A stretch of 64,000 nt of DNA from Solibacillus sp. FSL R5-0449 (GTDB lineage Bacteria > Bacillota > Bacilli > Bacillales_A > Planococcaceae): the NCBI RefSeq assembly GCF_037975215.1, contig NZ_CP150239.1, positions 906,001 through 970,000 of the forward strand, given 5' to 3'. Shown here piece by piece: positions 1 through 64,000 of this stretch. Position 1 is the first letter of the stretch. Each line of letters starts with the position of its first letter. Made by a program: the position numbers and the translations under genes. Under the pieces are notes generated by a model that saw nothing but the letters and a program-made list of their open reading frames with translations, ran no database searches and had not been told where the DNA came from.

Positions 1-1
1 T

Positions 2-112
2 CAACCAACTCCTTCTAAAAAACAATCAAATGTGCCGGAGAGAGTAGAAAGCGCAAGTAAAGTAAGTGTGATTGATCGCGCGAAAAACTTATTAAACAAA
101 TTTTTCGATTAA
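2..112 (+). CDS. ftsA: Cell division protein FtsA, C-terminal end only (partial)
   Basis: The reading frame enters from the left edge and ends at TAA 110-112, giving only the last 36 residues. They end in VIDRAKNLLNKFFD, a short amphipathic helix of the kind that anchors FtsA to the membrane. FtsA is the actin-like protein that tethers FtsZ filaments to the membrane. The call rests mainly on position directly upstream of ftsZ (40 bp gap) plus this terminal helix. Too little of the protein is present for independent proof. Confidence 0.8.
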   Translation, partial: QPTPSKKQSNVPERVESASKVSVIDRAKNLLNKFFD

Positions 113-152
113 TACGAAAATGAATGACGTGAACAATTAGGAGGAGAAGAGT

Positions 153-1316
153 ATGTTAGAATTTGAAACGGATGTTGAACAATTAGCCGTTATTAAAGTA
201 ATCGGCGTTGGCGGAGGCGGTAACAATGCCGTAAACCGCATGATTGAACATGGTGTACAAGGTGTAGACTTTATCGCTGTAAATACAGATGCGCAAGCTT
301 TAAATCTGTCAAAAGCTGAATATAAACTACAAATTGGCGGTAAATTAACACGTGGACTTGGAGCAGGGGCAAACCCAGAAGTAGGTAAAAAAGCTGCTGA
401 AGAAAGTCGCGAACAGTTGGAAGAAGTATTACGCGGTGCCGATATGGTATTCGTAACTGCCGGTATGGGCGGTGGTACTGGTACTGGTGCAGCACCAGTA
501 ATCGCATCAATCGCACGTGATTTAGGTGCATTGACAGTAGGTGTTGTAACACGTCCATTTACATTTGAAGGCCGTAAACGCCAAACACAGGCAATCGGCG
601 GTATTACTTCAATGAAGGAAGCAGTTGATACATTAATCGTAATTCCAAACGATAAGCTACTGCAAATTGTTGATAAATCAACACCAATGCTGGAAGCGTT
701 CCGTGAAGCGGACAATGTATTACGTCAAGGTGTACAAGGTATTTCAGACTTGATCGCAACACCTGGTTTAATTAACCTGGACTTTGCCGATGTAAAAACA
801 ATCATGTCCGATAAAGGTTCTGCATTAATGGGTATCGGGATCGCTGCTGGTGAAAACCGTGCAGTAGAAGCCGCTAAAAAAGCAATTTCTTCTCCATTAC
901 TTGAAACATCAATCGATGGAGCAAAAGGTGTTATTATGAATATTACAGGCGGAACGAACTTAAGTTTATTCGAAGTTCAGGAAGCTGCCGATATTGTACA
1001 GCTTGCTTCGGACGAAGAAGTAAATATGATCTTCGGTTCTGTAATTAACGATAACTTAAATGATGAAATTATCGTAACGGTAATTGCAACAGGTTTCTCT
1101 GATGACTTTATTATTCAAAAGCCACAGCCTGTACGTCCATCAATCGGTGCTCGTCAACAAGCTGCAACTAGTACAACTCAGCCGCAACAGCAGCAGCCTG
1201 TACGCCAGCAAGAACAGGTGCAGCAAGAATCGCCGCGTCAAACACAACAAACAAACTATCAGCAGGACGATGCATTGGATATTCCGACATTTTTACGCAA
1301 TCGTCGCAATCGCTAG
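153..1316 (+). CDS. ftsZ: Cell division GTPase FtsZ
   Basis: Bacterial tubulin homologue that polymerises into the cytoplasmic Z-ring and recruits the divisome. The 387-residue protein has the nucleotide-binding glycine loop GGGTGTG at residues 106-112, an N-terminal [15 protein letters not shown] Rossmann start, and the T7-loop region near 210-230. A Gln-rich variable linker covers about 325-370. The conserved C-terminal peptide [12 protein letters not shown] (376-387) binds FtsA and SepF. ATG is preceded by AGGAGGAGAAG. It follows ftsA and is closed by a strong terminator. The sepF gene for a known FtsZ partner lies about 4 kb downstream. Confidence 0.98.
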
Positions 1317-1338
1317 TCTTATAGATTTTCATAATATG

Positions 1339-1384
1339 AAAAACGATTATTTACATGTACATGTGAATAATCGTTTTTTTTTAG
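1339..1384 (+). terminator. Rho-independent terminator after ftsZ
   Basis: A 13-bp stem (1339-1351 paired with 1366-1378) is followed by a run of T. The loop itself contains ACATGTACATGT, a second small palindrome. It closes the ftsA-ftsZ unit. Confidence 0.85.
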
Positions 1385-1516
1385 TTTAAGAGAGGCTGTG
1401 GAAAGTAGCTTGCTATACAATGTGCTCCAAAGAAAAAGTAGAAAAACAGATTCCCCGTTACAAAAAAGGTCCCCCTCTCTACCTATGTTTCTATAACTTT
1501 CCCTCTGCCAACTTTT

Positions 1517-1600
1517 TGTCGATTGAATTTGAATAGCGTAACAATATGTCATACGATTCTTCCAGATTTATGCAACAGTTAGACAAAATACACTGAGGGG
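1517..1600 (+). promoter_or_regulatory. Probable Spo0A-dependent spoIIG promoter region
   Basis: The 316-bp gap between ftsZ and spoIIGA holds TGTCGAT at 1517-1523, one mismatch from the Spo0A box TGTCGAA. A weaker TGTCATA lies at 1547-1553. A -10-like TACACT is at 1589-1594, about 40 bp before the start codon. In B. subtilis this promoter is sigma-A dependent, activated by Spo0A, with two upstream 0A boxes; the spacing here is compatible. No convincing -35 is visible, also a known property of that promoter. The rest of the gap shows nothing I recognise. Confidence 0.4.
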
Positions 1601-1632
1601 GTTTGATAATCTTATTTACAGGAGGACAATAC

Positions 1633-2454
1633 ATGTATGCAGAGTGGATTCTTTTAATGAATTTTTTAATGAATCTCGTACTACTAAAATTTACCGCAAC
1701 CATAACATATACCATCATTCCAATTTGGAGATTACTATTAGGAGCCTTTTGTAGTGCGCTGATCGCTGTGTTATTTATGGGAAACATATTCATGTTGCTT
1801 GTAAGTTTCATCGTACTATTGGGCATAGCCTTTTCATTTAAATGGAAAATATTTTACGAGCAAGGGAAGTGGATTGTTGTCGCTACTTTGCTCGCAGGTG
1901 GATTAATAACAGCATTACAACCATTTTTGCTTGCATCTCCGTTTTTCGTTTATATTTTTTTATGTTTCGGCATAGTATGTATTAGTTTGACAGTGATGAA
2001 ACAAGGCTGGTTTCAAAAACTGCAGAATGTTGCACAAAGTCGGTATGTCACGACAAGCAAAGTGGAACTGTTCGAACAACAAATGGAGCTTGTAACATAT
2101 ATTGATACCGGAAATGAATGCACGGAACCTTTAAGTCAGGCGCCGGTCCATTTTATTTCATTTAAAGCAGTTCAATCGATGTTACCGGATGAATTTAGTG
2201 AATGCCTGCTCAAATGGGATGAACAGGAGCCTTACTCACTGACAATGTTTTCAAAGGAAATACAGAAAAGAATACGTATTGTTCCTATTACAACGGTTCA
2301 AAAAGGCACATTACTCGTACCGGCCTTTCGTGCCACAATTGTCATTCAGAACAAGACGTATCCAAATCACTATGTTGTATTTACGAAAAATGATGCGCGC
2401 TTTCCGCAAAATGCACAAATGATTGCACATGTGTTTGTCCTAACGAATTCATAA
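1633..2454 (+). CDS. spoIIGA: Sporulation sigma-E processing aspartic peptidase SpoIIGA
   Basis: Membrane protease that removes the pro-sequence of sigma-E in the mother cell after signalling from the forespore. The N-terminal half (to about residue 130) is strongly hydrophobic with several membrane segments. The C-terminal half is soluble and carries [13 protein letters not shown], with the catalytic Asp in DTGN near residue 158. ATG 1633 is chosen because AGGAGG lies 7 nt upstream; an in-frame TTG at 1603 abuts its Shine-Dalgarno-like sequence too closely. At 273 residues it is slightly shorter than the B. subtilis protein. It is followed 13 bp later by its substrate gene sigE. Confidence 0.95.
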
Positions 2455-2467
2455 GGGAGGATCGATA

Positions 2468-3178
2468 TTGCTTAAAAAAATTCAATCGATAATTTTAAAC
2501 ATACTAAGCTACTTTAGAAGAAAAAAAGGGACATACTATATAGGGGGACATGATTCATTGCCTATTCCATTAACTAGAGAAGAAGAAGTTGTCGTAGTCG
2601 AAGCATTTATGAATGGTGACTTGCATGCCAGAGATATGTTAATTGAGAGAAATTTACGTTTAGTTGTTTATATTGCAAGACGTTTTGATAATACGAGCAC
2701 GCCGATTGAGGATTTAATCAGCATCGGTTCCATTGGCCTTATTAAAGCGATTGAAACATTTAATTTGGATAAAAATATTAAATTAGCGACGTATGCATCG
2801 CGCTGCATCGAAAATGAAATCTTGATGCATTTACGAAAGACGAGCCGCATGAAGGGCGAAGTATCCTTTGATGAACCGTTAAATGCGGATGCAGACGGAA
2901 ATGAGCTATTGCTTTCAGACATATTAGGGACAGAAGAACATATCATAACACTTGATGTAGAACGTAAAATTGAGCGTCAGCATATGTTTAATGCCATTAA
3001 TCAGCTGACACCTCGTGAAAAATATATTATGGAATGCCGTTTTGGCCTAAACGGAAAAGAAGAAATGACGCAAAAAGAAGTAGCGGATCATTTAGGTATT
3101 TCACAATCTTATATTTCAAGGTTGGAGAAAAAAATTATTATGGATTTACGTGAATTCCTGAACGAACCAATTGCATAA
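2468..3178 (+). CDS. sigE: RNA polymerase sporulation sigma factor, pro-sigma-E
   Basis: Early mother-cell sigma factor, made as an inactive precursor. The 236-residue protein starts with an amphipathic pro-sequence ([16 protein letters not shown]), the part removed by SpoIIGA. YYIGG and region 2 ([14 protein letters not shown], residues about 59-72; [13 protein letters not shown]) follow. Region 4 ends in a helix-turn-helix, [23 protein letters not shown]. The start is TTG at 2468, 7 nt after GGGAGG. It forms the spoIIG operon with spoIIGA. bpr, which lies between ftsZ and spoIIGA in B. subtilis, is absent. Confidence 0.97.
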
Positions 3179-3196
3179 GATGGTTAAATTTGGCGC

Positions 3197-3225
3197 GCAT
3201 AGCGACGACCAATTCGGACAAAATG
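3197..3225 (+). promoter_or_regulatory. Possible forespore (sigma-F/sigma-G type) promoter of sigG
   Basis: GCATA at 3197-3201 and GGACAAAATG at 3216-3225 resemble the GYWTA and GGNRANANTW elements of sigma-F/sigma-G promoters. The spacer is 14 bp, one short of the usual 15. In B. subtilis sigG is transcribed by sigma-F and later by itself, so a site is expected in the 90-bp gap. The match is imperfect. Confidence 0.45.
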
Positions 3226-3268
3226 ATTGAAAAGACAAAAGACAATCTAGTTCGGAAGGTGAAGTTGG

Positions 3269-4039
3269 ATGCGTACAAAAGTGGAATTATGTGGTGTGGA
3301 TACATCTACATTACCAGTACTGAAGCCAGATGAAATGAAAGATTTATTTATACGATTACAGCAAGGAGAATGGATTGTTCGTGAGCAGCTAGTTTTCTGT
3401 AATTTACGGTTAGTGCTCAGTATTGTCGGCCGTTATGCCTATCGTGGCGAACAGGCAGATGATTTATTCCAAGTAGGATGTATTGGTTTATTAAAAGCGA
3501 TTGATAATTTTGATTTGAAGCATAATGTTCGATTTTCAACATATGCTGTACCGATGATAATGGGAGAAATCCGCAGACATCTGCGCGATCATCATGCACT
3601 GCGTGTATCTCGTTCATTGCGCGATATTGCATATAAAGCGATGAAAGCAAAAGAACAGTTTATTGCGGAACATTTAACAGAACCCACTATCGAACAGTTG
3701 GCACAGGCAATCGAGATGAAAAAAGAAGATGTTTTATTTGCTCTTGATGCAATTCAAGACCCGATGTCACTGCAGGAACCGATCTATTCCGATGGTGGCG
3801 ATGCAATCTTCATGATTGACCAAATTAAAGATAAAGTTACAGAAGAGCATTGGGTCGGTTCGATTTCATTGCAAGAGAGTATGAAAAAGCTGAATAGCAG
3901 ACAAAAAATGATTATAGAAAAGCGATTTTTCCTAGGAGAAACTCAAACGGAAATCGCACAATCTTTAGGTATTTCACAAGCGCAAATATCGAGATTGGAA
4001 AAGAGTGCGGTAGAATTGATGAAGCGGGATTTCCGTTAA
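3269..4039 (+). CDS. sigG: RNA polymerase sporulation sigma-G factor
   Basis: Late forespore-specific sigma factor. The 256-residue protein opens with the family motif KVELCGVDTSTLPVL (binding region for anti-sigma factors in B. subtilis). Region 2 reads DLFQVGCIGLLKAIDNFDLKHNVRFSTYAVPMIMGEI-like. Region 3 has HALRVSRSLRDIAYKA, and region 4 ends with the helix-turn-helix ETQTEIAQSLGISQAQISRLEK. ATG 3269 follows GGAAGGTGAAG. It is separated from sigE by 90 bp, consistent with its own forespore promoter. Confidence 0.97.
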   Translation: MRTKVELCGVDTSTLPVLKPDEMKDLFIRLQQGEWIVREQLVFCNLRLVLSIVGRYAYRGEQADDLFQVGCIGLLKAIDNFDLKHNVRFSTYAVPMIMGEIRRHLRDHHALRVSRSLRDIAYKAMKAKEQFIAEHLTEPTIEQLAQAIEMKKEDVLFALDAIQDPMSLQEPIYSDGGDAIFMIDQIKDKVTEEHWVGSISLQESMKKLNSRQKMIIEKRFFLGETQTEIAQSLGISQAQISRLEKSAVELMKRDFR

Positions 4040-4055
4040 ATAGATAGAAATTCTG

Positions 4056-4088
4056 AGGGACTGTCCAACACGTAGGGCTGTCCCTTTC
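4056..4088 (+). terminator. Weak terminator-like hairpin after sigG
   Basis: AGGGAC (4056-4061) can pair with GTCCCT (4080-4085), followed by TTTC. The stem is short and the loop long, so this is a tentative call. Confidence 0.3.
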
Positions 4089-4160
4089 ATCATAGTTACA
4101 CAATGTTTGAATACTTATATTGGGGTAAAAATAAATTAATGATACAGAGAGGATGGAGGA

Positions 4161-4400
4161 ATGCGATTTTCATCCGTTCAGGAGAAGGAAATCATTGAGG
4201 CATCCAGCGGGAAATTTATCGGTTATATTGTAGATGCGGAAGTGGACGAAAAAGAAGGCGCCATTATTGCATTTATAATTTCCCCGCCAAAAAAGTTTTA
4301 CCATTTATTTCAAGGGGAAGAGTTAGTTAAGAAAATCCTTTTCAGTAATATACTCACAGTCGGTAAAGATGTCATTTTAGTGAAATCACCGGATGAATAG
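4161..4400 (+). CDS. ylmC: YlmC/YmxH family sporulation protein (PRC-barrel fold)
   Basis: A 79-residue protein of the YlmC/YmxH family, small PRC-barrel-like proteins found in spore formers next to sigG. The sequence shows short beta-rich segments (KFIGYIVDAEVDEKEGAIIAFII) typical of the PRC barrel. Biochemical role is unknown. ATG is preceded by GGATGGAGG. In B. subtilis ylmC lies between sigG and ylmD; here ylmD is missing and ylmE follows. Confidence 0.85.
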   Translation: MRFSSVQEKEIIEASSGKFIGYIVDAEVDEKEGAIIAFIISPPKKFYHLFQGEELVKKILFSNILTVGKDVILVKSPDE

Positions 4401-4413
4401 TTCACGCTATTCA

Positions 4414-4442
4414 TTGAAAATTAAACTATCAATTGATACAAT
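4414..4442 (+). promoter_or_regulatory. Sigma-A promoter for ylmE-sepF-ylmG
   Basis: TTGAAA (4414-4419), a 17-bp spacer and TACAAT (4437-4442), with an extended -10 TG at 4434-4435. It begins 13 bp after ylmC and 34 bp before ylmE, so it likely drives vegetative expression of the division genes independently of sigG. Confidence 0.72.
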
Positions 4443-4475
4443 AAGAGAAACTATTGTTGTAAAGTTGGGAAAAAA

Positions 4476-5144
4476 GTGACGGAAATCATAGAAAACTTAA
4501 AACAGATTGAACATCAAATAGAAATTGCAAAACAACGTGTCAATGCCAAACAGGCAGTCCAGATTATTGCTGTGACGAAAGAAGTAGATGTCAATCGGAC
4601 AGAAGAGGCAATCGAAGCAGGTCTTGTCCATATGGGAGAAAATCGTCCTGAAGGCTTATTAAATAAGCTGGATTCGATTAAATCAGATGTTTCATGGCAT
4701 TATATTGGTTCATTACAGACGAGAAAAGTAAAGCAGGTAATTGATCAAATTGACTATCTACATTCTCTTGATCGATTAAGCCTGGCAGAAGAGATTGAAA
4801 AAAGAGCAACAAAACGAGTGAAATGTTTCTTGCAAGTCAATGTTTCCGGTGAAGAATCGAAACATGGCTTAACGAAAGAACAAGCGCTGGATTTTGTAAA
4901 GCAGCTTGAGCAATTTTCAAAAATTGAAGTAGTAGGTTTAATGACAATGGCTCCTTTTACTGAAGATGAAACGATGATTAGACAAGTGTTTAAACAGTTA
5001 AAACAATTGCAACAAGAAGTGTCACAATTGAACATTCCAAATGTACCTTGTACTGAATTATCGATGGGCATGTCAAATGACTACGAAATTGCAGTTGAAG
5101 AAGGGGCAACATTTGTTAGAATTGGAACAGCTCTTGTTGGCTAA
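4476..5144 (+). CDS. ylmE: YggS/YlmE family pyridoxal-phosphate homeostasis protein
   Basis: PLP-binding protein of the alanine-racemase N-terminal-domain fold (PLPBP/YggS) that buffers pyridoxal phosphate; no enzymatic activity is established for the family. The PLP-binding lysine is K35 in IIAVTKEV. The family signature [27 protein letters not shown]-like stretch closes the protein (residues about 196-222). Start is GTG 4476 with a modest GTTGGGA ribosome site. It lies upstream of sepF, as in most Firmicutes. Confidence 0.95.
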
Positions 5145-5155
5145 GGAGGATTAAT

Positions 5156-5692
5156 ATGAGCATTAAAAATATTTTTGACAAGTTCTTTTATTTAGAAGAA
5201 ATAGAAGAAGATTATGCTCCTGCCAAGAATCAAACAGTGCAAAAACAAGCACCAAAAGCAGTTCAAAATGAACCACAGCAATTTTATCAGGATTATGGAC
5301 AAAAGCAGCAACCACAACTCATTCAAAACCGAATGAAGAAGGAGCGTAAAATGCAACAGCAACCACCGCGCAATGAAGTCGTGATGCAAAATCATAACAA
5401 TGTTGTGAGCCTTCAAGCTGCGTCTTCATCGAAGAATTCAAAGTTAGTATTATTAGAACCACGTGTATATGCAGAGGCGCAGGACATAGCGGAACATTTA
5501 AAAAATAAACGTGCTACCGTTGTCAATTTACAGCGCATCGACCGAGATCAAGGGAAGCGAATAATCGATTTTCTTAGTGGAACAGTGTATGCTTTAGGTG
5601 GAGATATTCAACGTATTGGAAATGATATTTTCCTATGTACACCAGAAAATGTTGAAGTAACTGGAGAAATTTCTAATTTAACGTTCGAGTAA
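5156..5692 (+). CDS. sepF: Cell division protein SepF
   Basis: FtsZ-binding protein that forms rings and helps tether FtsZ to the membrane and shape the septum. The 178-residue protein has an N-terminal amphipathic membrane-binding helix ([15 protein letters not shown]), a Gln-rich linker (about 25-75) and a C-terminal SepF core (about 95-172) with [36 protein letters not shown] precedes ATG by 6 nt. It lies 11 bp after ylmE and 22 bp before ylmG. Confidence 0.96.
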
Positions 5693-5714
5693 TTAAATTT
5701 TGTGAGGTAAAAAC

Positions 5715-5975
5715 ATGATCATATTTTCGATTGTATCAACAGCATTTCTTGTTTACCGTTTTATGCTGATTGGATACATATTAATGTCTTGGGTTCCGGC
5801 ACTGCAAGAATCGGCTGTTGGTCGTTTCCTTGAAACAGTATGTGAACCGTATTTAGGATTCTTCCGCAAATTTATTCCACCGATTGGCATGATTGATATT
5901 TCACCAATTGTCGGTTTATTCGCGTTAGTATTTATTGAGCGAGGCGTCTATAGCGTCCTAGCATTTTTCCTATAA
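5715..5975 (+). CDS. ylmG: YggT family membrane protein YlmG
   Basis: An 86-residue integral membrane protein with two hydrophobic segments (about 3-25 and 60-85) around the conserved loop CEPYLGFFRKFIPPIGMIDISPIVG. YggT-family proteins are linked to division and membrane organisation, but the mechanism is not settled. Last gene of the ylmE-sepF-ylmG unit, followed by a terminator. Confidence 0.93.
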   Translation: MIIFSIVSTAFLVYRFMLIGYILMSWVPALQESAVGRFLETVCEPYLGFFRKFIPPIGMIDISPIVGLFALVFIERGVYSVLAFFL

Positions 5976-5983
5976 TCTAATTG

Positions 5984-6012
5984 AACTCCTGCCATTGTAG
6001 GAGTTTTCTTTA
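5984..6012 (+). terminator. Terminator after ylmG
   Basis: AACTCCT (5984-5990) pairs with AGGAGTT (5999-6005) and is followed by TTCTTT. It separates the sepF unit from ylmH. Confidence 0.75.
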
Positions 6013-6027
6013 TTTCCGGCTGTTTTC

Positions 6028-6091
6028 GGTGTTATCGGATTGTAGCTGGCCAGCCTTCAATCGGGAAAGATTCCGGAATGAGCCGAACACC
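6028..6091. other. Self-complementary intergenic stretch upstream of ylmH
   Basis: Nested complementarities: GGTGTT (6028-6033) with AACACC (6086-6091), GATTG (6038-6042) with CAATC (6058-6062), palindrome GCTGGCCAGC (6045-6054) and palindrome ATTCCGGAAT (6070-6079). This could be a structured leader or a decayed repeat. I recognise no family. Confidence 0.3.
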
Positions 6092-6166
6092 TATACATAA
6101 AATAGAAGTTTAATTTAATTGGAAAGTGGAAAAATTAGTAACACAGTTTAAAAGAAAGTAGGAATT

Positions 6167-6958
6167 ATGATGGAGCATTTAATCCAGCATTTTCGTAAAG
6201 ATGAACAACCTTTCATTGAGCAAGTTATTGGATGGCAGCGTGAAGTAGAAGACCGCTATGCTCCAAAATTGACGGATTTTTTAGACCCTAGACAGCGTTT
6301 TATCGTTGAGTCCATTGTTCAGCAATCCGATGATCTCCGTGTTTTCACGGAAGGGGTATTTGAAGAAGCGGAACGGAAACGTATGCTGATCGCTCCTTCC
6401 TATTACGAGCCGGCTGAAACCGATTTTCAGATTGCTGTATACTCACTGAATTACCCGACAAAATTTGTCCAGCTGCGCCATCCTGATGTATTAGGTGCCT
6501 TATTATCGATCGGACTTGACCGCAGTAAGTTTGGCGATATCCGGCTTGCCGATAATACGGTCCAATTTGCTATTGCTTCGGAAATCGCGGATTATGTGCG
6601 TTTGCATTTAACAGGTATCGGCAAGGTGAAAGTAAGCGCTGAGGAAATGGATGCGACAACACCGTATATTCAAAACGAGGAGCAATGGGTCGAAAGCTCG
6701 CACACGGTTTCTTCCATGCGTCTTGATGTGGTTTTGGCGACAATCGTAAATATTTCCCGTCAAAAATCGCAAAGCCTGATCAATGCAGGAAAAGTAAAGG
6801 TTAACTGGACTGTCAGAGAAGCTGTTGCCTTTGAATTGCAGGAAGGGGACATTATTTCTGCACGGGGATATGGACGGTTAAAAGTCATCATGACAGAAGG
6901 ACGGACAAAAAAAGATAAGATTCGATTACAAGTAGGTCGTTTAGAGCAAAAAGTATAA
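6167..6958 (+). CDS. ylmH: YlmH, S4-domain RNA-binding protein
   Basis: A 263-residue protein with an N-terminal YlmH/PCP-type domain and a C-terminal S4 RNA-binding domain (about 180-245: SMRLDVVLATIVNISRQKSQSLINAGKVKVNW). S4 domains bind structured rRNA or tRNA. B. subtilis YlmH has been linked to ribosome-associated quality control together with RqcH, which is also encoded in this window. Two adjacent ATG codons (6167, 6170) follow GTAGG; the second has the more usual spacing. It sits between sepF-ylmG and divIVA, the conserved order. Confidence 0.93.
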   Translation: MMEHLIQHFRKDEQPFIEQVIGWQREVEDRYAPKLTDFLDPRQRFIVESIVQQSDDLRVFTEGVFEEAERKRMLIAPSYYEPAETDFQIAVYSLNYPTKFVQLRHPDVLGALLSIGLDRSKFGDIRLADNTVQFAIASEIADYVRLHLTGIGKVKVSAEEMDATTPYIQNEEQWVESSHTVSSMRLDVVLATIVNISRQKSQSLINAGKVKVNWTVREAVAFELQEGDIISARGYGRLKVIMTEGRTKKDKIRLQVGRLEQKV

Positions 6959-6985
6959 TTTTCAACTGTTTTTTAGGAAAACATG

Positions 6986-7014
6986 ATGTTATTCCGAAAA
7001 GAAACGTTTATAAT
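6986..7014 (+). promoter_or_regulatory. Probable divIVA promoter
   Basis: A perfect -10 TATAAT lies at 7009-7014, 40 bp upstream of the divIVA start. The best -35 at 17 bp spacing (ATGTTA, 6986-6991) matches only half of the consensus. Confidence 0.45.
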
Positions 7015-7053
7015 ACTTGTAAGAATGCACGTAAAAAAGGAGAGTAGAACGAT

Positions 7054-7599
7054 ATGCCATTATCACCTCTTGATATACATAATAAGGAGTTTACACGTGG
7101 TTTCCGTGGTTATGCAGAAGACGAAGTAAATGAATTTTTAGATCAGATTATTAAAGATTATGAGATTGTTTTACGCGAGAAAAAAGAGCTCGAGGAAAAG
7201 ATTAAAATGATGTCGGAACAAATGAATCATTACAATTCATTGGAAGACACATTACAAAAATCAATTGTTGTTGCTCAAGAGGCAGCTGGCGAAGTTCGTC
7301 GCAATTCCGAAAAAGAAGCAAAGCTCATCGTTAAAGAAGCTGAAAAAAATGCGGATCGTATTGTCAATGACGCATTGGCAAAAGCGAGAAAAGTGACGAT
7401 TGAGATTGACGAATTGAAAAAACAGTCGAAAGTATTCCGCAACAGATTCAAAATGTTAGTGGAAGCACAGCTTGATTTACTGAATACAGGCGATTGGGAT
7501 CAATTACTGGAATATGATGTAGATTTAACGGAAATTCAGGAAAACAATCGTAAAGAAATCAAAGAAGAGAACCAAAATGACGAAAATGCCGTGTATTAG
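7054..7599 (+). CDS. divIVA: Cell-division initiation / polar scaffold protein DivIVA
   Basis: Coiled-coil protein that binds negatively curved membrane at septa and poles. It positions Min proteins and, in sporulation, the chromosome origin. The 181-residue sequence has the N-terminal lipid-binding domain MPLSPLDIHNKEFTRGFRGY with the conserved RGFRGY loop. Long heptad coiled coils follow (about 30-155), then an acidic Asn/Glu-rich tail. AAGGAGAG precedes ATG. It lies upstream of ileS as in B. subtilis. Confidence 0.97.
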   Translation: MPLSPLDIHNKEFTRGFRGYAEDEVNEFLDQIIKDYEIVLREKKELEEKIKMMSEQMNHYNSLEDTLQKSIVVAQEAAGEVRRNSEKEAKLIVKEAEKNADRIVNDALAKARKVTIEIDELKKQSKVFRNRFKMLVEAQLDLLNTGDWDQLLEYDVDLTEIQENNRKEIKEENQNDENAVY

Positions 7600-7609
7600 T
7601 CAACGGTAC

Positions 7610-7639
7610 TTGACATTTTATACAGCCTTTTCATATACT
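7610..7639 (+). promoter_or_regulatory. Sigma-A promoter of the ileS T-box transcript
   Basis: TTGACA (7610-7615), an 18-bp spacer and TATACT (7634-7639). It starts 11 bp after divIVA and the predicted RNA start (about 7646) is where the T-box leader begins. Confidence 0.8.
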
Positions 7640-7645
7640 GAAAAA

Positions 7646-7915
7646 TAATGAATAGGATGCATTTGCATCAGGCTTTGACGGAGACAGTAAATTTAACATT
7701 GTGGTTTAGCGATTCGAGGACGGTGAGAGCTCGAACGAAGCAAGTTAAATCGAAAATCACTCCTGAGCTAAATAACTGAAATTCGAGTAAGTTATTTCGT
7801 AGCACACGACGTTACAGTGTCTAATGAGGCTAATTGTATTTAGCGAATTTAGGGTGGTACCACGAGACTAATGCTCCTCGTCCCTTTTTTATAGGGATGG
7901 AGGGGCTTTTTTGTT
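7646..7915 (+). promoter_or_regulatory. T-box riboswitch (isoleucine) controlling ileS
   Basis: Leader RNA that reads the charging state of tRNA-Ile: uncharged tRNA stabilises an antiterminator and allows ileS transcription. The invariant T-box AGGGTGGTACCACG is at 7851-7864. The competing terminator pairs about 7873-7885 with 7894-7907 and ends in a T run. A plausible specifier codon ATC lies at 7756-7758 in GAAAATCACTCC. The identity (Ile) is supported mainly by the downstream gene; the specifier position was placed by eye. Confidence 0.9.
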
Positions 7916-7990
7916 GTTTAAAAAGCTACCAAATCCTTAAGAGCATTAAAAACATGATTATTTTAGAAGCTGCATTATTTGTTGAAGCTG

Positions 7991-8095
7991 TTGATTAGAA
8001 ACGGGGGGATGGAACGAATGCAAAAATCGTCACGTCCTGTGACAATGCATTCGTTACCAACATCGTGTTGGCCCTGCCCCCAGAATGGAAATCAA
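7991..8095. repeat. Palindromic intergenic element, copy 1 (TTGATT...AATCAA)
   Basis: A 105-bp element bounded by TTGATT (7991) and AATCAA (8095), inside the ileS 5' leader between the T-box terminator and the ribosome site. It contains an outer stem GGGGG/CCCCC (8003-8008 with 8077-8081), stem A (8013-8021 with 8047-8055), stem B GTCAC/GTGAC (8029-8033 with 8039-8043, loop GTCCT) and stem C CCAACA/TGTTGG (8057-8062 with 8066-8071). A related copy lies at 53848-54000, where stems A and B show compensatory base changes. The general type resembles dispersed repeats I remember from Bacillaceae intergenic regions; a family name is not known to me. Confidence 0.8.
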
Positions 8096-8133
8096 TAATC
8101 AGCAATCGATAAGAACACTAGGAGGAATTTACA

Positions 8134-10899
8134 ATGGTAGAGTATAAAGACACATTATTAATGCCGAAAACCGACTTCCCTATGCGCGGCGGTTTGCCAA
8201 CTAAAGAACCACAAGTGCAGGCACAATGGGATGAAATTGATATTAACAAATTAGTGCTGGAGCGTACGAAAGACCGTCCTCACTATTTACTGCATGATGG
8301 CCCTCCATATGCGAACGGAGACATCCATATCGGTCACGCATTGAACAAAGTTATCAAAGACATGATTAACCGCCAAAAATCGATGTCAGGTTTCCACGTG
8401 CCATATATTCCAGGCTGGGATACACACGGTTTACCAATCGAGCAGGCATTAACAAATAAAGGTGTTAAACGTAAAGAAATGTCGGTTGCAGAATTCCGTG
8501 AGCTTTGCGAAAAATACGCTTATGAACAAATCGAAAACCAAAAAAGCCAATTCCGTCGTCTAGGTGTACGCGGTGACTGGGAAAATCCGTATATCACATT
8601 AAAACCTGAATTCGAAGCACGCCAAATTGAAGTGTTCGGGAAAATGGCGGAAAAAGGCTATATTTATAAAGGCTTAAAACCGGTTTATTGGTCTCCATCT
8701 TCTGAATCTGCATTGGCAGAAGCGGAAATCGAATATAAAGATGTTGAATCGTATTCAATTTATGTAGCATTCGGCATTAAAGACAGCAAAGGCGTAGTAC
8801 CTGCCGATGCTAAATTTGTCATCTGGACAACAACGCCATGGACAATTCCGGCAAACTTAGGGATTTCGGTTAACCCTGAATTCACATATGTTGTCGTAGA
8901 AACAAACGGCAGCAAATATATTGTTGCAAAAGATTTACTGGAAAAACTATCAGCGACATTCGGCTGGGAAGATGTTCAGATCGTTCAGGAAGTACAAGGC
9001 GAACAGCTTGATATGATCGTTGCAGAACACCCAATCTACAAACGTGATTCATTAGTGATGGTTGGTGACCATGTAACTGCTGATGCCGGTACTGGTTGTG
9101 TACACACAGCACCTGGTCACGGTGAGGACGACTATCAGATCGGTAAACGCTATGGTCTGGACATTTTATCACCTGTTGATAACGGTGGCTGCTACACAAA
9201 TGAAGCACCTGGTTTTGAAGGATTATTCTATGAAAAAGCAAATCCGGTTGTCATTGAAAAATTAAAAGAAGAAAATGCTTTATTGAATGTTTCTAAATTT
9301 ACACACTCATACCCGCATGACTGGCGTACGAAAAAACCGGTAATTTACCGTGCAACACCGCAATGGTTCGCATCTGTTGAAATGTTCCGTAGTGAATTAT
9401 TAGATGCAGTAACAGCGACAGAATTTACACCAAGCTGGGGCGAAACACGTCTTTACAATATGATTCGTGACCGTGGTGACTGGGTAATTTCCCGTCAGCG
9501 TGCATGGGGTGTACCAATTCCGATTTTCTATGCGGAAGATGAAACACCGATCATCACATCAGAAACAATCGCGCATATTTCAAAATTATTCCGTGAACAC
9601 GGTTCGAATATTTGGTTCCAGCGTGAAGCAAAAGACTTGCTTCCGGAAGGCTTCACTCATGAAGGCAGCCCGAACGGCAAGTTTACAAAAGAAAACGATA
9701 TTATGGACGTATGGTTCGACTCTGGATCATCTCACCAAGGTGTATTGGCAGAACGCGGACTGAAATACCCTGCTGACCTTTATCTTGAAGGTTCTGACCA
9801 ACACCGTGGCTGGTTCAACTCATCATTAATTACATCTGTAGCAATTAATGGGCATGCACCATACAAAGGTTTATTAACACATGGTTTCGTATTGGACGGC
9901 GAAGGACGCAAAATGTCCAAATCTCTTGGTAACACGATTGATCCGATCAAAGTGATGAACCAATACGGTGCCGACATTATCCGTATGTGGGTAGCATCTG
10001 TTGACTATACAGGGGATGTTCGTATTTCAATGGATATGTTGAAGCAAGTTTCTGAAACATACCGTAAAGTGCGTAACACATTACGCTTCCTGCACGGAAA
10101 TGTGACAGACTTTAACGAAACGACTGATCGTGTCGCTTATGAAGAGTTACGCGAAATGGATCAGTATATGTACATGCGCTTACAGGATGTTGTAAAAACA
10201 ATCCGTGAAGCATATGACCGTTATGACTTCTCAACAGTTTACACAACTGTAAATAACTTCGTAGCAATCGAGCTTTCTTCATTCTACTTGGATATTGCAA
10301 AAGATGTTGTGTATATCGAAGGAACGGACAACAAAAACCGCCGTGCAATGCAAACGGTTATGTATGATACATTAATGGCATTAGTGAAATTATTAACGCC
10401 AATTATTCCACATACGACAGAAGAGTTATGGAGCTACATCGAATTTGATGGCAAGCCACAATCTGTACAATTAACAGATTTCCCAGAAGTAGTGGAACAA
10501 GCAAACTTTGCGGATCTACGTGCGAAATGGGTAAAAGTAATTGCAGTACGCAACGAAGTGTTAAAAGCATTGGAAGAAGCGCGTAATGCTAAAACAATCG
10601 GTAAATCACTGGAAGCGAAAATCTCGGTTTATGCAGACAGTGAAACAATTGAGCTTTTAAATGATGCAAACATCGATTTTGCACAGCTTTCAATCGTATC
10701 TCAATTCTTCATCGCAGGAAGTAAGGAAAATGCACCTGTAGAAGCATTAGCACTTGATAAAACAGCGTTAGTTGTTGAAAAAGCAGATGGTGAAAAATGT
10801 GAGCGTTGCTGGACAATTTCAGAAACAGTCGGCGCAAGCGAAAACCACCCAACACTATGTAAACGTTGTGCGGATGTTGTAGAAAACTATTACGTATAA
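8134..10899 (+). CDS. ileS: Isoleucyl-tRNA synthetase
   Basis: Class I aminoacyl-tRNA synthetase that charges tRNA-Ile and edits mischarged Val. The 921-residue protein has the HIGH motif HIGH at 65-68, the KMSKS motif at about 593-597, the CP1 editing domain in between, an anticodon-binding domain and a C-terminal zinc finger with Cys889/892 and Cys909/912. AGGAGG precedes ATG. Length and zinc finger match the common bacterial type. Expression is controlled by the T-box upstream. The terminator downstream separates it from azlC. Confidence 0.98.
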
Positions 10900-10906
10900 A
10901 AACTTT

Positions 10907-10942
10907 GAACGCTGTTGCCAATTTGGCAATGGCGTTCCTTTA
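10907..10942 (+). terminator. Terminator after ileS
   Basis: GAACGC...TTGCC (10907-10920) pairs with GGCAA...GCGTTC (10925-10937), followed by CTTTAT. Strong hairpin, short T tract. Confidence 0.75.
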
Positions 10943-10991
10943 TACCTTTTTTATTTTTCCGAAAAAATAAAATATTTAGGAGTTGTACATT

Positions 10992-11708
10992 TTGGAACAA
11001 ATCGAACAAAAGCCATTGACTCCTGATACGTTTATGCAGGGGATAAAAGATTGCGTACCAACATTACTCGGGTATATTAGCATCGGTCTTGCATTTGGTG
11101 TGGTCGGAATTGCATCAGGCATATCGGTATTGGAAGTATTTTTACTGTCGGTGCTTGTATATGCCGGGTCCGCCCAGTTTATCTTTTGTGGATTGTATTT
11201 AGCAGGAGCTCCTGTAACAGCGGTCATTGTCACAATCTTTATCGTCAATTTACGGCACTTGCTCATGTCTTTGACAATTGCACCGTACTTCACCAAGTAT
11301 TCGACACTGCGTAATATCGGGTTCGGGACATTGCTGACAGATGAAACATTCGGTGTCTCTGTCGTTGCTGCCGGAAAAGAAGGGCGTCTTGGCGGAAGGT
11401 GGATGGATGGTTTAAACATAACGGCCTATACAAGCTGGATTGCCGCGTGTACAGTTGGGGGCATTATCGGGCAATGGCTGCCGGATCCGGAAAAATGGGG
11501 CCTGGATTATGCTTTAGTGGCAATGTTTGTTGCGCTGCTTGTCCTGACGCTTGCGAGCATTCCAAAAGAAAAATTAATGCATTACATAAAACTGATTGCC
11601 ATTATGGTGATCAGCATGTACGGGATGCTTTACTTCATGCCGGGGCATTTAGCTGTTCTGTTATCAACAATGGTCGTTGCGACGATTGGGGTGGTATTGG
11701 AAAAATGA
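10992..11708 (+). CDS. azlC: AzlC family branched-chain amino acid exporter, large subunit
   Basis: Membrane protein of the AzlC/YgaZ family, which exports branched-chain amino acids and analogues together with AzlD. About 238 residues with several hydrophobic helices and the family motifs GYISIGLAFGVVG (near residue 25-40) and YAGSAQFIFCG (near 60). TTG 10992 is chosen because AGGAG ends 9 nt upstream; another in-frame TTG at 10983 directly abuts that site. It overlaps azlD by 4 bp (ATGA). B. subtilis has ylyA at this place, so azlCD is an insertion relative to that order. Confidence 0.93.
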   Translation: MEQIEQKPLTPDTFMQGIKDCVPTLLGYISIGLAFGVVGIASGISVLEVFLLSVLVYAGSAQFIFCGLYLAGAPVTAVIVTIFIVNLRHLLMSLTIAPYFTKYSTLRNIGFGTLLTDETFGVSVVAAGKEGRLGGRWMDGLNITAYTSWIAACTVGGIIGQWLPDPEKWGLDYALVAMFVALLVLTLASIPKEKLMHYIKLIAIMVISMYGMLYFMPGHLAVLLSTMVVATIGVVLEK

Positions 11709-12031
11709 CAACCTCGTTAGCGATGGTATTATTAATTTTAGGATGTGCCTTAGTGACATGGATACCTAGAGTAATGCCGTTTATATTAGTGAAGAATATG
11801 AAAATGCCGAAAATCGTCCTGCGATGGCTTGCCTACATACCGGTTTGTATATTGTCCGCTCTCGTAATTGAAGGTTTCTTCGAGAAAGAAGAAGCATTCG
11901 TTACGGTTCAGTGGCTGAATGTAATTGCGTTTATTCCAACACTATTTATTGCTTTACTTACAAAAAGTTTATCAAAAACCGTAGTTGCCGGTGTCGTGAC
12001 AATGGCGGGACTGCGGTTATTATTCGGTTGA
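11705..12031 (+). CDS. azlD: AzlD family branched-chain amino acid exporter, small subunit
   Basis: A 108-residue hydrophobic protein with three or four membrane helices and the conserved TWIPRVMPF motif near residue 20. It is the partner of AzlC, and translation is probably coupled through the ATGA overlap. The nearby ileS gene makes a link to branched-chain amino acid balance plausible, but a terminator lies between them. Confidence 0.92.
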   Translation: MTTSLAMVLLILGCALVTWIPRVMPFILVKNMKMPKIVLRWLAYIPVCILSALVIEGFFEKEEAFVTVQWLNVIAFIPTLFIALLTKSLSKTVVAGVVTMAGLRLLFG

Positions 12032-12040
12032 AGGTTTAAG

Positions 12041-12078
12041 GCTTGTTTAGTTGAATGTGACTAAACAAGCTTTTTTTG
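12041..12078 (+). terminator. Terminator after azlCD
   Basis: GCTTGTTTAG (12041-12050) pairs with CTAAACAAGC (12061-12070), followed by seven T. Perfect 10-bp stem. Confidence 0.9.
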
Positions 12079-12140
12079 TAGAACTTTTCGAGTAATGAAG
12101 AGTGTTTTATTTTCCTTTCTTGTCACTTTTCGCGTATTAA

Positions 12141-12173
12141 AAATATCAGATGGTCTGATATTTATGTTAAAAT
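12141..12173 (+). promoter_or_regulatory. Perfect inverted repeat (candidate operator) over the lspA promoter
   Basis: AAATATCAGA (12141-12150), TGG, TCTGATATTT (12154-12163) is a perfect 10-bp inverted repeat. It is immediately followed by an extended -10 TGTTAAAAT (TG 12165-12166, TAAAAT 12168-12173). A dimeric repressor bound here would cover the promoter of lspA-rluD. No repressor gene lies beside it and I do not recognise the motif. Confidence 0.6.
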
Positions 12174-12205
12174 AGGTAAGATATATCGTAAACGGAGGAT
12201 CTGCT

Positions 12206-12682
12206 GTGTATAAATATTACGGAATCGCAATAATTGCAGTCATTTTGGATCAATGGACAAAGTGGCTCATTGTTAAAAATATGGAATTAGGGGAACGCAT
12301 CAGTGTTTGGGATCCTTGGTTTGGCATCTTATCGCATCGTAATCGTGGTGCGGCATGGGGCATGCTGGAAGGACAAATGTGGTTGTTCTCACTCGTAACA
12401 GTTGCTGTCATTATCGCAATTATTTATTTTAATCATACAGAAGCAAAGGGTAAGCCACTATTTCATGTAAGTTTAATGTTGTTATTAGGTGGTGCGGTCG
12501 GTAACTTTATTGACCGTTTATTCCGAGGAGAAGTAGTTGATTTTGTCGATGTTTTTATACCGGTAATCAACTATCATTTCCCGATCTTTAATATTGCAGA
12601 CGCAGCTTTAACAATTGCTGTTGTAATGCTTTTCATTACGATCATACTAGAAGAAAAAAAGGATAAGAAAAAGGTGAAATAA
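12206..12682 (+). CDS. lspA: Lipoprotein signal peptidase (signal peptidase II)
   Basis: Membrane aspartic protease that cleaves the signal peptide of prolipoproteins after lipidation. The 158-residue protein has four hydrophobic helices, the conserved [10 protein letters not shown] loop (about 43-52), and the catalytic aspartates D103 in VGNFIDR and D132 in FNIADAAL. Start is GTG 12206, 6 nt after GGAGGA. It overlaps rluD by 1 bp. The OppA lipoprotein in this window would be one of its substrates. Confidence 0.97.
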
Positions 12683-13584
12683 TGACAGTAGTCACATTAA
12701 CAATAGAAGAATTTGCAGGAGAACGTATCGATAAGGCACTTTCACAAATGGAAGAATCTTGGTCACGTTCGCAAATTGGTAACTGGCTGGATGAAGAGCG
12801 TATTTTAGTGAACGGTGCAGCCGTAAAAGCAAAATATAAAGTAAAACAAGGGGACGTTATTGAAGTAACGGTTCCTGAAGTGGAAGATTTGGAAATCGTT
12901 CCAGAAGATTTAAATTTGGAAATCGTTTATGAAGATGCCGACGTATTAGTCGTGAATAAACCGCGTGGAATGGTCGTTCACCCGGCTCCAGGCCATACTT
13001 CAGGCACATTAGTAAATGGTTTAATGCATCACTGCAAAGACTTATCAGGCATTAACGGTGTAGCACGTCCAGGGATTGTACACCGTATTGATAAAGATAC
13101 GTCCGGTTTATTAATGGTAGCAAAAAATGATGTTGCCCATGAAAGTCTTGTTAATCAGCTTGTTGAGAAGTCGGTAACACGTAAGTATACGGCTTTAGTA
13201 CATGGTCATATTGCGCATGAAAAAGGCACAATTGATGCACCGATCGGCCGTGACCAGAAAGACCGTCAAAAGCAGGCCGTTGTCGATAAAGGCAAGCATG
13301 CGGTTACACATTTCCAAGTAATCGAGCGTTTTGGTGACTTTACTTTAGTGGAGTGCCGTCTTGAAACAGGCCGTACCCACCAAATTCGTGTGCACATGAA
13401 CTATATTGGTTTCCCATTGGCAGGCGATCCGAAATATGGTCCAAGAAAAACAATCGATTTCGGCGGACAAGTTTTACATGCAGGTGTTTTAGGCTTTATC
13501 CACCCTGTAACGAAAAAATATTTAGAGTTTGAATCACCACTACCGGAAGATTTCAAACAGTTATTAGAAGAATTACGCGGGTAA
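12682..13584 (+). CDS. rluD: RluD-family ribosomal large subunit pseudouridine synthase (YlyB)
   Basis: Converts specific uridines of 23S rRNA to pseudouridine. The 300-residue protein has an N-terminal S4 RNA-binding domain (about 12-75) and a catalytic domain with the motif HRIDKDTSGLLMVAKN, catalytic Asp near residue 137. The C-terminal GRTHQIRVHM motif is also present. Start ATG overlaps the lspA stop codon. In B. subtilis the homologue ylyB lies between lspA and pyrR. RluA/C/D subfamily assignment is by similarity, so the exact target uridines are not certain. Confidence 0.94.
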   Translation: MTVVTLTIEEFAGERIDKALSQMEESWSRSQIGNWLDEERILVNGAAVKAKYKVKQGDVIEVTVPEVEDLEIVPEDLNLEIVYEDADVLVVNKPRGMVVHPAPGHTSGTLVNGLMHHCKDLSGINGVARPGIVHRIDKDTSGLLMVAKNDVAHESLVNQLVEKSVTRKYTALVHGHIAHEKGTIDAPIGRDQKDRQKQAVVDKGKHAVTHFQVIERFGDFTLVECRLETGRTHQIRVHMNYIGFPLAGDPKYGPRKTIDFGGQVLHAGVLGFIHPVTKKYLEFESPLPEDFKQLLEELRG

Positions 13585-13593
13585 TCGCGAATG

Positions 13594-13622
13594 GCCGTCA
13601 CCTTTTTGGGGGCGGTTTTTTG
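13594..13622 (+). terminator. Terminator after rluD
   Basis: GCCGTCACC pairs with GGGGGCGGT (one mismatch, one G-T pair) around a TTTTT loop and is followed by six T. Confidence 0.7.
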
Positions 13623-13661
13623 TTTCAGGAGTTTAGGGCATTCAGGTTACTTGGAGTGATT

Positions 13662-13990
13662 TTATTAGAACATTTGAAGGGGATATTAGAAGAAGTTGCG
13701 GGGATATTAGAAGTTTTGGAGCTTTTATTAGAAAACGGGTGGAAATGGTTTCGGTTAGTGATGAATTTTCTGACTGGAGAGGTGTTCTGACAGCTTGACA
13801 ATAATTTTATTAGAACATTTGAGTGGGATATTAGAAAAAGTTGCGGGGATATTAGCACATTGGGAAGCTTTATTAGAAGATCACGAATACTTATTTGAAC
13901 AATCGGCCATTATATTAGAAGATCAAACTTTTGTTAGAAGATTTCGGAATATATTAGAACATTCAGCACACTTATTAGAAAATTCCCACC
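13662..13990. repeat. 21-bp periodic array of WTATTAGAA motifs (two blocks)
   Basis: The 9-mer WTATTAGAA, or a one-base variant, begins at 13662, 13683, 13704 and 13725 (block 1). In block 2 it begins at 13807, 13828, 13849, 13870, 13891, 13912, 13931, 13951 and 13972. The step is exactly 21 bp except 19 and 20 around 13931. Each unit is the 9-mer plus about 12 variable bases. The first three units of block 2 are a near copy of those of block 1, 145 bp away. Two forward frames stay open because the period is 7 codons (L/I-L-E every seven residues), but no start codon with a ribosome site was found. Function unknown. Confidence 0.85.
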
Positions 13991-14062
13991 ATGCTCACAA
14001 TCGAAATAAAATTCAAACTATTCAAACATCAATTTTCAGTTGTCTGACCTTCACTAAGTCAG

Positions 14063-14091
14063 TTGACTTATAAAATAATCAAGCCTATACT
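14063..14091 (+). promoter_or_regulatory. Promoter of the pyr operon
   Basis: TTGACT (14063-14068), a 17-bp spacer and TATACT (14086-14091): a strong sigma-A promoter. The predicted start near 14098 places a leader of about 260 nt before pyrR. Confidence 0.85.
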
Positions 14092-14098
14092 GACAACA

Positions 14099-14137
14099 GT
14101 GAGCTACAGAACTTGACGAGAGCAAGCAGGTAGTCAC
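14099..14137 (+). other. Hairpin at the 5' end of the pyr leader
   Basis: GTGA-CTAC (14099-14107, one bulged G) pairs with GTAGTCAC (14130-14137). Inside it CTTG pairs with CAAG (about 14112-14125). It begins at the predicted transcript start and is separate from the PyrR attenuator. It may protect the 5' end. Confidence 0.45.
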
Positions 14138-14178
14138 AGCAAAACAAATCAATCTGAATATTGTTCACCTTTAATGGC

Positions 14179-14300
14179 AGTCCAGAGAGGCTGAGAAGGG
14201 ATAATGTGAAGCAACGGAATTTTTGTGCGCAAAAATACCCGTGTGCAGTTTTTCAACATGACTTTTCAAACCCTCTAGAACTTTCTAGAGGGTTTTTTGT
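14179..14300 (+). promoter_or_regulatory. PyrR-dependent attenuator upstream of pyrR
   Basis: The PyrR-binding loop AGTCCAGAGAGGCT is at 14179-14192. The terminator hairpin ACCCTCTAGAA/TTCTAGAGGGT-like with a T run lies at about 14269-14300. In the known mechanism PyrR with UMP binds the loop, stabilises the anti-antiterminator and so favours termination when pyrimidines are plentiful. Confidence 0.93.
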
Positions 14301-14316
14301 TTGAAACTTACATTGA

Positions 14317-14901
<585 letters not shown>

Positions 14902-14923
14902 GTGAACACAGGGAGAGAACATC

Positions 14924-16222
14924 ATGACGAAAGCAGTATTGGATATTCATGAAAAACCTACAGCAGGGCAGCTGATTACATTTAGTTTCCAGCATATGTT
15001 TGCCATGTTCGGATCAACAATTTTAGTACCAAAATTAGTCGGGCTGAGCCCAGCGATAGCACTTTTAACAAGCGGAATCGCCACAATCATCTTTTTGTTC
15101 ATTACACAGTTTAAAGTACCGGCTTACTTAGGTTCATCGTTCGCCTTCATCTCTCCTATTATCTTAGTAGCAGGAATGACGGAAGCAGGAGTTTCCATCA
15201 ACCCGGGAAATGCAATGATCGGGGCAATGATGGTCGGGGTTGTATACGCAATCGTAGCATTATTAATTTGGAAAACAGGCTACAAATGGCTGATGAATAT
15301 TTTACCGCCAATCGTTGTTGCACCGGTAATCATCGTAATCGGATTAGGCTTGTCAGGCACGGCAGTAGATATGGCGATGAATGTGAACGGGGAATATAGC
15401 GGCCTTCATTTCTCGGCAGCATTAGTAACATTAGCGACGGCGATTATTTTCACTGTATTCTTTAAAAACATTTTAAGTGCAATGCCGATTCTTATGGGAA
15501 TTGTAGTCGGCTATATATATTCAGTCATCGTCGGAATCGTTGACTTCACGGCAGTAAAAAATGCGAAGTTCTTCGCTTTGCCGGACTTCTTAATCCCTGG
15601 TGTAGATTATGAGTTCCAACTTACTGGAGCTATCTTTATCGGGATGGTGCCGATCGTCATTGTGACGATTTCAGAACATATCGGTCACCAGCTAGTGTTA
15701 GGAAAAGTTGTAAACCGCAACTATATTAAAGATCCGGGCTTACATCGTTCGCTGTTAGGTGATGGTCTTGGAACATTTGCTTCAGCACTGATCGGTGGTC
15801 CGCCAAAAACTACATATGGCGAAAACATCGGGGTTCTAGCAATCACACGTGTATATTCAGTGTATGTAATCATGGGAGCAGCAGTCGTTGCCATCATCGT
15901 ATCGTTTTCAGGTCAGCTGATGGCACTGATTGAAACGATTCCGACAGCGGTACTTGGCGGTATTTCAATCCTGTTATTCGGGATTATCGCAGCAAGCGGT
16001 TTACGTATGTTAGTGGAAAGTAAAGTGGACTTCGGAAATAACCGGAACATGGTTATTGCATCTGTCATACTGGTAGTCGGAATCGGCGGAGCAGCAATGC
16101 GCTTTACAGAAAGCTTTGCGATTGAAGGCATGGCATTAGCATCGATTATCGGTGTCATCTTGAACCTTGTATTGCCGGGCCGTGAAGTAACAGAAAAAGA
16201 TATTTACGAAACAGAAGAATAA
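14924..16222 (+). CDS. pyrP: Uracil permease
   Basis: Uracil:proton symporter of the nucleobase-ascorbate transporter (NCS2/UraA) family. The 432-residue membrane protein has about 14 hydrophobic segments. Family motifs include FQHMFAMFGSTILVP near the N-terminus and the substrate-site stretches VTISEHIGHQLVLG and ALIGGPPKTTYGENIG. RBS GGGAGAG precedes ATG. It lies 22 bp after pyrR with no room for the inter-cistronic attenuator known at this place in B. subtilis. Confidence 0.96.
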   Translation: MTKAVLDIHEKPTAGQLITFSFQHMFAMFGSTILVPKLVGLSPAIALLTSGIATIIFLFITQFKVPAYLGSSFAFISPIILVAGMTEAGVSINPGNAMIGAMMVGVVYAIVALLIWKTGYKWLMNILPPIVVAPVIIVIGLGLSGTAVDMAMNVNGEYSGLHFSAALVTLATAIIFTVFFKNILSAMPILMGIVVGYIYSVIVGIVDFTAVKNAKFFALPDFLIPGVDYEFQLTGAIFIGMVPIVIVTISEHIGHQLVLGKVVNRNYIKDPGLHRSLLGDGLGTFASALIGGPPKTTYGENIGVLAITRVYSVYVIMGAAVVAIIVSFSGQLMALIETIPTAVLGGISILLFGIIAASGLRMLVESKVDFGNNRNMVIASVILVVGIGGAAMRFTESFAIEGMALASIIGVILNLVLPGREVTEKDIYETEE

Positions 16223-16241
16223 AATAATACCTTTTAAAGAT

Positions 16242-16356
16242 TGTCCAGAGAGGCAAGGAAGGGTATGACATGCATAAAAGGATCACCGAAAAGGATGATG
16301 CCTTACCTTGTCACACCCTCCAAGCCTCGCTAATGATCATAGCGAGGCTTATTTAT
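16242..16356 (+). promoter_or_regulatory. Second PyrR attenuator, between pyrP and pyrB
   Basis: TGTCCAGAGAGGCA at 16242-16255 is the PyrR-binding loop. AAGCCTCGCTA (16322 onward) pairs with TAGCGAGGCTT (to 16350) as the terminator, followed by ATTTAT. A longer competing pairing of AAGGAAGGGT with ACACCCTCC-type sequence fits the antiterminator arrangement. Confidence 0.88.
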
Positions 16357-16469
16357 GACGAGATATTGTATATTTAAACAAAAAGTAGATTAAATATTCA
16401 TAATGTAATAAAATAATATCAAGCTAGCATTTGCGCCGGGGCGTAATTGACATAAGCGGAGGTACTCAC

Positions 16470-17387
16470 ATGAAAAACTTATTATCGATGGAACATTTGT
16501 CAAATGAAGAAATAATGATGATTTTAAATCGAGCACAGCATTTCGAAGATGGAGAAAAACCTGTGTTACCACGTGACTTTCATGTAGCAAACCTTTTCTT
16601 TGAGCCAAGTACACGTACAAAAACGAGCTTTGAAATGGCGGAGCGTCGACTAGGGTGTACAGTAATTCCGTTTGATGCTGAATTCTCCAGCACAACAAAA
16701 GGAGAAACACTGTACGACACAGTCAAAACATTGGAAATGATCGGCATTGATGCGGTCGTAATTCGGGATAAGGAAGATGAATATTATAACGAGCTTTTAG
16801 AAGGAATCGGGTGTGCAGTCATCAATGCAGGAGACGGCGCTGGCCAGCATCCTTCACAGTCATTGCTGGATTTATATACGATCCAGAAAGAGTTCGGGCG
16901 ATTTGAAGATTTGAATATTACAATCGTCGGAGATATTTCACATAGCCGTGTCGCAAAATCAAATGCGACAGCACTTACTCGTTTAGGGGCGAATGTCCGA
17001 TTCCTTTGTCCGCCGGCATGGGCAGGAAATTTTGAAGCGGCACATAGCTGGGATGAAGTACTTGAAGACAGCGATGTCATCATGCTGCTGCGCATCCAGC
17101 ATGAACGTCATTCCGTAAGCAAGAACTTTTCAAAAGAAAGCTACCATGCAGAATACGGCTTAACAATTGAACGTGAACAGCGGATGAAAGAGCGAGCTAT
17201 CATTATGCACCCGGCACCGGTGAACCGTGATGTGGAAATTGCGGATGCCCTTGTTGAATGCAGTCGTTCCCGCATTTTTGAACAAGTGCGAAACGGTGTA
17301 TTTACTCGAATGGCCATTTTAGAAACGATTTTGAAAGGAAGAGATCAATATGACAACAGTTATACAAAATGTGAAACTACTCAATAA
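16470..17387 (+). CDS. pyrB: Aspartate carbamoyltransferase catalytic subunit
   Basis: Condenses carbamoyl phosphate and aspartate to carbamoyl-aspartate, the committed pyrimidine step. The 305-residue protein has the carbamoyl-phosphate motif [13 protein letters not shown] (43-55) and [14 protein letters not shown] 16470 is used because GGAGG lies 7 nt upstream; an upstream in-frame start at 16431 has none. Its 3' end overlaps pyrC by 38 bp. No regulatory subunit gene is present, as usual in Bacillales. Confidence 0.97.
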
Positions 17388-18624
17388 GGAAGGCGAATTA
17401 GTAGTATCTACTATTGTAATAGAAAACGGCAAAATCGCTTCGATTAATGGAGACATTCCAACTGGCGCTAAACTGATTGACGGTAAAGGCTATTTCGCAT
17501 CACCAGGTTTTGTCGATGTACATACACATTTACGTGAGCCTGGCTTTGAACATAAAGAAACGATTGCAACAGGTTCAGCATCTGCAGCAAAAGGCGGTTT
17601 TACAACAATATGTGCGATGCCAAATACGAAGCCGGTACCGGATTCGGTGGAAAATATGCAGCTCATTAACGGTTTGATTAAAGAAAGCGCAGTAATTCGG
17701 GTTTTACCATACGGTTCATTAACGAAAGACATTTCAGGTGAAGTTCGCACAAATATGCAAGAGTTAAAAGAACAAGGTGCAGTCGCTTTCTCGGATGACG
17801 GGATCGGAATTCAGTTAGCGTCGACTATGTATGAGCAAATGCAGCAGGCAGCAAAAATCGATGCGGTAGTTGTTGCACACTGTGAAGATAATTCACTTAT
17901 TTACGATGGGGTTATGCATGAAGGTAAACGAAATAAAGAACTTGGATTACCAGGAATTCCTTCAATTTGCGAATCAGTACAGATCGCTCGTGATGTACTG
18001 CTCGCAGAAGCGGCCGGTGCACGCTACCATGTTTGCCACGTATCGACGAAAGAATCCGTACGTGCTGTAAGAGATGCGAAAGCGGCAGGTATTAAAGTGA
18101 CTGCGGAAGTTTGTCCTCACCACTTATTATTAGAAGAAATGGACATTCCATCAGATGATGCGAACTGGAAGATGAATCCTCCATTACGAGCTGCAGACGA
18201 TAAAGATTCACTGCATGCAGCACTTTTGGACGGTACGATCGACTGTATCGCGACAGACCATGCACCGCATACAGAAGAGGAAAAATGCTGCGGTATGGTT
18301 GGGGCACCATTTGGAATCGTCGGTTTTGAAACAGCATTCCCATTGTTGTATACAAATTTTGTAGCGACAGGAAAATGGACATTAAAACAATTAGTCGACT
18401 GGATGAGTGTAAAAGCAGCCCAAATTTTCGATCTTCCATACGGAACATTGGAAGTAGGCGCATCAGCAGATCTTGTACTAATTGATTTGGATAAAGAACA
18501 GGCAATCGATGCAGATGGTTTTGTTTCTAAAGGACGCAATACACCATTTAACGGATGGACAGCAAAAGGATGGCCGGTAGTAACGATGTTTGAAGGCAAT
18601 ATTGTATATCAGGAGGCAGAATAA
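17350..18624 (+). CDS. pyrC: Dihydroorotase
   Basis: Zinc amidohydrolase that cyclises carbamoyl-aspartate to dihydroorotate. The 424-residue class I enzyme carries the metal motif [10 protein letters not shown] (His58, His60), further metal His in VVAHCEDN and [10 protein letters not shown], and the catalytic Asp in ATDHAPH near residue 303. AAAGGAAG precedes ATG, inside the end of pyrB, suggesting translational coupling. Its stop codon overlaps the carA start (TAATG). Confidence 0.97.
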
Positions 18625-19724
18625 TGAAAAAGCGTTTATTAATTTTAGAAGATGGCACTGTATTTACAGGCACTGCATTTGGAAGCGACAAAGCAAGTCA
18701 AGGAGAAGTTGTATTTACAACAGGGATGACAGGCTATCAGGAAACAATTTCAGATCCGTCATTTTACGGGCAAATTGTTACATTAACATACCCGTTAGTT
18801 GGAAATTACGGCATCAACCGTGATGACTTTGAAGCGATTACTCCTGCAATCCGCGGTTTTGTCGTACGCGAATTGGCAGAGCAGCCATCAAACTGGCGCT
18901 CGGATATGTCTTTAGGGGATTACTTGGCATCACAAAATATCCCTGGCATTGAGGGAATCGATACAAGAAAGTTAACGCGCATTATTCGTACAAAAGGGGC
19001 TGTACGCGCAATCTTAACGGAAGCAGACGCTGAAGTGGATATCACACAAATCGTCGCTCAATTACAGGAAACACCTTATATTACACATCATGTCCGCGAA
19101 GTATCGCCAAAAGCGGCATACCCTTCACCAGGACGCGGAAAACGTGTTGTGCTGATTGATTTTGGAATGAAACACGGCATTTTACGCGAACTGAACAAAC
19201 GTGACTGTGATGTACTTGTCGTACCTTACAATACAACTGCCGAACAAATTTTAGCAATGCATCCGGATGGTATCATGCTTTCAAATGGTCCAGGGAACCC
19301 GGAAGATGTAACAGAAGGAATTGAAACGATTAAAGGACTAATCGGAAAAGTGCCAATCTTCGGTATTTGTCTAGGGCATCAGCTGTTTTCACTAGCTTGT
19401 GGCGCGAAATCGTTCAAATTGCCATTCGGTCACCGAGGCGGAAATCACCCGGTAAAAAATCTGCGTACGGGTCGTACGGATTTAACGAGCCAAAACCATG
19501 GCTATGCAATTGATATCGAGTCATTAAAAGACACGGATCTGGAGTTAACGCATGTCGCTTTAAATGATGGAACATGTGAAGGGGTACGTCATAAGAAATA
19601 TCCGATCTTCACTGTGCAGTATCACCCGGAAGCATCACCAGGTCCTGAAGATTCAAACTACCTATTTGATGAATTTATCGAAATGATGGAAATCGAAGCA
19701 GCAAAGGAGAACCAATATGCCTAA
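18624..19724 (+). CDS. carA: Carbamoyl-phosphate synthase small (glutaminase) subunit
   Basis: Supplies ammonia from glutamine to CarB. The 366-residue protein has an N-terminal CPSase small-chain domain and a class I glutamine amidotransferase domain. The nucleophile Cys249 lies in GICLGHQ and the catalytic His/Glu in [17 protein letters not shown] precedes ATG. It overlaps carB by 8 bp. In Bacillus nomenclature this is pyrAA. Confidence 0.97.
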
Positions 19725-22700
19725 ACGTACAGATATAAATACAATTTTAGTAATCGGCTCAGGTCCGATTGTAATCGGTCAAGCAGCGGAATTTGACTAT
19801 GCAGGGACACAAGCTTGTCTATCATTAAAAGAAGAGGGTTATAAAGTTATTTTAATCAACTCGAACCCGGCAACAATTATGACGGATACTGAAATCGCAG
19901 ATAAAGTATACATCGAGCCAATCAGCCTTGAATTTGTATCACGTATTTTACGTAAAGAGCGTCCGGATGCCATTCTTTCTACATTAGGTGGTCAAACAGG
20001 ATTAAATATGGCAATCGAACTAGATGAATCCGGCATATTAGATGAACTGGGAATCGAAATCTTAGGTACGAAACTGGATGCGATTCATAAAGCCGAGGAC
20101 CGTGACTTGTTCCGTAACTTAATGTATGAACTAGGAGCACCGGTTCCGGAATCAGATATTATTCATAATATGGAAGAAGCAAAAGCGTTCGTTGCAAAAA
20201 TCGGTTATCCGGTAATCGTCCGTCCGGCATTTACGCTTGGCGGAACTGGCGGCGGAATTTGCTATAACGATCAGGACTTACAGGAAATTGTAACATCTGG
20301 TTTAAAATACTCGCCTGTAACACAATGTTTACTGGAAAAATCAATCGCAGGCTTTAAAGAGATTGAATACGAAGTAATGCGTGATGCGGCGGATAATGCA
20401 ATCGTTGTATGTAATATGGAAAACTTTGACCCGGTAGGAATTCACACAGGTGACTCGATCGTTGTAGCACCAACACAAACATTATCGGATCGTGAAAACC
20501 AAATGCTGCGTAACATTTCACTCGATATTATTCGCGCACTGAAAATCGAAGGTGGCTGTAACGTTCAGCTGGCATTAGATCCTTACTCATTCCAGTACTA
20601 TGTAATTGAAGTAAACCCGCGTGTATCACGTTCATCTGCATTAGCATCAAAAGCGACAGGCTATCCAATCGCGAAGCTAGCAGCAAAAATTGCAGTAGGT
20701 CTTACACTGGATGAAATTAAAAACCCTGTTACAGGTTCAACATTCGCATGCTTCGAGCCGGCACTGGACTACATTGTCGCTAAAATTCCACGCTGGCCAT
20801 TTGATAAGTTCGAATCGGCAAAACGTAACCTAGGTACACAAATGAAAGCGACTGGGGAAGTAATGGCACTTGGTCGTACATTTGAAGAAGCGATCTTAAA
20901 GGCAGTTCGTTCATTGGAAACGGGCCATGTGCATATTGAAATGAAACATGCGGAAGATCTAACCGATTCATGGATTGAAAAGCGTATTAAAAAAGCAGGG
21001 GATGAGCGTCTGTTCTTTATCGGTGAAGCATTGCGCCGAGGCGTAACAGTAGAAAAAATCCATGAATGGTCTGCAATTGATCTGTTCTTCTTAACAAAGC
21101 TGAAAAAGATTGTGGATATGGAAACGACATTGGCAGAAAACAAAGGCAATAAAGAGATTTTACGTACAGCGAAACGTCTAGGCTTTGCGGATAAAAAAAT
21201 TGCACAGCTTTGGGAAATGAAAGAGCAGGCGGTTTATGAATTCCGTAAAGAGCATGGTATTATTCCAGTATATAAAATGGTTGATACATGTGCTGCAGAA
21301 TTCGAATCGAATACACCATACTTCTACGGAACATACGAGGAGGAAAACGAGTCCATCCGCACTGACAAACCATCTGTTGTCGTACTTGGCTCAGGTCCGA
21401 TCCGTATCGGTCAAGGGGTAGAGTTCGACTACGCAACAGTTCACTCTGTATGGGCGATTCAAGAAGCGGGCTATGAAGCGATCATCATTAACTCGAATCC
21501 AGAAACGGTTTCGACTGACTTCTCGATTTCGGATAAATTATACTTCGAGCCATTAACAATTGAAGATGTAATGCACATTATCGATCTGGAACAGCCGATC
21601 GGTGTAGTTGTACAGTTCGGCGGGCAAACAGCGATCAATCTAGCGGATAAGCTGGAAGCGAACGGCGTGAAAATTTTAGGAACAACTCTTGAAGACATTG
21701 ACCGTGCGGAAAACCGTAATAAATTTGAAGCGGCATTACAAGAACTGAAAATTCCGCAGCCTCCTGGCGATACAGCCACATCTGCTGAAGGTGCGATGAA
21801 AATTGCAGAAGGTTTAGGATTCCCTGTATTAGTTCGCCCATCATATGTACTAGGCGGACGTGCAATGGAAATTGTTTATAACATGGAAGAGCTTGCTCAC
21901 TATATGGAAAATGCGGTAGAAGCATCACCGGATCACCCTGTATTGGTGGACCGTTATTTAACAGGACAGGAAATTGAAGTCGATGCCATCTGTGACGGGG
22001 AGAATGTGTTGATTCCGGGAATCATGGAGCATATTGAACGCGCTGGGGTACACTCAGGTGACTCGATCAGTGTATATCCACCACAAAAGTTAACGTATGC
22101 TCAGAAAGAAACATTAGTAGACTATACGACTCGCCTTGCAAAAGGTCTTGGCATTGTCGGTTTAATGAATATCCAATATGTAATGAGCGAAGGTGAAATT
22201 TACGTTATCGAAGTAAATCCGCGCTCAAGCCGTACAGTACCGTTTTTAAGTAAAATTACAAACATTCCAATGGCAAATATCGCAACAAAAGCGATTCTTG
22301 GTCAATCGATCATTGAACAAGGCTACCCAACTGGACTTGCAAAAGAACAGCAAGGTGTATTCGTAAAAGTACCGGTATTCTCATTCGCGAAATTACGCCG
22401 TGTCGACATCACATTAGGACCTGAAATGAAATCAACAGGGGAAGTAATGGGGAAAGATGCAACATACGAAAAAGCATTATATAAAGGCTTCGTAGCAGCG
22501 GGTATGGAAATTAAAACACATGGTACCATCCTGTTCACTGTATCGGATAAAGATAAGCAGGAAGCGATCAGCCTGGCGAAACGCTTCTCAACGGTCGGCT
22601 ACCGTATCGTTGCAACAGAAGGTACAGCAAAAACATTTGAAGCAAATGGTATTAAGACAGACGTTGTTGAAAAAATCGGCGGTAAAGGCAAAACATTGAT

Positions 22701-22914
22701 TGACATGATTCAAAACGGTGAAGCCCAATTAGTTGTCAATACATTAACAAAAGGGAAACAGCCTGCACGCGACGGCTTCCGTATTCGTCGTGAATCAGTT
22801 GAAAACGGCGTACCATGCCTAACTTCACTGGATACAGCAGAAGCAATGCTGCGTGTAATTGAGTCAATGACATTTACAGCAGAAGAAATGCCGAAAGCGG
22901 AGGTTGTACACTAA
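19717..22914 (+). CDS. carB: Carbamoyl-phosphate synthase large subunit
   Basis: Makes carbamoyl phosphate from bicarbonate, ammonia and two ATP. The 1065-residue protein is an internal duplication of two ATP-grasp halves. [22 protein letters not shown] at the N-terminus is echoed by [18 protein letters not shown] near residue 560. A C-terminal MGS-like allosteric domain (about 930-1065) follows. Overlaps carA; the pyrimidine-specific copy (pyrAB in Bacillus). Confidence 0.98.
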
Positions 22915-22915
22915 A

Positions 22916-24597
<1,682 letters not shown>

Positions 24598-24598
24598 T

Positions 24599-25306
24599 AT
24601 GAATACAAAACCTATTATTGCATTAGATTTCCCCGGTGAAAAAGAAGTTATGGGCTTTTTAGGGCAATTCGAAGAGAAACTTTTCGTTAAAATCGGAATG
24701 GAACTGTATATGCAGGAAGGCCCTAGTATTGTACGTAAAGTAAAAGATCAAGGACATGATATATTTTTAGATTTAAAGCTTCATGACATCCCGAACACGG
24801 TGAAATCGGCGATGAAGGGTTTAGCAGGGCTTGGTGTGGATTTAGTGAATGTGCATGCAGCAGGTGGCCTTAAGATGATGGAAGGTGCATTGGAAGGTTT
24901 GGAGGCCGGTACACCAGCCGGAGCTAAAAGAGCTGCATTAATTGCTGTCACACAACTGACGTCGACGACAGAACAGCAAATGCAAGATGAGCAGAAAATT
25001 GCCCTATCTTTAAAAGAATCCGTTTTACACTATGCACAGCTGACAAATCAAGCGGGCCTCCAGGGCGTAGTCTGCTCTGTTCATGAGGCAAAGGCAATCC
25101 GTGAAGCATGCGGAGATGACTTTTTACGGGTGACACCGGGTATTCGTATGCTTGGTGGGGAAGCGCATGATCAGCAGCGTATCGCAACCCCTGATGGAGC
25201 GAAAAAGGACGGCTCATCACTGATTGTTGTAGGCCGTGCCATTACAGGTGCCGTCAATCCGGTAAAAGCATATCAAGAAGTTTGTAACTTATGGGAGGCT
25301 AACTAA
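24599..25306 (+). CDS. pyrF: Orotidine 5'-phosphate decarboxylase
   Basis: Decarboxylates OMP to UMP. The 235-residue TIM-barrel protein has the catalytic signature [10 protein letters not shown] with Asp58, Lys60 and Asp63, the phosphate loop [11 protein letters not shown], and GIRM near the C-terminus. GAAGGAG precedes ATG, one base after the pyrD stop. Confidence 0.97.
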
Positions 25307-25307
25307 A

Positions 25308-25940
25308 ATGACATTACAAAATGAAATTGCCCATGCAATGCTGAAAGTAGGAGCGGTGGAATTAAATCCAACCGATTTATTTACATGGGCTTCAGGAATT
25401 AAGTCACCGATTTATTGTGATACACGTTTAACAATTTCGGATCCAGTTATTCGAAAACAGCTTGCCAATGGACTGTCATCATTAATCAAGGAGCATTTTT
25501 CAGACTGTGAAGTAGTGGCAGGAACAGCTACAGCTGGAATTCCCCATGCTGCATGGGTTGCGGATATTATGCAGTTGCCGATGGTATATGTGCGTTCAAA
25601 AGCGAAAGAGCACGGGCGTGGAAACCAGATTGAAGGTAAATATGCAAAAGGTCAAAAGGTCGTTGTCATTGAGGATATTATCTCAACAGGAGGTTCGTCC
25701 ATTACAGCCGTTGAAGCATTACGCAATGCAGGATGCGAAGTGTTAGGTGTCGTATGTGTATATACATATAATTTGCCTAAAGCGGATCAGGTGTTTAATG
25801 AAGCTGGCGTTAAATTTGTTTCATTGACAAATTTCGACTACTTAATCGACGCAGCAAAAGAAGCATCTGCAATTCAGGAACAGGATATTCCTTTCCTGAA
25901 AAATTGGCATCAAGACTTAAAAGCGGGAAATTTAAAATAA
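25308..25940 (+). CDS. pyrE: Orotate phosphoribosyltransferase
   Basis: Transfers ribose phosphate from PRPP to orotate, giving OMP. The 210-residue protein has the PRPP motif VVVIEDIISTGGS (about 118-130) and the flexible-loop KAKEHGRGNQIEG. Last gene of the pyr operon, one base after pyrF, followed by a hairpin. Confidence 0.97.
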   Translation: MTLQNEIAHAMLKVGAVELNPTDLFTWASGIKSPIYCDTRLTISDPVIRKQLANGLSSLIKEHFSDCEVVAGTATAGIPHAAWVADIMQLPMVYVRSKAKEHGRGNQIEGKYAKGQKVVVIEDIISTGGSSITAVEALRNAGCEVLGVVCVYTYNLPKADQVFNEAGVKFVSLTNFDYLIDAAKEASAIQEQDIPFLKNWHQDLKAGNLK

Positions 25941-25952
25941 AGTAAAACTTTA

Positions 25953-25985
25953 ATCCGTGGGAGAATCGGCTTTCACGGGTTTTTA
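25953..25985 (+). terminator. Terminator after pyrE
   Basis: CCGTG (25955-25959) pairs with CACGG (25974-25978), followed by GTTTTTA. Short stem but well placed 12 bp after the operon. Confidence 0.6.
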
Positions 25986-26033
25986 GTCGCGTCATTCGGG
26001 CTTTTATAAAATAAAAAAATATTAAAAATATTC

Positions 26034-26076
26034 AAAAACGTGTGAAGTTATCAAAAATATACTTTACACGTTTTTG
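26034..26076. terminator. Strong A/T-flanked hairpin between pyrE and opp
   Basis: AAAAACGTGT plus AAGT (26034-26048) pairs with ACTT plus ACACGTTTTT (26061-26075). It can work as a terminator in both directions. No gene ends immediately before it on either strand other than pyrE, whose own terminator is 50 bp upstream. The rest of 26077-26230 is AT-rich with no gene. Confidence 0.6.
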
Positions 26077-26231
26077 TTATAGTTATATAATTCCAATATG
26101 CAAATTATCAGTTTTTTTAATATTGAAGTTTAATGAGAGTGAATTTTATTAAACTACATAAAAAAGTATTTCTAGATGTTTTTATGTTGAAAAGACTTAA
26201 TTATAATCACTAAGCGTTAATTTTTGAATTT

Positions 26232-26246
26232 AATTATCGGAAAATT
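26232..26246. promoter_or_regulatory. CodY-box-like site upstream of the opp operon
   Basis: AATTATCGGAAAATT differs at two positions from the CodY consensus AATTTTCWGAAAATT. CodY represses peptide transport genes when branched-chain amino acids and GTP are plentiful. The site lies about 70 bp upstream of the likely -35, so it would need looping, spreading or another promoter. In AT-rich DNA chance matches occur. Confidence 0.4.
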
Positions 26247-26317
26247 TAAATTTAAAAGAATAGTTTGCTATTGATAAATTTAAAATGTTAAATTAGAATA
26301 GTTAGAAAGTTTAATAA

Positions 26318-26346
26318 TTGACATGCAAATATATTTTATGGATAAT
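26318..26346 (+). promoter_or_regulatory. Promoter of the opp operon
   Basis: Consensus TTGACA (26318-26323), a 17-bp spacer and GATAAT (26341-26346). The predicted 5' leader of about 165 nt before oppD shows no structure I recognise. Confidence 0.75.
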
Positions 26347-26516
26347 TTACGAAGTAGTACAAAAAATTAACAAAACGTTAATATTTTAAAAAGACTGAGT
26401 ATTAGCAAGGTTTAAATTTTTTCGATAAGGGTATTTTAATCTATTTGGAAAAATTTAATATAGAGCGAGTTTAGCAGAGTCGATTGTATGTTTAAGAAGA
26501 AAGGAGCGGTTATTTA

Positions 26517-27527
26517 ATGTCTACGAATGAATTATTAGAAATCCGAAATTTACGTACGAGTTTCCGAATTAAAGATACATACTACCCAGCTGTAGACAAT
26601 GTTTCGTTAACGCTTCGCAAAAATGAGATTTTAGCAATTGTTGGTGAATCAGGTTGCGGGAAAAGTACTTTGGCAACATCAGTAGTCGGTTTGCACAATT
26701 CTGTTACTACAAAAGTTGAAGGGGAAATTCTTTACAACAATCAAAACTTAGTTAAATTGACAGATGATCAGTTTAATAAGTTAAGAGGAAATGACATCGG
26801 GTTCATTTTCCAAGATCCACTTTCTGCATTAAACCCATTAATGCGTATCGGTGAGCAAATTGAGGAAGGGTTAATTTATCATACGAAATTAACTAAAGAA
26901 CAACGTCAAAAACGAGTTATTGAGTTACTGGATCAAGTAGGGATTCCGAATATGCAGCGTGTTGCACAACAATTCCCGCATCAGTTATCGGGTGGTATGC
27001 GTCAGCGTGTTATGATCGCGATCGCATTATCAGGAAAGCCTGCAATCATTATTGCGGACGAACCGACAACAGCACTTGATGTAACAATCCAAGCACAAAT
27101 TTTAGACTTATTAAAGTCACTGCAAGACGAAATTCAATCAGGCATTATTTTAATTACGCATGACTTAGGTGTTGTTGCTGAAGTAGCAGACCGTGTAGCT
27201 GTAATGTATGCCGGTGAAGTAATAGAGGAAGCTCCGGTTGTAGAGCTATTCAGAAATCCGAAGCATCCATACACAAGATCATTATTAAAATCAATTCCTC
27301 AAACAAACAGTGAGGAAGAAAAATTAGAAATAATTCAAGGAATGGTTCCTTCTTTAATGAAGTTACCTCGCCAAGGCTGCCGTTTCTCATCACGTATTCC
27401 TTGGATTCCGCAATCAGCACATGAAGAAAACCCACAGCTTCATGAAGTTGCTCCTGGCCATCTTGTACGCTGTACTTGCTGGAAAGAATTCCATTTTGAG
27501 GATGAGGAAGGGAGCGTAAATCAATGA
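26517..27527 (+). CDS. oppD: Oligopeptide ABC transporter ATP-binding protein (OppD type)
   Basis: One of two ATPase subunits energising peptide uptake. The 336-residue protein has Walker [10 protein letters not shown] (43-51), Q-loop FQDP, ABC signature LSGGMRQRV, Walker [15 protein letters not shown] and the C-terminal oligopeptide-transporter extension with Cys residues typical of this subfamily. AAAGGAGCGG precedes ATG. First gene of a D-F-B-C-A operon, an order closer to B. subtilis app than opp. Substrate length preference cannot be told from sequence. Confidence 0.93.
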
Positions 27528-28471
27528 GTTTCATGCAAGTAGAAGATTTAAAAGTTCACTATCCGATCCGAGGTGGATTTTTTAACACAATAGTTGATCA
27601 TGTTTATGCAGTAGATGGTGTAACGATGGAATTTGAGCGCGGAAAAACTTACGGTCTTGTAGGTGAATCAGGCTCAGGTAAATCGACAACCGGTAAAGCA
27701 ATTATCGGACTGGAGAAAATTACATCAGGCCGTATTCTTTACGAAGGTGAAGATGTAACAAATTCACGCCGTAAACGTGATTCAGCATATAACCGTGATA
27801 TCCAGATGATTTTCCAGGATTCACATTCAAGTATGAACCCGCGTAAACGTGTATTGGATATTTTAGCAGAGCCAATTCGTAATTTTTTGAAGTTATCTCC
27901 GCAAGAAGAGCGCAAACGTATCAATGAGCTACTCGCAATTGTAGGGATGTCAGAGGACGTACTTCTTAAATATCCGCATGAATTCTCTGGTGGTCAAAAG
28001 CAACGTCTAGGGATTGCCCGTGCAGTTGCATGTAACCCAAAAATGATTATCGCGGATGAGCCGGTTTCGGCACTTGATTTATCCGTTCAGGCACAAGTTT
28101 TAAACTTTATGAAGGATATTCAGGAACAATATGGAATTAGTTATTTATTCATCTCTCACGATTTAGGTGTTGTTCGCCATATGTGTGATCATATCTCTAT
28201 CATGTATAAAGGCAGATTCGTAGAAACAGGTAAGCGAGAAGATATTTACACAAATCCGCAGCATATTTATACAAATCGCCTGCTTTCTGCAATTCCTGAT
28301 ATCGAGCCTGAAACGCGAATTGAACGTAAGGTTGAGCGTCAAAAAGTTGAAGCAGCATACCGTCAGGAACAACATAAATATTACGACAAGGATGGAAAAG
28401 TATATCCTTTAAAATCGATTTCAGACTCACATCGAGTAGCAATGTCTGAAGATGAAAAGGAGCGTGTATAG
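27524..28471 (+). CDS. oppF: Oligopeptide ABC transporter ATP-binding protein (OppF type)
   Basis: Second ATPase subunit. The 315-residue protein has Walker A GESGSGKST (47-55), signature FSGGQKQRLG, Walker B MIIADEPVSALDLS and the H-loop in FISHDLG. It starts inside the end of oppD (ATGA overlap), so translation is probably coupled. Confidence 0.93.
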   Translation: MSFMQVEDLKVHYPIRGGFFNTIVDHVYAVDGVTMEFERGKTYGLVGESGSGKSTTGKAIIGLEKITSGRILYEGEDVTNSRRKRDSAYNRDIQMIFQDSHSSMNPRKRVLDILAEPIRNFLKLSPQEERKRINELLAIVGMSEDVLLKYPHEFSGGQKQRLGIARAVACNPKMIIADEPVSALDLSVQAQVLNFMKDIQEQYGISYLFISHDLGVVRHMCDHISIMYKGRFVETGKREDIYTNPQHIYTNRLLSAIPDIEPETRIERKVERQKVEAAYRQEQHKYYDKDGKVYPLKSISDSHRVAMSEDEKERV

Positions 28472-28472
28472 T

Positions 28473-29435
28473 ATGTGGAAAACGATAGTTCGCCGTGTAT
28501 TAATAATGATTCCGCAGCTATTTATTTTAAGTCTCCTAATTTTCATATTAGCGAAACAAATGCCTGGTGATCCATTTACAGGTTTAATTACACCGGAAAC
28601 AGATCCGAGTGTAATTGAAGAATTACGTGTTAAATCAGGCTTCTATGATCCATGGTATGTACAATACTACAACTGGATTGCAAATGCAGCACAAGGTGAC
28701 TTCGGTCAGAGTTATACATTTAAAAAGCCGGTTGCAGATATTATTGGTGACCGTGCAATGAATACATTATTACTTTCATTGCTGAGTGTATTCTTCCTTT
28801 ATGTGCTGGCAATTCCTCTAGGGGTTTTGGCTGGACGTTACCACGATTCATTCTTGGATAAATCGATTGTACTTTACAGCTTTATCTCATATGCAATTCC
28901 TGCATTCGTACTGTATTTAATTTTTGTATTCGTGTTTGGTTACCGGCTTATGTGGTTCCCGACAAGTGGTACGGTGGAAATAGGAATGGATCCGGGAACC
29001 TGGAGTTATTATTGGAGTAAATTCTACCATTTACTGTTACCGGCAGCCAGCTATGCACTGCTAGGTACGACAGGTGTTATTCAATATTTACGTTCGGAAA
29101 TTATTGATGCAAAAACAATGGATTATGTTAAAACAGCACGCAGTAAAGGGATACCGATGAAGAAAGTGTATTCCCGTCATATCTTCCGTAACTCTCTGTT
29201 ACCGATTGCAGCGTTCTTAGGATTCACAATTACTGGTTTACTTGGTGGATCAATTTTCATTGAAACTGTATTCGCTTATCCTGGAATGGGTAAATTATTT
29301 GTCGAATCCATTTCAAGTCGTGACTACAGTGTAATAACGGCATTAGTAATGTTATATGGCTTCTTAGCATTATTAGGTAGTCTATTATCCGATATTATCT
29401 TAAGTATAGTGGATCCGCGAATTCGCATAGACTAA
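28473..29435 (+). CDS. oppB: Oligopeptide ABC transporter permease (OppB type)
   Basis: Membrane permease with six predicted helices and the EAA coupling loop (YVKTARSKGIPMKKVYSRHIFRNSL-like, about residue 220-245). The N-terminal segment RRVLIMIPQLFILSLLIFIL is typical of DppB/OppB. ATG 28473, 10 nt after AAAGGAGCG, is preferred to an in-frame start inside oppF. 320 residues. Confidence 0.92.
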   Translation: MWKTIVRRVLIMIPQLFILSLLIFILAKQMPGDPFTGLITPETDPSVIEELRVKSGFYDPWYVQYYNWIANAAQGDFGQSYTFKKPVADIIGDRAMNTLLLSLLSVFFLYVLAIPLGVLAGRYHDSFLDKSIVLYSFISYAIPAFVLYLIFVFVFGYRLMWFPTSGTVEIGMDPGTWSYYWSKFYHLLLPAASYALLGTTGVIQYLRSEIIDAKTMDYVKTARSKGIPMKKVYSRHIFRNSLLPIAAFLGFTITGLLGGSIFIETVFAYPGMGKLFVESISSRDYSVITALVMLYGFLALLGSLLSDIILSIVDPRIRID

Positions 29436-29471
29436 TCAATTAATAATGACTAAGGAGAGGTGATTTTAATC

Positions 29472-30386
29472 ATGGAAAACAAAAATGAACAGACAGTAGA
29501 AAAATTAGAATCTCAAAGCTCTCCACCAACTGGTATTCAAGTAATATGGCGAGAGTTTAAAAAAGATAAATTAGCAATGTTCTCATTAATAGGAAGTATC
29601 CTGCTAATGATCGCGATTATGATTATGGCATTCTTCACTATTGATCAAACGGAAGTAATGAAAATCCAATTATTGGAGCGTTTCACTGAACCAGGTGTCC
29701 GAGGATATATCCTTGGGGCCGATGAAGCCGGACGTGATATGTTCGGCCAGCTAATCATTGGCGCGAAAAACTCTATACTGATTGCCATTGCGATCACAAT
29801 TATCGCAAACGTAGTCGGTATCGCTCTTGGTATTATTATGGGATATTACGGTGGTTTCATCGATAATTTCTTCATGCGTATTATTGATTTCTTTATCACT
29901 CTACCAACTACAATGATTATCATCGTAGTCGTAACAATCATTCCATCATACGGAATAGTAGATTTAATCTTAATTATTGCAGCATTTCAATGGATGTCGA
30001 CGGCCAGACTTGTGCGTTCCAAAGCGCTATCTGAAGCACGACGCGATTACATTAGTGCCTCTAAAACAATGGGTACAAGTGATTTCGCGATCATGTTTAA
30101 AGGTTTATTGCCAAACTTAAGCTCACTGCTTATTGTCGAAGTGACATTAAGCTTTGCAGGGAATGTTGGGATCGAAACAGGTCTTTCATTCTTAGGTTTC
30201 GGTTTACCACCGTCAACACCAAGTTTAGGAACTTTAGTAAGTTATGCTATGAACCCGATAATTTTATCGAGTAAATGGTGGGTATGGTTGCCTGCATCAA
30301 TATTAATCTTAGTAATGATGCTTGGTATAAATTACGTTGGTCAAGCGCTACGACGCTCTGCTGACGCAAAACAACGTTTAGGATAA
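29472..30386 (+). CDS. oppC: Oligopeptide ABC transporter permease (OppC type)
   Basis: Second permease. About 304 residues with a charged cytoplasmic N-terminus, a first helix near residue 40, and the LGADEAGRDMFGQLIIGAKNSI motif of DppC/OppC proteins. An EAA loop (SEARRDYISASKTMGTSD) follows. ATG 29472 follows AAGGAGAGG; an in-frame GTG at 29460 is too close to it. Confidence 0.92.
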   Translation: MENKNEQTVEKLESQSSPPTGIQVIWREFKKDKLAMFSLIGSILLMIAIMIMAFFTIDQTEVMKIQLLERFTEPGVRGYILGADEAGRDMFGQLIIGAKNSILIAIAITIIANVVGIALGIIMGYYGGFIDNFFMRIIDFFITLPTTMIIIVVVTIIPSYGIVDLILIIAAFQWMSTARLVRSKALSEARRDYISASKTMGTSDFAIMFKGLLPNLSSLLIVEVTLSFAGNVGIETGLSFLGFGLPPSTPSLGTLVSYAMNPIILSSKWWVWLPASILILVMMLGINYVGQALRRSADAKQRLG

Positions 30387-30403
30387 TAAGGGAGGAAAAA
30401 CAG

Positions 30404-32233
30404 ATGAAGAAAAAGAAAGGTTTAATGCTGTCATCAGTATTTGCTACGGCATTAGTATTAGCAGCTTGTGGAGGAGATGACGAAACGTCTACTGAAAAAC
30501 CAGCTGAAAAAGATGGTAATCAAACAGAAGAAAATACAAATGACGGTGGTTCTACTACTGCGGAATCTCCAACATTACCATCAGAAGTTACAAATGATGG
30601 AGATGCAATCGAAGGCGGTACTTTACAATTCGCTTTAGTAACAGATTCTCCTTTCCAAGGTGTATTCTCATATGAATTATATGAAGATGGTTATGATGCA
30701 GATATTTTAGACTTCATGACAAACTCTATTTTCGATACAGACGGTGACTTCCTTGTAACGGATGAAGGGATTGCGAAGTTAGATGTTGACGCAGATAACA
30801 ACAAAGTAACAATCACTATCCAGCCTGACGAAGTAAAATGGTCTGATGGTCAGCCAATGACTGCTGACGATATCATTTATGCTTACGAAATTATCGGTCA
30901 CCCTGATTATACAGGTATCCGTTATGATGATGACTTCAAAAACATCATCGGTGCTGCTGAATATAAAGCAGGTACAGCGGATTCAATCTCTGGTATTAAA
31001 AAGATTGATGACAAAACAATTGAAATTTCAATGACTAAAGTTTCTCCAGCTATCTACTCTTTAGGTGACGGTTTATGGGGTTATGCAGTACCTAAGCACG
31101 TATTGAAGGATATTCCTGTTAAGGACTTAATCTCTTCTGATGCAGTACGTAAATCTCCTGTAACTTTAGGACCATTTAAATTAGATAAATTAGTTGACGG
31201 TGAATCTGTTCAGTTCGTAGCGAACGAGAACTACTGGAAAGGTAAACCAAAACTTGACAAAGTAGTATTACAAGTAGTTCCTTCATCTTCTATCGGTGAA
31301 GCATTACGTACAGGTAAATATGACATGGCGTCTTCATACCCTACAAACCAATATGACGGCGTAAAAGATCTTGAAAACTTAACAGTATTAGCTCGTCCTG
31401 AGTTAGCATACTCTTACCTTGGTTTCAAGCTTGGTAAATGGGATGCAACTGCAAGTGTAAACGTTACAGATGAAAATGCAAAAATGAATGATGCTGACTT
31501 ACGTAAAGCTGTTGCTTACGCAATGGATATCGAGCAAGTAACAGAGCGTTTCTACCAAGGTTTACGTTCACGTGCAACATCATTAATTCCGCCAGCATTC
31601 GCTTCATTCCATGACAACTCTTTAGAAGGATTCAACTATGATCCTGAAAAAGCGAAAGCATTATTAGATGAAGCTGGATACAAAGACGTTGATGGCGATG
31701 GTATCCGTGAAGATAAAAACGGTGAAAAATTCGAAATCCGTATGGCAGGTATGTCAGGTTCTGACACTGATGAAGCAATCGTTGAATACTTCCGTCAAAA
31801 CTGGAAAGATGTTGGTTTAGATGTACAGTTAACAACTGGCCGTTTAATCGAGTTCAACAGCTTCTATGATAAAGTACAAGCTGATGATCCTGAAATCGAT
31901 ATGTTCATGGCTGCATGGGGTACTGGTACAAACCCATCTCCACTTGGCTTATACGGTGAAGGTGCTTCATTCAACTACAGCCGTTTCGTAACACCTGAAT
32001 TACAAAAATTATTAGCTGATATCGACTCTAAAGAAGCGGTTGACGCAGATTACCGTGCGGATGCATTCCGTAAGTGGGAAGAGTACATGTTCGAACAAGC
32101 AACAACAATTCCAACATACTTCCGTACAGAAATCATTCCAGTTAACAAACGTGTGAAAAACTACAATGTTGACTATGGTAACCCAACTGAATTACATGAA
32201 ATTGAATTAACTGCTGATGCACCAATTAAATAA
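30404..32233 (+). CDS. oppA: Oligopeptide-binding lipoprotein (OppA type)
   Basis: Extracytoplasmic peptide receptor of the SBP_bac_5 family. The 609-residue precursor has a lipoprotein signal peptide with lipobox LAAC, predicted lipidated Cys22. An acidic Asn/Thr/Glu-rich linker runs to about residue 65, then the binding domain with family motifs (VKWSDGQPMTADDIIYAYE near 145). GGGAGG precedes ATG. Last gene of the operon. Codon use looks optimised, as expected for an abundant receptor. LspA encoded in this window would process it. Confidence 0.94.
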   Translation: MKKKKGLMLSSVFATALVLAACGGDDETSTEKPAEKDGNQTEENTNDGGSTTAESPTLPSEVTNDGDAIEGGTLQFALVTDSPFQGVFSYELYEDGYDADILDFMTNSIFDTDGDFLVTDEGIAKLDVDADNNKVTITIQPDEVKWSDGQPMTADDIIYAYEIIGHPDYTGIRYDDDFKNIIGAAEYKAGTADSISGIKKIDDKTIEISMTKVSPAIYSLGDGLWGYAVPKHVLKDIPVKDLISSDAVRKSPVTLGPFKLDKLVDGESVQFVANENYWKGKPKLDKVVLQVVPSSSIGEALRTGKYDMASSYPTNQYDGVKDLENLTVLARPELAYSYLGFKLGKWDATASVNVTDENAKMNDADLRKAVAYAMDIEQVTERFYQGLRSRATSLIPPAFASFHDNSLEGFNYDPEKAKALLDEAGYKDVDGDGIREDKNGEKFEIRMAGMSGSDTDEAIVEYFRQNWKDVGLDVQLTTGRLIEFNSFYDKVQADDPEIDMFMAAWGTGTNPSPLGLYGEGASFNYSRFVTPELQKLLADIDSKEAVDADYRADAFRKWEEYMFEQATTIPTYFRTEIIPVNKRVKNYNVDYGNPTELHEIELTADAPIK

Positions 32234-32248
32234 TCAGTAACAACAAAA

Positions 32249-32280
32249 AGCCGCTTAGAAAATTTCTAAGCGGTTTTTCG
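32249..32280. terminator. Bidirectional terminator between oppA and rqcH
   Basis: AAGCCGCTTAGAAA pairs with TTTCTAAGCGGTTT (about 32249-32275) with A and T tracts on either side. It can serve oppA (+) and the convergent rqcH (-). Confidence 0.88.
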
Positions 32281-32284
32281 TTGT

Positions 32285-33967
32285 TTACTTTTTCAGCTGC
32301 ATAACAACTGCTTCGTCTGGTGTAACATAAAGTGTTTTTTGTTCAAAATAAATCACAAATCCTGGTTTTGCGCCATTCGGTTTTTTCACATGTCGAATTT
32401 CCGTATAGTCTACCGGAACCGAAGAAGAGTCACGTGCTTTTGAAAAATAAGCGCTTAACACAGCGGCTTCGGTCAAAGTTTGCTCATCAGGGTTTTCCGA
32501 ATGGATGACAACATGTGATCCCGGAATATCTTTCGTATGTAGCCATACTTCGTTCCGTTTTCCGATTTTGAATGTCAAATAGTCATTTTGTTTATTGTTT
32601 TTACCGACCGAAATTGAAATACCGGAAGATGAAACGAATTTTTCCGGTTCCGGTTTTGCCGGTTTCTTTTTTCGTTTTGCCTGGCGGATTCGAAGTAAAC
32701 CTTGTTCTGCCAGCTCTTCACGGATTTCCTCGATATCTTTAGTGGACGCTTGCTGCACTTGCTGTGTAAGCATTTCCAAATAGTTGATGTCTTCCGTTGT
32801 TTTTTGCTGTTGTTCTTCAATCATAACTAACGCTGTTTTTGCTTTATTGTACTTTGTGTAATAGCTTTGCGCATTTTCGATCGGTGTTTTTCTTGGGCTA
32901 ATCGGTATCCTTACTGTTTCGGCATTTTCGCTGTAATAGTTTTCAACGTCTACGTATTCAGCGCCTTTTTCGAAATTATAAAGATTCGCCATTAAAAGCT
33001 CACCGTAAAGTTGGAACTGCTCCAGGTTTTGAGCACGTTCATAATCTTTTTGAAGCTTTTTTTGTTTCAGCTTTAATTTATTCAGTTCATTTTGCAGCCA
33101 GCGTTCAAGATCACCGGCTTGCTGTTTCACTCGATCACGTTTTGCACGGGCAAAAAATACACGGTCAAGCAGCTCGCCAAGAGTCTTATAATTCGTAACT
33201 GCTCCTGACAAATGTGTTAATGCTGTTGGCGAGAAATAGATTTTCCCTTCCTGCTCAACATAGGTCGGATTTGCGCTCGTTGCGATTTCGTTCATCAGCT
33301 GTCTGCAAGCTGTTACAGCATCATTTGTTGTGATACGGTGCAGCAACTCATTTGCATGCAATGGGGAGAAACCGGCAAACTGATCGACAATATCTTTAGT
33401 AGTAGGTTGTTTTGAAAATACTTCTTTCAACTCTACATCGGATAAACTTGTCAGTGCAATTTTCTGTTGTTGTGGCGGCGCAATATATTGCTGCCCCGGC
33501 AAAACGGTACGGTAGCTGTTCATCGATGGCGGCAGATGTTTGATACTATCAATAATGATATCATTTTGAGCATCGATTAATAGCAGATTACTATGACGCC
33601 CCATAATTTCGATGACGAGCTTACGCTTTACCGCATCGCCGATTTCATTTTTACTGTCGATTTCAAAAGTGATCACCCGTTCAAAGCCGTCCTGAACAAC
33701 AGATGAAATAAAGCCACCTTCAATATGTTTGCGTAACAGCATACAAAACATTGGCGGGTCAGCCGGATTTTCAATCGATTGATCTGTTATGTGAACGCGA
33801 GAATAAGAAGGGTGGATCGAAAATAATAGTTTACTGTTTTGGCCTGCTGCACGAATTTGCAATACAACTTCAAGTGCATTCGGCTGATAAATTTTGGTGA
33901 TACGTCCGGATGTAAGGCTTTGTAGCTCCTTGCTCATCGAACGTGTAAATAGTCCGTCAAATGCCAT
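32285..33967 (-). CDS. rqcH: Ribosome quality control protein RqcH (NFACT family, YloA)
   Basis: Binds obstructed 50S subunits and recruits tRNA-Ala to add C-terminal alanine tails that mark stalled peptides for degradation. The 560-residue protein has the NFACT-N domain at the start (AFDGLFTRSM, GRITKIYQPN), a helix-hairpin-helix region, long coiled coils (about 275-430) and the C-terminal NFACT-R domain with LHTKDIPGSHVVI. Older names are FbpA/fibronectin-binding protein. AAAGAGG precedes the ATG on the minus strand. In B. subtilis yloB follows it; here that gene is absent. Confidence 0.95.
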   Translation of the reverse strand: MAFDGLFTRSMSKELQSLTSGRITKIYQPNALEVVLQIRAAGQNSKLLFSIHPSYSRVHITDQSIENPADPPMFCMLLRKHIEGGFISSVVQDGFERVITFEIDSKNEIGDAVKRKLVIEIMGRHSNLLLIDAQNDIIIDSIKHLPPSMNSYRTVLPGQQYIAPPQQQKIALTSLSDVELKEVFSKQPTTKDIVDQFAGFSPLHANELLHRITTNDAVTACRQLMNEIATSANPTYVEQEGKIYFSPTALTHLSGAVTNYKTLGELLDRVFFARAKRDRVKQQAGDLERWLQNELNKLKLKQKKLQKDYERAQNLEQFQLYGELLMANLYNFEKGAEYVDVENYYSENAETVRIPISPRKTPIENAQSYYTKYNKAKTALVMIEEQQQKTTEDINYLEMLTQQVQQASTKDIEEIREELAEQGLLRIRQAKRKKKPAKPEPEKFVSSSGISISVGKNNKQNDYLTFKIGKRNEVWLHTKDIPGSHVVIHSENPDEQTLTEAAVLSAYFSKARDSSSVPVDYTEIRHVKKPNGAKPGFVIYFEQKTLYVTPDEAVVMQLKK

Positions 33968-34213
33968 CTTTATGCCTCTTTCATTAAATAAGTCTTTTAG
34001 ATTGTTTAATCATATCATTTTTTCGTACAAACCTGTAGTTATCGCAAATGACTATCTATTAATGAAATATTTTTTATATGAAAGATAACTGCTCTCGATA
34101 AAGGGGGCCAATTCTTTCCTACTTACATAAAATAAAAAGTATTTTATTACCTCCTATCTATGATAAAATATATATTTGGATAATAGACGTTAACGCAAAA
34201 TCGATCACACATA

Positions 34214-34222
34214 TGCTATAAT
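34214..34222 (+). promoter_or_regulatory. Extended -10 promoter of yicC-gmk-rpoZ
   Basis: TGCTATAAT (34214-34222) is a perfect extended -10, 35 bp before the yicC start. No good -35 was seen. The rest of the 289-bp gap between rqcH and yicC is AT-rich and shows no gene. Confidence 0.6.
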
Positions 34223-34256
34223 TGAAACAATTAAGTAAAGAAGGATGTGACGAACC

Positions 34257-35766
<1,510 letters not shown>

Positions 35767-35770
35767 AACC

Positions 35771-35995
35771 ATGTTATACCCATCAGTAGATAATTTGAAA
35801 AAACAAATCGATTCTAAGTATTCTTTAGTGAGCTTAGCATCAAAACGCGCGCGCCAAATGCAAGAAGAGGGCGGCGAGCACTTAAACTCATACATTTCTT
35901 ACAAGCCAGTAGGAAAAGCATTGGAAGAAGTAGCTGCCGGAAAGCTTCGCAAAGTTCAACAAGACGCTTCAACTGTTTACGAAGACGAAATCTAG
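35771..35995 (+). CDS. rpoZ: DNA-directed RNA polymerase omega subunit
   Basis: Small subunit that helps assemble and stabilise the beta-prime subunit. The 74-residue protein has the family start LYPSVDNLKKQIDSKYSLVSLASKRARQM and the conserved KPVGKALEEVAAGKL. It begins 4 bp after gmk. Confidence 0.96.
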   Translation: MLYPSVDNLKKQIDSKYSLVSLASKRARQMQEEGGEHLNSYISYKPVGKALEEVAAGKLRKVQQDASTVYEDEI

Positions 35996-36027
35996 TTGGT
36001 AATGTAAAAAGAATACTCCCTGAGTAG

Positions 36028-36058
36028 AAGCTCCCTAAGAATTTTTCTTTGGGAGCTT
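36028..36058 (+). terminator. Hairpin after rpoZ
   Basis: AAGCTCCCTAAGAA pairs with TTTGGGAGCTT (36028-36058). The T run follows poorly (ATCCTTT), so it may terminate only partly and allow read-through into coaC. Confidence 0.55.
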
Positions 36059-36082
36059 ATCCTTTGAAAGGACGGTAAAATA

Positions 36083-36646
36083 ATGAAAAAAAACAATATA
36101 CTATTGTGTGTTTCGGGCGGGATTGCCGTATATAAAGCGGTTGCGTTAGTGAGCAAACTTTCTCAGGCAGGCTTTAATGTAAAAGTAATCATGACAGCTT
36201 CTGCACAGAAGTTCGTTACTCCTTTAAGCTTCCAGGTGATGTCTAAAAACGACGTATTTTTTGATACTTTCGATGAAAAAGATTCCAATGTTATTGCGCA
36301 TATTGATTTGGCGGATTGGGCGGATTTAGTAATCGTCGCTCCTGCCACTGCCAATATAATTGCGAAAATGGCACATGGTATGGCGGATGATATGGTGACA
36401 ACGACTTTACTTGCAACAATTGCACCTGTATGGGTGGCACCGGCGATGAATGTACATATGTATGAGCATCCGGCCGTTTTACGGAATATTGCACAACTTC
36501 ATGAAGATGGCATCCGCTTTATCGAACCGTCTGAAGGATTTTTGGCATGCGGCTATGTAGGAAAAGGACGTCTGGAAGAGCCGGAAAAAATTACGGCCAT
36601 TGTAGAAAAGTATTTTCGTGAACTAACTGGAAGCGATGGACAATGA
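36083..36646 (+). CDS. coaC: Phosphopantothenoylcysteine decarboxylase, stand-alone CoaC
   Basis: FMN enzyme of coenzyme A synthesis that decarboxylates phosphopantothenoylcysteine. The 187-residue protein has all CoaC landmarks: GGIAVYKA, active-site His73 in HIDLA, APAMNVHM (about 119-126) and the flap Cys156 in LACGYVGKGR. In most bacteria, including B. subtilis, CoaC is fused to a C-terminal CoaB ligase of about 200 residues. Here the frame ends in LTGSDGQ, at the usual domain boundary, and priA begins in a 4-bp overlap. CoaB must be encoded elsewhere if the pathway is complete. Confidence 0.93.
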   Translation: MKKNNILLCVSGGIAVYKAVALVSKLSQAGFNVKVIMTASAQKFVTPLSFQVMSKNDVFFDTFDEKDSNVIAHIDLADWADLVIVAPATANIIAKMAHGMADDMVTTTLLATIAPVWVAPAMNVHMYEHPAVLRNIAQLHEDGIRFIEPSEGFLACGYVGKGRLEEPEKITAIVEKYFRELTGSDGQ

Positions 36647-39051
36647 GATTTGCACAAGTAATCGTTGATGTTTCCGCATATCCAGTTGACCGTCCTTTCG
36701 ATTATTTAATACCTGAAGATTGGGAAGAGCTGATTGACATTGGCAGTCGCGTCAAAGTCCCATTCGGACCGCGTAATGTGCTTGGGTTTGTCGTCGGCAT
36801 TACAGCTGAATCAGACGTACCGGCAGAAAAAATAAAGCCGATTTCGGAAATACTCGATTTGGAATCTATTTTAACTGAGGAAATGCTGAGCTTGGCAAAA
36901 TGGCTGAAGCGCCAAACAATCTGCTACGAAATTGATGCATTACAAGTAATGCTGCCGGGTGCATTGCGGGCAAAGTATGAAAAGTATGCGGTTTTGCAAG
37001 GCGAAGTATCGCAATTACCGCAAATGCTGCAGCCCTTTTTCGAGAAAACTGAAAAAGTGAATCTAGCCCAATTTGAAAAGGCCAATTTATTGAGACCGGT
37101 AAAACGTGCCGTAAAAGACGGTCTGCTCATTATAGAAAATGTAGTGAAACAAAAGGGCCAAGTAAAACAAGTGCGTAAAGTACAAATTTATTCACGCGAA
37201 CAAATAGAAGATATAATCGAACAAATGGGGAAACGTGCACCGAAGCAGCGGGCAATATTGGAATGGATGAAGGAACATGCAGGAGCCGTCGTTTTACCGG
37301 AACAAATATACGAAGCCGTTCAAGTGACAAGCAGTGTACTAAACAGTGTCATTGAAAAAGGGGCAGCAGCGTATATACAAGAAGAAGTTTACCGTGATCC
37401 GTTTACGAAGGAAGTTGTAAGAACGGACTTTTTACAATTAACAGATGAGCAAGATGTGGCACTGAAAAAAATTACGGAAGCGATAGATGATAAGCGTCAA
37501 GAAACATTTCTTCTCCACGGCATTACAGGCAGCGGGAAAACAGAAGTGTATTTACAGGCGATTCAGCGTACAATCGCAGACGGCAAAGAAGCAATTGTGC
37601 TCGTGCCTGAAATCTCATTGACACCACAGATGACCGAGCGTTTCAAATCACGTTTCGGCAATGAAGTAGCAGTTATGCATAGCGGCTTGTCAGTCGGTGA
37701 AAAATATGATGAGTGGCGGAAAGTACAGCAAGGGAAAGTTAAAGTAGTTGTAGGCGCCCGATCAGCAATTTTTGCACCGTTTAAAAATCTCGGTCTGCTT
37801 ATATTGGATGAAGAACATGAGTCAACATACAAACAGGAAGATTCACCGCGCTACCATGCCCGGGATGTCGCAATCTGGCGTGGGAATTATTATAACTGCC
37901 CTGTTATTTTAGGGAGTGCGACACCTGCATTAGAATCGTTTGCGCGTGCAAAAAAAGGTGTATACACATTGCTCACGTTGTCACAACGGGCCAAAAATCA
38001 GGCATTGCCGTCTGTTCAGATTATCGATATGCGTGAACAGCTTCAGGCTGGAAACCGCTCGATGTTTTCGGAACCGCTTATGGAAGCGTTACGTGACCGT
38101 CTCGAAAAAAAAGAGCAGACCGTCCTGTTTTTAAATCGCCGCGGCTATTCATCGTTTGTATTATGCCGGGATTGCGGGACAACGGTGCAATGTCCGAACT
38201 GTGATATTTCGTTGACATATCACCGCTATCAGGAAAAGCTGAAATGCCATTATTGCGGTCATGATGAATACATTCCGGAAACATGTCCTGAATGTCTAAG
38301 TGAAAACATCCGTTATTTCGGTACCGGTACGCAAAAGGTAGAAGAAGAAATTTACAAGCTGTTTCCTGAGGCGCGTGTCATGCGGATGGATGTCGACACG
38401 ACCAAACAAAAAGGGGCACATGAAAAAATGCTCGATGCGTTCGGTAGGGGCGAAGCAGATATTCTGCTCGGTACACAAATGATCGCTAAAGGGCTTGATT
38501 TTCCGAATATTACACTAGTCGGCGTGTTAAGTGCCGATACTTCGCTTCATTTACCGGATTACCGGGCTGCGGAAAAAACATTCCAGCTTATGACGCAAGT
38601 GAGCGGACGGGCAGGACGCCATAATAAGCTTGGTGAAGTATATATACAGACGTATACTCCTGAGCATTATGCAATCCAGCTTTCAAAGGATCAGCATTAT
38701 ACACCATTTTATGAACGGGAAATGCATGCAAGACATCTTGCCGGATATCCGCCCTATTATTATATTGCGCTAGTTCAAGTAACACATGAAGATGTCATGT
38801 TTGCTGCAGAATATGCAGGGCGGGTCGCGGAGTATTTGCGTTCCAATTTATCATTCAATGTATCTGTTATTGGACCGACAACAGCCAGTATCGCCCGCCT
38901 CCAAAATAGATATCGTTATCAATGTTTGATAAAATATAAAGTAGAGCCAAATTTGATTCCCGTTCTTTTACAGCTTATAAAACTGTATCGATCGGAATGG
39001 ATAAAAAAAGGCATTGTGCTAACAGTTGATTTAGATCCGACAATGATCTAA
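36643..39051 (+). CDS. priA: Primosomal replication restart helicase PriA
   Basis: 3'-5' DNA helicase that rebuilds replication forks at stalled sites. The 802-residue protein has an N-terminal 3'-DNA-binding domain (DRPFDYLIPE), Walker A GITGSGKTEVY (about 293-303) and a DEEH helicase box. The zinc-binding cysteine cluster runs from about residue 508 (CRDCGTTVQCPNCD...CHYCG...CPEC). The ATG overlaps the end of coaC by 4 bp. Confidence 0.97.
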   Translation: MRFAQVIVDVSAYPVDRPFDYLIPEDWEELIDIGSRVKVPFGPRNVLGFVVGITAESDVPAEKIKPISEILDLESILTEEMLSLAKWLKRQTICYEIDALQVMLPGALRAKYEKYAVLQGEVSQLPQMLQPFFEKTEKVNLAQFEKANLLRPVKRAVKDGLLIIENVVKQKGQVKQVRKVQIYSREQIEDIIEQMGKRAPKQRAILEWMKEHAGAVVLPEQIYEAVQVTSSVLNSVIEKGAAAYIQEEVYRDPFTKEVVRTDFLQLTDEQDVALKKITEAIDDKRQETFLLHGITGSGKTEVYLQAIQRTIADGKEAIVLVPEISLTPQMTERFKSRFGNEVAVMHSGLSVGEKYDEWRKVQQGKVKVVVGARSAIFAPFKNLGLLILDEEHESTYKQEDSPRYHARDVAIWRGNYYNCPVILGSATPALESFARAKKGVYTLLTLSQRAKNQALPSVQIIDMREQLQAGNRSMFSEPLMEALRDRLEKKEQTVLFLNRRGYSSFVLCRDCGTTVQCPNCDISLTYHRYQEKLKCHYCGHDEYIPETCPECLSENIRYFGTGTQKVEEEIYKLFPEARVMRMDVDTTKQKGAHEKMLDAFGRGEADILLGTQMIAKGLDFPNITLVGVLSADTSLHLPDYRAAEKTFQLMTQVSGRAGRHNKLGEVYIQTYTPEHYAIQLSKDQHYTPFYEREMHARHLAGYPPYYYIALVQVTHEDVMFAAEYAGRVAEYLRSNLSFNVSVIGPTTASIARLQNRYRYQCLIKYKVEPNLIPVLLQLIKLYRSEWIKKGIVLTVDLDPTMI

Positions 39052-39074
39052 TGCATATAGAAAGAGGTATTAAA

Positions 39075-39566
39075 ATGGCAATTAAAGAAGTAGTGAAAAA
39101 CCCAGCAAAAGTATTATCACAAAAAACGAGAGAAGTTGAAGTAATCGATGAAAATATCATTCAACTTTTAGATGATTTATATGACACGATGGTAGAAAAT
39201 GACGGTGTAGGAATCGCTGCACCGCAGATTAATGTTGATTTACGTGTAGCAATCGTAGAATTAGGCGAAGATATTTTAGAAATGATCAACCCGATCGTTA
39301 TTGAAACACGTGGTGAAGAAGAAGATGTGGAAGGCTGTTTAAGTTTTCCGGACCTGTTCGGAATGGTCAAGCGTCCAACTTACGTAAAAATTGAAGCATC
39401 CGACCGTGAAGGCCGTGTTTATGAACTTGAAGCTGAAGACTTTGAAGCACGTTGTATTTTGCATGAAATCGATCATTTAGAAGGTGTTTTATTTGATTCT
39501 AAAATGACGCGTGTATTAACAGAGGAAGAAATAGAAGAGCTATACGCGGACGCTGAGGAGGAGTAA
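39075..39566 (+). CDS. def: Peptide deformylase
   Basis: Metalloprotease that removes the formyl group from new N-termini. The 163-residue protein has motif 1 GVGIAAPQ (44-51), motif 2 EGCLS with metal ligand Cys88, and motif 3 HEIDHLEG with His130, Glu131 and His134. ATG 39075 is preceded by AAAGAGG. EGCLS and the chain length fit the type 1 group, as in B. subtilis Def. It is paired with fmt, the opposing enzyme. Confidence 0.96.
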   Translation: MAIKEVVKNPAKVLSQKTREVEVIDENIIQLLDDLYDTMVENDGVGIAAPQINVDLRVAIVELGEDILEMINPIVIETRGEEEDVEGCLSFPDLFGMVKRPTYVKIEASDREGRVYELEAEDFEARCILHEIDHLEGVLFDSKMTRVLTEEEIEELYADAEEE

Positions 39567-39569
39567 TCG

Positions 39570-40511
39570 ATGACTAAAATCGTATTTATGGGAACACCTG
39601 CCTTTTCAGCACCGATTTTGCGCATGCTTCATGAAGAAGGCTATGACATCGCAGCGGTTGTAACTCAGCCGGACCGTCCAGTTGGTCGTAAAAAAGTATT
39701 AACGCCACCACCTGTGAAAGAAGAAGCATTACAACTAGGTTTACCGGTTATTCAGCCTGAAAAGCTGCGCGGTTCACAGGAGCTGGAAGAAATTTTAGCG
39801 TTAAATGCAGACCTTGTTGTAACAGCGGCATTTGGACAAATTTTGCCGAAAGAACTGCTTGATGCTCCACGATTAGGCTGTATTAATGTCCATGCATCAT
39901 TATTGCCCGCATACCGAGGCGGTGCACCGATTCATCAGGCAATTATTGATGGCCAGGCAACAACAGGTGTAACAATTATGTATATGGCGGAAAAACTGGA
40001 TGCTGGTGATATTATTTCACAAAAGGAAATTGCTATTGAGGATACGGACAATACAGGCACAATGTTTGAGAAATTAAGTGCGGTTGGCCGTGAATTATTA
40101 AAGGAAACAATGCCATCGATTATTAATGGGACAAATGCCCGCATTCCACAAGATGAATCACTCGTAACATTCGCGCGCAATATTAGCCGTGAACAGGAGT
40201 TGATTGATTGGAATAATGAAGCACGTGCATTGTATAATCAAGTGCGTGGATTGCACCCTTGGCCTGTCGCCTATACGACATTTGAAGGGGCTAACTTTAA
40301 AGTCTGGGCGGCAAAAGTTGGAGAAACTTCAACAAAAGCTGCACCAGGAGAAGTCGTGAAAATCGAAAAAGATCACTTTGAAGTAGCGACAGGAGATGGT
40401 GGTACATTAGCGCTGTATGATGTACAACCAGCAGGTAAAAAGCGCATGACAGCAGAAGAGTTTTTACGTGGTACGGGCTCGAAATTACAGATTGGGGACC
40501 GTTTTGAATGA
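39570..40511 (+). CDS. fmt: Methionyl-tRNA formyltransferase
   Basis: Formylates initiator Met-tRNA using 10-formyl-THF. The 313-residue protein has the formyl-transferase signature [21 protein letters not shown] with Asn106, His108 and, further on, the catalytic Asp in LDAGDI. The C-terminal OB-like tRNA-binding domain starts near residue 205. It starts 3 bp after def and overlaps rsmB by 4 bp. Confidence 0.97.
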
Positions 40512-41869
40512 GTAAAAAGAAACAAGTGATTTGGGACGGTAATGTTCGGGATGCCGCTTTAACGATTTTATTGACAGTCGACAAAAGCCAGGCATACAGC
40601 AATTTATTATTACACCAAACAATTGAGAAATATAAAATCGATGCGAAAGACCGTGGCCTTTTAACAGAGCTCACATATGGAACATTGCAGCATAAACTGA
40701 CACTGGATTATTATTTGGAGCCATTTATCCGCGGGAAGGTGGATATTTGGGTGCGCTGGCTGTTGCGTATGTCACTCTATCAAATGCAGTATTTAACACG
40801 TATTCCTGCACATGCTGCAGTAAATGAAGCAGTGGAAATCGCAAAGCGCCGCGGCCATAAAGGGATTGCCTCAATGGTAAACGGGATTTTACGTTCGATT
40901 TTACGTGAAGGTGTTCGTTCGACCGATTTAATAGAAGATGCAAATGAGCGTCTGGCAGTCGAAACGAGTCATCCGCAGTGGTTGGTTGACCGCTGGGTGG
41001 AAAGCTACGGCTATGAGAAAACACGTGAAATGCTTCTTGAGAATAATATTGCACCACTGCAGACAGTTCGTGTCAATACGACAAAAGCGACTGTCGAGCA
41101 AGTTTTGACGACGCTTGAACGTGAAGGTGTAAAAGCGCGCCGCAGTGAATTTATACCCGAATGTCTGCATCTTGAAAGCGGGCAGGCGGCACGTACAGGA
41201 GCGTTCCGCAATGGGCTTATTACAATTCAGGATGAAAGCTCGATGCTGCCGGCAAAAGTGCTGAATCCGCAGCCTGGCATGAAAGTACTCGATATGTGTG
41301 CAGCACCAGGCGGAAAAACAACACATCTTGCCGAAGTGATGAAAAATGAAGGCTCGATTTTAGCGACCGATCTACATCCTAAAAAATTGGATTTAATCGA
41401 GGAAAACGTTGCGCGTCTAGGATTGGATATTATCGAAACAGCCCCTCTTGACGGAAGAAAAGCCGCAAGCTTTTTACAAAAAGAAGGCTATGATGCGATT
41501 TTGGTCGATGCACCATGCTCAGGCTTGGGCGTAATGCGACGCAAGCCGGATATTAAATATACGAAGCGCGAAGAAGATTTAGAGAGCCTGCAAACAATTC
41601 AGCTTTCGATTTTAGATAATGCAGTCCAGCTATTGAAACAAGACGGACGACTAGTGTATTCAACATGCACAGTAGACCGCAGTGAAAATGAAGGTACGGT
41701 ACAAGCCTTCTTAAAAGAGCACCCTGAAATGAACTTGGTGCCAATTGAAAATTTACCGACACAACTAGAAGCGAAGCAACAGGACGGGATGCTGCAAGTA
41801 TTCCCGCAAGATATAGGCAGTGACGGATTTTTCGTAGCTGCATTCGTAAAAAAAGGAGCGTCCAATTAA
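40508..41869 (+). CDS. rsmB: 16S rRNA (cytosine-967-C5)-methyltransferase RsmB
   Basis: SAM-dependent m5C methyltransferase of 16S rRNA. The 453-residue protein has an N-terminal NusB-like RNA-binding domain (about 10-140). The methyltransferase domain carries the SAM motif [17 protein letters not shown] and two cysteines of the m5C mechanism, in VDAPCSGLG and VYSTCTVD. It overlaps the end of fmt (ATGA). Same order as B. subtilis yloM. Confidence 0.96.
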
Positions 41870-41872
41870 CTA

Positions 41873-43021
41873 ATGGAGCAAGAACAATTAAAACAATTTG
41901 ATGAACGAATTCAGGATTTAGTGGAAGAAACAGCAGATAAGCCAGTACGTCGTGCGAAAAAAGAAAAACCTCAGTTAAAACCTTCGATCTATTCATTACG
42001 TCTGGATGAAATGAAGGAATGGCTGACAGCAAATGGAGAAAAGGCTTTCCGTGCTGCACAGATTTATGAATGGCTTTATGAAAAACGTGTTCAAACGTTT
42101 GAAGAAATGTCCAACTTACCGAAAGCATTACGCGAAAAACTGGAAGCGGAGTTTGCTTTAACAACACTTTCAACAATTATTAAACAGGAATCAAAAGACG
42201 GTACGATCAAGTTTTTATTCCAGCTGCAGGACGGCTATTCAATTGAAACAGTGTTGATGCGTCATGATTACGGAAATTCAATTTGTGTAACAACACAAGT
42301 AGGTTGCCGTATCGGCTGTACATTCTGTGCATCTACTTTAGGTGGCTTGAAACGTCATTTAATGGCAGGAGAAATTGTCGAGCAAGTCGTAAAAGTACAG
42401 CAACAGCTTGATGAAACAGACGAGCGTGTATCATCAATCGTAATTATGGGAATCGGCGAGCCGTTTGATAATTATGATGCAATGATGAACTTCCTTAAAA
42501 TCATGAATGATGACAAAGGATTAAATATCGGTGCCCGTCATATTACGGTTTCGACTTCAGGGATTGTACCAAAAATTTACGAATTCGCAGATGAAGGTAT
42601 GCAAATTAACTTTGCGGTTTCTCTACATGCACCAAACCAAGAGGCGCGTCAGAAATTAATGCCGATTGCAAAAGCATATAAATTAGAAGAATTGATGGAA
42701 GCAGTAAAATACTATACAAAGAAAACAGGACGTCGTGTCACATTTGAATACGGTTTAATGTCAGGGCAAAATGATACAGAAGAAGTAGCATTGGAACTGG
42801 CAAAGCTGATTAAAAATGTGAAGTGTCATGTTAACTTAATTCCGATTAACTACGTGCCGGAGCGTGATTATATTCGTACATCACGCAGTAAAATTTTTGC
42901 TTTTGAAAGAACGCTTAAAGAGCAGGGGATTAACGTAACAATCCGTCGTGAGCAAGGTGCAGATATTGCAGCTGCATGTGGCCAGTTACGTGCACAGGAA
43001 CGATCACACGAAACAAAGTAG
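41873..43021 (+). CDS. rlmN: Dual-specificity RNA methyltransferase RlmN (radical SAM)
   Basis: Methylates C2 of A2503 in 23S rRNA and A37 of some tRNAs. The 382-residue protein has the radical-SAM cluster CRIGCTFC with Cys145, Cys149 and Cys152 and a C-terminal catalytic Cys in [10 protein letters not shown]. An N-terminal extension of about 35 charged residues precedes the first conserved block ([15 protein letters not shown]). Cfr resistance enzymes share the fold, but synteny and N-terminus support RlmN. Confidence 0.95.
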
Positions 43022-43031
43022 GTGGACTATA

Positions 43032-43778
43032 GTGAACTTTACAGTGGAAAGTGATATTGGGTTAAAGCGAAAAATAAATGAAGATCGGGCCGCGTTTTTT
43101 GAGCGCCCCGATCATTTTAAGCTTGCGATTTTAGCAGATGGTATGGGTGGTCATAATGCTGGTGATGTAGCGAGTGAAATGGTTATTACCGAAATGCATG
43201 AACTCTTTAAACAGGAAAATGCAGAAAGTTTTGCAACAAAACAGTTAAAGCTGGAATGGTTGCGTAATGCGGTGTCACATATTAATCAGAAAATATATCA
43301 TTACTCATTAACACATGAAAATTGTCAAGGTATGGGAACGACAATGATTGCGGTGTTGCTTGACAGGAATGATTGCACGATAAGCCATGTCGGCGATAGT
43401 CGTGTATACCATATTACAAACGAAACAGTAAAGTTAGTAACGAGAGATCATTCTTATGTAAATATTTTATTGGAAAATGGAGAAATTAGTGAAGAAGAGG
43501 CACAAAATCATCCTCAACGGAACTTTATATTAAAAGCACTCGGTACAGAAATTTCAATTGAACCTGATTTTTATGAAATGACTTTATCAAATGAGGCCTT
43601 TTTACTCATTTGTTCTGACGGGTTAAGTAATAAACTTTCTACAGAGGAAATGGGCCAAATTATTACTATGCCGGTTACCATTCAGGAAAAAGGAAAAAAA
43701 TTAGTTCAAATTGCAAATGATCGTGGTGGAGAAGATAATATTTCCCTTATCTTAATGACAACGGTGCAGGAGGTGTAA
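43032..43778 (+). CDS. prpC: PP2C-type Ser/Thr protein phosphatase PrpC (Stp)
   Basis: Removes phosphate from targets of PrkC. The 248-residue protein has the PP2C metal motifs: SDIGLKRKINEDR, ILADGMGGHNAGDVAS (Asp near 36), SHVGDSRVYHI, LLICSDGLSN and GGEDNISLIL. Start is GTG 43032, 6 nt after AGGTGG; homology begins here. prkC follows 2 bp later, the usual kinase-phosphatase pairing. Confidence 0.96.
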   Translation: MNFTVESDIGLKRKINEDRAAFFERPDHFKLAILADGMGGHNAGDVASEMVITEMHELFKQENAESFATKQLKLEWLRNAVSHINQKIYHYSLTHENCQGMGTTMIAVLLDRNDCTISHVGDSRVYHITNETVKLVTRDHSYVNILLENGEISEEEAQNHPQRNFILKALGTEISIEPDFYEMTLSNEAFLLICSDGLSNKLSTEEMGQIITMPVTIQEKGKKLVQIANDRGGEDNISLILMTTVQEV

Positions 43779-43780
43779 CA

Positions 43781-45754
43781 ATGCTAGTAGGAAAACATAT
43801 AGGTGGCCGATATAAAATTTTAAAGTTAATTGGCGGAGGCGGGATGTCAAATGTATATTTGGCACACGACATTATTTTAAGTCGTGACGTCGCAATTAAA
43901 ATATTGCGTTATGATTTATCAAATGAAGAAGAATTGCACCGTCGTTTCCAGCGTGAAGCATTGTCTGCAACAAGTCTGACTAATCCTAATATCGTAAGCA
44001 TCTATGATGTTGGCGAAGATGAGGATATGCACTATATTGTCATGGAATATATTAAAGGGAAAACATTAAAACAATACATACAAGAGTTTTCACCTTTATC
44101 TGCAGCACGTAGCGTCCATATTATGAAGCAGCTAACATCGGCGATTGCCCATGCACATGAAAACGGCATCATTCATCGAGATATTAAGCCACAAAATATA
44201 TTGATGGACGAAGAAGGCAACGTAAAAATTACTGATTTCGGGATTGCGACATCGCTTGGAGCAACGAGCTTCACGCAAACGAACTCAGTCATCGGAACTG
44301 TTCATTATTTATCGCCGGAGCAGGCGCGCGGCGGTTTAGCAACAATGAAGTCTGATATATATGCACTTGGGATTGTCTTTTATGAGCTATTAACAGGAGA
44401 ATTACCATTTTCAGGGGAATCTGCTGTATCTATTGCGTTAAAGCATCTGCAGGCGGAAACACCTTCAGTACGTGAACTCGATGCAAGCATTCCGCAAAGT
44501 GTGGAAAATATCGTATTAAAGGCTACATCAAAAGACCAAAACCACCGCTACAGCAATGCAGAAGAGATGGAAGAAGATTTAAATACATGTTTATCATTAC
44601 AGCGGGTGAATGAGCCTAAATTTATGCCGCCGGTAGATGACGGAGCGACAAAACTGATTCCGATTATAAAAGATCCAAAGCCTGTTCCTATCCCAGTGAA
44701 GGAGCCGTCTACCAATCTAACAGAACAAACAGTCCGGATCGATTCAAATCCGCCGGTCGAAGAAGAACCGAAGCCGTCAAAACCAAAAAAGAAAAAGAAA
44801 AAGAAGAAATGGCCGCTAATTGTTGGGCTTTTAGTTCTTTTAACAATTGGTGCTGTAGTAGCAGCTGTCCTCCTGACTCCAAATAGAGTCGTTGTAGAAG
44901 ATGTGACAGATATGACGGTTGAAGAAGCGATTCGAATTTTGGGAGAGCAGGGCTTCGTGATAGGAGAACAGGAAGAACGCAACAATGAAGAGATTGAATC
45001 CGGAAATGTCATCGAAACGAACCCGCAGGCAGGTCGGGAACGTGAAAAAGGCACGACAGTTGATTTAATTGTCAGCATCGGTAGGGAAATGACGAAGATG
45101 GAAGATTTCGTCGGTAAGCAGCGTGATGAGGTAATGGATGCTTTAGAAGAATTTAACGACTATGATTTCAAAGAAGAATATTCTACAGAGCATCCAGCAG
45201 GCGAAATTATCGCTCAAACACCTGAAGCCGGAGAGGAAATTCACGTCAATGAAACGGATGTTGTGTTAACAGTCAGCAGAGGTCAGGAGCAAGTAACGGT
45301 ACGTGACTTAATGGCTTTTAACGAAGCAAACCGTTCAGAATATGAAAAAAGCTCAGGATTTAAAGTGAATGTGACAGGTGAGGAATATTCGGAAAAACCG
45401 GCCGGTGAAGTTATCAGTCAAACACCAAAAGCAGGTACAAAGCTCGAAAAAGGTGGCACAATCAACGTTGTCATCTCAAAAGGACCGAAAGCTAAGCAGG
45501 AAAAGTTCTATACAAACACAATTGAAATTCCGTATGAGCCTTTTGAAGAAGGAATGGAACAAGAGGTATCGATTTACATTCAGGACAAAACACGTACGAT
45601 GGCAGAGCCAGTAGAAACAATCACAATTACTGAAGATACTTTATATACAATTAAGTTGGTTATTGTTGAAGGGGATAAAGCAGCCTACCAGATTGTACGG
45701 GATAACAACGTAATCGAAAATAAAACAATTACTTATGAAGAATTGGCGGAATAA
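43781..45754 (+). CDS. prkC: Membrane Ser/Thr protein kinase PrkC with PASTA domains
   Basis: Sensor kinase that responds to peptidoglycan fragments through its extracellular PASTA domains. The 657-residue protein has a kinase domain with ATP Lys40 (VAIKILR), HRDIKPQN with catalytic Asp134, and DFGIATS. A cytoplasmic linker with a run of eight lysines leads into one membrane helix (about 348-368). Three PASTA repeats (about 375-580) and a C-terminal beta domain follow. AGGAGG precedes ATG. In Bacillus it acts in germination, stationary phase and cell-wall control. Confidence 0.96.
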   Translation: MLVGKHIGGRYKILKLIGGGGMSNVYLAHDIILSRDVAIKILRYDLSNEEELHRRFQREALSATSLTNPNIVSIYDVGEDEDMHYIVMEYIKGKTLKQYIQEFSPLSAARSVHIMKQLTSAIAHAHENGIIHRDIKPQNILMDEEGNVKITDFGIATSLGATSFTQTNSVIGTVHYLSPEQARGGLATMKSDIYALGIVFYELLTGELPFSGESAVSIALKHLQAETPSVRELDASIPQSVENIVLKATSKDQNHRYSNAEEMEEDLNTCLSLQRVNEPKFMPPVDDGATKLIPIIKDPKPVPIPVKEPSTNLTEQTVRIDSNPPVEEEPKPSKPKKKKKKKKWPLIVGLLVLLTIGAVVAAVLLTPNRVVVEDVTDMTVEEAIRILGEQGFVIGEQEERNNEEIESGNVIETNPQAGREREKGTTVDLIVSIGREMTKMEDFVGKQRDEVMDALEEFNDYDFKEEYSTEHPAGEIIAQTPEAGEEIHVNETDVVLTVSRGQEQVTVRDLMAFNEANRSEYEKSSGFKVNVTGEEYSEKPAGEVISQTPKAGTKLEKGGTINVVISKGPKAKQEKFYTNTIEIPYEPFEEGMEQEVSIYIQDKTRTMAEPVETITITEDTLYTIKLVIVEGDKAAYQIVRDNNVIENKTITYEELAE

Positions 45755-45765
45755 GGAGGAATTGG

Positions 45766-46647
45766 ATGGCGCAAGCCCAAATTCGAAAAGCATTAAGCGG
45801 CTATTATTATGTTGAAAAAGACGGCGATTTAATTCAATGTCGCGCTCGTGGGATTTTCCGTAATCGCGGAGAATCTCCACTTGTCGGCGATTTTGTGGAA
45901 TATTCGTATGACGGTGAATCAGATGGTTCAATCGATAAAATTCTGGAACGCCAAAATGAACTCGTTCGGCCTCCTATTGCGAATGTGGATCAGGCCTTAC
46001 TAGTGTTTTCCGCAAAAGAACCGGATTTTAATACAGTCCTGCTCGACCGTTTTTTAGTCGTGCTTGAGTCGTTCCATGTACAGCCGATCATTATTTTAAC
46101 GAAAATGGATCTATTGAATGATGCTGAACGGGCACATTTACAAAACTATATTGACGATTATAAGGCAATCGGCTATGACATTATTGAAACTTATATTGAT
46201 GATCCAACATTGCTGGAAAAGATTGAACCTTATTTGCAGGAAAAAACATCGGTGCTTGCCGGACAGTCAGGTGTCGGAAAGTCTACTTTGTTAAATACAT
46301 TGCTTCCTGAACTGGATTTAAAAACAGGGATTATTTCAAAAAGTTTAGGACGAGGAAAACATACGACACGTCATGTAGAGCTTATTGAAGTATGTGGTGG
46401 GCTATTGGCAGATACGCCAGGCTTCAGTTCTTTCGATTTTGAAATGATTGAAAAGGAAGAGCTGACATCTTGTTTACCAGAGTTCGAGCGAATTAGCGAG
46501 AATTGTAAGTTCCGTGGCTGCCTGCATATAAAGGAACCGAAATGTGCGGTAAAACAAGCGGTGGAAACAGGTGAAATCCGTTCGTACCGCTATGAGCACT
46601 ATGAACAAATTTTACAAGAAATTATTGACCGAAAGCCGAGGTATTAG
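45766..46647 (+). CDS. rsgA: Ribosome small-subunit-dependent GTPase RsgA (CpgA)
   Basis: Circularly permuted GTPase that checks late 30S maturation. The 293-residue protein has an N-terminal OB fold and the permuted motifs TKMDLL (G4) before the P-loop GQSGVGKSTLLN (about 166-177). DTPGFSS and a C-terminal zinc knuckle (CKFRGCLHIKEPKC) follow. AAGGAGG precedes ATG. In B. subtilis the homologue is a PrkC substrate, which fits the neighbourhood. Confidence 0.96.
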   Translation: MAQAQIRKALSGYYYVEKDGDLIQCRARGIFRNRGESPLVGDFVEYSYDGESDGSIDKILERQNELVRPPIANVDQALLVFSAKEPDFNTVLLDRFLVVLESFHVQPIIILTKMDLLNDAERAHLQNYIDDYKAIGYDIIETYIDDPTLLEKIEPYLQEKTSVLAGQSGVGKSTLLNTLLPELDLKTGIISKSLGRGKHTTRHVELIEVCGGLLADTPGFSSFDFEMIEKEELTSCLPEFERISENCKFRGCLHIKEPKCAVKQAVETGEIRSYRYEHYEQILQEIIDRKPRY

Positions 46648-46649
46648 AC

Positions 46650-47315
46650 ATGATTAAAATTGCACCATCAATTTTAGCAGCAGACTTTGCAAAGCTGGGA
46701 CAAGAGGTAAAAGAAGTAGAAGCAGCAGGAGCAGAATTGATCCATATCGACGTAATGGACGGCCATTTCGTTCCGAATATTTCATTTGGTGCGATTGCAT
46801 TAGAAGCAATTCGTCCCCTTTCTACATTACCGATGGACGTACATTTAATGATTGAAAATCCTGATCAGTATATTGAACAATTTGCGAAAGCGGGAGCAGA
46901 CTACATTACGGTACATGTTGAAGCATGCCGACATTTGCATCGTACAATCCAGCTGATCCGTTCATTTGGTGTTAAACCGGGTGTTGTATTAAATCCGCAT
47001 ACGCCGATTGAAACGATTCAGCATGTTTTGGAAGATGTTGATATGGTGCTGTTTATGACGGTTAACCCAGGCTTTGGCGGACAAAAGTTCATTGAATCCG
47101 TTGTGCCGAAAGTAGAAGCACTATCGAAAATCATTAAAGAACGTGGCCTGAATATCGAAATCGAAATTGATGGCGGTATTAACGCTGAAACAATCGTACC
47201 TTGTGCAAAAGCGGGGGCAACGGTGTTTGTTGCGGGTTCAGCTATTTACAGTAAAGAAAATCGCGCCCAGGCTTTACAGGAAATTAAACAAGCAGGATTA
47301 GCGGCAATTCAATGA
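46650..47315 (+). CDS. rpe: Ribulose-phosphate 3-epimerase
   Basis: Interconverts ribulose-5-phosphate and xylulose-5-phosphate in the pentose phosphate pathway. The 221-residue TIM barrel has the signatures HIDVMDGHFVPNISFG, DVHLMIENP and VNPGFGGQKFIE, and EIDGGINAET with the catalytic Asp. It overlaps thiN by 4 bp. Confidence 0.97.
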   Translation: MIKIAPSILAADFAKLGQEVKEVEAAGAELIHIDVMDGHFVPNISFGAIALEAIRPLSTLPMDVHLMIENPDQYIEQFAKAGADYITVHVEACRHLHRTIQLIRSFGVKPGVVLNPHTPIETIQHVLEDVDMVLFMTVNPGFGGQKFIESVVPKVEALSKIIKERGLNIEIEIDGGINAETIVPCAKAGATVFVAGSAIYSKENRAQALQEIKQAGLAAIQ

Positions 47316-47941
47316 TTGTTGCAATCTGCTCAGGCGGCCCCGTACATGAGGTCGCCTTTTCTTTAACACCTGATTTATGGATTGGAGTCGACCGGGGTGC
47401 ATTGTATTTAGTGGACAAAGGGATACGGCCACATAGCATTGTCGGCGATTTTGATTCTATTACAGCGGAGGAATTTGCGCGGATTTCCGAAGCAGTAGAC
47501 CATGTGGAACAGTTTCAGGCTGAAAAAGACGAGACGGATACAGACCTAGCCTTGCTGAAGGCACTTACATATGAACCGCAGGAAGTCTATTTGACCGGTG
47601 TTACAGGCGGACGCTTAGATCATTACGAAGCTTCGTTAAGGTCTGTTTTCCTTATGCAGCAGCAGTATCCTAAAATTACTTTTAAAATCATGAATTCTCA
47701 TAATATCATTCAATTTTTACTGCCGGGTACACATATGCTGACAGAAGATCATCATACCTATGTTTCGTTTTTTGCCTATGGAAAGACGCTTCAGAACGTA
47801 ACATTGCGAGGGGTTAAATATGAAACGACAGATGAAGTGATTGAGCAGGGAACAACGCGTTTCACAAGCAATGAAATAATAGGTACAGGGTCTATTTCAT
47901 TTGAGGAAGGCATATGTTTAATGATAAAGAGTAAAGATTAA
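47312..47941 (+). CDS. thiN: Thiamine pyrophosphokinase
   Basis: Makes thiamine pyrophosphate from thiamine and ATP. The 209-residue protein has the catalytic-domain motifs IGVDRGALYLVDKGIRPHSIVGDFDS and EKDETDTDLALLKA, the latter binding metal. TGVTGGRLDH and a C-terminal thiamine-binding beta domain follow. ATG overlaps the rpe stop. The ribosome site of spoVM is formed at its stop codon. Confidence 0.95.
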   Translation: MIVAICSGGPVHEVAFSLTPDLWIGVDRGALYLVDKGIRPHSIVGDFDSITAEEFARISEAVDHVEQFQAEKDETDTDLALLKALTYEPQEVYLTGVTGGRLDHYEASLRSVFLMQQQYPKITFKIMNSHNIIQFLLPGTHMLTEDHHTYVSFFAYGKTLQNVTLRGVKYETTDEVIEQGTTRFTSNEIIGTGSISFEEGICLMIKSKD

Positions 47942-47953
47942 GGAGGAACAACG

Positions 47954-48046
47954 CTGAAAGTATATACATTCCAAATGCCTAAGTGGTTAAGCGGTGTGGC
48001 AAGAGGCTGCGTGAAGTTGTTTCGTAGAGATAAAAAAGAAAAATAA
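47954..48046 (+). CDS. spoVM: Stage V sporulation protein SpoVM (CTG start)
   Basis: Short amphipathic peptide that recognises the curved forespore membrane and anchors the SpoIVA coat base. The 30-codon frame reads KVYTFQMPKWLSGVARG from codon 2. It shares 11 of 26 aligned positions with B. subtilis SpoVM, including Pro9, which is important for its membrane geometry. The only start codon that gives this N-terminus is CTG 47954, 7 nt after AGGAGG. The in-frame ATG at codon 8 has no ribosome site and would lose the conserved start. Too short for ordinary gene finders. Position after thiN matches B. subtilis. Confidence 0.85.
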   Translation: MKVYTFQMPKWLSGVARGCVKLFRRDKKEK

Positions 48047-48056
48047 AGATCCTGGC

Positions 48057-48090
48057 TACAGCTCATAGCGATTATGGGCTGTATTTTTTT
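48057..48090 (+). terminator. Terminator after spoVM
   Basis: TACAGCTCATA (48057-48067) pairs with TATGGGCTGTA (48073-48083), followed by seven T. It ends the long coaC-to-spoVM run. Confidence 0.88.
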
Positions 48091-48150
48091 GTTATTCAGG
48101 AAAGTATATCCAATTGCATATGGATAAATTGGAAATAAGTATTTGTTCGC

Positions 48151-48236
48151 GTCCAGGCTAAAGCGCCAGCTCCTTGGACATTTCAGTCCCTCCGTGCAAA
48201 AGTGGGGAACCTTGACCGGGCGCTTTAGTGCATTTT
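48151..48236. repeat. Hairpin-forming intergenic element (48.2 kb)
   Basis: CTAAAGCGCC (48158-48167) pairs perfectly with GGCGCTTTAG (48219-48228) around a loop of about 50 nt that has a small inner hairpin (GGAC/GTCC). A T run follows. Its sequence resembles a dispersed element I have seen in related Bacillales intergenic regions, but no second copy is in this window. It might also work as a terminator. Confidence 0.55.
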
Positions 48237-48248
48237 TTATTATTTGCA

Positions 48249-48285
48249 AAAAAAAATAGAGTATCAGCAATTGCTGATACTCTAT
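48249..48285 (-). terminator. Terminator of rpmB (minus strand)
   Basis: A perfect 30-bp palindrome (48256-48285, arms ATAGAGTATCAGCAA) is followed on the minus strand by a run of T. It begins 7 bp after the rpmB stop. Confidence 0.92.
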
Positions 48286-48291
48286 ACGCGA

Positions 48292-48480
48292 TTATACGCG
48301 CTCGATTTTACCTGATTTTAAAGCACGAGCAGAAACCCATACACGTTTTGGCTTACCGTCAACTAAGATACGAACTTTTTGAAGGTTAGCACCCCAAGTA
48401 CGTTTGTTAGCGTTCATAGCGTGTGAACGGTTGTTGCCTGTACGAGCTTTACGGCCAGTAATTACGCATTGTTTTGGCAT
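48292..48480 (-). CDS. rpmB: 50S ribosomal protein L28
   Basis: A 62-residue ribosomal protein with the L28 signature [32 protein letters not shown]-type N-terminus. It has only one Cys (residue 5), so it is the zinc-free form. A good AAGGAGGAATT ribosome site precedes the ATG on the minus strand. In B. subtilis rpmB has the same position and orientation between spoVM and yloU. Confidence 0.98.
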
Positions 48481-48506
48481 TGTAAAATTCCTCCTTACAG
48501 CTGAAT

Positions 48507-48524
48507 CTGAAATCTTTATTTCAG
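48507..48524 (-). other. Small hairpin in the rpmB leader
   Basis: CTGAAAT and ATTTCAG form a perfect 7-bp stem with a 4-nt loop just upstream of the rpmB ribosome site. It could take part in translational control, but nothing beyond the pairing supports this. Confidence 0.35.
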
Positions 48525-48696
48525 TTCGTTATTTCACATACCATAATAATTTAACATACAGAGGCAATGAGTGCAAGACATTTTGCATAACCTTTCAAGA
48601 AAAAAACCTTTACACCCCATTTTGCTTATTCGGGATTAAAAACTTCCTGGAAAAGGTAATGTACACTATAAACGAATTACTTAGGAGGAAGCAATT

Positions 48697-49569
48697 ATGA
48701 AAAAATGTATGGTCATCATCAATCCTACTTCAGGAAAAGAAAAGGCAAGTGACTACGAAAAGAAAATTATCGCACAATTACATAATTATGAAGTTGTCGT
48801 AAAAGAAACTACAGGTGAAAAGGATGCAACCCGTTTTGCTAAAATGGCATGCGACGAGAAATATGATGCGGTTATTTTAGTCGGGGGAGACGGTACGGTA
48901 AATGAAGGGATCAACGGCATCGCAGAACAGCCCCACCGCCCTGTTGTAGGGATCATTCCATTGGGGACGGTCAATGATTTTGCCCGTGCGTTGGATATTT
49001 CGCTTGATCCGGATGAGGCGATTGCGTTACTCGGCGGGAAAACAACAAAAGCAGATATCGGGAAAGTGAATGATTATTACTTCACGAATGTCATTGCAAT
49101 CGGATTATTGGCAGAAGCGGTCGGCGATGTGACGATGGAACAAAAAACGTCGCTTGGTTCGCTCGCTTACCTATTTGAAGGTGTAAAAGCGGCTATACAA
49201 AATGACACTTATGAAATGGAAGTAAAAGCAGACGGAAAAACGTATAAAGAAGATATGATGCTCTTCATATGTGTTTTGACCGATTCAGTCGGAAGCTTCC
49301 GTCACATGAATGAAGAAGCCGATAAATCTGACGGTCTCCTGCACGGATTTATTATTAAAAGTACGAACACGCTGCAAGTGGTAGGCACAGCTAAAAACCT
49401 GCTGACAGGCAATTATAAGGACGATGACAATATTATTAAATTCAATGCACATGAAATGCATATTAACGCGAATGAAGCACTTCCGCTGAATGTTGACGGT
49501 GATTTAATGAGCCAACTTCCGGCGAAAATCTCGATTTTGCATAATCATATCGAATTTTTTACGAAATAA
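48697..49569 (+). CDS. Diacylglycerol/lipid kinase family protein (YegS/BmrU-like)
   Basis: A 290-residue protein with the DAGK catalytic domain: INPTSGK near the N-terminus, nucleotide loop VGGDGTVNEGINGI (about 67-80) and IPLGTVNDFARAL (about 91-103), then a beta-rich C-terminal domain with NVDGD. Such enzymes phosphorylate diacylglycerol, undecaprenol or sphingoid-like lipids; the substrate cannot be told here. The usual GTAND is GTVND. AGGAGGAAG precedes ATG. It is not found here in B. subtilis, so it is an insertion between rpmB and yloU. Confidence 0.88.
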   Translation: MKKCMVIINPTSGKEKASDYEKKIIAQLHNYEVVVKETTGEKDATRFAKMACDEKYDAVILVGGDGTVNEGINGIAEQPHRPVVGIIPLGTVNDFARALDISLDPDEAIALLGGKTTKADIGKVNDYYFTNVIAIGLLAEAVGDVTMEQKTSLGSLAYLFEGVKAAIQNDTYEMEVKADGKTYKEDMMLFICVLTDSVGSFRHMNEEADKSDGLLHGFIIKSTNTLQVVGTAKNLLTGNYKDDDNIIKFNAHEMHINANEALPLNVDGDLMSQLPAKISILHNHIEFFTK

Positions 49570-49638
49570 AACACCGTGATTCATCTCATGAATGCTTCTT
49601 TGTATAACAACCGGAAATAGTCAAATACTCTAATTAGA

Positions 49639-49666
49639 TTGTACTAAAAAATTATTATAGTATGAT
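49639..49666 (+). promoter_or_regulatory. Possible promoter upstream of yloU
   Basis: TTGTAC (49639-49644), a 16-bp spacer and TATGAT (49661-49666). A second -10-like TACAAT lies at 49774-49779 without a clear -35. Otherwise the 246-bp gap shows nothing. Confidence 0.42.
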
Positions 49667-49815
49667 GTTGTTCTGATTAAAAATAAAGAGCAGTTTAATT
49701 AAGAGAAATTTTAAAAAACGACTTCAGGCTAGACGTAGATGAACGTTTTCTTTTATAATCGACTTTTGTGTAGTACAATATAAATTAGTCAAATAGAGCC
49801 AAGGGGGCATTCACT

Positions 49816-50178
49816 ATGTCAGTAGAATTAAATAACGAATTCGGTCATATTGATATATCCAATGATGTTATTGCTCAAATTGCTGGTGGAGCAGCGATTG
49901 AATGCTATGGCATTGTAGGCATGGCATCAAAACATCAAATTCGTGATGGTTTAACAGATATTTTACGAAAAGAGAATTTCGCAAAAGGTGTGCTCATTCG
50001 CCAAGAAGGTGATGACTTACATATTGATATGTACATTATTGTAAGCTATGGTACGAAAATTTCTGAAATCGCTTATCAAGTACAATCCAAAGTAAAATAT
50101 ACAGTAAATAAAACATTAGGTATGAGCGTTAAATCAGTTAATATTTTTGTTCAAGGCGTTCGTGTTGCGAATGTGTAA
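49816..50178 (+). CDS. yloU: Asp23/Gls24 family protein YloU
   Basis: A 120-residue Asp23/Gls24 envelope-stress-family protein. Family features are DVIAQIAGGAAIECYGIVGMA near the N-terminus and NIFVQGVRV at the end. In Staphylococcus the relative Asp23 is membrane-associated and linked to cell-wall stress. AAGGGGG precedes ATG. It is almost always paired with the DAK2-domain gene that follows 9 bp later (18 bp to the preferred start). Confidence 0.94.
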   Translation: MSVELNNEFGHIDISNDVIAQIAGGAAIECYGIVGMASKHQIRDGLTDILRKENFAKGVLIRQEGDDLHIDMYIIVSYGTKISEIAYQVQSKVKYTVNKTLGMSVKSVNIFVQGVRVANV

Positions 50179-50196
50179 GAGGAGGAAATGAATCGA

Positions 50197-51843
50197 ATGA
50201 AGTCTTTAGACGGAATTAAATTTGCTGAAATGGTACAAATGGGTGCACATCACCTATACCAAAATGCAGCTTATGTAGATTCGCTAAATGTATTCCCTGT
50301 GCCGGATGGTGATACGGGGACAAATATGAATTTATCAATGACATCTGGTGCAGATGAAACAGAAGCCAATGTAAGTGCACATATCGGTAAAACAGCTCAG
50401 GCGTTATCAAAAGGCTTACTAATGGGTGCACGCGGAAATTCAGGTGTAATTTTATCACAGTTATTCCGCGGGTTCGGTAAAGCGATTGAAAAAGAAGCTG
50501 AAATCGATGCGAAAGGCTTAGCGAATGCATTCCAGGCTGGTGTAGATACTGCCTATAAAGCCGTTATGAAACCAGTGGAAGGGACAATCCTAACGGTTGC
50601 TCGTGAAGCCGCAGCAAAAGGTGTGGAAGTTGCTGAAACAGAAGAAGATATGATCGTTCTTATGGAAGCATTCATCGAGGAAGCAAAACAATCATTAAAC
50701 CGTACGCCGGATCTTTTACCTGTATTAAAAGAAGTGGGTGTTGTTGATAGCGGCGGCCAAGGATTGCTGTTCGTATACGAAGGATTCCTTGCTTCTATGA
50801 AAGGCGAGCCACTACCGGAAAAAAATGAATCTTCACTGGATGATTTAATTAATGCAGAACATCACCGTGTACAAGACTTCATGGACACATCTGACATTGA
50901 ATTTGGTTACTGTACCGAAATCATGGTGCGCTTCGAGGAAGATAAATCACCATTTGACGAAGAGCAGTTCCGCCAAGAACTGAATCCGATGGGTGACTCA
51001 TTATTAGTTATCTCGGACGATGAAATTGCAAAAGTACATATACACTCGGAAACTCCAGGTGCCGTACTTGCAGCGGGTCAAAAATATGGTAGCTTAATTA
51101 AAATTAAAGTAGACAATATGCGTGAACAGCATTCTGCGATTGTTAACGATACACCACAAGCACCTGCAAAACAGCAAAAAGCAAAAGTGCCTTATGCGAT
51201 TGTAACGATTGCAATGGGTGAAGGTGTATCCAATCTGCTACGCTCAATCGGTGCTTCTTATGTAATTGAAGGCGGACAGACGATGAACCCTTCTACAGAA
51301 GATATCGTAAAAGCGGTTAAAGAAATTGGTGCAGAGCGAGTACTGATTTTACCGAACAATAAAAATATCATTATGGCTGCAGAGCAAGCGGCTGAACTTC
51401 TGGAAATTGAAGCAGCGGTTGTGCCGACAAAAACGATCCCTCAAGGAATGGCAGCTATTTTAGCATTCAATCCTGCTGAATCGGTTGAAACGAATAAAGC
51501 AAACATGACACAAGGCTTTGAACATGTGAAGACTGGTCAAGTAACATTTGCAGTACGTGATACATCGATCGACGGTGTTGAAATTCGCAAAGATGATTAT
51601 ATGGCATTGGCTGAAGGTAAAATTATTTTATCGACTCCTGAAATGATGGATGCAGCGAAAAAAGTGCTTGATGGGTTAATGGATGAAGATTCAGAAATCA
51701 TCACAATCATTTATGGTGAAGATGCGACAGAAGAACAAGCCGATGAATTACAAAACTTTATCGAAGAAAATTACCCGGATGCTGAAGTGGAAATTGTTGA
51801 AGGTAAGCAATCCCTGTATCCGTTCATTTTATCTGTAGAATAA
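50197..51843 (+). CDS. yloV: DAK2-domain protein, FakA-like fatty acid kinase subunit (YloV)
   Basis: The protein has an N-terminal DAK2 (DhaL) nucleotide-binding domain with VFPVPDGDTGTNMNLSM (residues about 32-48) and GLLMGARGNSGVILSQLFRG, then a middle and a C-terminal DegV-like domain. In Staphylococcus this family (FakA) phosphorylates fatty acids bound to FakB, feeding the PlsX/PlsY pathway, and plsX lies 5 kb downstream. ATG 50197 gives 548 residues with ribosome site spacing of about 10 nt; the in-frame ATG at 50188 is only 2 nt from it. Confidence 0.92.
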   Translation: MKSLDGIKFAEMVQMGAHHLYQNAAYVDSLNVFPVPDGDTGTNMNLSMTSGADETEANVSAHIGKTAQALSKGLLMGARGNSGVILSQLFRGFGKAIEKEAEIDAKGLANAFQAGVDTAYKAVMKPVEGTILTVAREAAAKGVEVAETEEDMIVLMEAFIEEAKQSLNRTPDLLPVLKEVGVVDSGGQGLLFVYEGFLASMKGEPLPEKNESSLDDLINAEHHRVQDFMDTSDIEFGYCTEIMVRFEEDKSPFDEEQFRQELNPMGDSLLVISDDEIAKVHIHSETPGAVLAAGQKYGSLIKIKVDNMREQHSAIVNDTPQAPAKQQKAKVPYAIVTIAMGEGVSNLLRSIGASYVIEGGQTMNPSTEDIVKAVKEIGAERVLILPNNKNIIMAAEQAAELLEIEAAVVPTKTIPQGMAAILAFNPAESVETNKANMTQGFEHVKTGQVTFAVRDTSIDGVEIRKDDYMALAEGKIILSTPEMMDAAKKVLDGLMDEDSEIITIIYGEDATEEQADELQNFIEENYPDAEVEIVEGKQSLYPFILSVE

Positions 51844-51852
51844 AATCAATAG

Positions 51853-51890
51853 TGAAAGCAGTGTGTACATTCATGTATGCACTGCTTTCA
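51853..51890 (+). terminator. Hairpin after yloV
   Basis: TGAAAGCAGTG (51853-51863) pairs with CACTGCTTTCA (51880-51890). The stem is strong but no T run follows, so terminator activity is less sure. Confidence 0.6.
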
Positions 51891-51941
51891 TTACGTTTGA
51901 ATAGAGTGAAAAAGGTTGAATCGGAAGGCTGTATATTTCCC

Positions 51942-51969
51942 TTGTATTCAGTCGGTTTTCCTGTATAAA
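51942..51969 (+). promoter_or_regulatory. Probable promoter of the sda operon
   Basis: TTGTAT (51942-51947), a 16-bp spacer and TATAAA (51964-51969). It gives a leader of about 180 nt before sdaAB, containing a 41-codon open frame. Confidence 0.5.
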
Positions 51970-52033
51970 GTTAGTTCAGGGGGAATATTTCCATTACTTT
52001 ATCCTCTTACTACTTACACGTCTGCGTAAAGTT

Positions 52034-52159
52034 ATGGAGGATCATCCTCAATTTGGTTATTATTCTGTTTTTACAACAAGAAGTTTGTTAATTGCAGAGA
52101 AAATGAGTACACTAGGAGTAAATGAAAGTATGAAAGAATATGGGGGGACAACTTTATGA
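52034..52159 (+). CDS. Possible small ORF coupled to sdaAB (41 aa)
   Basis: An ATG-initiated frame of 41 codons (starts MEDHPQFGYYSVF, ends KEYGGTTL) whose TGA overlaps the sdaAB ATG as ATGA. No good ribosome site precedes it (only AAAG), and I recognise no family. It could be a leader peptide coupling translation to sdaAB, a remnant, or chance. Confidence 0.3.
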   Translation: MEDHPQFGYYSVFTTRSLLIAEKMSTLGVNESMKEYGGTTL

Positions 52160-52818
52160 AGTTTACATCGGTTTTTGATATTATTGGACCTGTTATGATT
52201 GGTCCATCCTCTTCACATACAGCAGGGGCAGCACGAATTGGACGTGTTGCACGCGACTTGTTTGGACGCCAGCCAAAATGGGCGAAAATTTATTTATACG
52301 GTTCTTTTGCCGAAACATACCGCGGCCATGGAACAGATGTGGCAATTATCGGTGGCTTACTAGATTACGATACAGATGATGAACGTATTAAAACTTCTTT
52401 TGCCGAAGCAGAAAAAGCAGGCTTGCAATTTGAATTCATTCCGGAAACAGCTAATAAAGAACATCCAAATACTGCGCGGATATTGATGGGCGATGACGAA
52501 TCGGAAATGAGCGTTGAAGGTATTTCAATCGGCGGCGGTAAAATTGAAATTAGTGAAGTGAACGGATTCAAGCTGCGTCTGACAGGCGGTATGCCTGCAA
52601 TTTTAGTTGTGCATGATGACCGTGCAGGCTGTATTGCAAACGTGGCGAATTGTTTAGCCATGCATGATGTTAATATTGGACATATGGAAGTATCGCGTAT
52701 TGAACGTGGTTTAACCGCTTTAATGGTAATTGAAGTCGATCAAAACATTGATCAGCGTCTGTTAGAGCAAATTTCATACATTCCGCATATTACGAAAGTA
52801 TCGAAAATTAATAACTAA
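52156..52818 (+). CDS. sdaAB: L-serine dehydratase, iron-sulfur dependent, beta subunit
   Basis: With SdaAA deaminates L-serine to pyruvate and ammonia. The 220-residue subunit starts KFTSVFDIIGPVMIGPSSSHTAGAARIGR, the conserved SSSHT motif, and ends in an ACT domain (about 148-220) that probably senses serine. GGGGGG precedes ATG. It lies 12 bp (to the preferred start) upstream of sdaAA. Confidence 0.95.
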   Translation: MKFTSVFDIIGPVMIGPSSSHTAGAARIGRVARDLFGRQPKWAKIYLYGSFAETYRGHGTDVAIIGGLLDYDTDDERIKTSFAEAEKAGLQFEFIPETANKEHPNTARILMGDDESEMSVEGISIGGGKIEISEVNGFKLRLTGGMPAILVVHDDRAGCIANVANCLAMHDVNIGHMEVSRIERGLTALMVIEVDQNIDQRLLEQISYIPHITKVSKINN

Positions 52819-52830
52819 GGGGTGGCAAAT

Positions 52831-53751
52831 ATGGATGTTTTATTCCGCAGTGTTCGTGAACTGGTGGAGTTAGCTGAAAGAGAAGGAAAGCTGATTTCCG
52901 AATTGATGATTGAGCAGGAAATGTTAATTACAGGTCGCTCGCGTGAAGAAATTTTTACACAGATGGACCGTAACTTAACGATTATGGAAGAAGCGGTCGA
53001 GCGCGGCTTAAAAGGTGTACAATCCGTAACAGGCTTAACGGGTGGCGATGCTGTACTTATTCAAAATTATATTAAAAAAGGCAACACATTAGCCGGAGAC
53101 CTTTTACTTGATGCTGTCAGCAAGGCGGTTGCAACAAACGAAGTGAATGCGGCAATGGGTACAATTTGTGCGACACCAACTGCTGGTTCAGCAGGAGTAG
53201 TTCCGGGGACATTGTTTGCCGTTCAAAATAAATTAAATCCGACACGTGAACAAATGATTCGCTATTTATTCACGTCCGGAGCATTCGGATTTATCGTGGC
53301 GAACAATGCTTCTATTTCAGGTGCTGAAGGCGGCTGCCAGGCGGAAGTCGGCAGTGCATCGGCAATGGCCGCTGCTGCGATTGTGGAAATGGCTGGCGGA
53401 ACAGCACAGCAAAGTTCGGAAGCATTTGCCATCACGCTGAAAAATATGCTCGGATTAGTATGTGACCCTGTTGCAGGCTTAGTTGAAGTACCTTGTGTTA
53501 AACGGAATGCAATGGGTGCATCCAATTCATTAGTCGCAGCGGATATGGCTTTAGCAGGTGTGACAAGCCGTATTCCATGTGATGAGGTAATCGGCGCAAT
53601 GTACCGAATCGGTCAGGCAATGAGCCCGAACTTGAAAGAAACAGCACGTGGCGGTTTGGCTGCAACACCAACGGGCAAAGCCATTACCCATGCAATCTTT
53701 GAAGGCGGAGACCTGAAAAGCCTGCTAAAATCACGTGTAGGCAGTAACTAA
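52831..53751 (+). CDS. sdaAA: L-serine dehydratase, iron-sulfur dependent, alpha subunit
   Basis: Catalytic subunit holding the oxygen-sensitive 4Fe-4S cluster. The 306-residue protein has TGLTGGDAV, ATPTAGSAGVVPGTLFAV, SGAEGGCQAEVGSASAMAAAA and CDPVAGLVEVPCVKRN, with cluster cysteines in the last two blocks. ATG 52831 fits the AAGGGGTGG site; an in-frame GTG at 52822 lies inside that site. Confidence 0.95.
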   Translation: MDVLFRSVRELVELAEREGKLISELMIEQEMLITGRSREEIFTQMDRNLTIMEEAVERGLKGVQSVTGLTGGDAVLIQNYIKKGNTLAGDLLLDAVSKAVATNEVNAAMGTICATPTAGSAGVVPGTLFAVQNKLNPTREQMIRYLFTSGAFGFIVANNASISGAEGGCQAEVGSASAMAAAAIVEMAGGTAQQSSEAFAITLKNMLGLVCDPVAGLVEVPCVKRNAMGASNSLVAADMALAGVTSRIPCDEVIGAMYRIGQAMSPNLKETARGGLAATPTGKAITHAIFEGGDLKSLLKSRVGSN

Positions 53752-53847
53752 TTAATCTAATGAGATATTCAAAAATCGGGCGGGCAGAAGTAGAAATTTC
53801 ATAGAACAAGGTGAAAATCCGTATTAAGAAACGGATAATTTATAAAA

Positions 53848-54000
53848 TTGATTGGAATGGAGGGGCGACTCCTGGGGGAATAGCGTGACGCCTGAGACTA
53901 GGAACAAAAGCTAAGAACGCCACGTCCTGTGGCAACGCTTTTGTGACCAACATCGTGTTGGCCTCACGCTCCCGGAAAGCGTCCCCGGAATGGAAATCAA
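53848..54000. repeat. Palindromic intergenic element, copy 2 (TTGATT...AATCAA)
   Basis: A 153-bp element bounded by TTGATT (53848) and AATCAA (54000). Stem A pairs 53904-53911 with 53937-53944. Stem B GCCAC/GTGGC pairs 53919-53923 with 53929-53933 around the same GTCCT loop as copy 1. Stem C CCAACA/TGTTGG is at 53947-53952 and 53956-53961. An extra outer stem GCGTGA/TCACGC (53883-53888, 53964-53969) is present. Relative to the copy at 7991-8095, three base pairs in stems A and B differ with pairing retained. The remaining parts of the 53752-54154 gap hold a hairpin and no clear gene. Confidence 0.85.
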
Positions 54001-54015
54001 TTTTTACGCACAGCG

Positions 54016-54057
54016 AAAAAATAACATTTTTCTCATAGAGAAAAATGTTATTTTTGG
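54016..54057. terminator. Strong A/T-flanked hairpin upstream of recG
   Basis: AAAAATAACATTTTTCTC pairs with AGAAAAATGTTATTTTT (54016-54055). It can stop transcription in either direction. It probably ends the sda transcript, about 260 bp after sdaAA and just past the palindromic element. Confidence 0.75.
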
Positions 54058-54093
54058 GTTTGCCTTGGCTTTTTTTAGTTTACGAGGGAACGT

Positions 54094-54165
54094 ATGCACC
54101 CATTTTATGATATTGTTAAATTATTAAAACTCGTAAAGGAAGGAAGTGTCAACAATGATTCATGA
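54094..54165 (+). CDS. Possible 23-codon leader ORF overlapping the recG start
   Basis: ATG 54094 is preceded by GAGGGAA. The frame encodes MHPFYDIVKLLKLVKEGS plus a few residues and stops at 54165, 11 bp inside recG. It could couple translation to recG or be chance; no family recognised. Confidence 0.2.
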   Translation: MHPFYDIVKLLKLVKEGSVNNDS

Positions 54166-56194
54166 GCCAGTTTCACAATTAAAGGGAATCGGAAAAGAAA
54201 CAGCCGAAAATTTAATGAAAATTGGCATCGAGACAATCCATGACTTGATTTGGACATTTCCATACCGCCATGAAGATTTTCGATTAAAAGATTTGACTGA
54301 AACACCGCATAATGAGCGTGTGACGATTGAAGCACGTGTCGAAAGTGAACCGACCGTATTGTTTTTAGGGAAAAACAAGTCACGACTGCAATTTACGGCT
54401 CTTGCAGGAAGACATTTAATTAAAGTTGTGTTTTTCAATCAAAATTATTTACGGCAAAAAATTTCAACTGGCGGCATCATTACGGTTACCGGGAAATGGG
54501 ATCGCGGTCGCCAAGTGATTGTCGGTTCGTCCGTGACGTTCGGACCGAAAACAGAACAAGTTGATTTTGAGCCTGTCTACAGCTTAAAAGGGAATATTCA
54601 GCAAAAGCGCTTCCGTAAATATATGCGCCAAGCATTGGATACCGTGAAGGATCAATTACCTGAAACATTGCCGCACTATCTGCGTGAAAACTACCAGTTG
54701 GTCAATATTCAAGAAGCGCTCGAAGGGGTACATTTCCCGCAAAGTGCAGACCATGCAAAACAGGCGCGCCGCCGCTTCGTTTATGAGGAATTACTGCAGT
54801 TCCAGCTGCGTATTCAAGCATTGAGAAAAGCGAATAAGGAAAATGAAAAAGGGATTTCCGTCCGCTTTGACCTGGAAAAATTAAAGGAATTTATTGCAAC
54901 TCTGCCGTATGAATTAACAGGGGCCCAAAAGCGGGTTGTCAATGAAATATGCAAAGATTTACTGCTGCCGCAACGTATGAATCGTCTACTTCAAGGGGAT
55001 GTTGGATCAGGGAAGACTGTTGTTGCGGCAATCGGTCTATATGCCGCTGTTACGGCTGGTTATCAAGGGGCTTTAATGGCTCCGACAGAAATTTTAGCCG
55101 AGCAGCATGCTGAAAACTTGCATATGTGGTTTGATCCGATCGGAGTTAAGATCGCTTTATTGTCGGGCTCCACAAAAACAAAGGCACGTCGCGAATTGTT
55201 AGCACAGCTTGTAGCAGGGGAAATCGATATTCTCATTGGGACACATGCACTTATCCAGCCAGATGTCGAATTCAAGAAGTTAGGCTTTGTCATTACGGAT
55301 GAGCAACACCGGTTTGGTGTAGAACAGCGTCGTGTACTGCGTGAAAAAGGTGAAAATCCGGATGTACTGTTCATGACGGCGACACCTATTCCTCGTACAT
55401 TAGCCATTACAGCCTTTGGTGAGATGGATGTTTCGATTATTGATGAATTGCCTGCAGGAAGGAAAGAAATTGAAACGCATTGGCTGAAAAAAGAGCAGCT
55501 GAACAGTGTGCTGATGCGCATGACCCAAGAACTTGAAGCAGGCCGCCAAGCCTATGTCATTGCTCCGTTAATCGAAGAGTCCGATAAACTCGATGTACAA
55601 AATGCAGTGGAAGCTTATGAACAATTAAAGGCATATTTCGGCAACCGTTTTGAAATCGGCCTGATGCACGGTCGATTGCATTCGGACGAAAAAGATGCGG
55701 TTATGCGGGCATTCAGTGATGGGGAAATTCATGTACTTGTATCGACAACTGTTGTCGAGGTTGGGGTAAACGTACCGAACGCAACGTTTATGACAATTTA
55801 TGATGCCGAGCGTTTTGGTTTAGCTCAGCTTCACCAGCTGCGCGGACGTGTTGGCCGGGGAGAACATCAATCTTATTGTGTACTGATTGCCGACCCGAAA
55901 ACAGATGAAGGAAAAGAACGTATGATGAGTATGACCGAGACGAATGACGGTTTCCGCCTGGCTGAAAAAGATTTGGAATTGCGCGGCTCAGGGGACTTCT
56001 TCGGCAAGCGACAAAGCGGGTTGCCGGAATTTAAATTGGCCGACCTTGTCCATGATTACCGGGCACTTGAAACAGCAAGACAGGATGCCGAAAAAATGCT
56101 CTATGATGAAGCATTTTGGCAAGATCCGGAATATGAATTTTTACGGGAGGATTTAACGGCTTCCGGCGTTCTGCAAGGAGAACGAATCGATTAA
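54155..56194 (+). CDS. recG: ATP-dependent DNA helicase RecG
   Basis: Branch-migration helicase that regresses stalled forks and processes recombination intermediates. The 679-residue protein has the wedge/OB domain (about 50-150), Walker A GDVGSGKTVVA, a DEQHRFG box and helicase motifs including TATPIPRTLA and QLRGRVGRG. ATG 54155 follows AAAGGAAGG. The conserved order recG-fapR is interrupted here by a small gene. Confidence 0.97.
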   Translation: MIHEPVSQLKGIGKETAENLMKIGIETIHDLIWTFPYRHEDFRLKDLTETPHNERVTIEARVESEPTVLFLGKNKSRLQFTALAGRHLIKVVFFNQNYLRQKISTGGIITVTGKWDRGRQVIVGSSVTFGPKTEQVDFEPVYSLKGNIQQKRFRKYMRQALDTVKDQLPETLPHYLRENYQLVNIQEALEGVHFPQSADHAKQARRRFVYEELLQFQLRIQALRKANKENEKGISVRFDLEKLKEFIATLPYELTGAQKRVVNEICKDLLLPQRMNRLLQGDVGSGKTVVAAIGLYAAVTAGYQGALMAPTEILAEQHAENLHMWFDPIGVKIALLSGSTKTKARRELLAQLVAGEIDILIGTHALIQPDVEFKKLGFVITDEQHRFGVEQRRVLREKGENPDVLFMTATPIPRTLAITAFGEMDVSIIDELPAGRKEIETHWLKKEQLNSVLMRMTQELEAGRQAYVIAPLIEESDKLDVQNAVEAYEQLKAYFGNRFEIGLMHGRLHSDEKDAVMRAFSDGEIHVLVSTTVVEVGVNVPNATFMTIYDAERFGLAQLHQLRGRVGRGEHQSYCVLIADPKTDEGKERMMSMTETNDGFRLAEKDLELRGSGDFFGKRQSGLPEFKLADLVHDYRALETARQDAEKMLYDEAFWQDPEYEFLREDLTASGVLQGERID

Positions 56195-56262
56195 ACGATT
56201 AGAACCTGGAATTGGTGGAAAACTAATTAAGCTATTTAAAAATGCTGAAAAGAGGTTATAAG

Positions 56263-56682
56263 ATGGGAAATATGTATCCGTATTTCGTACTAAATGGACA
56301 AGCAAAAGAAGCAGTGGTGTTATATGCAGAACTGTTTAATGCCAAAAGTGTAACGATTTCAACATTCGGAGAATTACCGCCAAACCCCGAGAACCCTATT
56401 CCACCAGAAGCAAAAGATCTGGTCATGAATGCGCAAATTGAATTGCAGGAAGGTCAAATGATGTTTTCTGATACGTATCCGGGTTCTCCGCAAGTGACGG
56501 TAGGGGACAATATTAGCATTGCCTATACGTCAAAAGATGAGCAGGAAATCCGATATATCTTCGATGGTTTAAAAGAAGGCGGAAAGGTCGTAATGGAGTT
56601 ACAGGAGACCTTTTGGAGCAAGTGCTACGGTCAGGTGAAAGACAAGTTCGGGGTGCTGTGGCAGCTAAGCCTTGAAGCATAA
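56263..56682 (+). CDS. VOC/PhnB-like small protein
   Basis: A 139-residue protein of the vicinal-oxygen-chelate fold, PhnB/YdcJ-like type (YPYFVLNGQAKEAVVLYAELFNA..., ending in YGQVKDKFGVLWQLS). Members are annotated as glyoxalase-like or 3-demethylubiquinone methyltransferase-like, mostly without known function. No clear metal-ligand set could be assigned, so catalytic activity is open. ATG 56263 is preceded by AAGAGG. Not found here in B. subtilis; own terminator follows. Confidence 0.82.
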   Translation: MGNMYPYFVLNGQAKEAVVLYAELFNAKSVTISTFGELPPNPENPIPPEAKDLVMNAQIELQEGQMMFSDTYPGSPQVTVGDNISIAYTSKDEQEIRYIFDGLKEGGKVVMELQETFWSKCYGQVKDKFGVLWQLSLEA

Positions 56683-56688
56683 GATTTC

Positions 56689-56724
56689 AAGAACGCGACA
56701 AAAAGTTGTTGCGTTCTTTTTTTT
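56689..56724 (+). terminator. Terminator before fapR
   Basis: AAGAACGC plus ACAA (from 56689) pairs with TTGT plus GCGTTCTT (to 56718), followed by a long T run. Confidence 0.9.
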
Positions 56725-56735
56725 ATACATGTATA

Positions 56736-56764
56736 TTGATATTAGTACCAAGTGCTAATACTAA
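56736..56764 (+). promoter_or_regulatory. fapR promoter with FapR operator
   Basis: ATTAGTACCAAGTGCTAAT (56741-56759) is a near-match to the FapR operator, which is built on TTAGTACC and its inverse. It overlaps a -35-like TTGATA (56736-56741) and the spacer to a weak -10 TACTAA (56759-56764). FapR bound here blocks transcription until malonyl-CoA releases it, giving autoregulation of the operon. Confidence 0.85.
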
Positions 56765-56798
56765 TCTTTTAGAAAATTAAAGGTAGGTAACAAATACG

Positions 56799-57371
56799 AT
56801 GAAGCGTTCCAAAAAAGAGCGACAGTCGTTATTGACTGAGCAGATCGCAGACAATCCTTTCGTGACAGATGAACAATTAGCAGCTGAATTTAATGTGAGC
56901 GTTCAAACAATCCGATTGGATCGCATGGAACTCGCTATTCCGGAATTGCGTGAACGTATTAAAGATGTTGCTGCTAAAAAATATGATGAAGTAAAATCGT
57001 TGCCACTCGATGAAGTCATCGGTGAAATTATTGATATAGAGCTGGATAACCGGGCAATTTCAATATTTGATGTTGGAGAAGAGCATGTTTTCCAGCGCAA
57101 TGGCATAGCGCGCGGTCACCATCTATTTGCACAGGCCAATTCTTTGGCGGTTGCAGTAATTGATGATGAGCTTGCCCTTACTGTAAAATCAAATGTAGCT
57201 TTCGTGAAACCGGTTCGAGCAGGTAATCGTGTCGTAACGAAGGCCGTTGTAAAAGGGAAAAACCCTGATAAAAACCGTACATTTATCGAAGTAACTTCTT
57301 CTGTTGATAATGAACTAGTTTTCAAAGGAGAGTTTGAAATGTATCGGATGAAAGGTGAAGAAACAACATGA
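56799..57371 (+). CDS. fapR: Transcription factor FapR, fatty acid and phospholipid synthesis regulator
   Basis: Global repressor of lipid synthesis genes whose effector is malonyl-CoA. The 190-residue protein has an N-terminal winged-helix DNA-binding domain (about 1-55: [28 protein letters not shown]) and a C-terminal hot-dog fold (about 75-185) that binds malonyl-CoA. It lies just downstream of its own operator and overlaps plsX by 4 bp. Confidence 0.96.
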
Positions 57372-58363
57372 AAATAGCAGTAGATGGTATGGGCGGAGAT
57401 AACGCACCAAAAGCAATCGTGGAAGGTGTCTTCATGGCGCTTGAAGATTTTCCGAAATTAACAATTGATCTGTATGGCGATGAACAGAAAATGGCGCCTT
57501 ACTTAAAGAACCATGATCGCCTGACGGTTGTTCATTGCAGTGAAGTTGTAGAGGGAGAAGATGATCCGGCACGCGCAGTACGCCGTAAAAAAGATTCTTC
57601 AATGGCACGTATGCTGGATGCAGTTGCTGAAGGAAAAGCGGACGCTTGTTTATCGGCTGGGAATACAGGTGCTTTAATGGCAGGCGGACTTTTCAAAGTA
57701 GGACGTATTGATGGGGTCGCACGTCCTGCATTAGCAACAACATTACCTACGATGAATGGTGACGGCTTCCTAATGCTTGATTTAGGGGCGAATGCAGATG
57801 CAAAACCTGAAAACTTATTACAGTACGCAATCATGGGTGATATTTATGTGAAGCAAGTACGCGGTCAAAAATCACCACGTATTGGACTATTAAATATCGG
57901 AACGGAAGATAAAAAAGGTAATGAGTTAACTAAATCGGCATTCACATTAATGAAAGAAGCGGATTTCAACTTTGAAGGTAATGTGGAAGCACGCGAATTA
58001 CTGAATGGGGTCGCAGATGTTGTCGTAACGGATGGGTTTACAGGCAATATGGTGCTGAAAACAATCGAAGGTACAGCAGGCACGGTTTTCAAAATGTTGA
58101 AGGATGCATTATTTGCTACAACAAAAACAAAGATTGCTGCTGCATTAGTGAAAAACGACTTGAAGCAGTTAAAAGATAAAATGGATTATACAGAATACGG
58201 TGGTGCGGCTTTATTCGGCCTGAAAGCACCTGTTATTAAGGCGCATGGCTCTTCGAATGCACGTGCGATTTACAGTGCAATTCGTCAAGCGACAATTATG
58301 GTAGAGCATAAAGTATGCGAAACAATTACTAAAAAAATTGAGCAATTGCCAAAGCCAGAATAA
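57368..58363 (+). CDS. plsX: Phosphate acyltransferase PlsX
   Basis: Converts acyl-ACP to acyl-phosphate, the acyl donor for PlsY in phospholipid synthesis. The 331-residue protein begins [19 protein letters not shown], the family start, with SAGNTGALM and [14 protein letters not shown] further on. It overlaps fapR (ATGA) and precedes fabD. Confidence 0.97.
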
Positions 58364-58388
58364 GCTTTTTCACAAAGGGGATTATCAA

Positions 58389-59342
58389 ATGACAAAAGTT
58401 GCTTTTATTTTTCCAGGACAAGGTTCACAAACTGTAGGGATGGGTGCGGAGTTTGTTGCGAATGATGAAGTAAGCAAACAGTATTATGAACGAGCAAACG
58501 AAGTGTTGAACCTTCCACTGTCGGACTATATGCTGAACGGTCCGCAAGAAACATTAACACTGACATACCATGCTCAGCCAGCTTTATTGACATCAGGGGT
58601 GATGATCGCAAACAAGCTGATTGAAGCCGGTATTGCACCGCAATATACTGCGGGACATTCATTAGGAGAATACAGTGCATTTGTCATTTCAGGAGTAATT
58701 GATTTTGAAGATGCAGTTCAAACAGTTCATAGACGGGGTGTATTTATGGACGAGGCAGTACCTGCAGGTCAAGGAGCAATGGCAGCTATATTGGCGTTAG
58801 ATGGAGAAAAGCTGGACGCCATTTGCCAACAAGTATCCGCTGAAGGAGAAGTCGTTCAAGTGGCGAACTTCAACTGTCCGGGCCAAATTGTGATTTCAGG
58901 GACGAAACTAGGTGTTGACGAGGCATGTATAAGAGCGAAGGAAGCGGGAGCAAAACGAGCTTTACCATTAGTCGTGAGCGGTCCTTTCCATAGTTCATTA
59001 ATGCAGAAAGCGGCACATAATTTAAAAGATACAGTAGAAAATTTACCATTGCAGGAACCAAAAATTCCGGTAGTGAGCAATGTAACTTCAGAGCTTTTAA
59101 CAACGGTGGAAGCAATTAAAGAAGAAATGGTTGCCCAAGTAACAAGCTCTGTACAATGGCAGCAAAACATTGAAAAGCTTATTGCTGAAGGGGTAACAGT
59201 CTTTATCGAATGCGGACCTGGAAAAGTATTATCAGGCTTAGTGAAAAAAATCGACCGCAATGTACAAACTTACTGTGTATATGATGAGGCGAGTTTAACA
59301 CAAGTTGTTGAGGCATCAAAGGAGTGGAAACAATGGGTTTAA
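58389..59342 (+). CDS. fabD: Malonyl-CoA:ACP transacylase FabD
   Basis: Transfers malonyl groups from CoA to ACP for fatty acid elongation. The 317-residue protein has FIFPGQGSQ at the N-terminus and the nucleophile elbow GHSLGEYSA with Ser91. The catalytic His is in [11 protein letters not shown] 58389 follows AAAGGGG and agrees with the family N-terminus. It overlaps fabG by 10 bp. Confidence 0.97.
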
Positions 59343-60079
59343 CAGGGAAATGTGCAGTTGTAACAGGGGCATCTCGTGGCATTGGTCGCGCAATCGCATT
59401 ACAATTGGCAAGTGAAGGTGCAAAAGTCGTTGTCAATTACAGCGGGAGCGAGCAAAAGGCACAGGAAGTAGTAGAAGAAATTAAAGCAAATGGCGGCGAA
59501 GCGATTGCTGTTCAGGCGAATGTAGCAGACGCGGATTCTGTACAGAATTTAATGAAATCGGCACTTGATACGTACGGTTCGATTGATATTTTAGTGAACA
59601 ATGCGGGCATCACGCGCGACAATTTGTTAATGCGTATGAAAGATGACGAATGGGATGATGTCATCAATACGAATTTAAAAGGCGTGTTCCTTTGTACAAA
59701 AGCTGTAACGCGACAAATGATGAAGCAGCGTGCAGGTCGCATCATTAATATTTCTTCGATCGTCGGAGTTGCAGGTAATGCCGGACAGGCAAACTATGTA
59801 GCGGCAAAAGCGGGTGTCATCGGTTTAACGAAGACAACTGCGCAGGAGCTTGCTTCACGTAATATTTTAGTCAACGCTCTTGCTCCAGGCTTTATTACAA
59901 CGGAAATGACAGAAGGCTTACCGGAAGATTTGAAAGAAGGTATGCTTAAACAAATTCCGTTGGCTAAATTGGGTCAACCGGAAGATATCGCCAAAGCTGT
60001 CGTATTTTTCGCATCAGACAGTTCTAATTACATTACAGGCCAAACACTGCAAATAGACGGCGGCATGGTAATGGCTTAA
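59333..60079 (+). CDS. fabG: 3-oxoacyl-ACP reductase FabG
   Basis: NADPH-dependent short-chain dehydrogenase that reduces beta-ketoacyl-ACP. The 248-residue protein has the cofactor motif TGASRGIG (about 11-18), NNAG, the catalytic Ser in NISSIVG and YxxxK in [11 protein letters not shown] 59333 is 8 nt after AAAGGAG. acpP follows after a 110-bp gap that contains a degenerate repeat. Confidence 0.96.
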
Positions 60080-60104
60080 TATGATTGAAATATAAAAACT
60101 CTAG

Positions 60105-60156
60105 TTGATTGGAGTGAAGGGCCGAGTCATACAGACGTGCCCGTAACGGAAATTAA
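60105..60156. repeat. Degenerate copy of the TTGATT-bounded element between fabG and acpP
   Basis: TTGATTGGAGTGAAGGGC (60105-60122) matches the left end of the 53848 copy closely. CCCGTAACGGAAATTAA-like sequence (60140-60156) resembles its right end, with AATTAA in place of AATCAA. GGGC (60119-60122) and GCCC (60139-60142) can pair. The middle part with stems A-C is missing, so it looks like an internal deletion. Confidence 0.55.
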
Positions 60157-60189
60157 CAGGGTTAGAATTCTTGAGGGGAGGTGACTGAT

Positions 60190-60426
60190 TTGTCTACAGT
60201 ATTTGAGCGTGTTTCAAAAGTAGTCGTTGACCGTTTAGGCGTTGACGAAAGCGAAGTGAAATTAGAAGCATCATTCCGTGAGGATTTAGGTGCAGATTCA
60301 TTAGATGTTGTTGAGTTAGTAATGGAACTTGAAGATGAGTTCGATATGGAAATTTCTGATGAAGATGCAGAAAAAATTGCAACAGTTGGTAATGCAATTT
60401 CATACATCGAAAGCAAAATTAGCTAA
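60190..60426 (+). CDS. acpP: Acyl carrier protein
   Basis: Carries growing acyl chains on a phosphopantetheine arm. The 78-residue protein has the attachment site Ser37 in [18 protein letters not shown] and the usual acidic helices. Start is TTG 60190, 8 nt after GGGAGG; the N-terminus [19 protein letters not shown] lines up with B. subtilis AcpA. An in-frame GTG at 60181 is inside the ribosome site. Followed by a terminator. Confidence 0.96.
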
Positions 60427-60442
60427 TTCATTTATAAAACAT

Positions 60443-60486
60443 AAGGCTGTACGAGGTCAAAACGACTTTTGTACAGCCTTTTTTAC
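60443..60486 (+). terminator. Terminator after acpP
   Basis: AAGGCTGTAC (60443-60452) pairs with GTACAGCCTT (60471-60480), followed by six T. It ends the fapR-acpP operon. Confidence 0.92.
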
Positions 60487-60553
60487 GTCTGAAAATTGCG
60501 TTAAATAGGAGTTTCTAGCGGAGTGAACAAATAAAACGAAATTTGATAGGAAT

Positions 60554-60584
60554 TTGACTGATACCCTTTGCACATTGCTATAGA
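60554..60584 (+). promoter_or_regulatory. Probable rnc-smc promoter
   Basis: TTGACT (60554-60559) and an extended -10 TGCTATAGA (TG 60576-60577, TATAGA 60579-60584). The 19-bp spacer is long, but the TG extension would compensate. Confidence 0.5.
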
Positions 60585-60630
60585 ACAAGGTAAACTAAAC
60601 GATAGAAACTAGAAGGAAGGCAGAAAGTAC

Positions 60631-61392
60631 ATGACCTATAGAAAAAAAGGGAACAACCAGAAACCCGGTGTACTCCCTGAAAAAGTAAAATCACAATTTG
60701 AAGTTTTAGAAAACGAAATGAACATTCATTTCCAGAATAAAGATTTATTATATCAAGCATTTACACATTCATCTTATGTGAATGAGCATCGCCGCAAATT
60801 ATTTACGGACAACGAGCGATTAGAATTTTTAGGGGACGCAGTTTTAGAGTTATCTGTATCAAAATATTTATTTGAAAAATTTCCGCATATGAGCGAAGGG
60901 GAACTTACGAAATTACGTGCATCAATCGTTTGTGAGCCATCACTAGTTGTTTTTGCGAATGAACTGAACTTCGGGCAATTTGTTTTATTAGGTAAAGGTG
61001 AAGAATTAACAGGTGGTCGTGAACGTCCGGCATTGCTTGCTGACGTATTTGAATCATTTGTCGGAGCTCTTTATTTAGATCAAGGTCTGGAAGTAGTTGT
61101 CGCATTTTTAGAACGTGTCGTATTCCCTAAAGTTGAAGTCGGTGCTTTTTCGCATGTGATGGATTTTAAAAGTCAATTACAAGAAATTATTCAACAAACA
61201 AACAACGGCCTTTTACATTATGAGATTGTTGATGAAAAAGGACCAGCGCATAATCGTACATTCGTTTCACGCGTATTGTTAAACAGCCAGGAGTTAGGTG
61301 TTGGCCGTGGAAAATCAAAGAAAGAGGCTGAGCAGCAAGCAGCACAAAGTGCCATGCTGATGCTTAAGCAGTCAAAGCAAGAGGAGGAATAA
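60631..61392 (+). CDS. rnc: Ribonuclease III
   Basis: Endonuclease cutting double-stranded RNA in rRNA processing and mRNA turnover. The 253-residue protein has the nuclease signature [16 protein letters not shown] (about 63-78) and a C-terminal dsRNA-binding domain (about 178-247) ending in [26 protein letters not shown] precedes ATG. smc begins 1 bp after its stop codon, so the two are co-transcribed. Confidence 0.97.
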
Positions 61393-61393
61393 C

Positions 61394-64000
61394 ATGTTCC
61401 TTAAAAGACTCGAAGTAGTAGGCTTTAAATCATTTGCCGAACGTATCGGGATTGATTTTGTACCTGGTGTTACTGCAGTAGTAGGACCAAATGGTAGTGG
61501 GAAAAGTAATGTAACAGATGCAATTCGGTGGGTTTTAGGAGAGCAGTCTGCCAAAAGTCTGCGCGGAGCCAAAATGGAAGACGTTATTTTTGCAGGAAGT
61601 GAATCGAGAAGAGCACTGAACTTTGCGGAAGTTACACTCGTTTTAGATAATACAGATGAGCAAGTAGCAATACCTTATACAGAGGTAAGTGTGACAAGAC
61701 GGGTTTATCGCTCAGGTGAAAGTGAATATTTACTGAATAACCAGCAATGCCGTCTAAAAGATATTACAGACTTGTTTATGGATTCGGGTCTTGGGAAAGA
61801 AGCCTTTTCCATTATTTCACAAGGACGGGTTGATGAAATTCTAAACAGCCGTCCAGATGACCGCCGCAGTATTTTTGAAGAGGCTGCAGGTGTTTTAAAA
61901 TATAAGCAGCGCAAGAAAAAAGCAGAGCACAAACTTGTAGAAACAGATGAAAACCTAAATCGGGTTCTCGATATTTTGCATGAAATCGATCAGCGTCTGG
62001 AACCATTGAAAATTCAGGCGTCGAGCGCGAAAGATTATGTGCGAATGACGGAAGAACTGAAAGATTTTGATATAGCATTAATGGTTCATGATATCCGTGC
62101 GAACGGGAAAGTATTGCAAGGCTATACTGAAGAGCAGCGGAAATTAACAGCAACCGAAAAAGAACATGCAGCTGAAATTGCGACAGTTGAACAACAATTG
62201 CGCAAAATGCGTACAGAGTTAAAAGCTATCGACGAAGTGCTGGACAGTTCTCAAGAACAGCTTGTTGAGGCAAGTGCGGAAGTAGAACGCTGGGAAGGCC
62301 GAAAAGCACTCTTTAACGAAAAGCGTTCAAATGCCGAAAAACAAATTCAGCAACTGCGTGAAAGCTTAACGGAAGCTTCCAATATGGTAAAAGAATTGCT
62401 GGAGGCTGAGCGTGAAAAACGCGGTCAGTTTACAGAAAAGCAAAAAATCGTTACCGAAATCCGTTCGGCATTAAAACAGGTTGAGCAAGCTTTAACACGT
62501 TCTGCTTCAGAAATCGAGCAGGAAATTGAAGATGCGAAAAATACGTACATTAACTTACTTAACGAAGAAGCGACAGTAAAAAATGAATTAAAGCATATTG
62601 ATCAGCAACTTTCGCAGGAACAGGCATCTGTAGAGCGAATGTCAGGTCGTTCTTCTGAAATCCAAAAAGAACTGACTGAAGCACTCATTGCAAAAGAAGT
62701 GACAGAACGTGCGCTTGAACAGGCAGAACTGTCGGTAAAAGAACAGCTTAGTCATTTTGATGTTATGCAGGTTCAGTTGAAATCGGCAACTGCCGATTTG
62801 GATGAAAAACAAGCGTTATTGTATAAAGCTTATCAGCATCATCAGCAATTAAAGGCACGTAAAGAAACATTGGCTGAACTTGAAGCTGATTTTTCAGGCT
62901 TCTTCCATGGTGTTAAGGAAGTTCTTTTAGCGCGGGACCGTAAAGAACTGCAAGGGATAGAAGGTGCGGTAGCCGAGCTGATTCAAGTTGAGGCGAAATA
63001 CTCTCAGGCAATTGAAACAGCATTAGGTGCAGCTTCACAGCATATTGTGACAGAAAATGAACAGCATGCCCAAAAAGCGATTGGCTGGTTGAAGCAAAAA
63101 CGTGCAGGTCGTGCAACATTTTTACCGAAAACAGTTATGCGTTCACGAAAAATCCATGCACAGCAACTGAGCGATATTCAATCACATCCTGCCTATGTTG
63201 CGCTGGCTTATGAACTAGTGAATTATGCACAGGAAAATACGACAATTATAGAAAACCTTTTAGGCAATGTATTAGTTGCATCTTCTTTGGAAGGCGCGAG
63301 TCAAATTGCCCGTTTATGCGGCTTTAAGTACCGCGTTGTTACACTTGAAGGGGATATCGTAAATGCTGGCGGTTCCTTAACAGGTGGTGCCGTAAAGCAG
63401 CAAAGTTCATTGTTCTCGCGTAAAGCGGAACTTGATAAGCTCGTTACGACATTGGCCGATATGGAATCAACAATCCAATCTGCTGAGCAAACGGTAGCGA
63501 CGAAAAAAGAACAGATTGCAACATTGCGACATTCATTGGAAGAGTTGAAGCTGCAAGGTGAATCATTGCGTGAGCAAGAGCAAATTCACCGTTCGAAGCT
63601 TATGGAACTCGATATGATCGTGAAGAACTTACAGACGACGGTAACGATTACGCAATCGGAGCAAACTTCATTATCGACACGTAAAGAGTCTTTAAATGAA
63701 CAGCAGTCAGCTGCACAATCGCGATTGACTGAGTTAAGTAAAGAATTACAGGAAATACAGCAAACGGTTGATGAACTGACACTTGCTAAGGCTCAGAGTG
63801 AAACGCAAAAAGATGTGTTGCGTGAACAGTTAGCACAAAAGAGATCTGAACTCGCTGTTGCTCAAGAACAATTAACGCAAGTACAGGCATCGATTGCAGG
63901 AATAGAACTTAATTTGTCTAAAGCACAGGGAAATGTCGAAAAAATTTCCCGGGAAATCGACTGGGTAGAATCTGAAGATGGCTTAAATGGACCTTCAGCA
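61394..64000 (+). CDS. smc: Chromosome segregation protein SMC, N-terminal 869 codons (partial)
   Basis: ATPase of the condensin complex (with ScpA and ScpB) that organises and segregates the chromosome. The frame stays open to the right edge. Walker A GPNGSGKS is at 31-38 and FKSFAERI near 11-18. The first coiled coil covers about 165-500 and the hinge about 520-665 (LIQVEAKYSQAIETALGAASQHIV, ending near GGSLTGG). The start of the second coiled coil follows. The C-terminal Walker B/signature part lies outside the window. AGGAGG precedes ATG 61394. Confidence 0.97.
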   Translation, partial: MFLKRLEVVGFKSFAERIGIDFVPGVTAVVGPNGSGKSNVTDAIRWVLGEQSAKSLRGAKMEDVIFAGSESRRALNFAEVTLVLDNTDEQVAIPYTEVSVTRRVYRSGESEYLLNNQQCRLKDITDLFMDSGLGKEAFSIISQGRVDEILNSRPDDRRSIFEEAAGVLKYKQRKKKAEHKLVETDENLNRVLDILHEIDQRLEPLKIQASSAKDYVRMTEELKDFDIALMVHDIRANGKVLQGYTEEQRKLTATEKEHAAEIATVEQQLRKMRTELKAIDEVLDSSQEQLVEASAEVERWEGRKALFNEKRSNAEKQIQQLRESLTEASNMVKELLEAEREKRGQFTEKQKIVTEIRSALKQVEQALTRSASEIEQEIEDAKNTYINLLNEEATVKNELKHIDQQLSQEQASVERMSGRSSEIQKELTEALIAKEVTERALEQAELSVKEQLSHFDVMQVQLKSATADLDEKQALLYKAYQHHQQLKARKETLAELEADFSGFFHGVKEVLLARDRKELQGIEGAVAELIQVEAKYSQAIETALGAASQHIVTENEQHAQKAIGWLKQKRAGRATFLPKTVMRSRKIHAQQLSDIQSHPAYVALAYELVNYAQENTTIIENLLGNVLVASSLEGASQIARLCGFKYRVVTLEGDIVNAGGSLTGGAVKQQSSLFSRKAELDKLVTTLADMESTIQSAEQTVATKKEQIATLRHSLEELKLQGESLREQEQIHRSKLMELDMIVKNLQTTVTITQSEQTSLSTRKESLNEQQSAAQSRLTELSKELQEIQQTVDELTLAKAQSETQKDVLREQLAQKRSELAVAQEQLTQVQASIAGIELNLSKAQGNVEKISREIDWVESEDGLNGPSA

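Follow-up and report, generated by a model that had tools for sequence, protein, structure and literature searches.

A dispersed family of helically phased WTATTAGAA arrays in Solibacillus with the features of a putative protein-binding element

Introduction

Many families of intergenic repeats in bacterial genomes have no known role. Tandem direct repeats of about 10, 11 or 20–22 bp are bound cooperatively in iteron arrays and parC-type centromeres, which are sometimes laid out in two blocks; a replicon has one or two such sites, next to the gene for the protein that binds them. LytTR sites have a 9 + 12 bp layout, and the known ones are pairs at promoters. REP and BIME sequences are placed at 3′ ends and are lineage-specific in sequence.

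In Staphylococcus aureus, STAR elements are intergenic direct repeats at tens of loci, variable in repeat number and of unknown function, according to the available text of their description (PMC3532100). They combine a 14-bp G+C-rich consensus, T(G/A/T)TGTTG(G/T)GGCCC(C/A), with a recurring spacer of at least 40 bp that is often identical within a locus (PMC3532100). REP and BIME, by the available parts of two sources, are dispersed extragenic repeats in many copies (PMC2817692, PMC3733652). For RemA, the accessible portion of the source describes an octamer or 16-mer ring, for which DNA wrapping at roughly 10 bp per subunit has been proposed, and 7-bp protections 3 bp apart in A+T-rich direct repeats (PMC8481266). 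LytTR regulators, as excerpted, also read direct repeats (PMC4227749).

Here we analyze an array of WTATTAGAA motifs in Solibacillus sp. FSL R5-0449, noticed earlier in a sequence-only reading of a 64,000-nucleotide stretch. This stretch, hereafter the window, covers positions 906001–970000 of a 3.58-Mb single-contig genome (G000).

Results

The array sits between a gene that we take to be rluD, the name given in the sequence-only reading, and the pyr leader with its PyrR binding site (Table 1). The rluD open frame ends at 13584, and the terminator-like sequence directly precedes the array element. Thirteen WTATTAGAA motifs lie at 13662–13980, four in block 1 and nine in block 2, which confirms the number and two-block layout first reported; the motif positions also reproduce the reported 145 bp between the block starts. 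Ten motifs are exact and three are one base off, at 13849 (ATATTAGCA), 13891 (TTATTTGAA) and 13931 (TTGTTAGAA). The steps run 21, 21, 21 bp in block 1, then 82 bp, then 21, 21, 21, 21, 21, 19, 20, 21 bp. An exact 21-bp period, as claimed at the outset, applies to block 1 and, in block 2, to the first six motifs only; the tail of block 2, at 19, 20 and 20/21 bp, is a conserved feature and not noise. Between 11500 and 19000 of the window, no Rfam family except PyrR matched at gathering score, and positions 13600–14040 matched no plasmid.

Table 1. Coordinates of the array and adjoining features in the window
Feature	Position	Strand	Details
Terminator-like sequence after rluD	13585..13622	+	G+C-rich stem, then T run; by eye
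Block 1, four motifs	13662..13733	+	Motif starts 13662, 13683, 13704, 13725; motif search; same block in orthologues G138 and G083
Inter-block gap	13734..13806	+	82 bp from last block-1 start to first block-2 start
Block 2, nine motifs	13807..13980	+	Motif starts 13807, 13828, 13849, 13870, 13891, 13912, 13931, 13951, 13972
C/A-rich right flank of element	13981..14010	+	C>G to the right of 39/46 arrays
PyrR binding site of pyr leader (RF00515)	14164..14302		Rfam

The same rluD–pyr site carries the array in four relatives (G138, G083, G126 and G101), all with an inter-block gap of 82 bp, and a shortened form in G132, where five motifs remain after an internal deletion. In ten other genomes (G013, G048, G073, G144, G092, G114, G120, G108, G032 and G062), the array is absent from the stretch examined. 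Downstream of rluD in G048 (L130) and G013 (L131), a different A+T-rich repeat family (GGAATTTCCGTTATT, AAAATAACGG) occupies the array site.

Across G000, exact WTATTAGAA pairs at 21 bp number 200 (122 forward and 78 reverse), and the reversed pattern gives none; with steps of 19–21 bp the counts are 321 and 0. The array is therefore not a product of chance. The 19-bp joint of block 2 was found 57 times with at most one mismatch, twice inside one element, and 63 times with up to two mismatches, against 3 for the reversed control. We counted 53 arrays across 50 stretches (49 and the window), some of which are tandem runs of elements and two of which consist of only three or four motif calls. 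The dispersed repeat family proposed for the locus is supported by these 57 joints and 53 arrays, and the window array belongs to a dispersed family of non-coding elements found in the Solibacillus group. Neither a partition-like layout, also entertained earlier, nor a replichore-polar one is evident by eye: clusters lie on both strands and in both chromosome halves, taking the contig start to be near the origin.

The geometry of the element is fixed and non-uniform. Block 2 normally has nine motifs at steps of 21, 21, 21, 21, 21, 19, 20 and 20/21 bp, the first step sometimes being 20. Among the 47 elements with at least nine motifs, the last nine span 162–165 bp, and 41 follow the pattern 20/21, 21, 21, 21, 21, 19, 20/21, 20/21 (the five commonest step patterns). 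Block 1, where present, usually has four motifs at 21 bp. Altered or shortened geometry is seen in some copies (L097, L112, L158 and L164).

Longer steps are also constrained. Thirty-one of the 38 steps of at least 30 bp in G000 measure 71, 72, 81 or 82 bp, and the two classes, 71/72 and 81/82 bp, differ by one helical turn. The best common lattice for 48 elements with at least eight motifs has a period of 10.28 bp (R = 0.867, vs 0.788 at 10.2 and 0.488 at 10.5 bp), a value of R that is inflated and is not an independent-sample statistic, because the elements share ancestry. At one locus the gap is 71 bp in G000 and G138 vs 82 bp in G126, and at another 38 bp in G000 vs 49 bp in G126; these two cases of an 11-bp difference, close to one turn, are few, and the other orthologous gaps matched by eye differ by 0 or 1 bp. 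Gaps at L026/L166/L178 and an extra upstream gap in G126 and G101 (93 and 81 bp) could not be matched safely. The letters of the inter-block gap are free, and its length is held on the helical lattice.

We compared motif and spacer conservation in block 2 at 34 flank-placed locus pairs, 24 from G126 and 10 from G138, each against G000. They come from 40 stretches of G126 and G138 picked for likely synteny, with the rluD locus of each added. Three stretches lacked a flank match in the G000 set (L154, L176 and L184), and 5 of the 37 flank-matched loci were dropped with at least one copy broken or shortened (L150, L151, L152, L186 and L187), since the comparison required a recognizable block 2 in both genomes. 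Motif identity exceeded spacer identity in all 34 pairs (Wilcoxon p = 3.6e-7). Because the elements had been found by motifs 6 and 7, the count was repeated on the other seven motifs: the excess held in 32 of 34 pairs, at a mean of 0.915 for motifs vs 0.777 for spacers (p = 4.8e-7). The two exceptions, L164 and L171, show low identity throughout and may be replaced copies. Within the 21-bp frame, the word positions and an A two bases after the word (0.93) are conserved, giving WTATTAGAAnA as the conserved word.

At the rluD locus, block 2 compared with G138, G083, G126 and G101 has motif identity of 0.90–0.99 and spacer identity of 0.70–0.76. Fourfold sites of rluD are 0.73–0.84 identical in the same four relatives, and the match indicates that the spacers drift about freely. 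The spacers measure 10–12 bp, with a mean pairwise identity between elements of 0.41. Flanks place 26 of 27 G126 stretches, again picked for likely synteny, at G000 loci.

Comparable arrays occur in related genomes. The WTATTAGAA pair search matched 19 of 200 family genomes, 13 of them with at least ten pairs: 11 of the 16 Solibacillus genomes (g1) and two in g11; the other six have one pair each. The possibility that the array has no counterpart in its relatives is thus contradicted by 11 of 16 congeners. Since it is absent from five of the 16 and from most of the family sample, any function it has is dispensable there. The array-bearing genomes comprise G000, G013, G048, G083, G101, G108, G114, G120, G126, G132, G138, G159 and G172; G032, G062, G073, G092 and G144 are array-free, as are other genomes of g11. 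Nine-motif elements of the same pattern are found in S. merdavium and S. faecavium. Rows in S. palustris are plain, with six or seven motifs at 21 bp, and Ureibacillus manganicus and U. acetophenoni have mostly four-motif blocks joined by 40-bp steps.

Other words form arrays elsewhere. By a looser pattern, TTATCGGAA arrays occur in 8 of 32 genomes of genus g14; order-wide, the looser search matched 24 of 261 genomes, with 4 matching the reversed control. Class-wide, triples of WTATNNGA, a degenerate pattern chosen partly with such sequences already in mind, matched 21 of 398 genomes vs 12 for the reversed control, and scattered TTATCCGAG, TTATCCGAT, TTATGTGAT and ATATATGAG arrays in other genomes stand against this non-zero control. 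Among the WTATNNGA matches, those in G347 are simple tandem repeats, and the spacers are almost identical in G046 and in part of G564. By eye, ten of 12 inspected matches outside Solibacillus and Ureibacillus look like plain tandem repeats; the other two, L050 and L051, do not, but they stand alone. In viral contigs, two TTATTAGAA-triple matches both resemble plain tandem repeats, and TTATCGGAA had no match. The generalization of word arrays across families is therefore weaker than it looks. Other-word tandem arrays with 20-bp steps are present in further genera of the family (L216 in G022, L218 in G018 and L219 in G105).

Arrays are not placed evenly among genes. A crude ORF caller placed the 53 arrays in 32 tandem, 19 convergent and 2 divergent gaps, vs 33, 3 and 8 among control gaps of at least 120 bp in 124 kb of G000 (chi-square p = 0.0007), a control with equally crude calls that includes array-bearing gaps and a 60-kb stretch chosen as array-rich. 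The upstream gene runs in the direction of the array at 40 of 53 arrays; in 24 of these 40 the array starts 55–90 bp after the upstream stop, and 30 of the 53 have five consecutive T in the 45 bp upstream. From these counts, arrays prefer 3′ ends of genes and convergent gaps, and they tend to sit past transcript ends and avoid promoter regions.

By eye, seven G000 arrays have no neighbor gene in common, and the array-dense stretch at 2.69–2.73 Mb of G000 contains mixed genes. In S. palustris and relatives with few arrays, the neighbors include genes that by eye are ArsR-like, glyoxalase-like and eno, as well as a NERD gene (PF08378), and no convincing binder candidate was found. A gene judged glyoxalase/PhnB-like by eye lies beside the array at L144 (G114), L146 (G120) and L193 (G108); one also adjoins an array in G000 (L191, 16405–17204) in another gene order, possibly by coincidence. 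At L145 (7081–8010, G114) and L147 (G120), an array is flanked by a gene judged eno-like by eye and by a NERD-domain gene, and PF08378 matched the G114 gene beside L145; this array is one of only two found in each of G114 and G120.

RemA appeared a good geometric match, because nine motifs span 16 x 10.25 bp. No RemA-like protein (PF04025) was found in G000 or in 35 other genomes of g1, g11 and g14, in a search whose B. subtilis positive control matched, which excludes RemA as the binder. The four genomes of 40 that match (G012, G338, G564 and G612) belong to other genera and carry other words. LytTR proteins, with subfamilies counted together, occur in 40 of 40 genomes, with or without arrays. 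In g1 their number does not follow the arrays (4–6 with, 4–5 without), and in g14 it is somewhat higher with arrays (7–10 in eight array-bearing vs 5–9 in six array-free genomes).

The element also bears traces of copying. The best non-tandem paralogues within G000 have spacer identities of 0.76–0.89. By eye, the similarity within L025/L114/L120 and within L011/L099 runs from block 1 across the gap to block 2, that of L019/L098 is confined to block 2, and in every case it stops at the edges of the array. The element has thus been copied as a unit, either entire or one block at a time. Growth by block duplication, as suggested from the near-repeat between the two blocks, is borne out by tandem copies at L012, L019 and L106 and by extra four-motif blocks at L108, L116 and L119. 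The expansion at L012 (1522–2321; about 313.5–314.3 kb of G000) is tandem with a period near 235 bp, and comprises three similar copies with spacer identities of 0.85–0.92. An ORF that resembles an IS200/IS605-type TnpA lies at L192 (19341–19814; about 2743.3 kb of G000).

The flanks are polar in composition. Of the 53 G000 arrays, 46 have a context label and were used; over 40 bp on each side, their left flanks are G/T-rich, with G>C at 44 arrays, and their right flanks C/A-rich, with C>G at 39. This polarity is alike in tandem and convergent settings, whatever the gene direction. At 35–75 bp after stops in array-free control gaps, the skew is 0.12, with G>C in 22 of 32. The flank composition is therefore real. 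The two flanks share no pair-specific inverted repeat (score 5.96 vs 5.85 for the re-paired null), and the empty-site comparison found no recent insertion with close flanks.

Discussion

In this element the word and its rotation are kept, the spacers are free, the gaps stay in phase, and no coding, RNA or curvature signal was detected; this is the footprint expected of a cooperative DNA-bound complex by which the gap is covered or bent. A cooperative DNA-binding array, one of the readings first offered for the locus, remains the likeliest on account of its conserved motif and spacing and free spacers, although the candidate searches found no binding protein. We consider it probable that the element is a phased array bound by a putative sequence-specific protein. 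WTATTAGAAnA sites on one face of the helix would recruit this protein, several subunits of which would form a complex that extends along the DNA and probably around it. The complex may bridge or wrap the 71–82 bp gap, because the gap keeps helical phase and not sequence. The bound array could serve as a boundary past terminators that stops read-through, retains supercoils between neighboring and often convergent transcription units, or does both; this boundary function, the use that we prefer, is a tentative suggestion drawn from position. The element would have spread by a copying process, and we propose that its copies have since been largely vertically inherited and kept by selection. As a whole, a family of phased protein-binding elements with boundary use is an explanation that we favor with moderate confidence.

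An alternative is a mobile repeat like STAR or MITE elements, either selfish or neutral, whose arrays would be sites for a copying enzyme and have no host role. Non-tandem paralogues that are alike inside the element and diverge at its edges, patchy presence among genomes and the precedent of STAR elements, the closest one and of unknown function in the available text (PMC3532100), are what such a repeat would leave. The mobile short-repeat family suggested earlier stands as to membership of a dispersed family. An unused mobile copy, however, should decay evenly, and the motifs are held against drift. The flank matches of the G126 stretches, the lack of a pair-specific inverted repeat and an element seemingly too short for a transposase gene also weigh against a selfish or neutral repeat, which we regard as rather unlikely. 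Wrapping sites for gyrase or another topoisomerase, absorbing positive supercoils beyond genes as at E. coli BIME-2, would fit the position past gene ends and between convergent genes and the phasing of about 10 bp. The E. coli gyrase motif, as described in the available part of the source, covers about 130 bp, its G+C content varying with a 10.75-bp period, and cleavage sites are enriched in BIME-2 (PMC6379681). Gyrase recognizes a degenerate composition rather than a nearly invariant word of nine letters. By eye the arrays show no apparent symmetric cleavage region at their center, and most of the family sample lacks the word although gyrase should be universal. Such sites are very unlikely.

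Two further readings follow from the 21-bp step itself. It equals seven codons, and one frame reads I/L-L-E repeatedly, as in a short repetitive protein or a transcribed RNA element. The conserved 19- and 20-bp steps break that frame, and stops are not specially depleted in spacer codons (35/1140 in the I/L-L-E frame, 45/855 and 24/855 in the other two), so a coding gene across the array is not supported. Block-2 RNA folds no better than spacer shuffles (z = 0.11 and 0.29 on the two strands, 57 copies), and Rfam offers no match at gathering score except PyrR in 11500–19000; we give an RNA or protein product little credence, less than gyrase sites. Two-turn spacing would also add up any bend, as in the phased bent segment proposed from the sequence. 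By a wedge model with assumed parameters, the predicted bend is no higher than background (58.5 vs 63.7, sd 35.1), and the actual words rank at a mean bend percentile of 0.36 among permuted words. Intrinsic curvature by phasing alone is accordingly not supported and is, to us, the least probable account.

The phased protein-binding reading can be carried further, doubtfully, to the DNA half of a new chromosome-organizing system of Bacilli: a nucleosome-like or filamentous particle on phased WTATnnGA words that might set topological boundaries beyond terminators. Lineages would then use dialects of the word: Solibacillus and two Ureibacillus species would have TTATTAGAA, g14 would have TTATCGGAA, and other genomes would have TTATCCGAG, TTATGTGAT and further forms. 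In these elements, sequence alone tells conserved features (word and rotational position) from free ones (spacer letters), which comes close to a natural protein footprint and makes the search for a binding protein a simple bait experiment. Patchy presence among close relatives provides matched strains with and without the system. A wrapping protein, if found, would count as a sequence-specific architectural protein whose fixed sites number in the dozens, and could be used to test how transcription units of Bacilli are insulated.

Among the matches listed from a mostly open-access literature, we found no earlier description of this element family, nor any phased array of a word at two-turn steps that combines free spacers with a fixed 21/19/20 geometry. 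Unlike iteron and parC-type sites, which are few per replicon, more than 50 arrays (53 counted) lie on one Solibacillus chromosome. Unlike RemA-bound repeats, they occur in a genome, G000, in which the RemA family has no match. REP sequences are palindromes with an associated transposase family, whereas the Solibacillus word is asymmetric, direct and phased; with RNA parameters, neither strand of block 2 shows the excess folding of a REP/BIME stem-loop.

By the available text on them, STAR elements are the nearest described kind. Both are interspersed intergenic direct repeats of a short consensus at tens of loci in a Bacillota genome. Unlike the 14-bp STAR consensus, the Solibacillus word, WTATTAGAAnA, has an A+T-rich 9-bp core; in place of the recurring STAR spacers of at least 40 bp described in that text, it is separated by free spacers of 10–12 bp, and the arrays differ further in their two-turn steps and fixed, non-uniform geometry.
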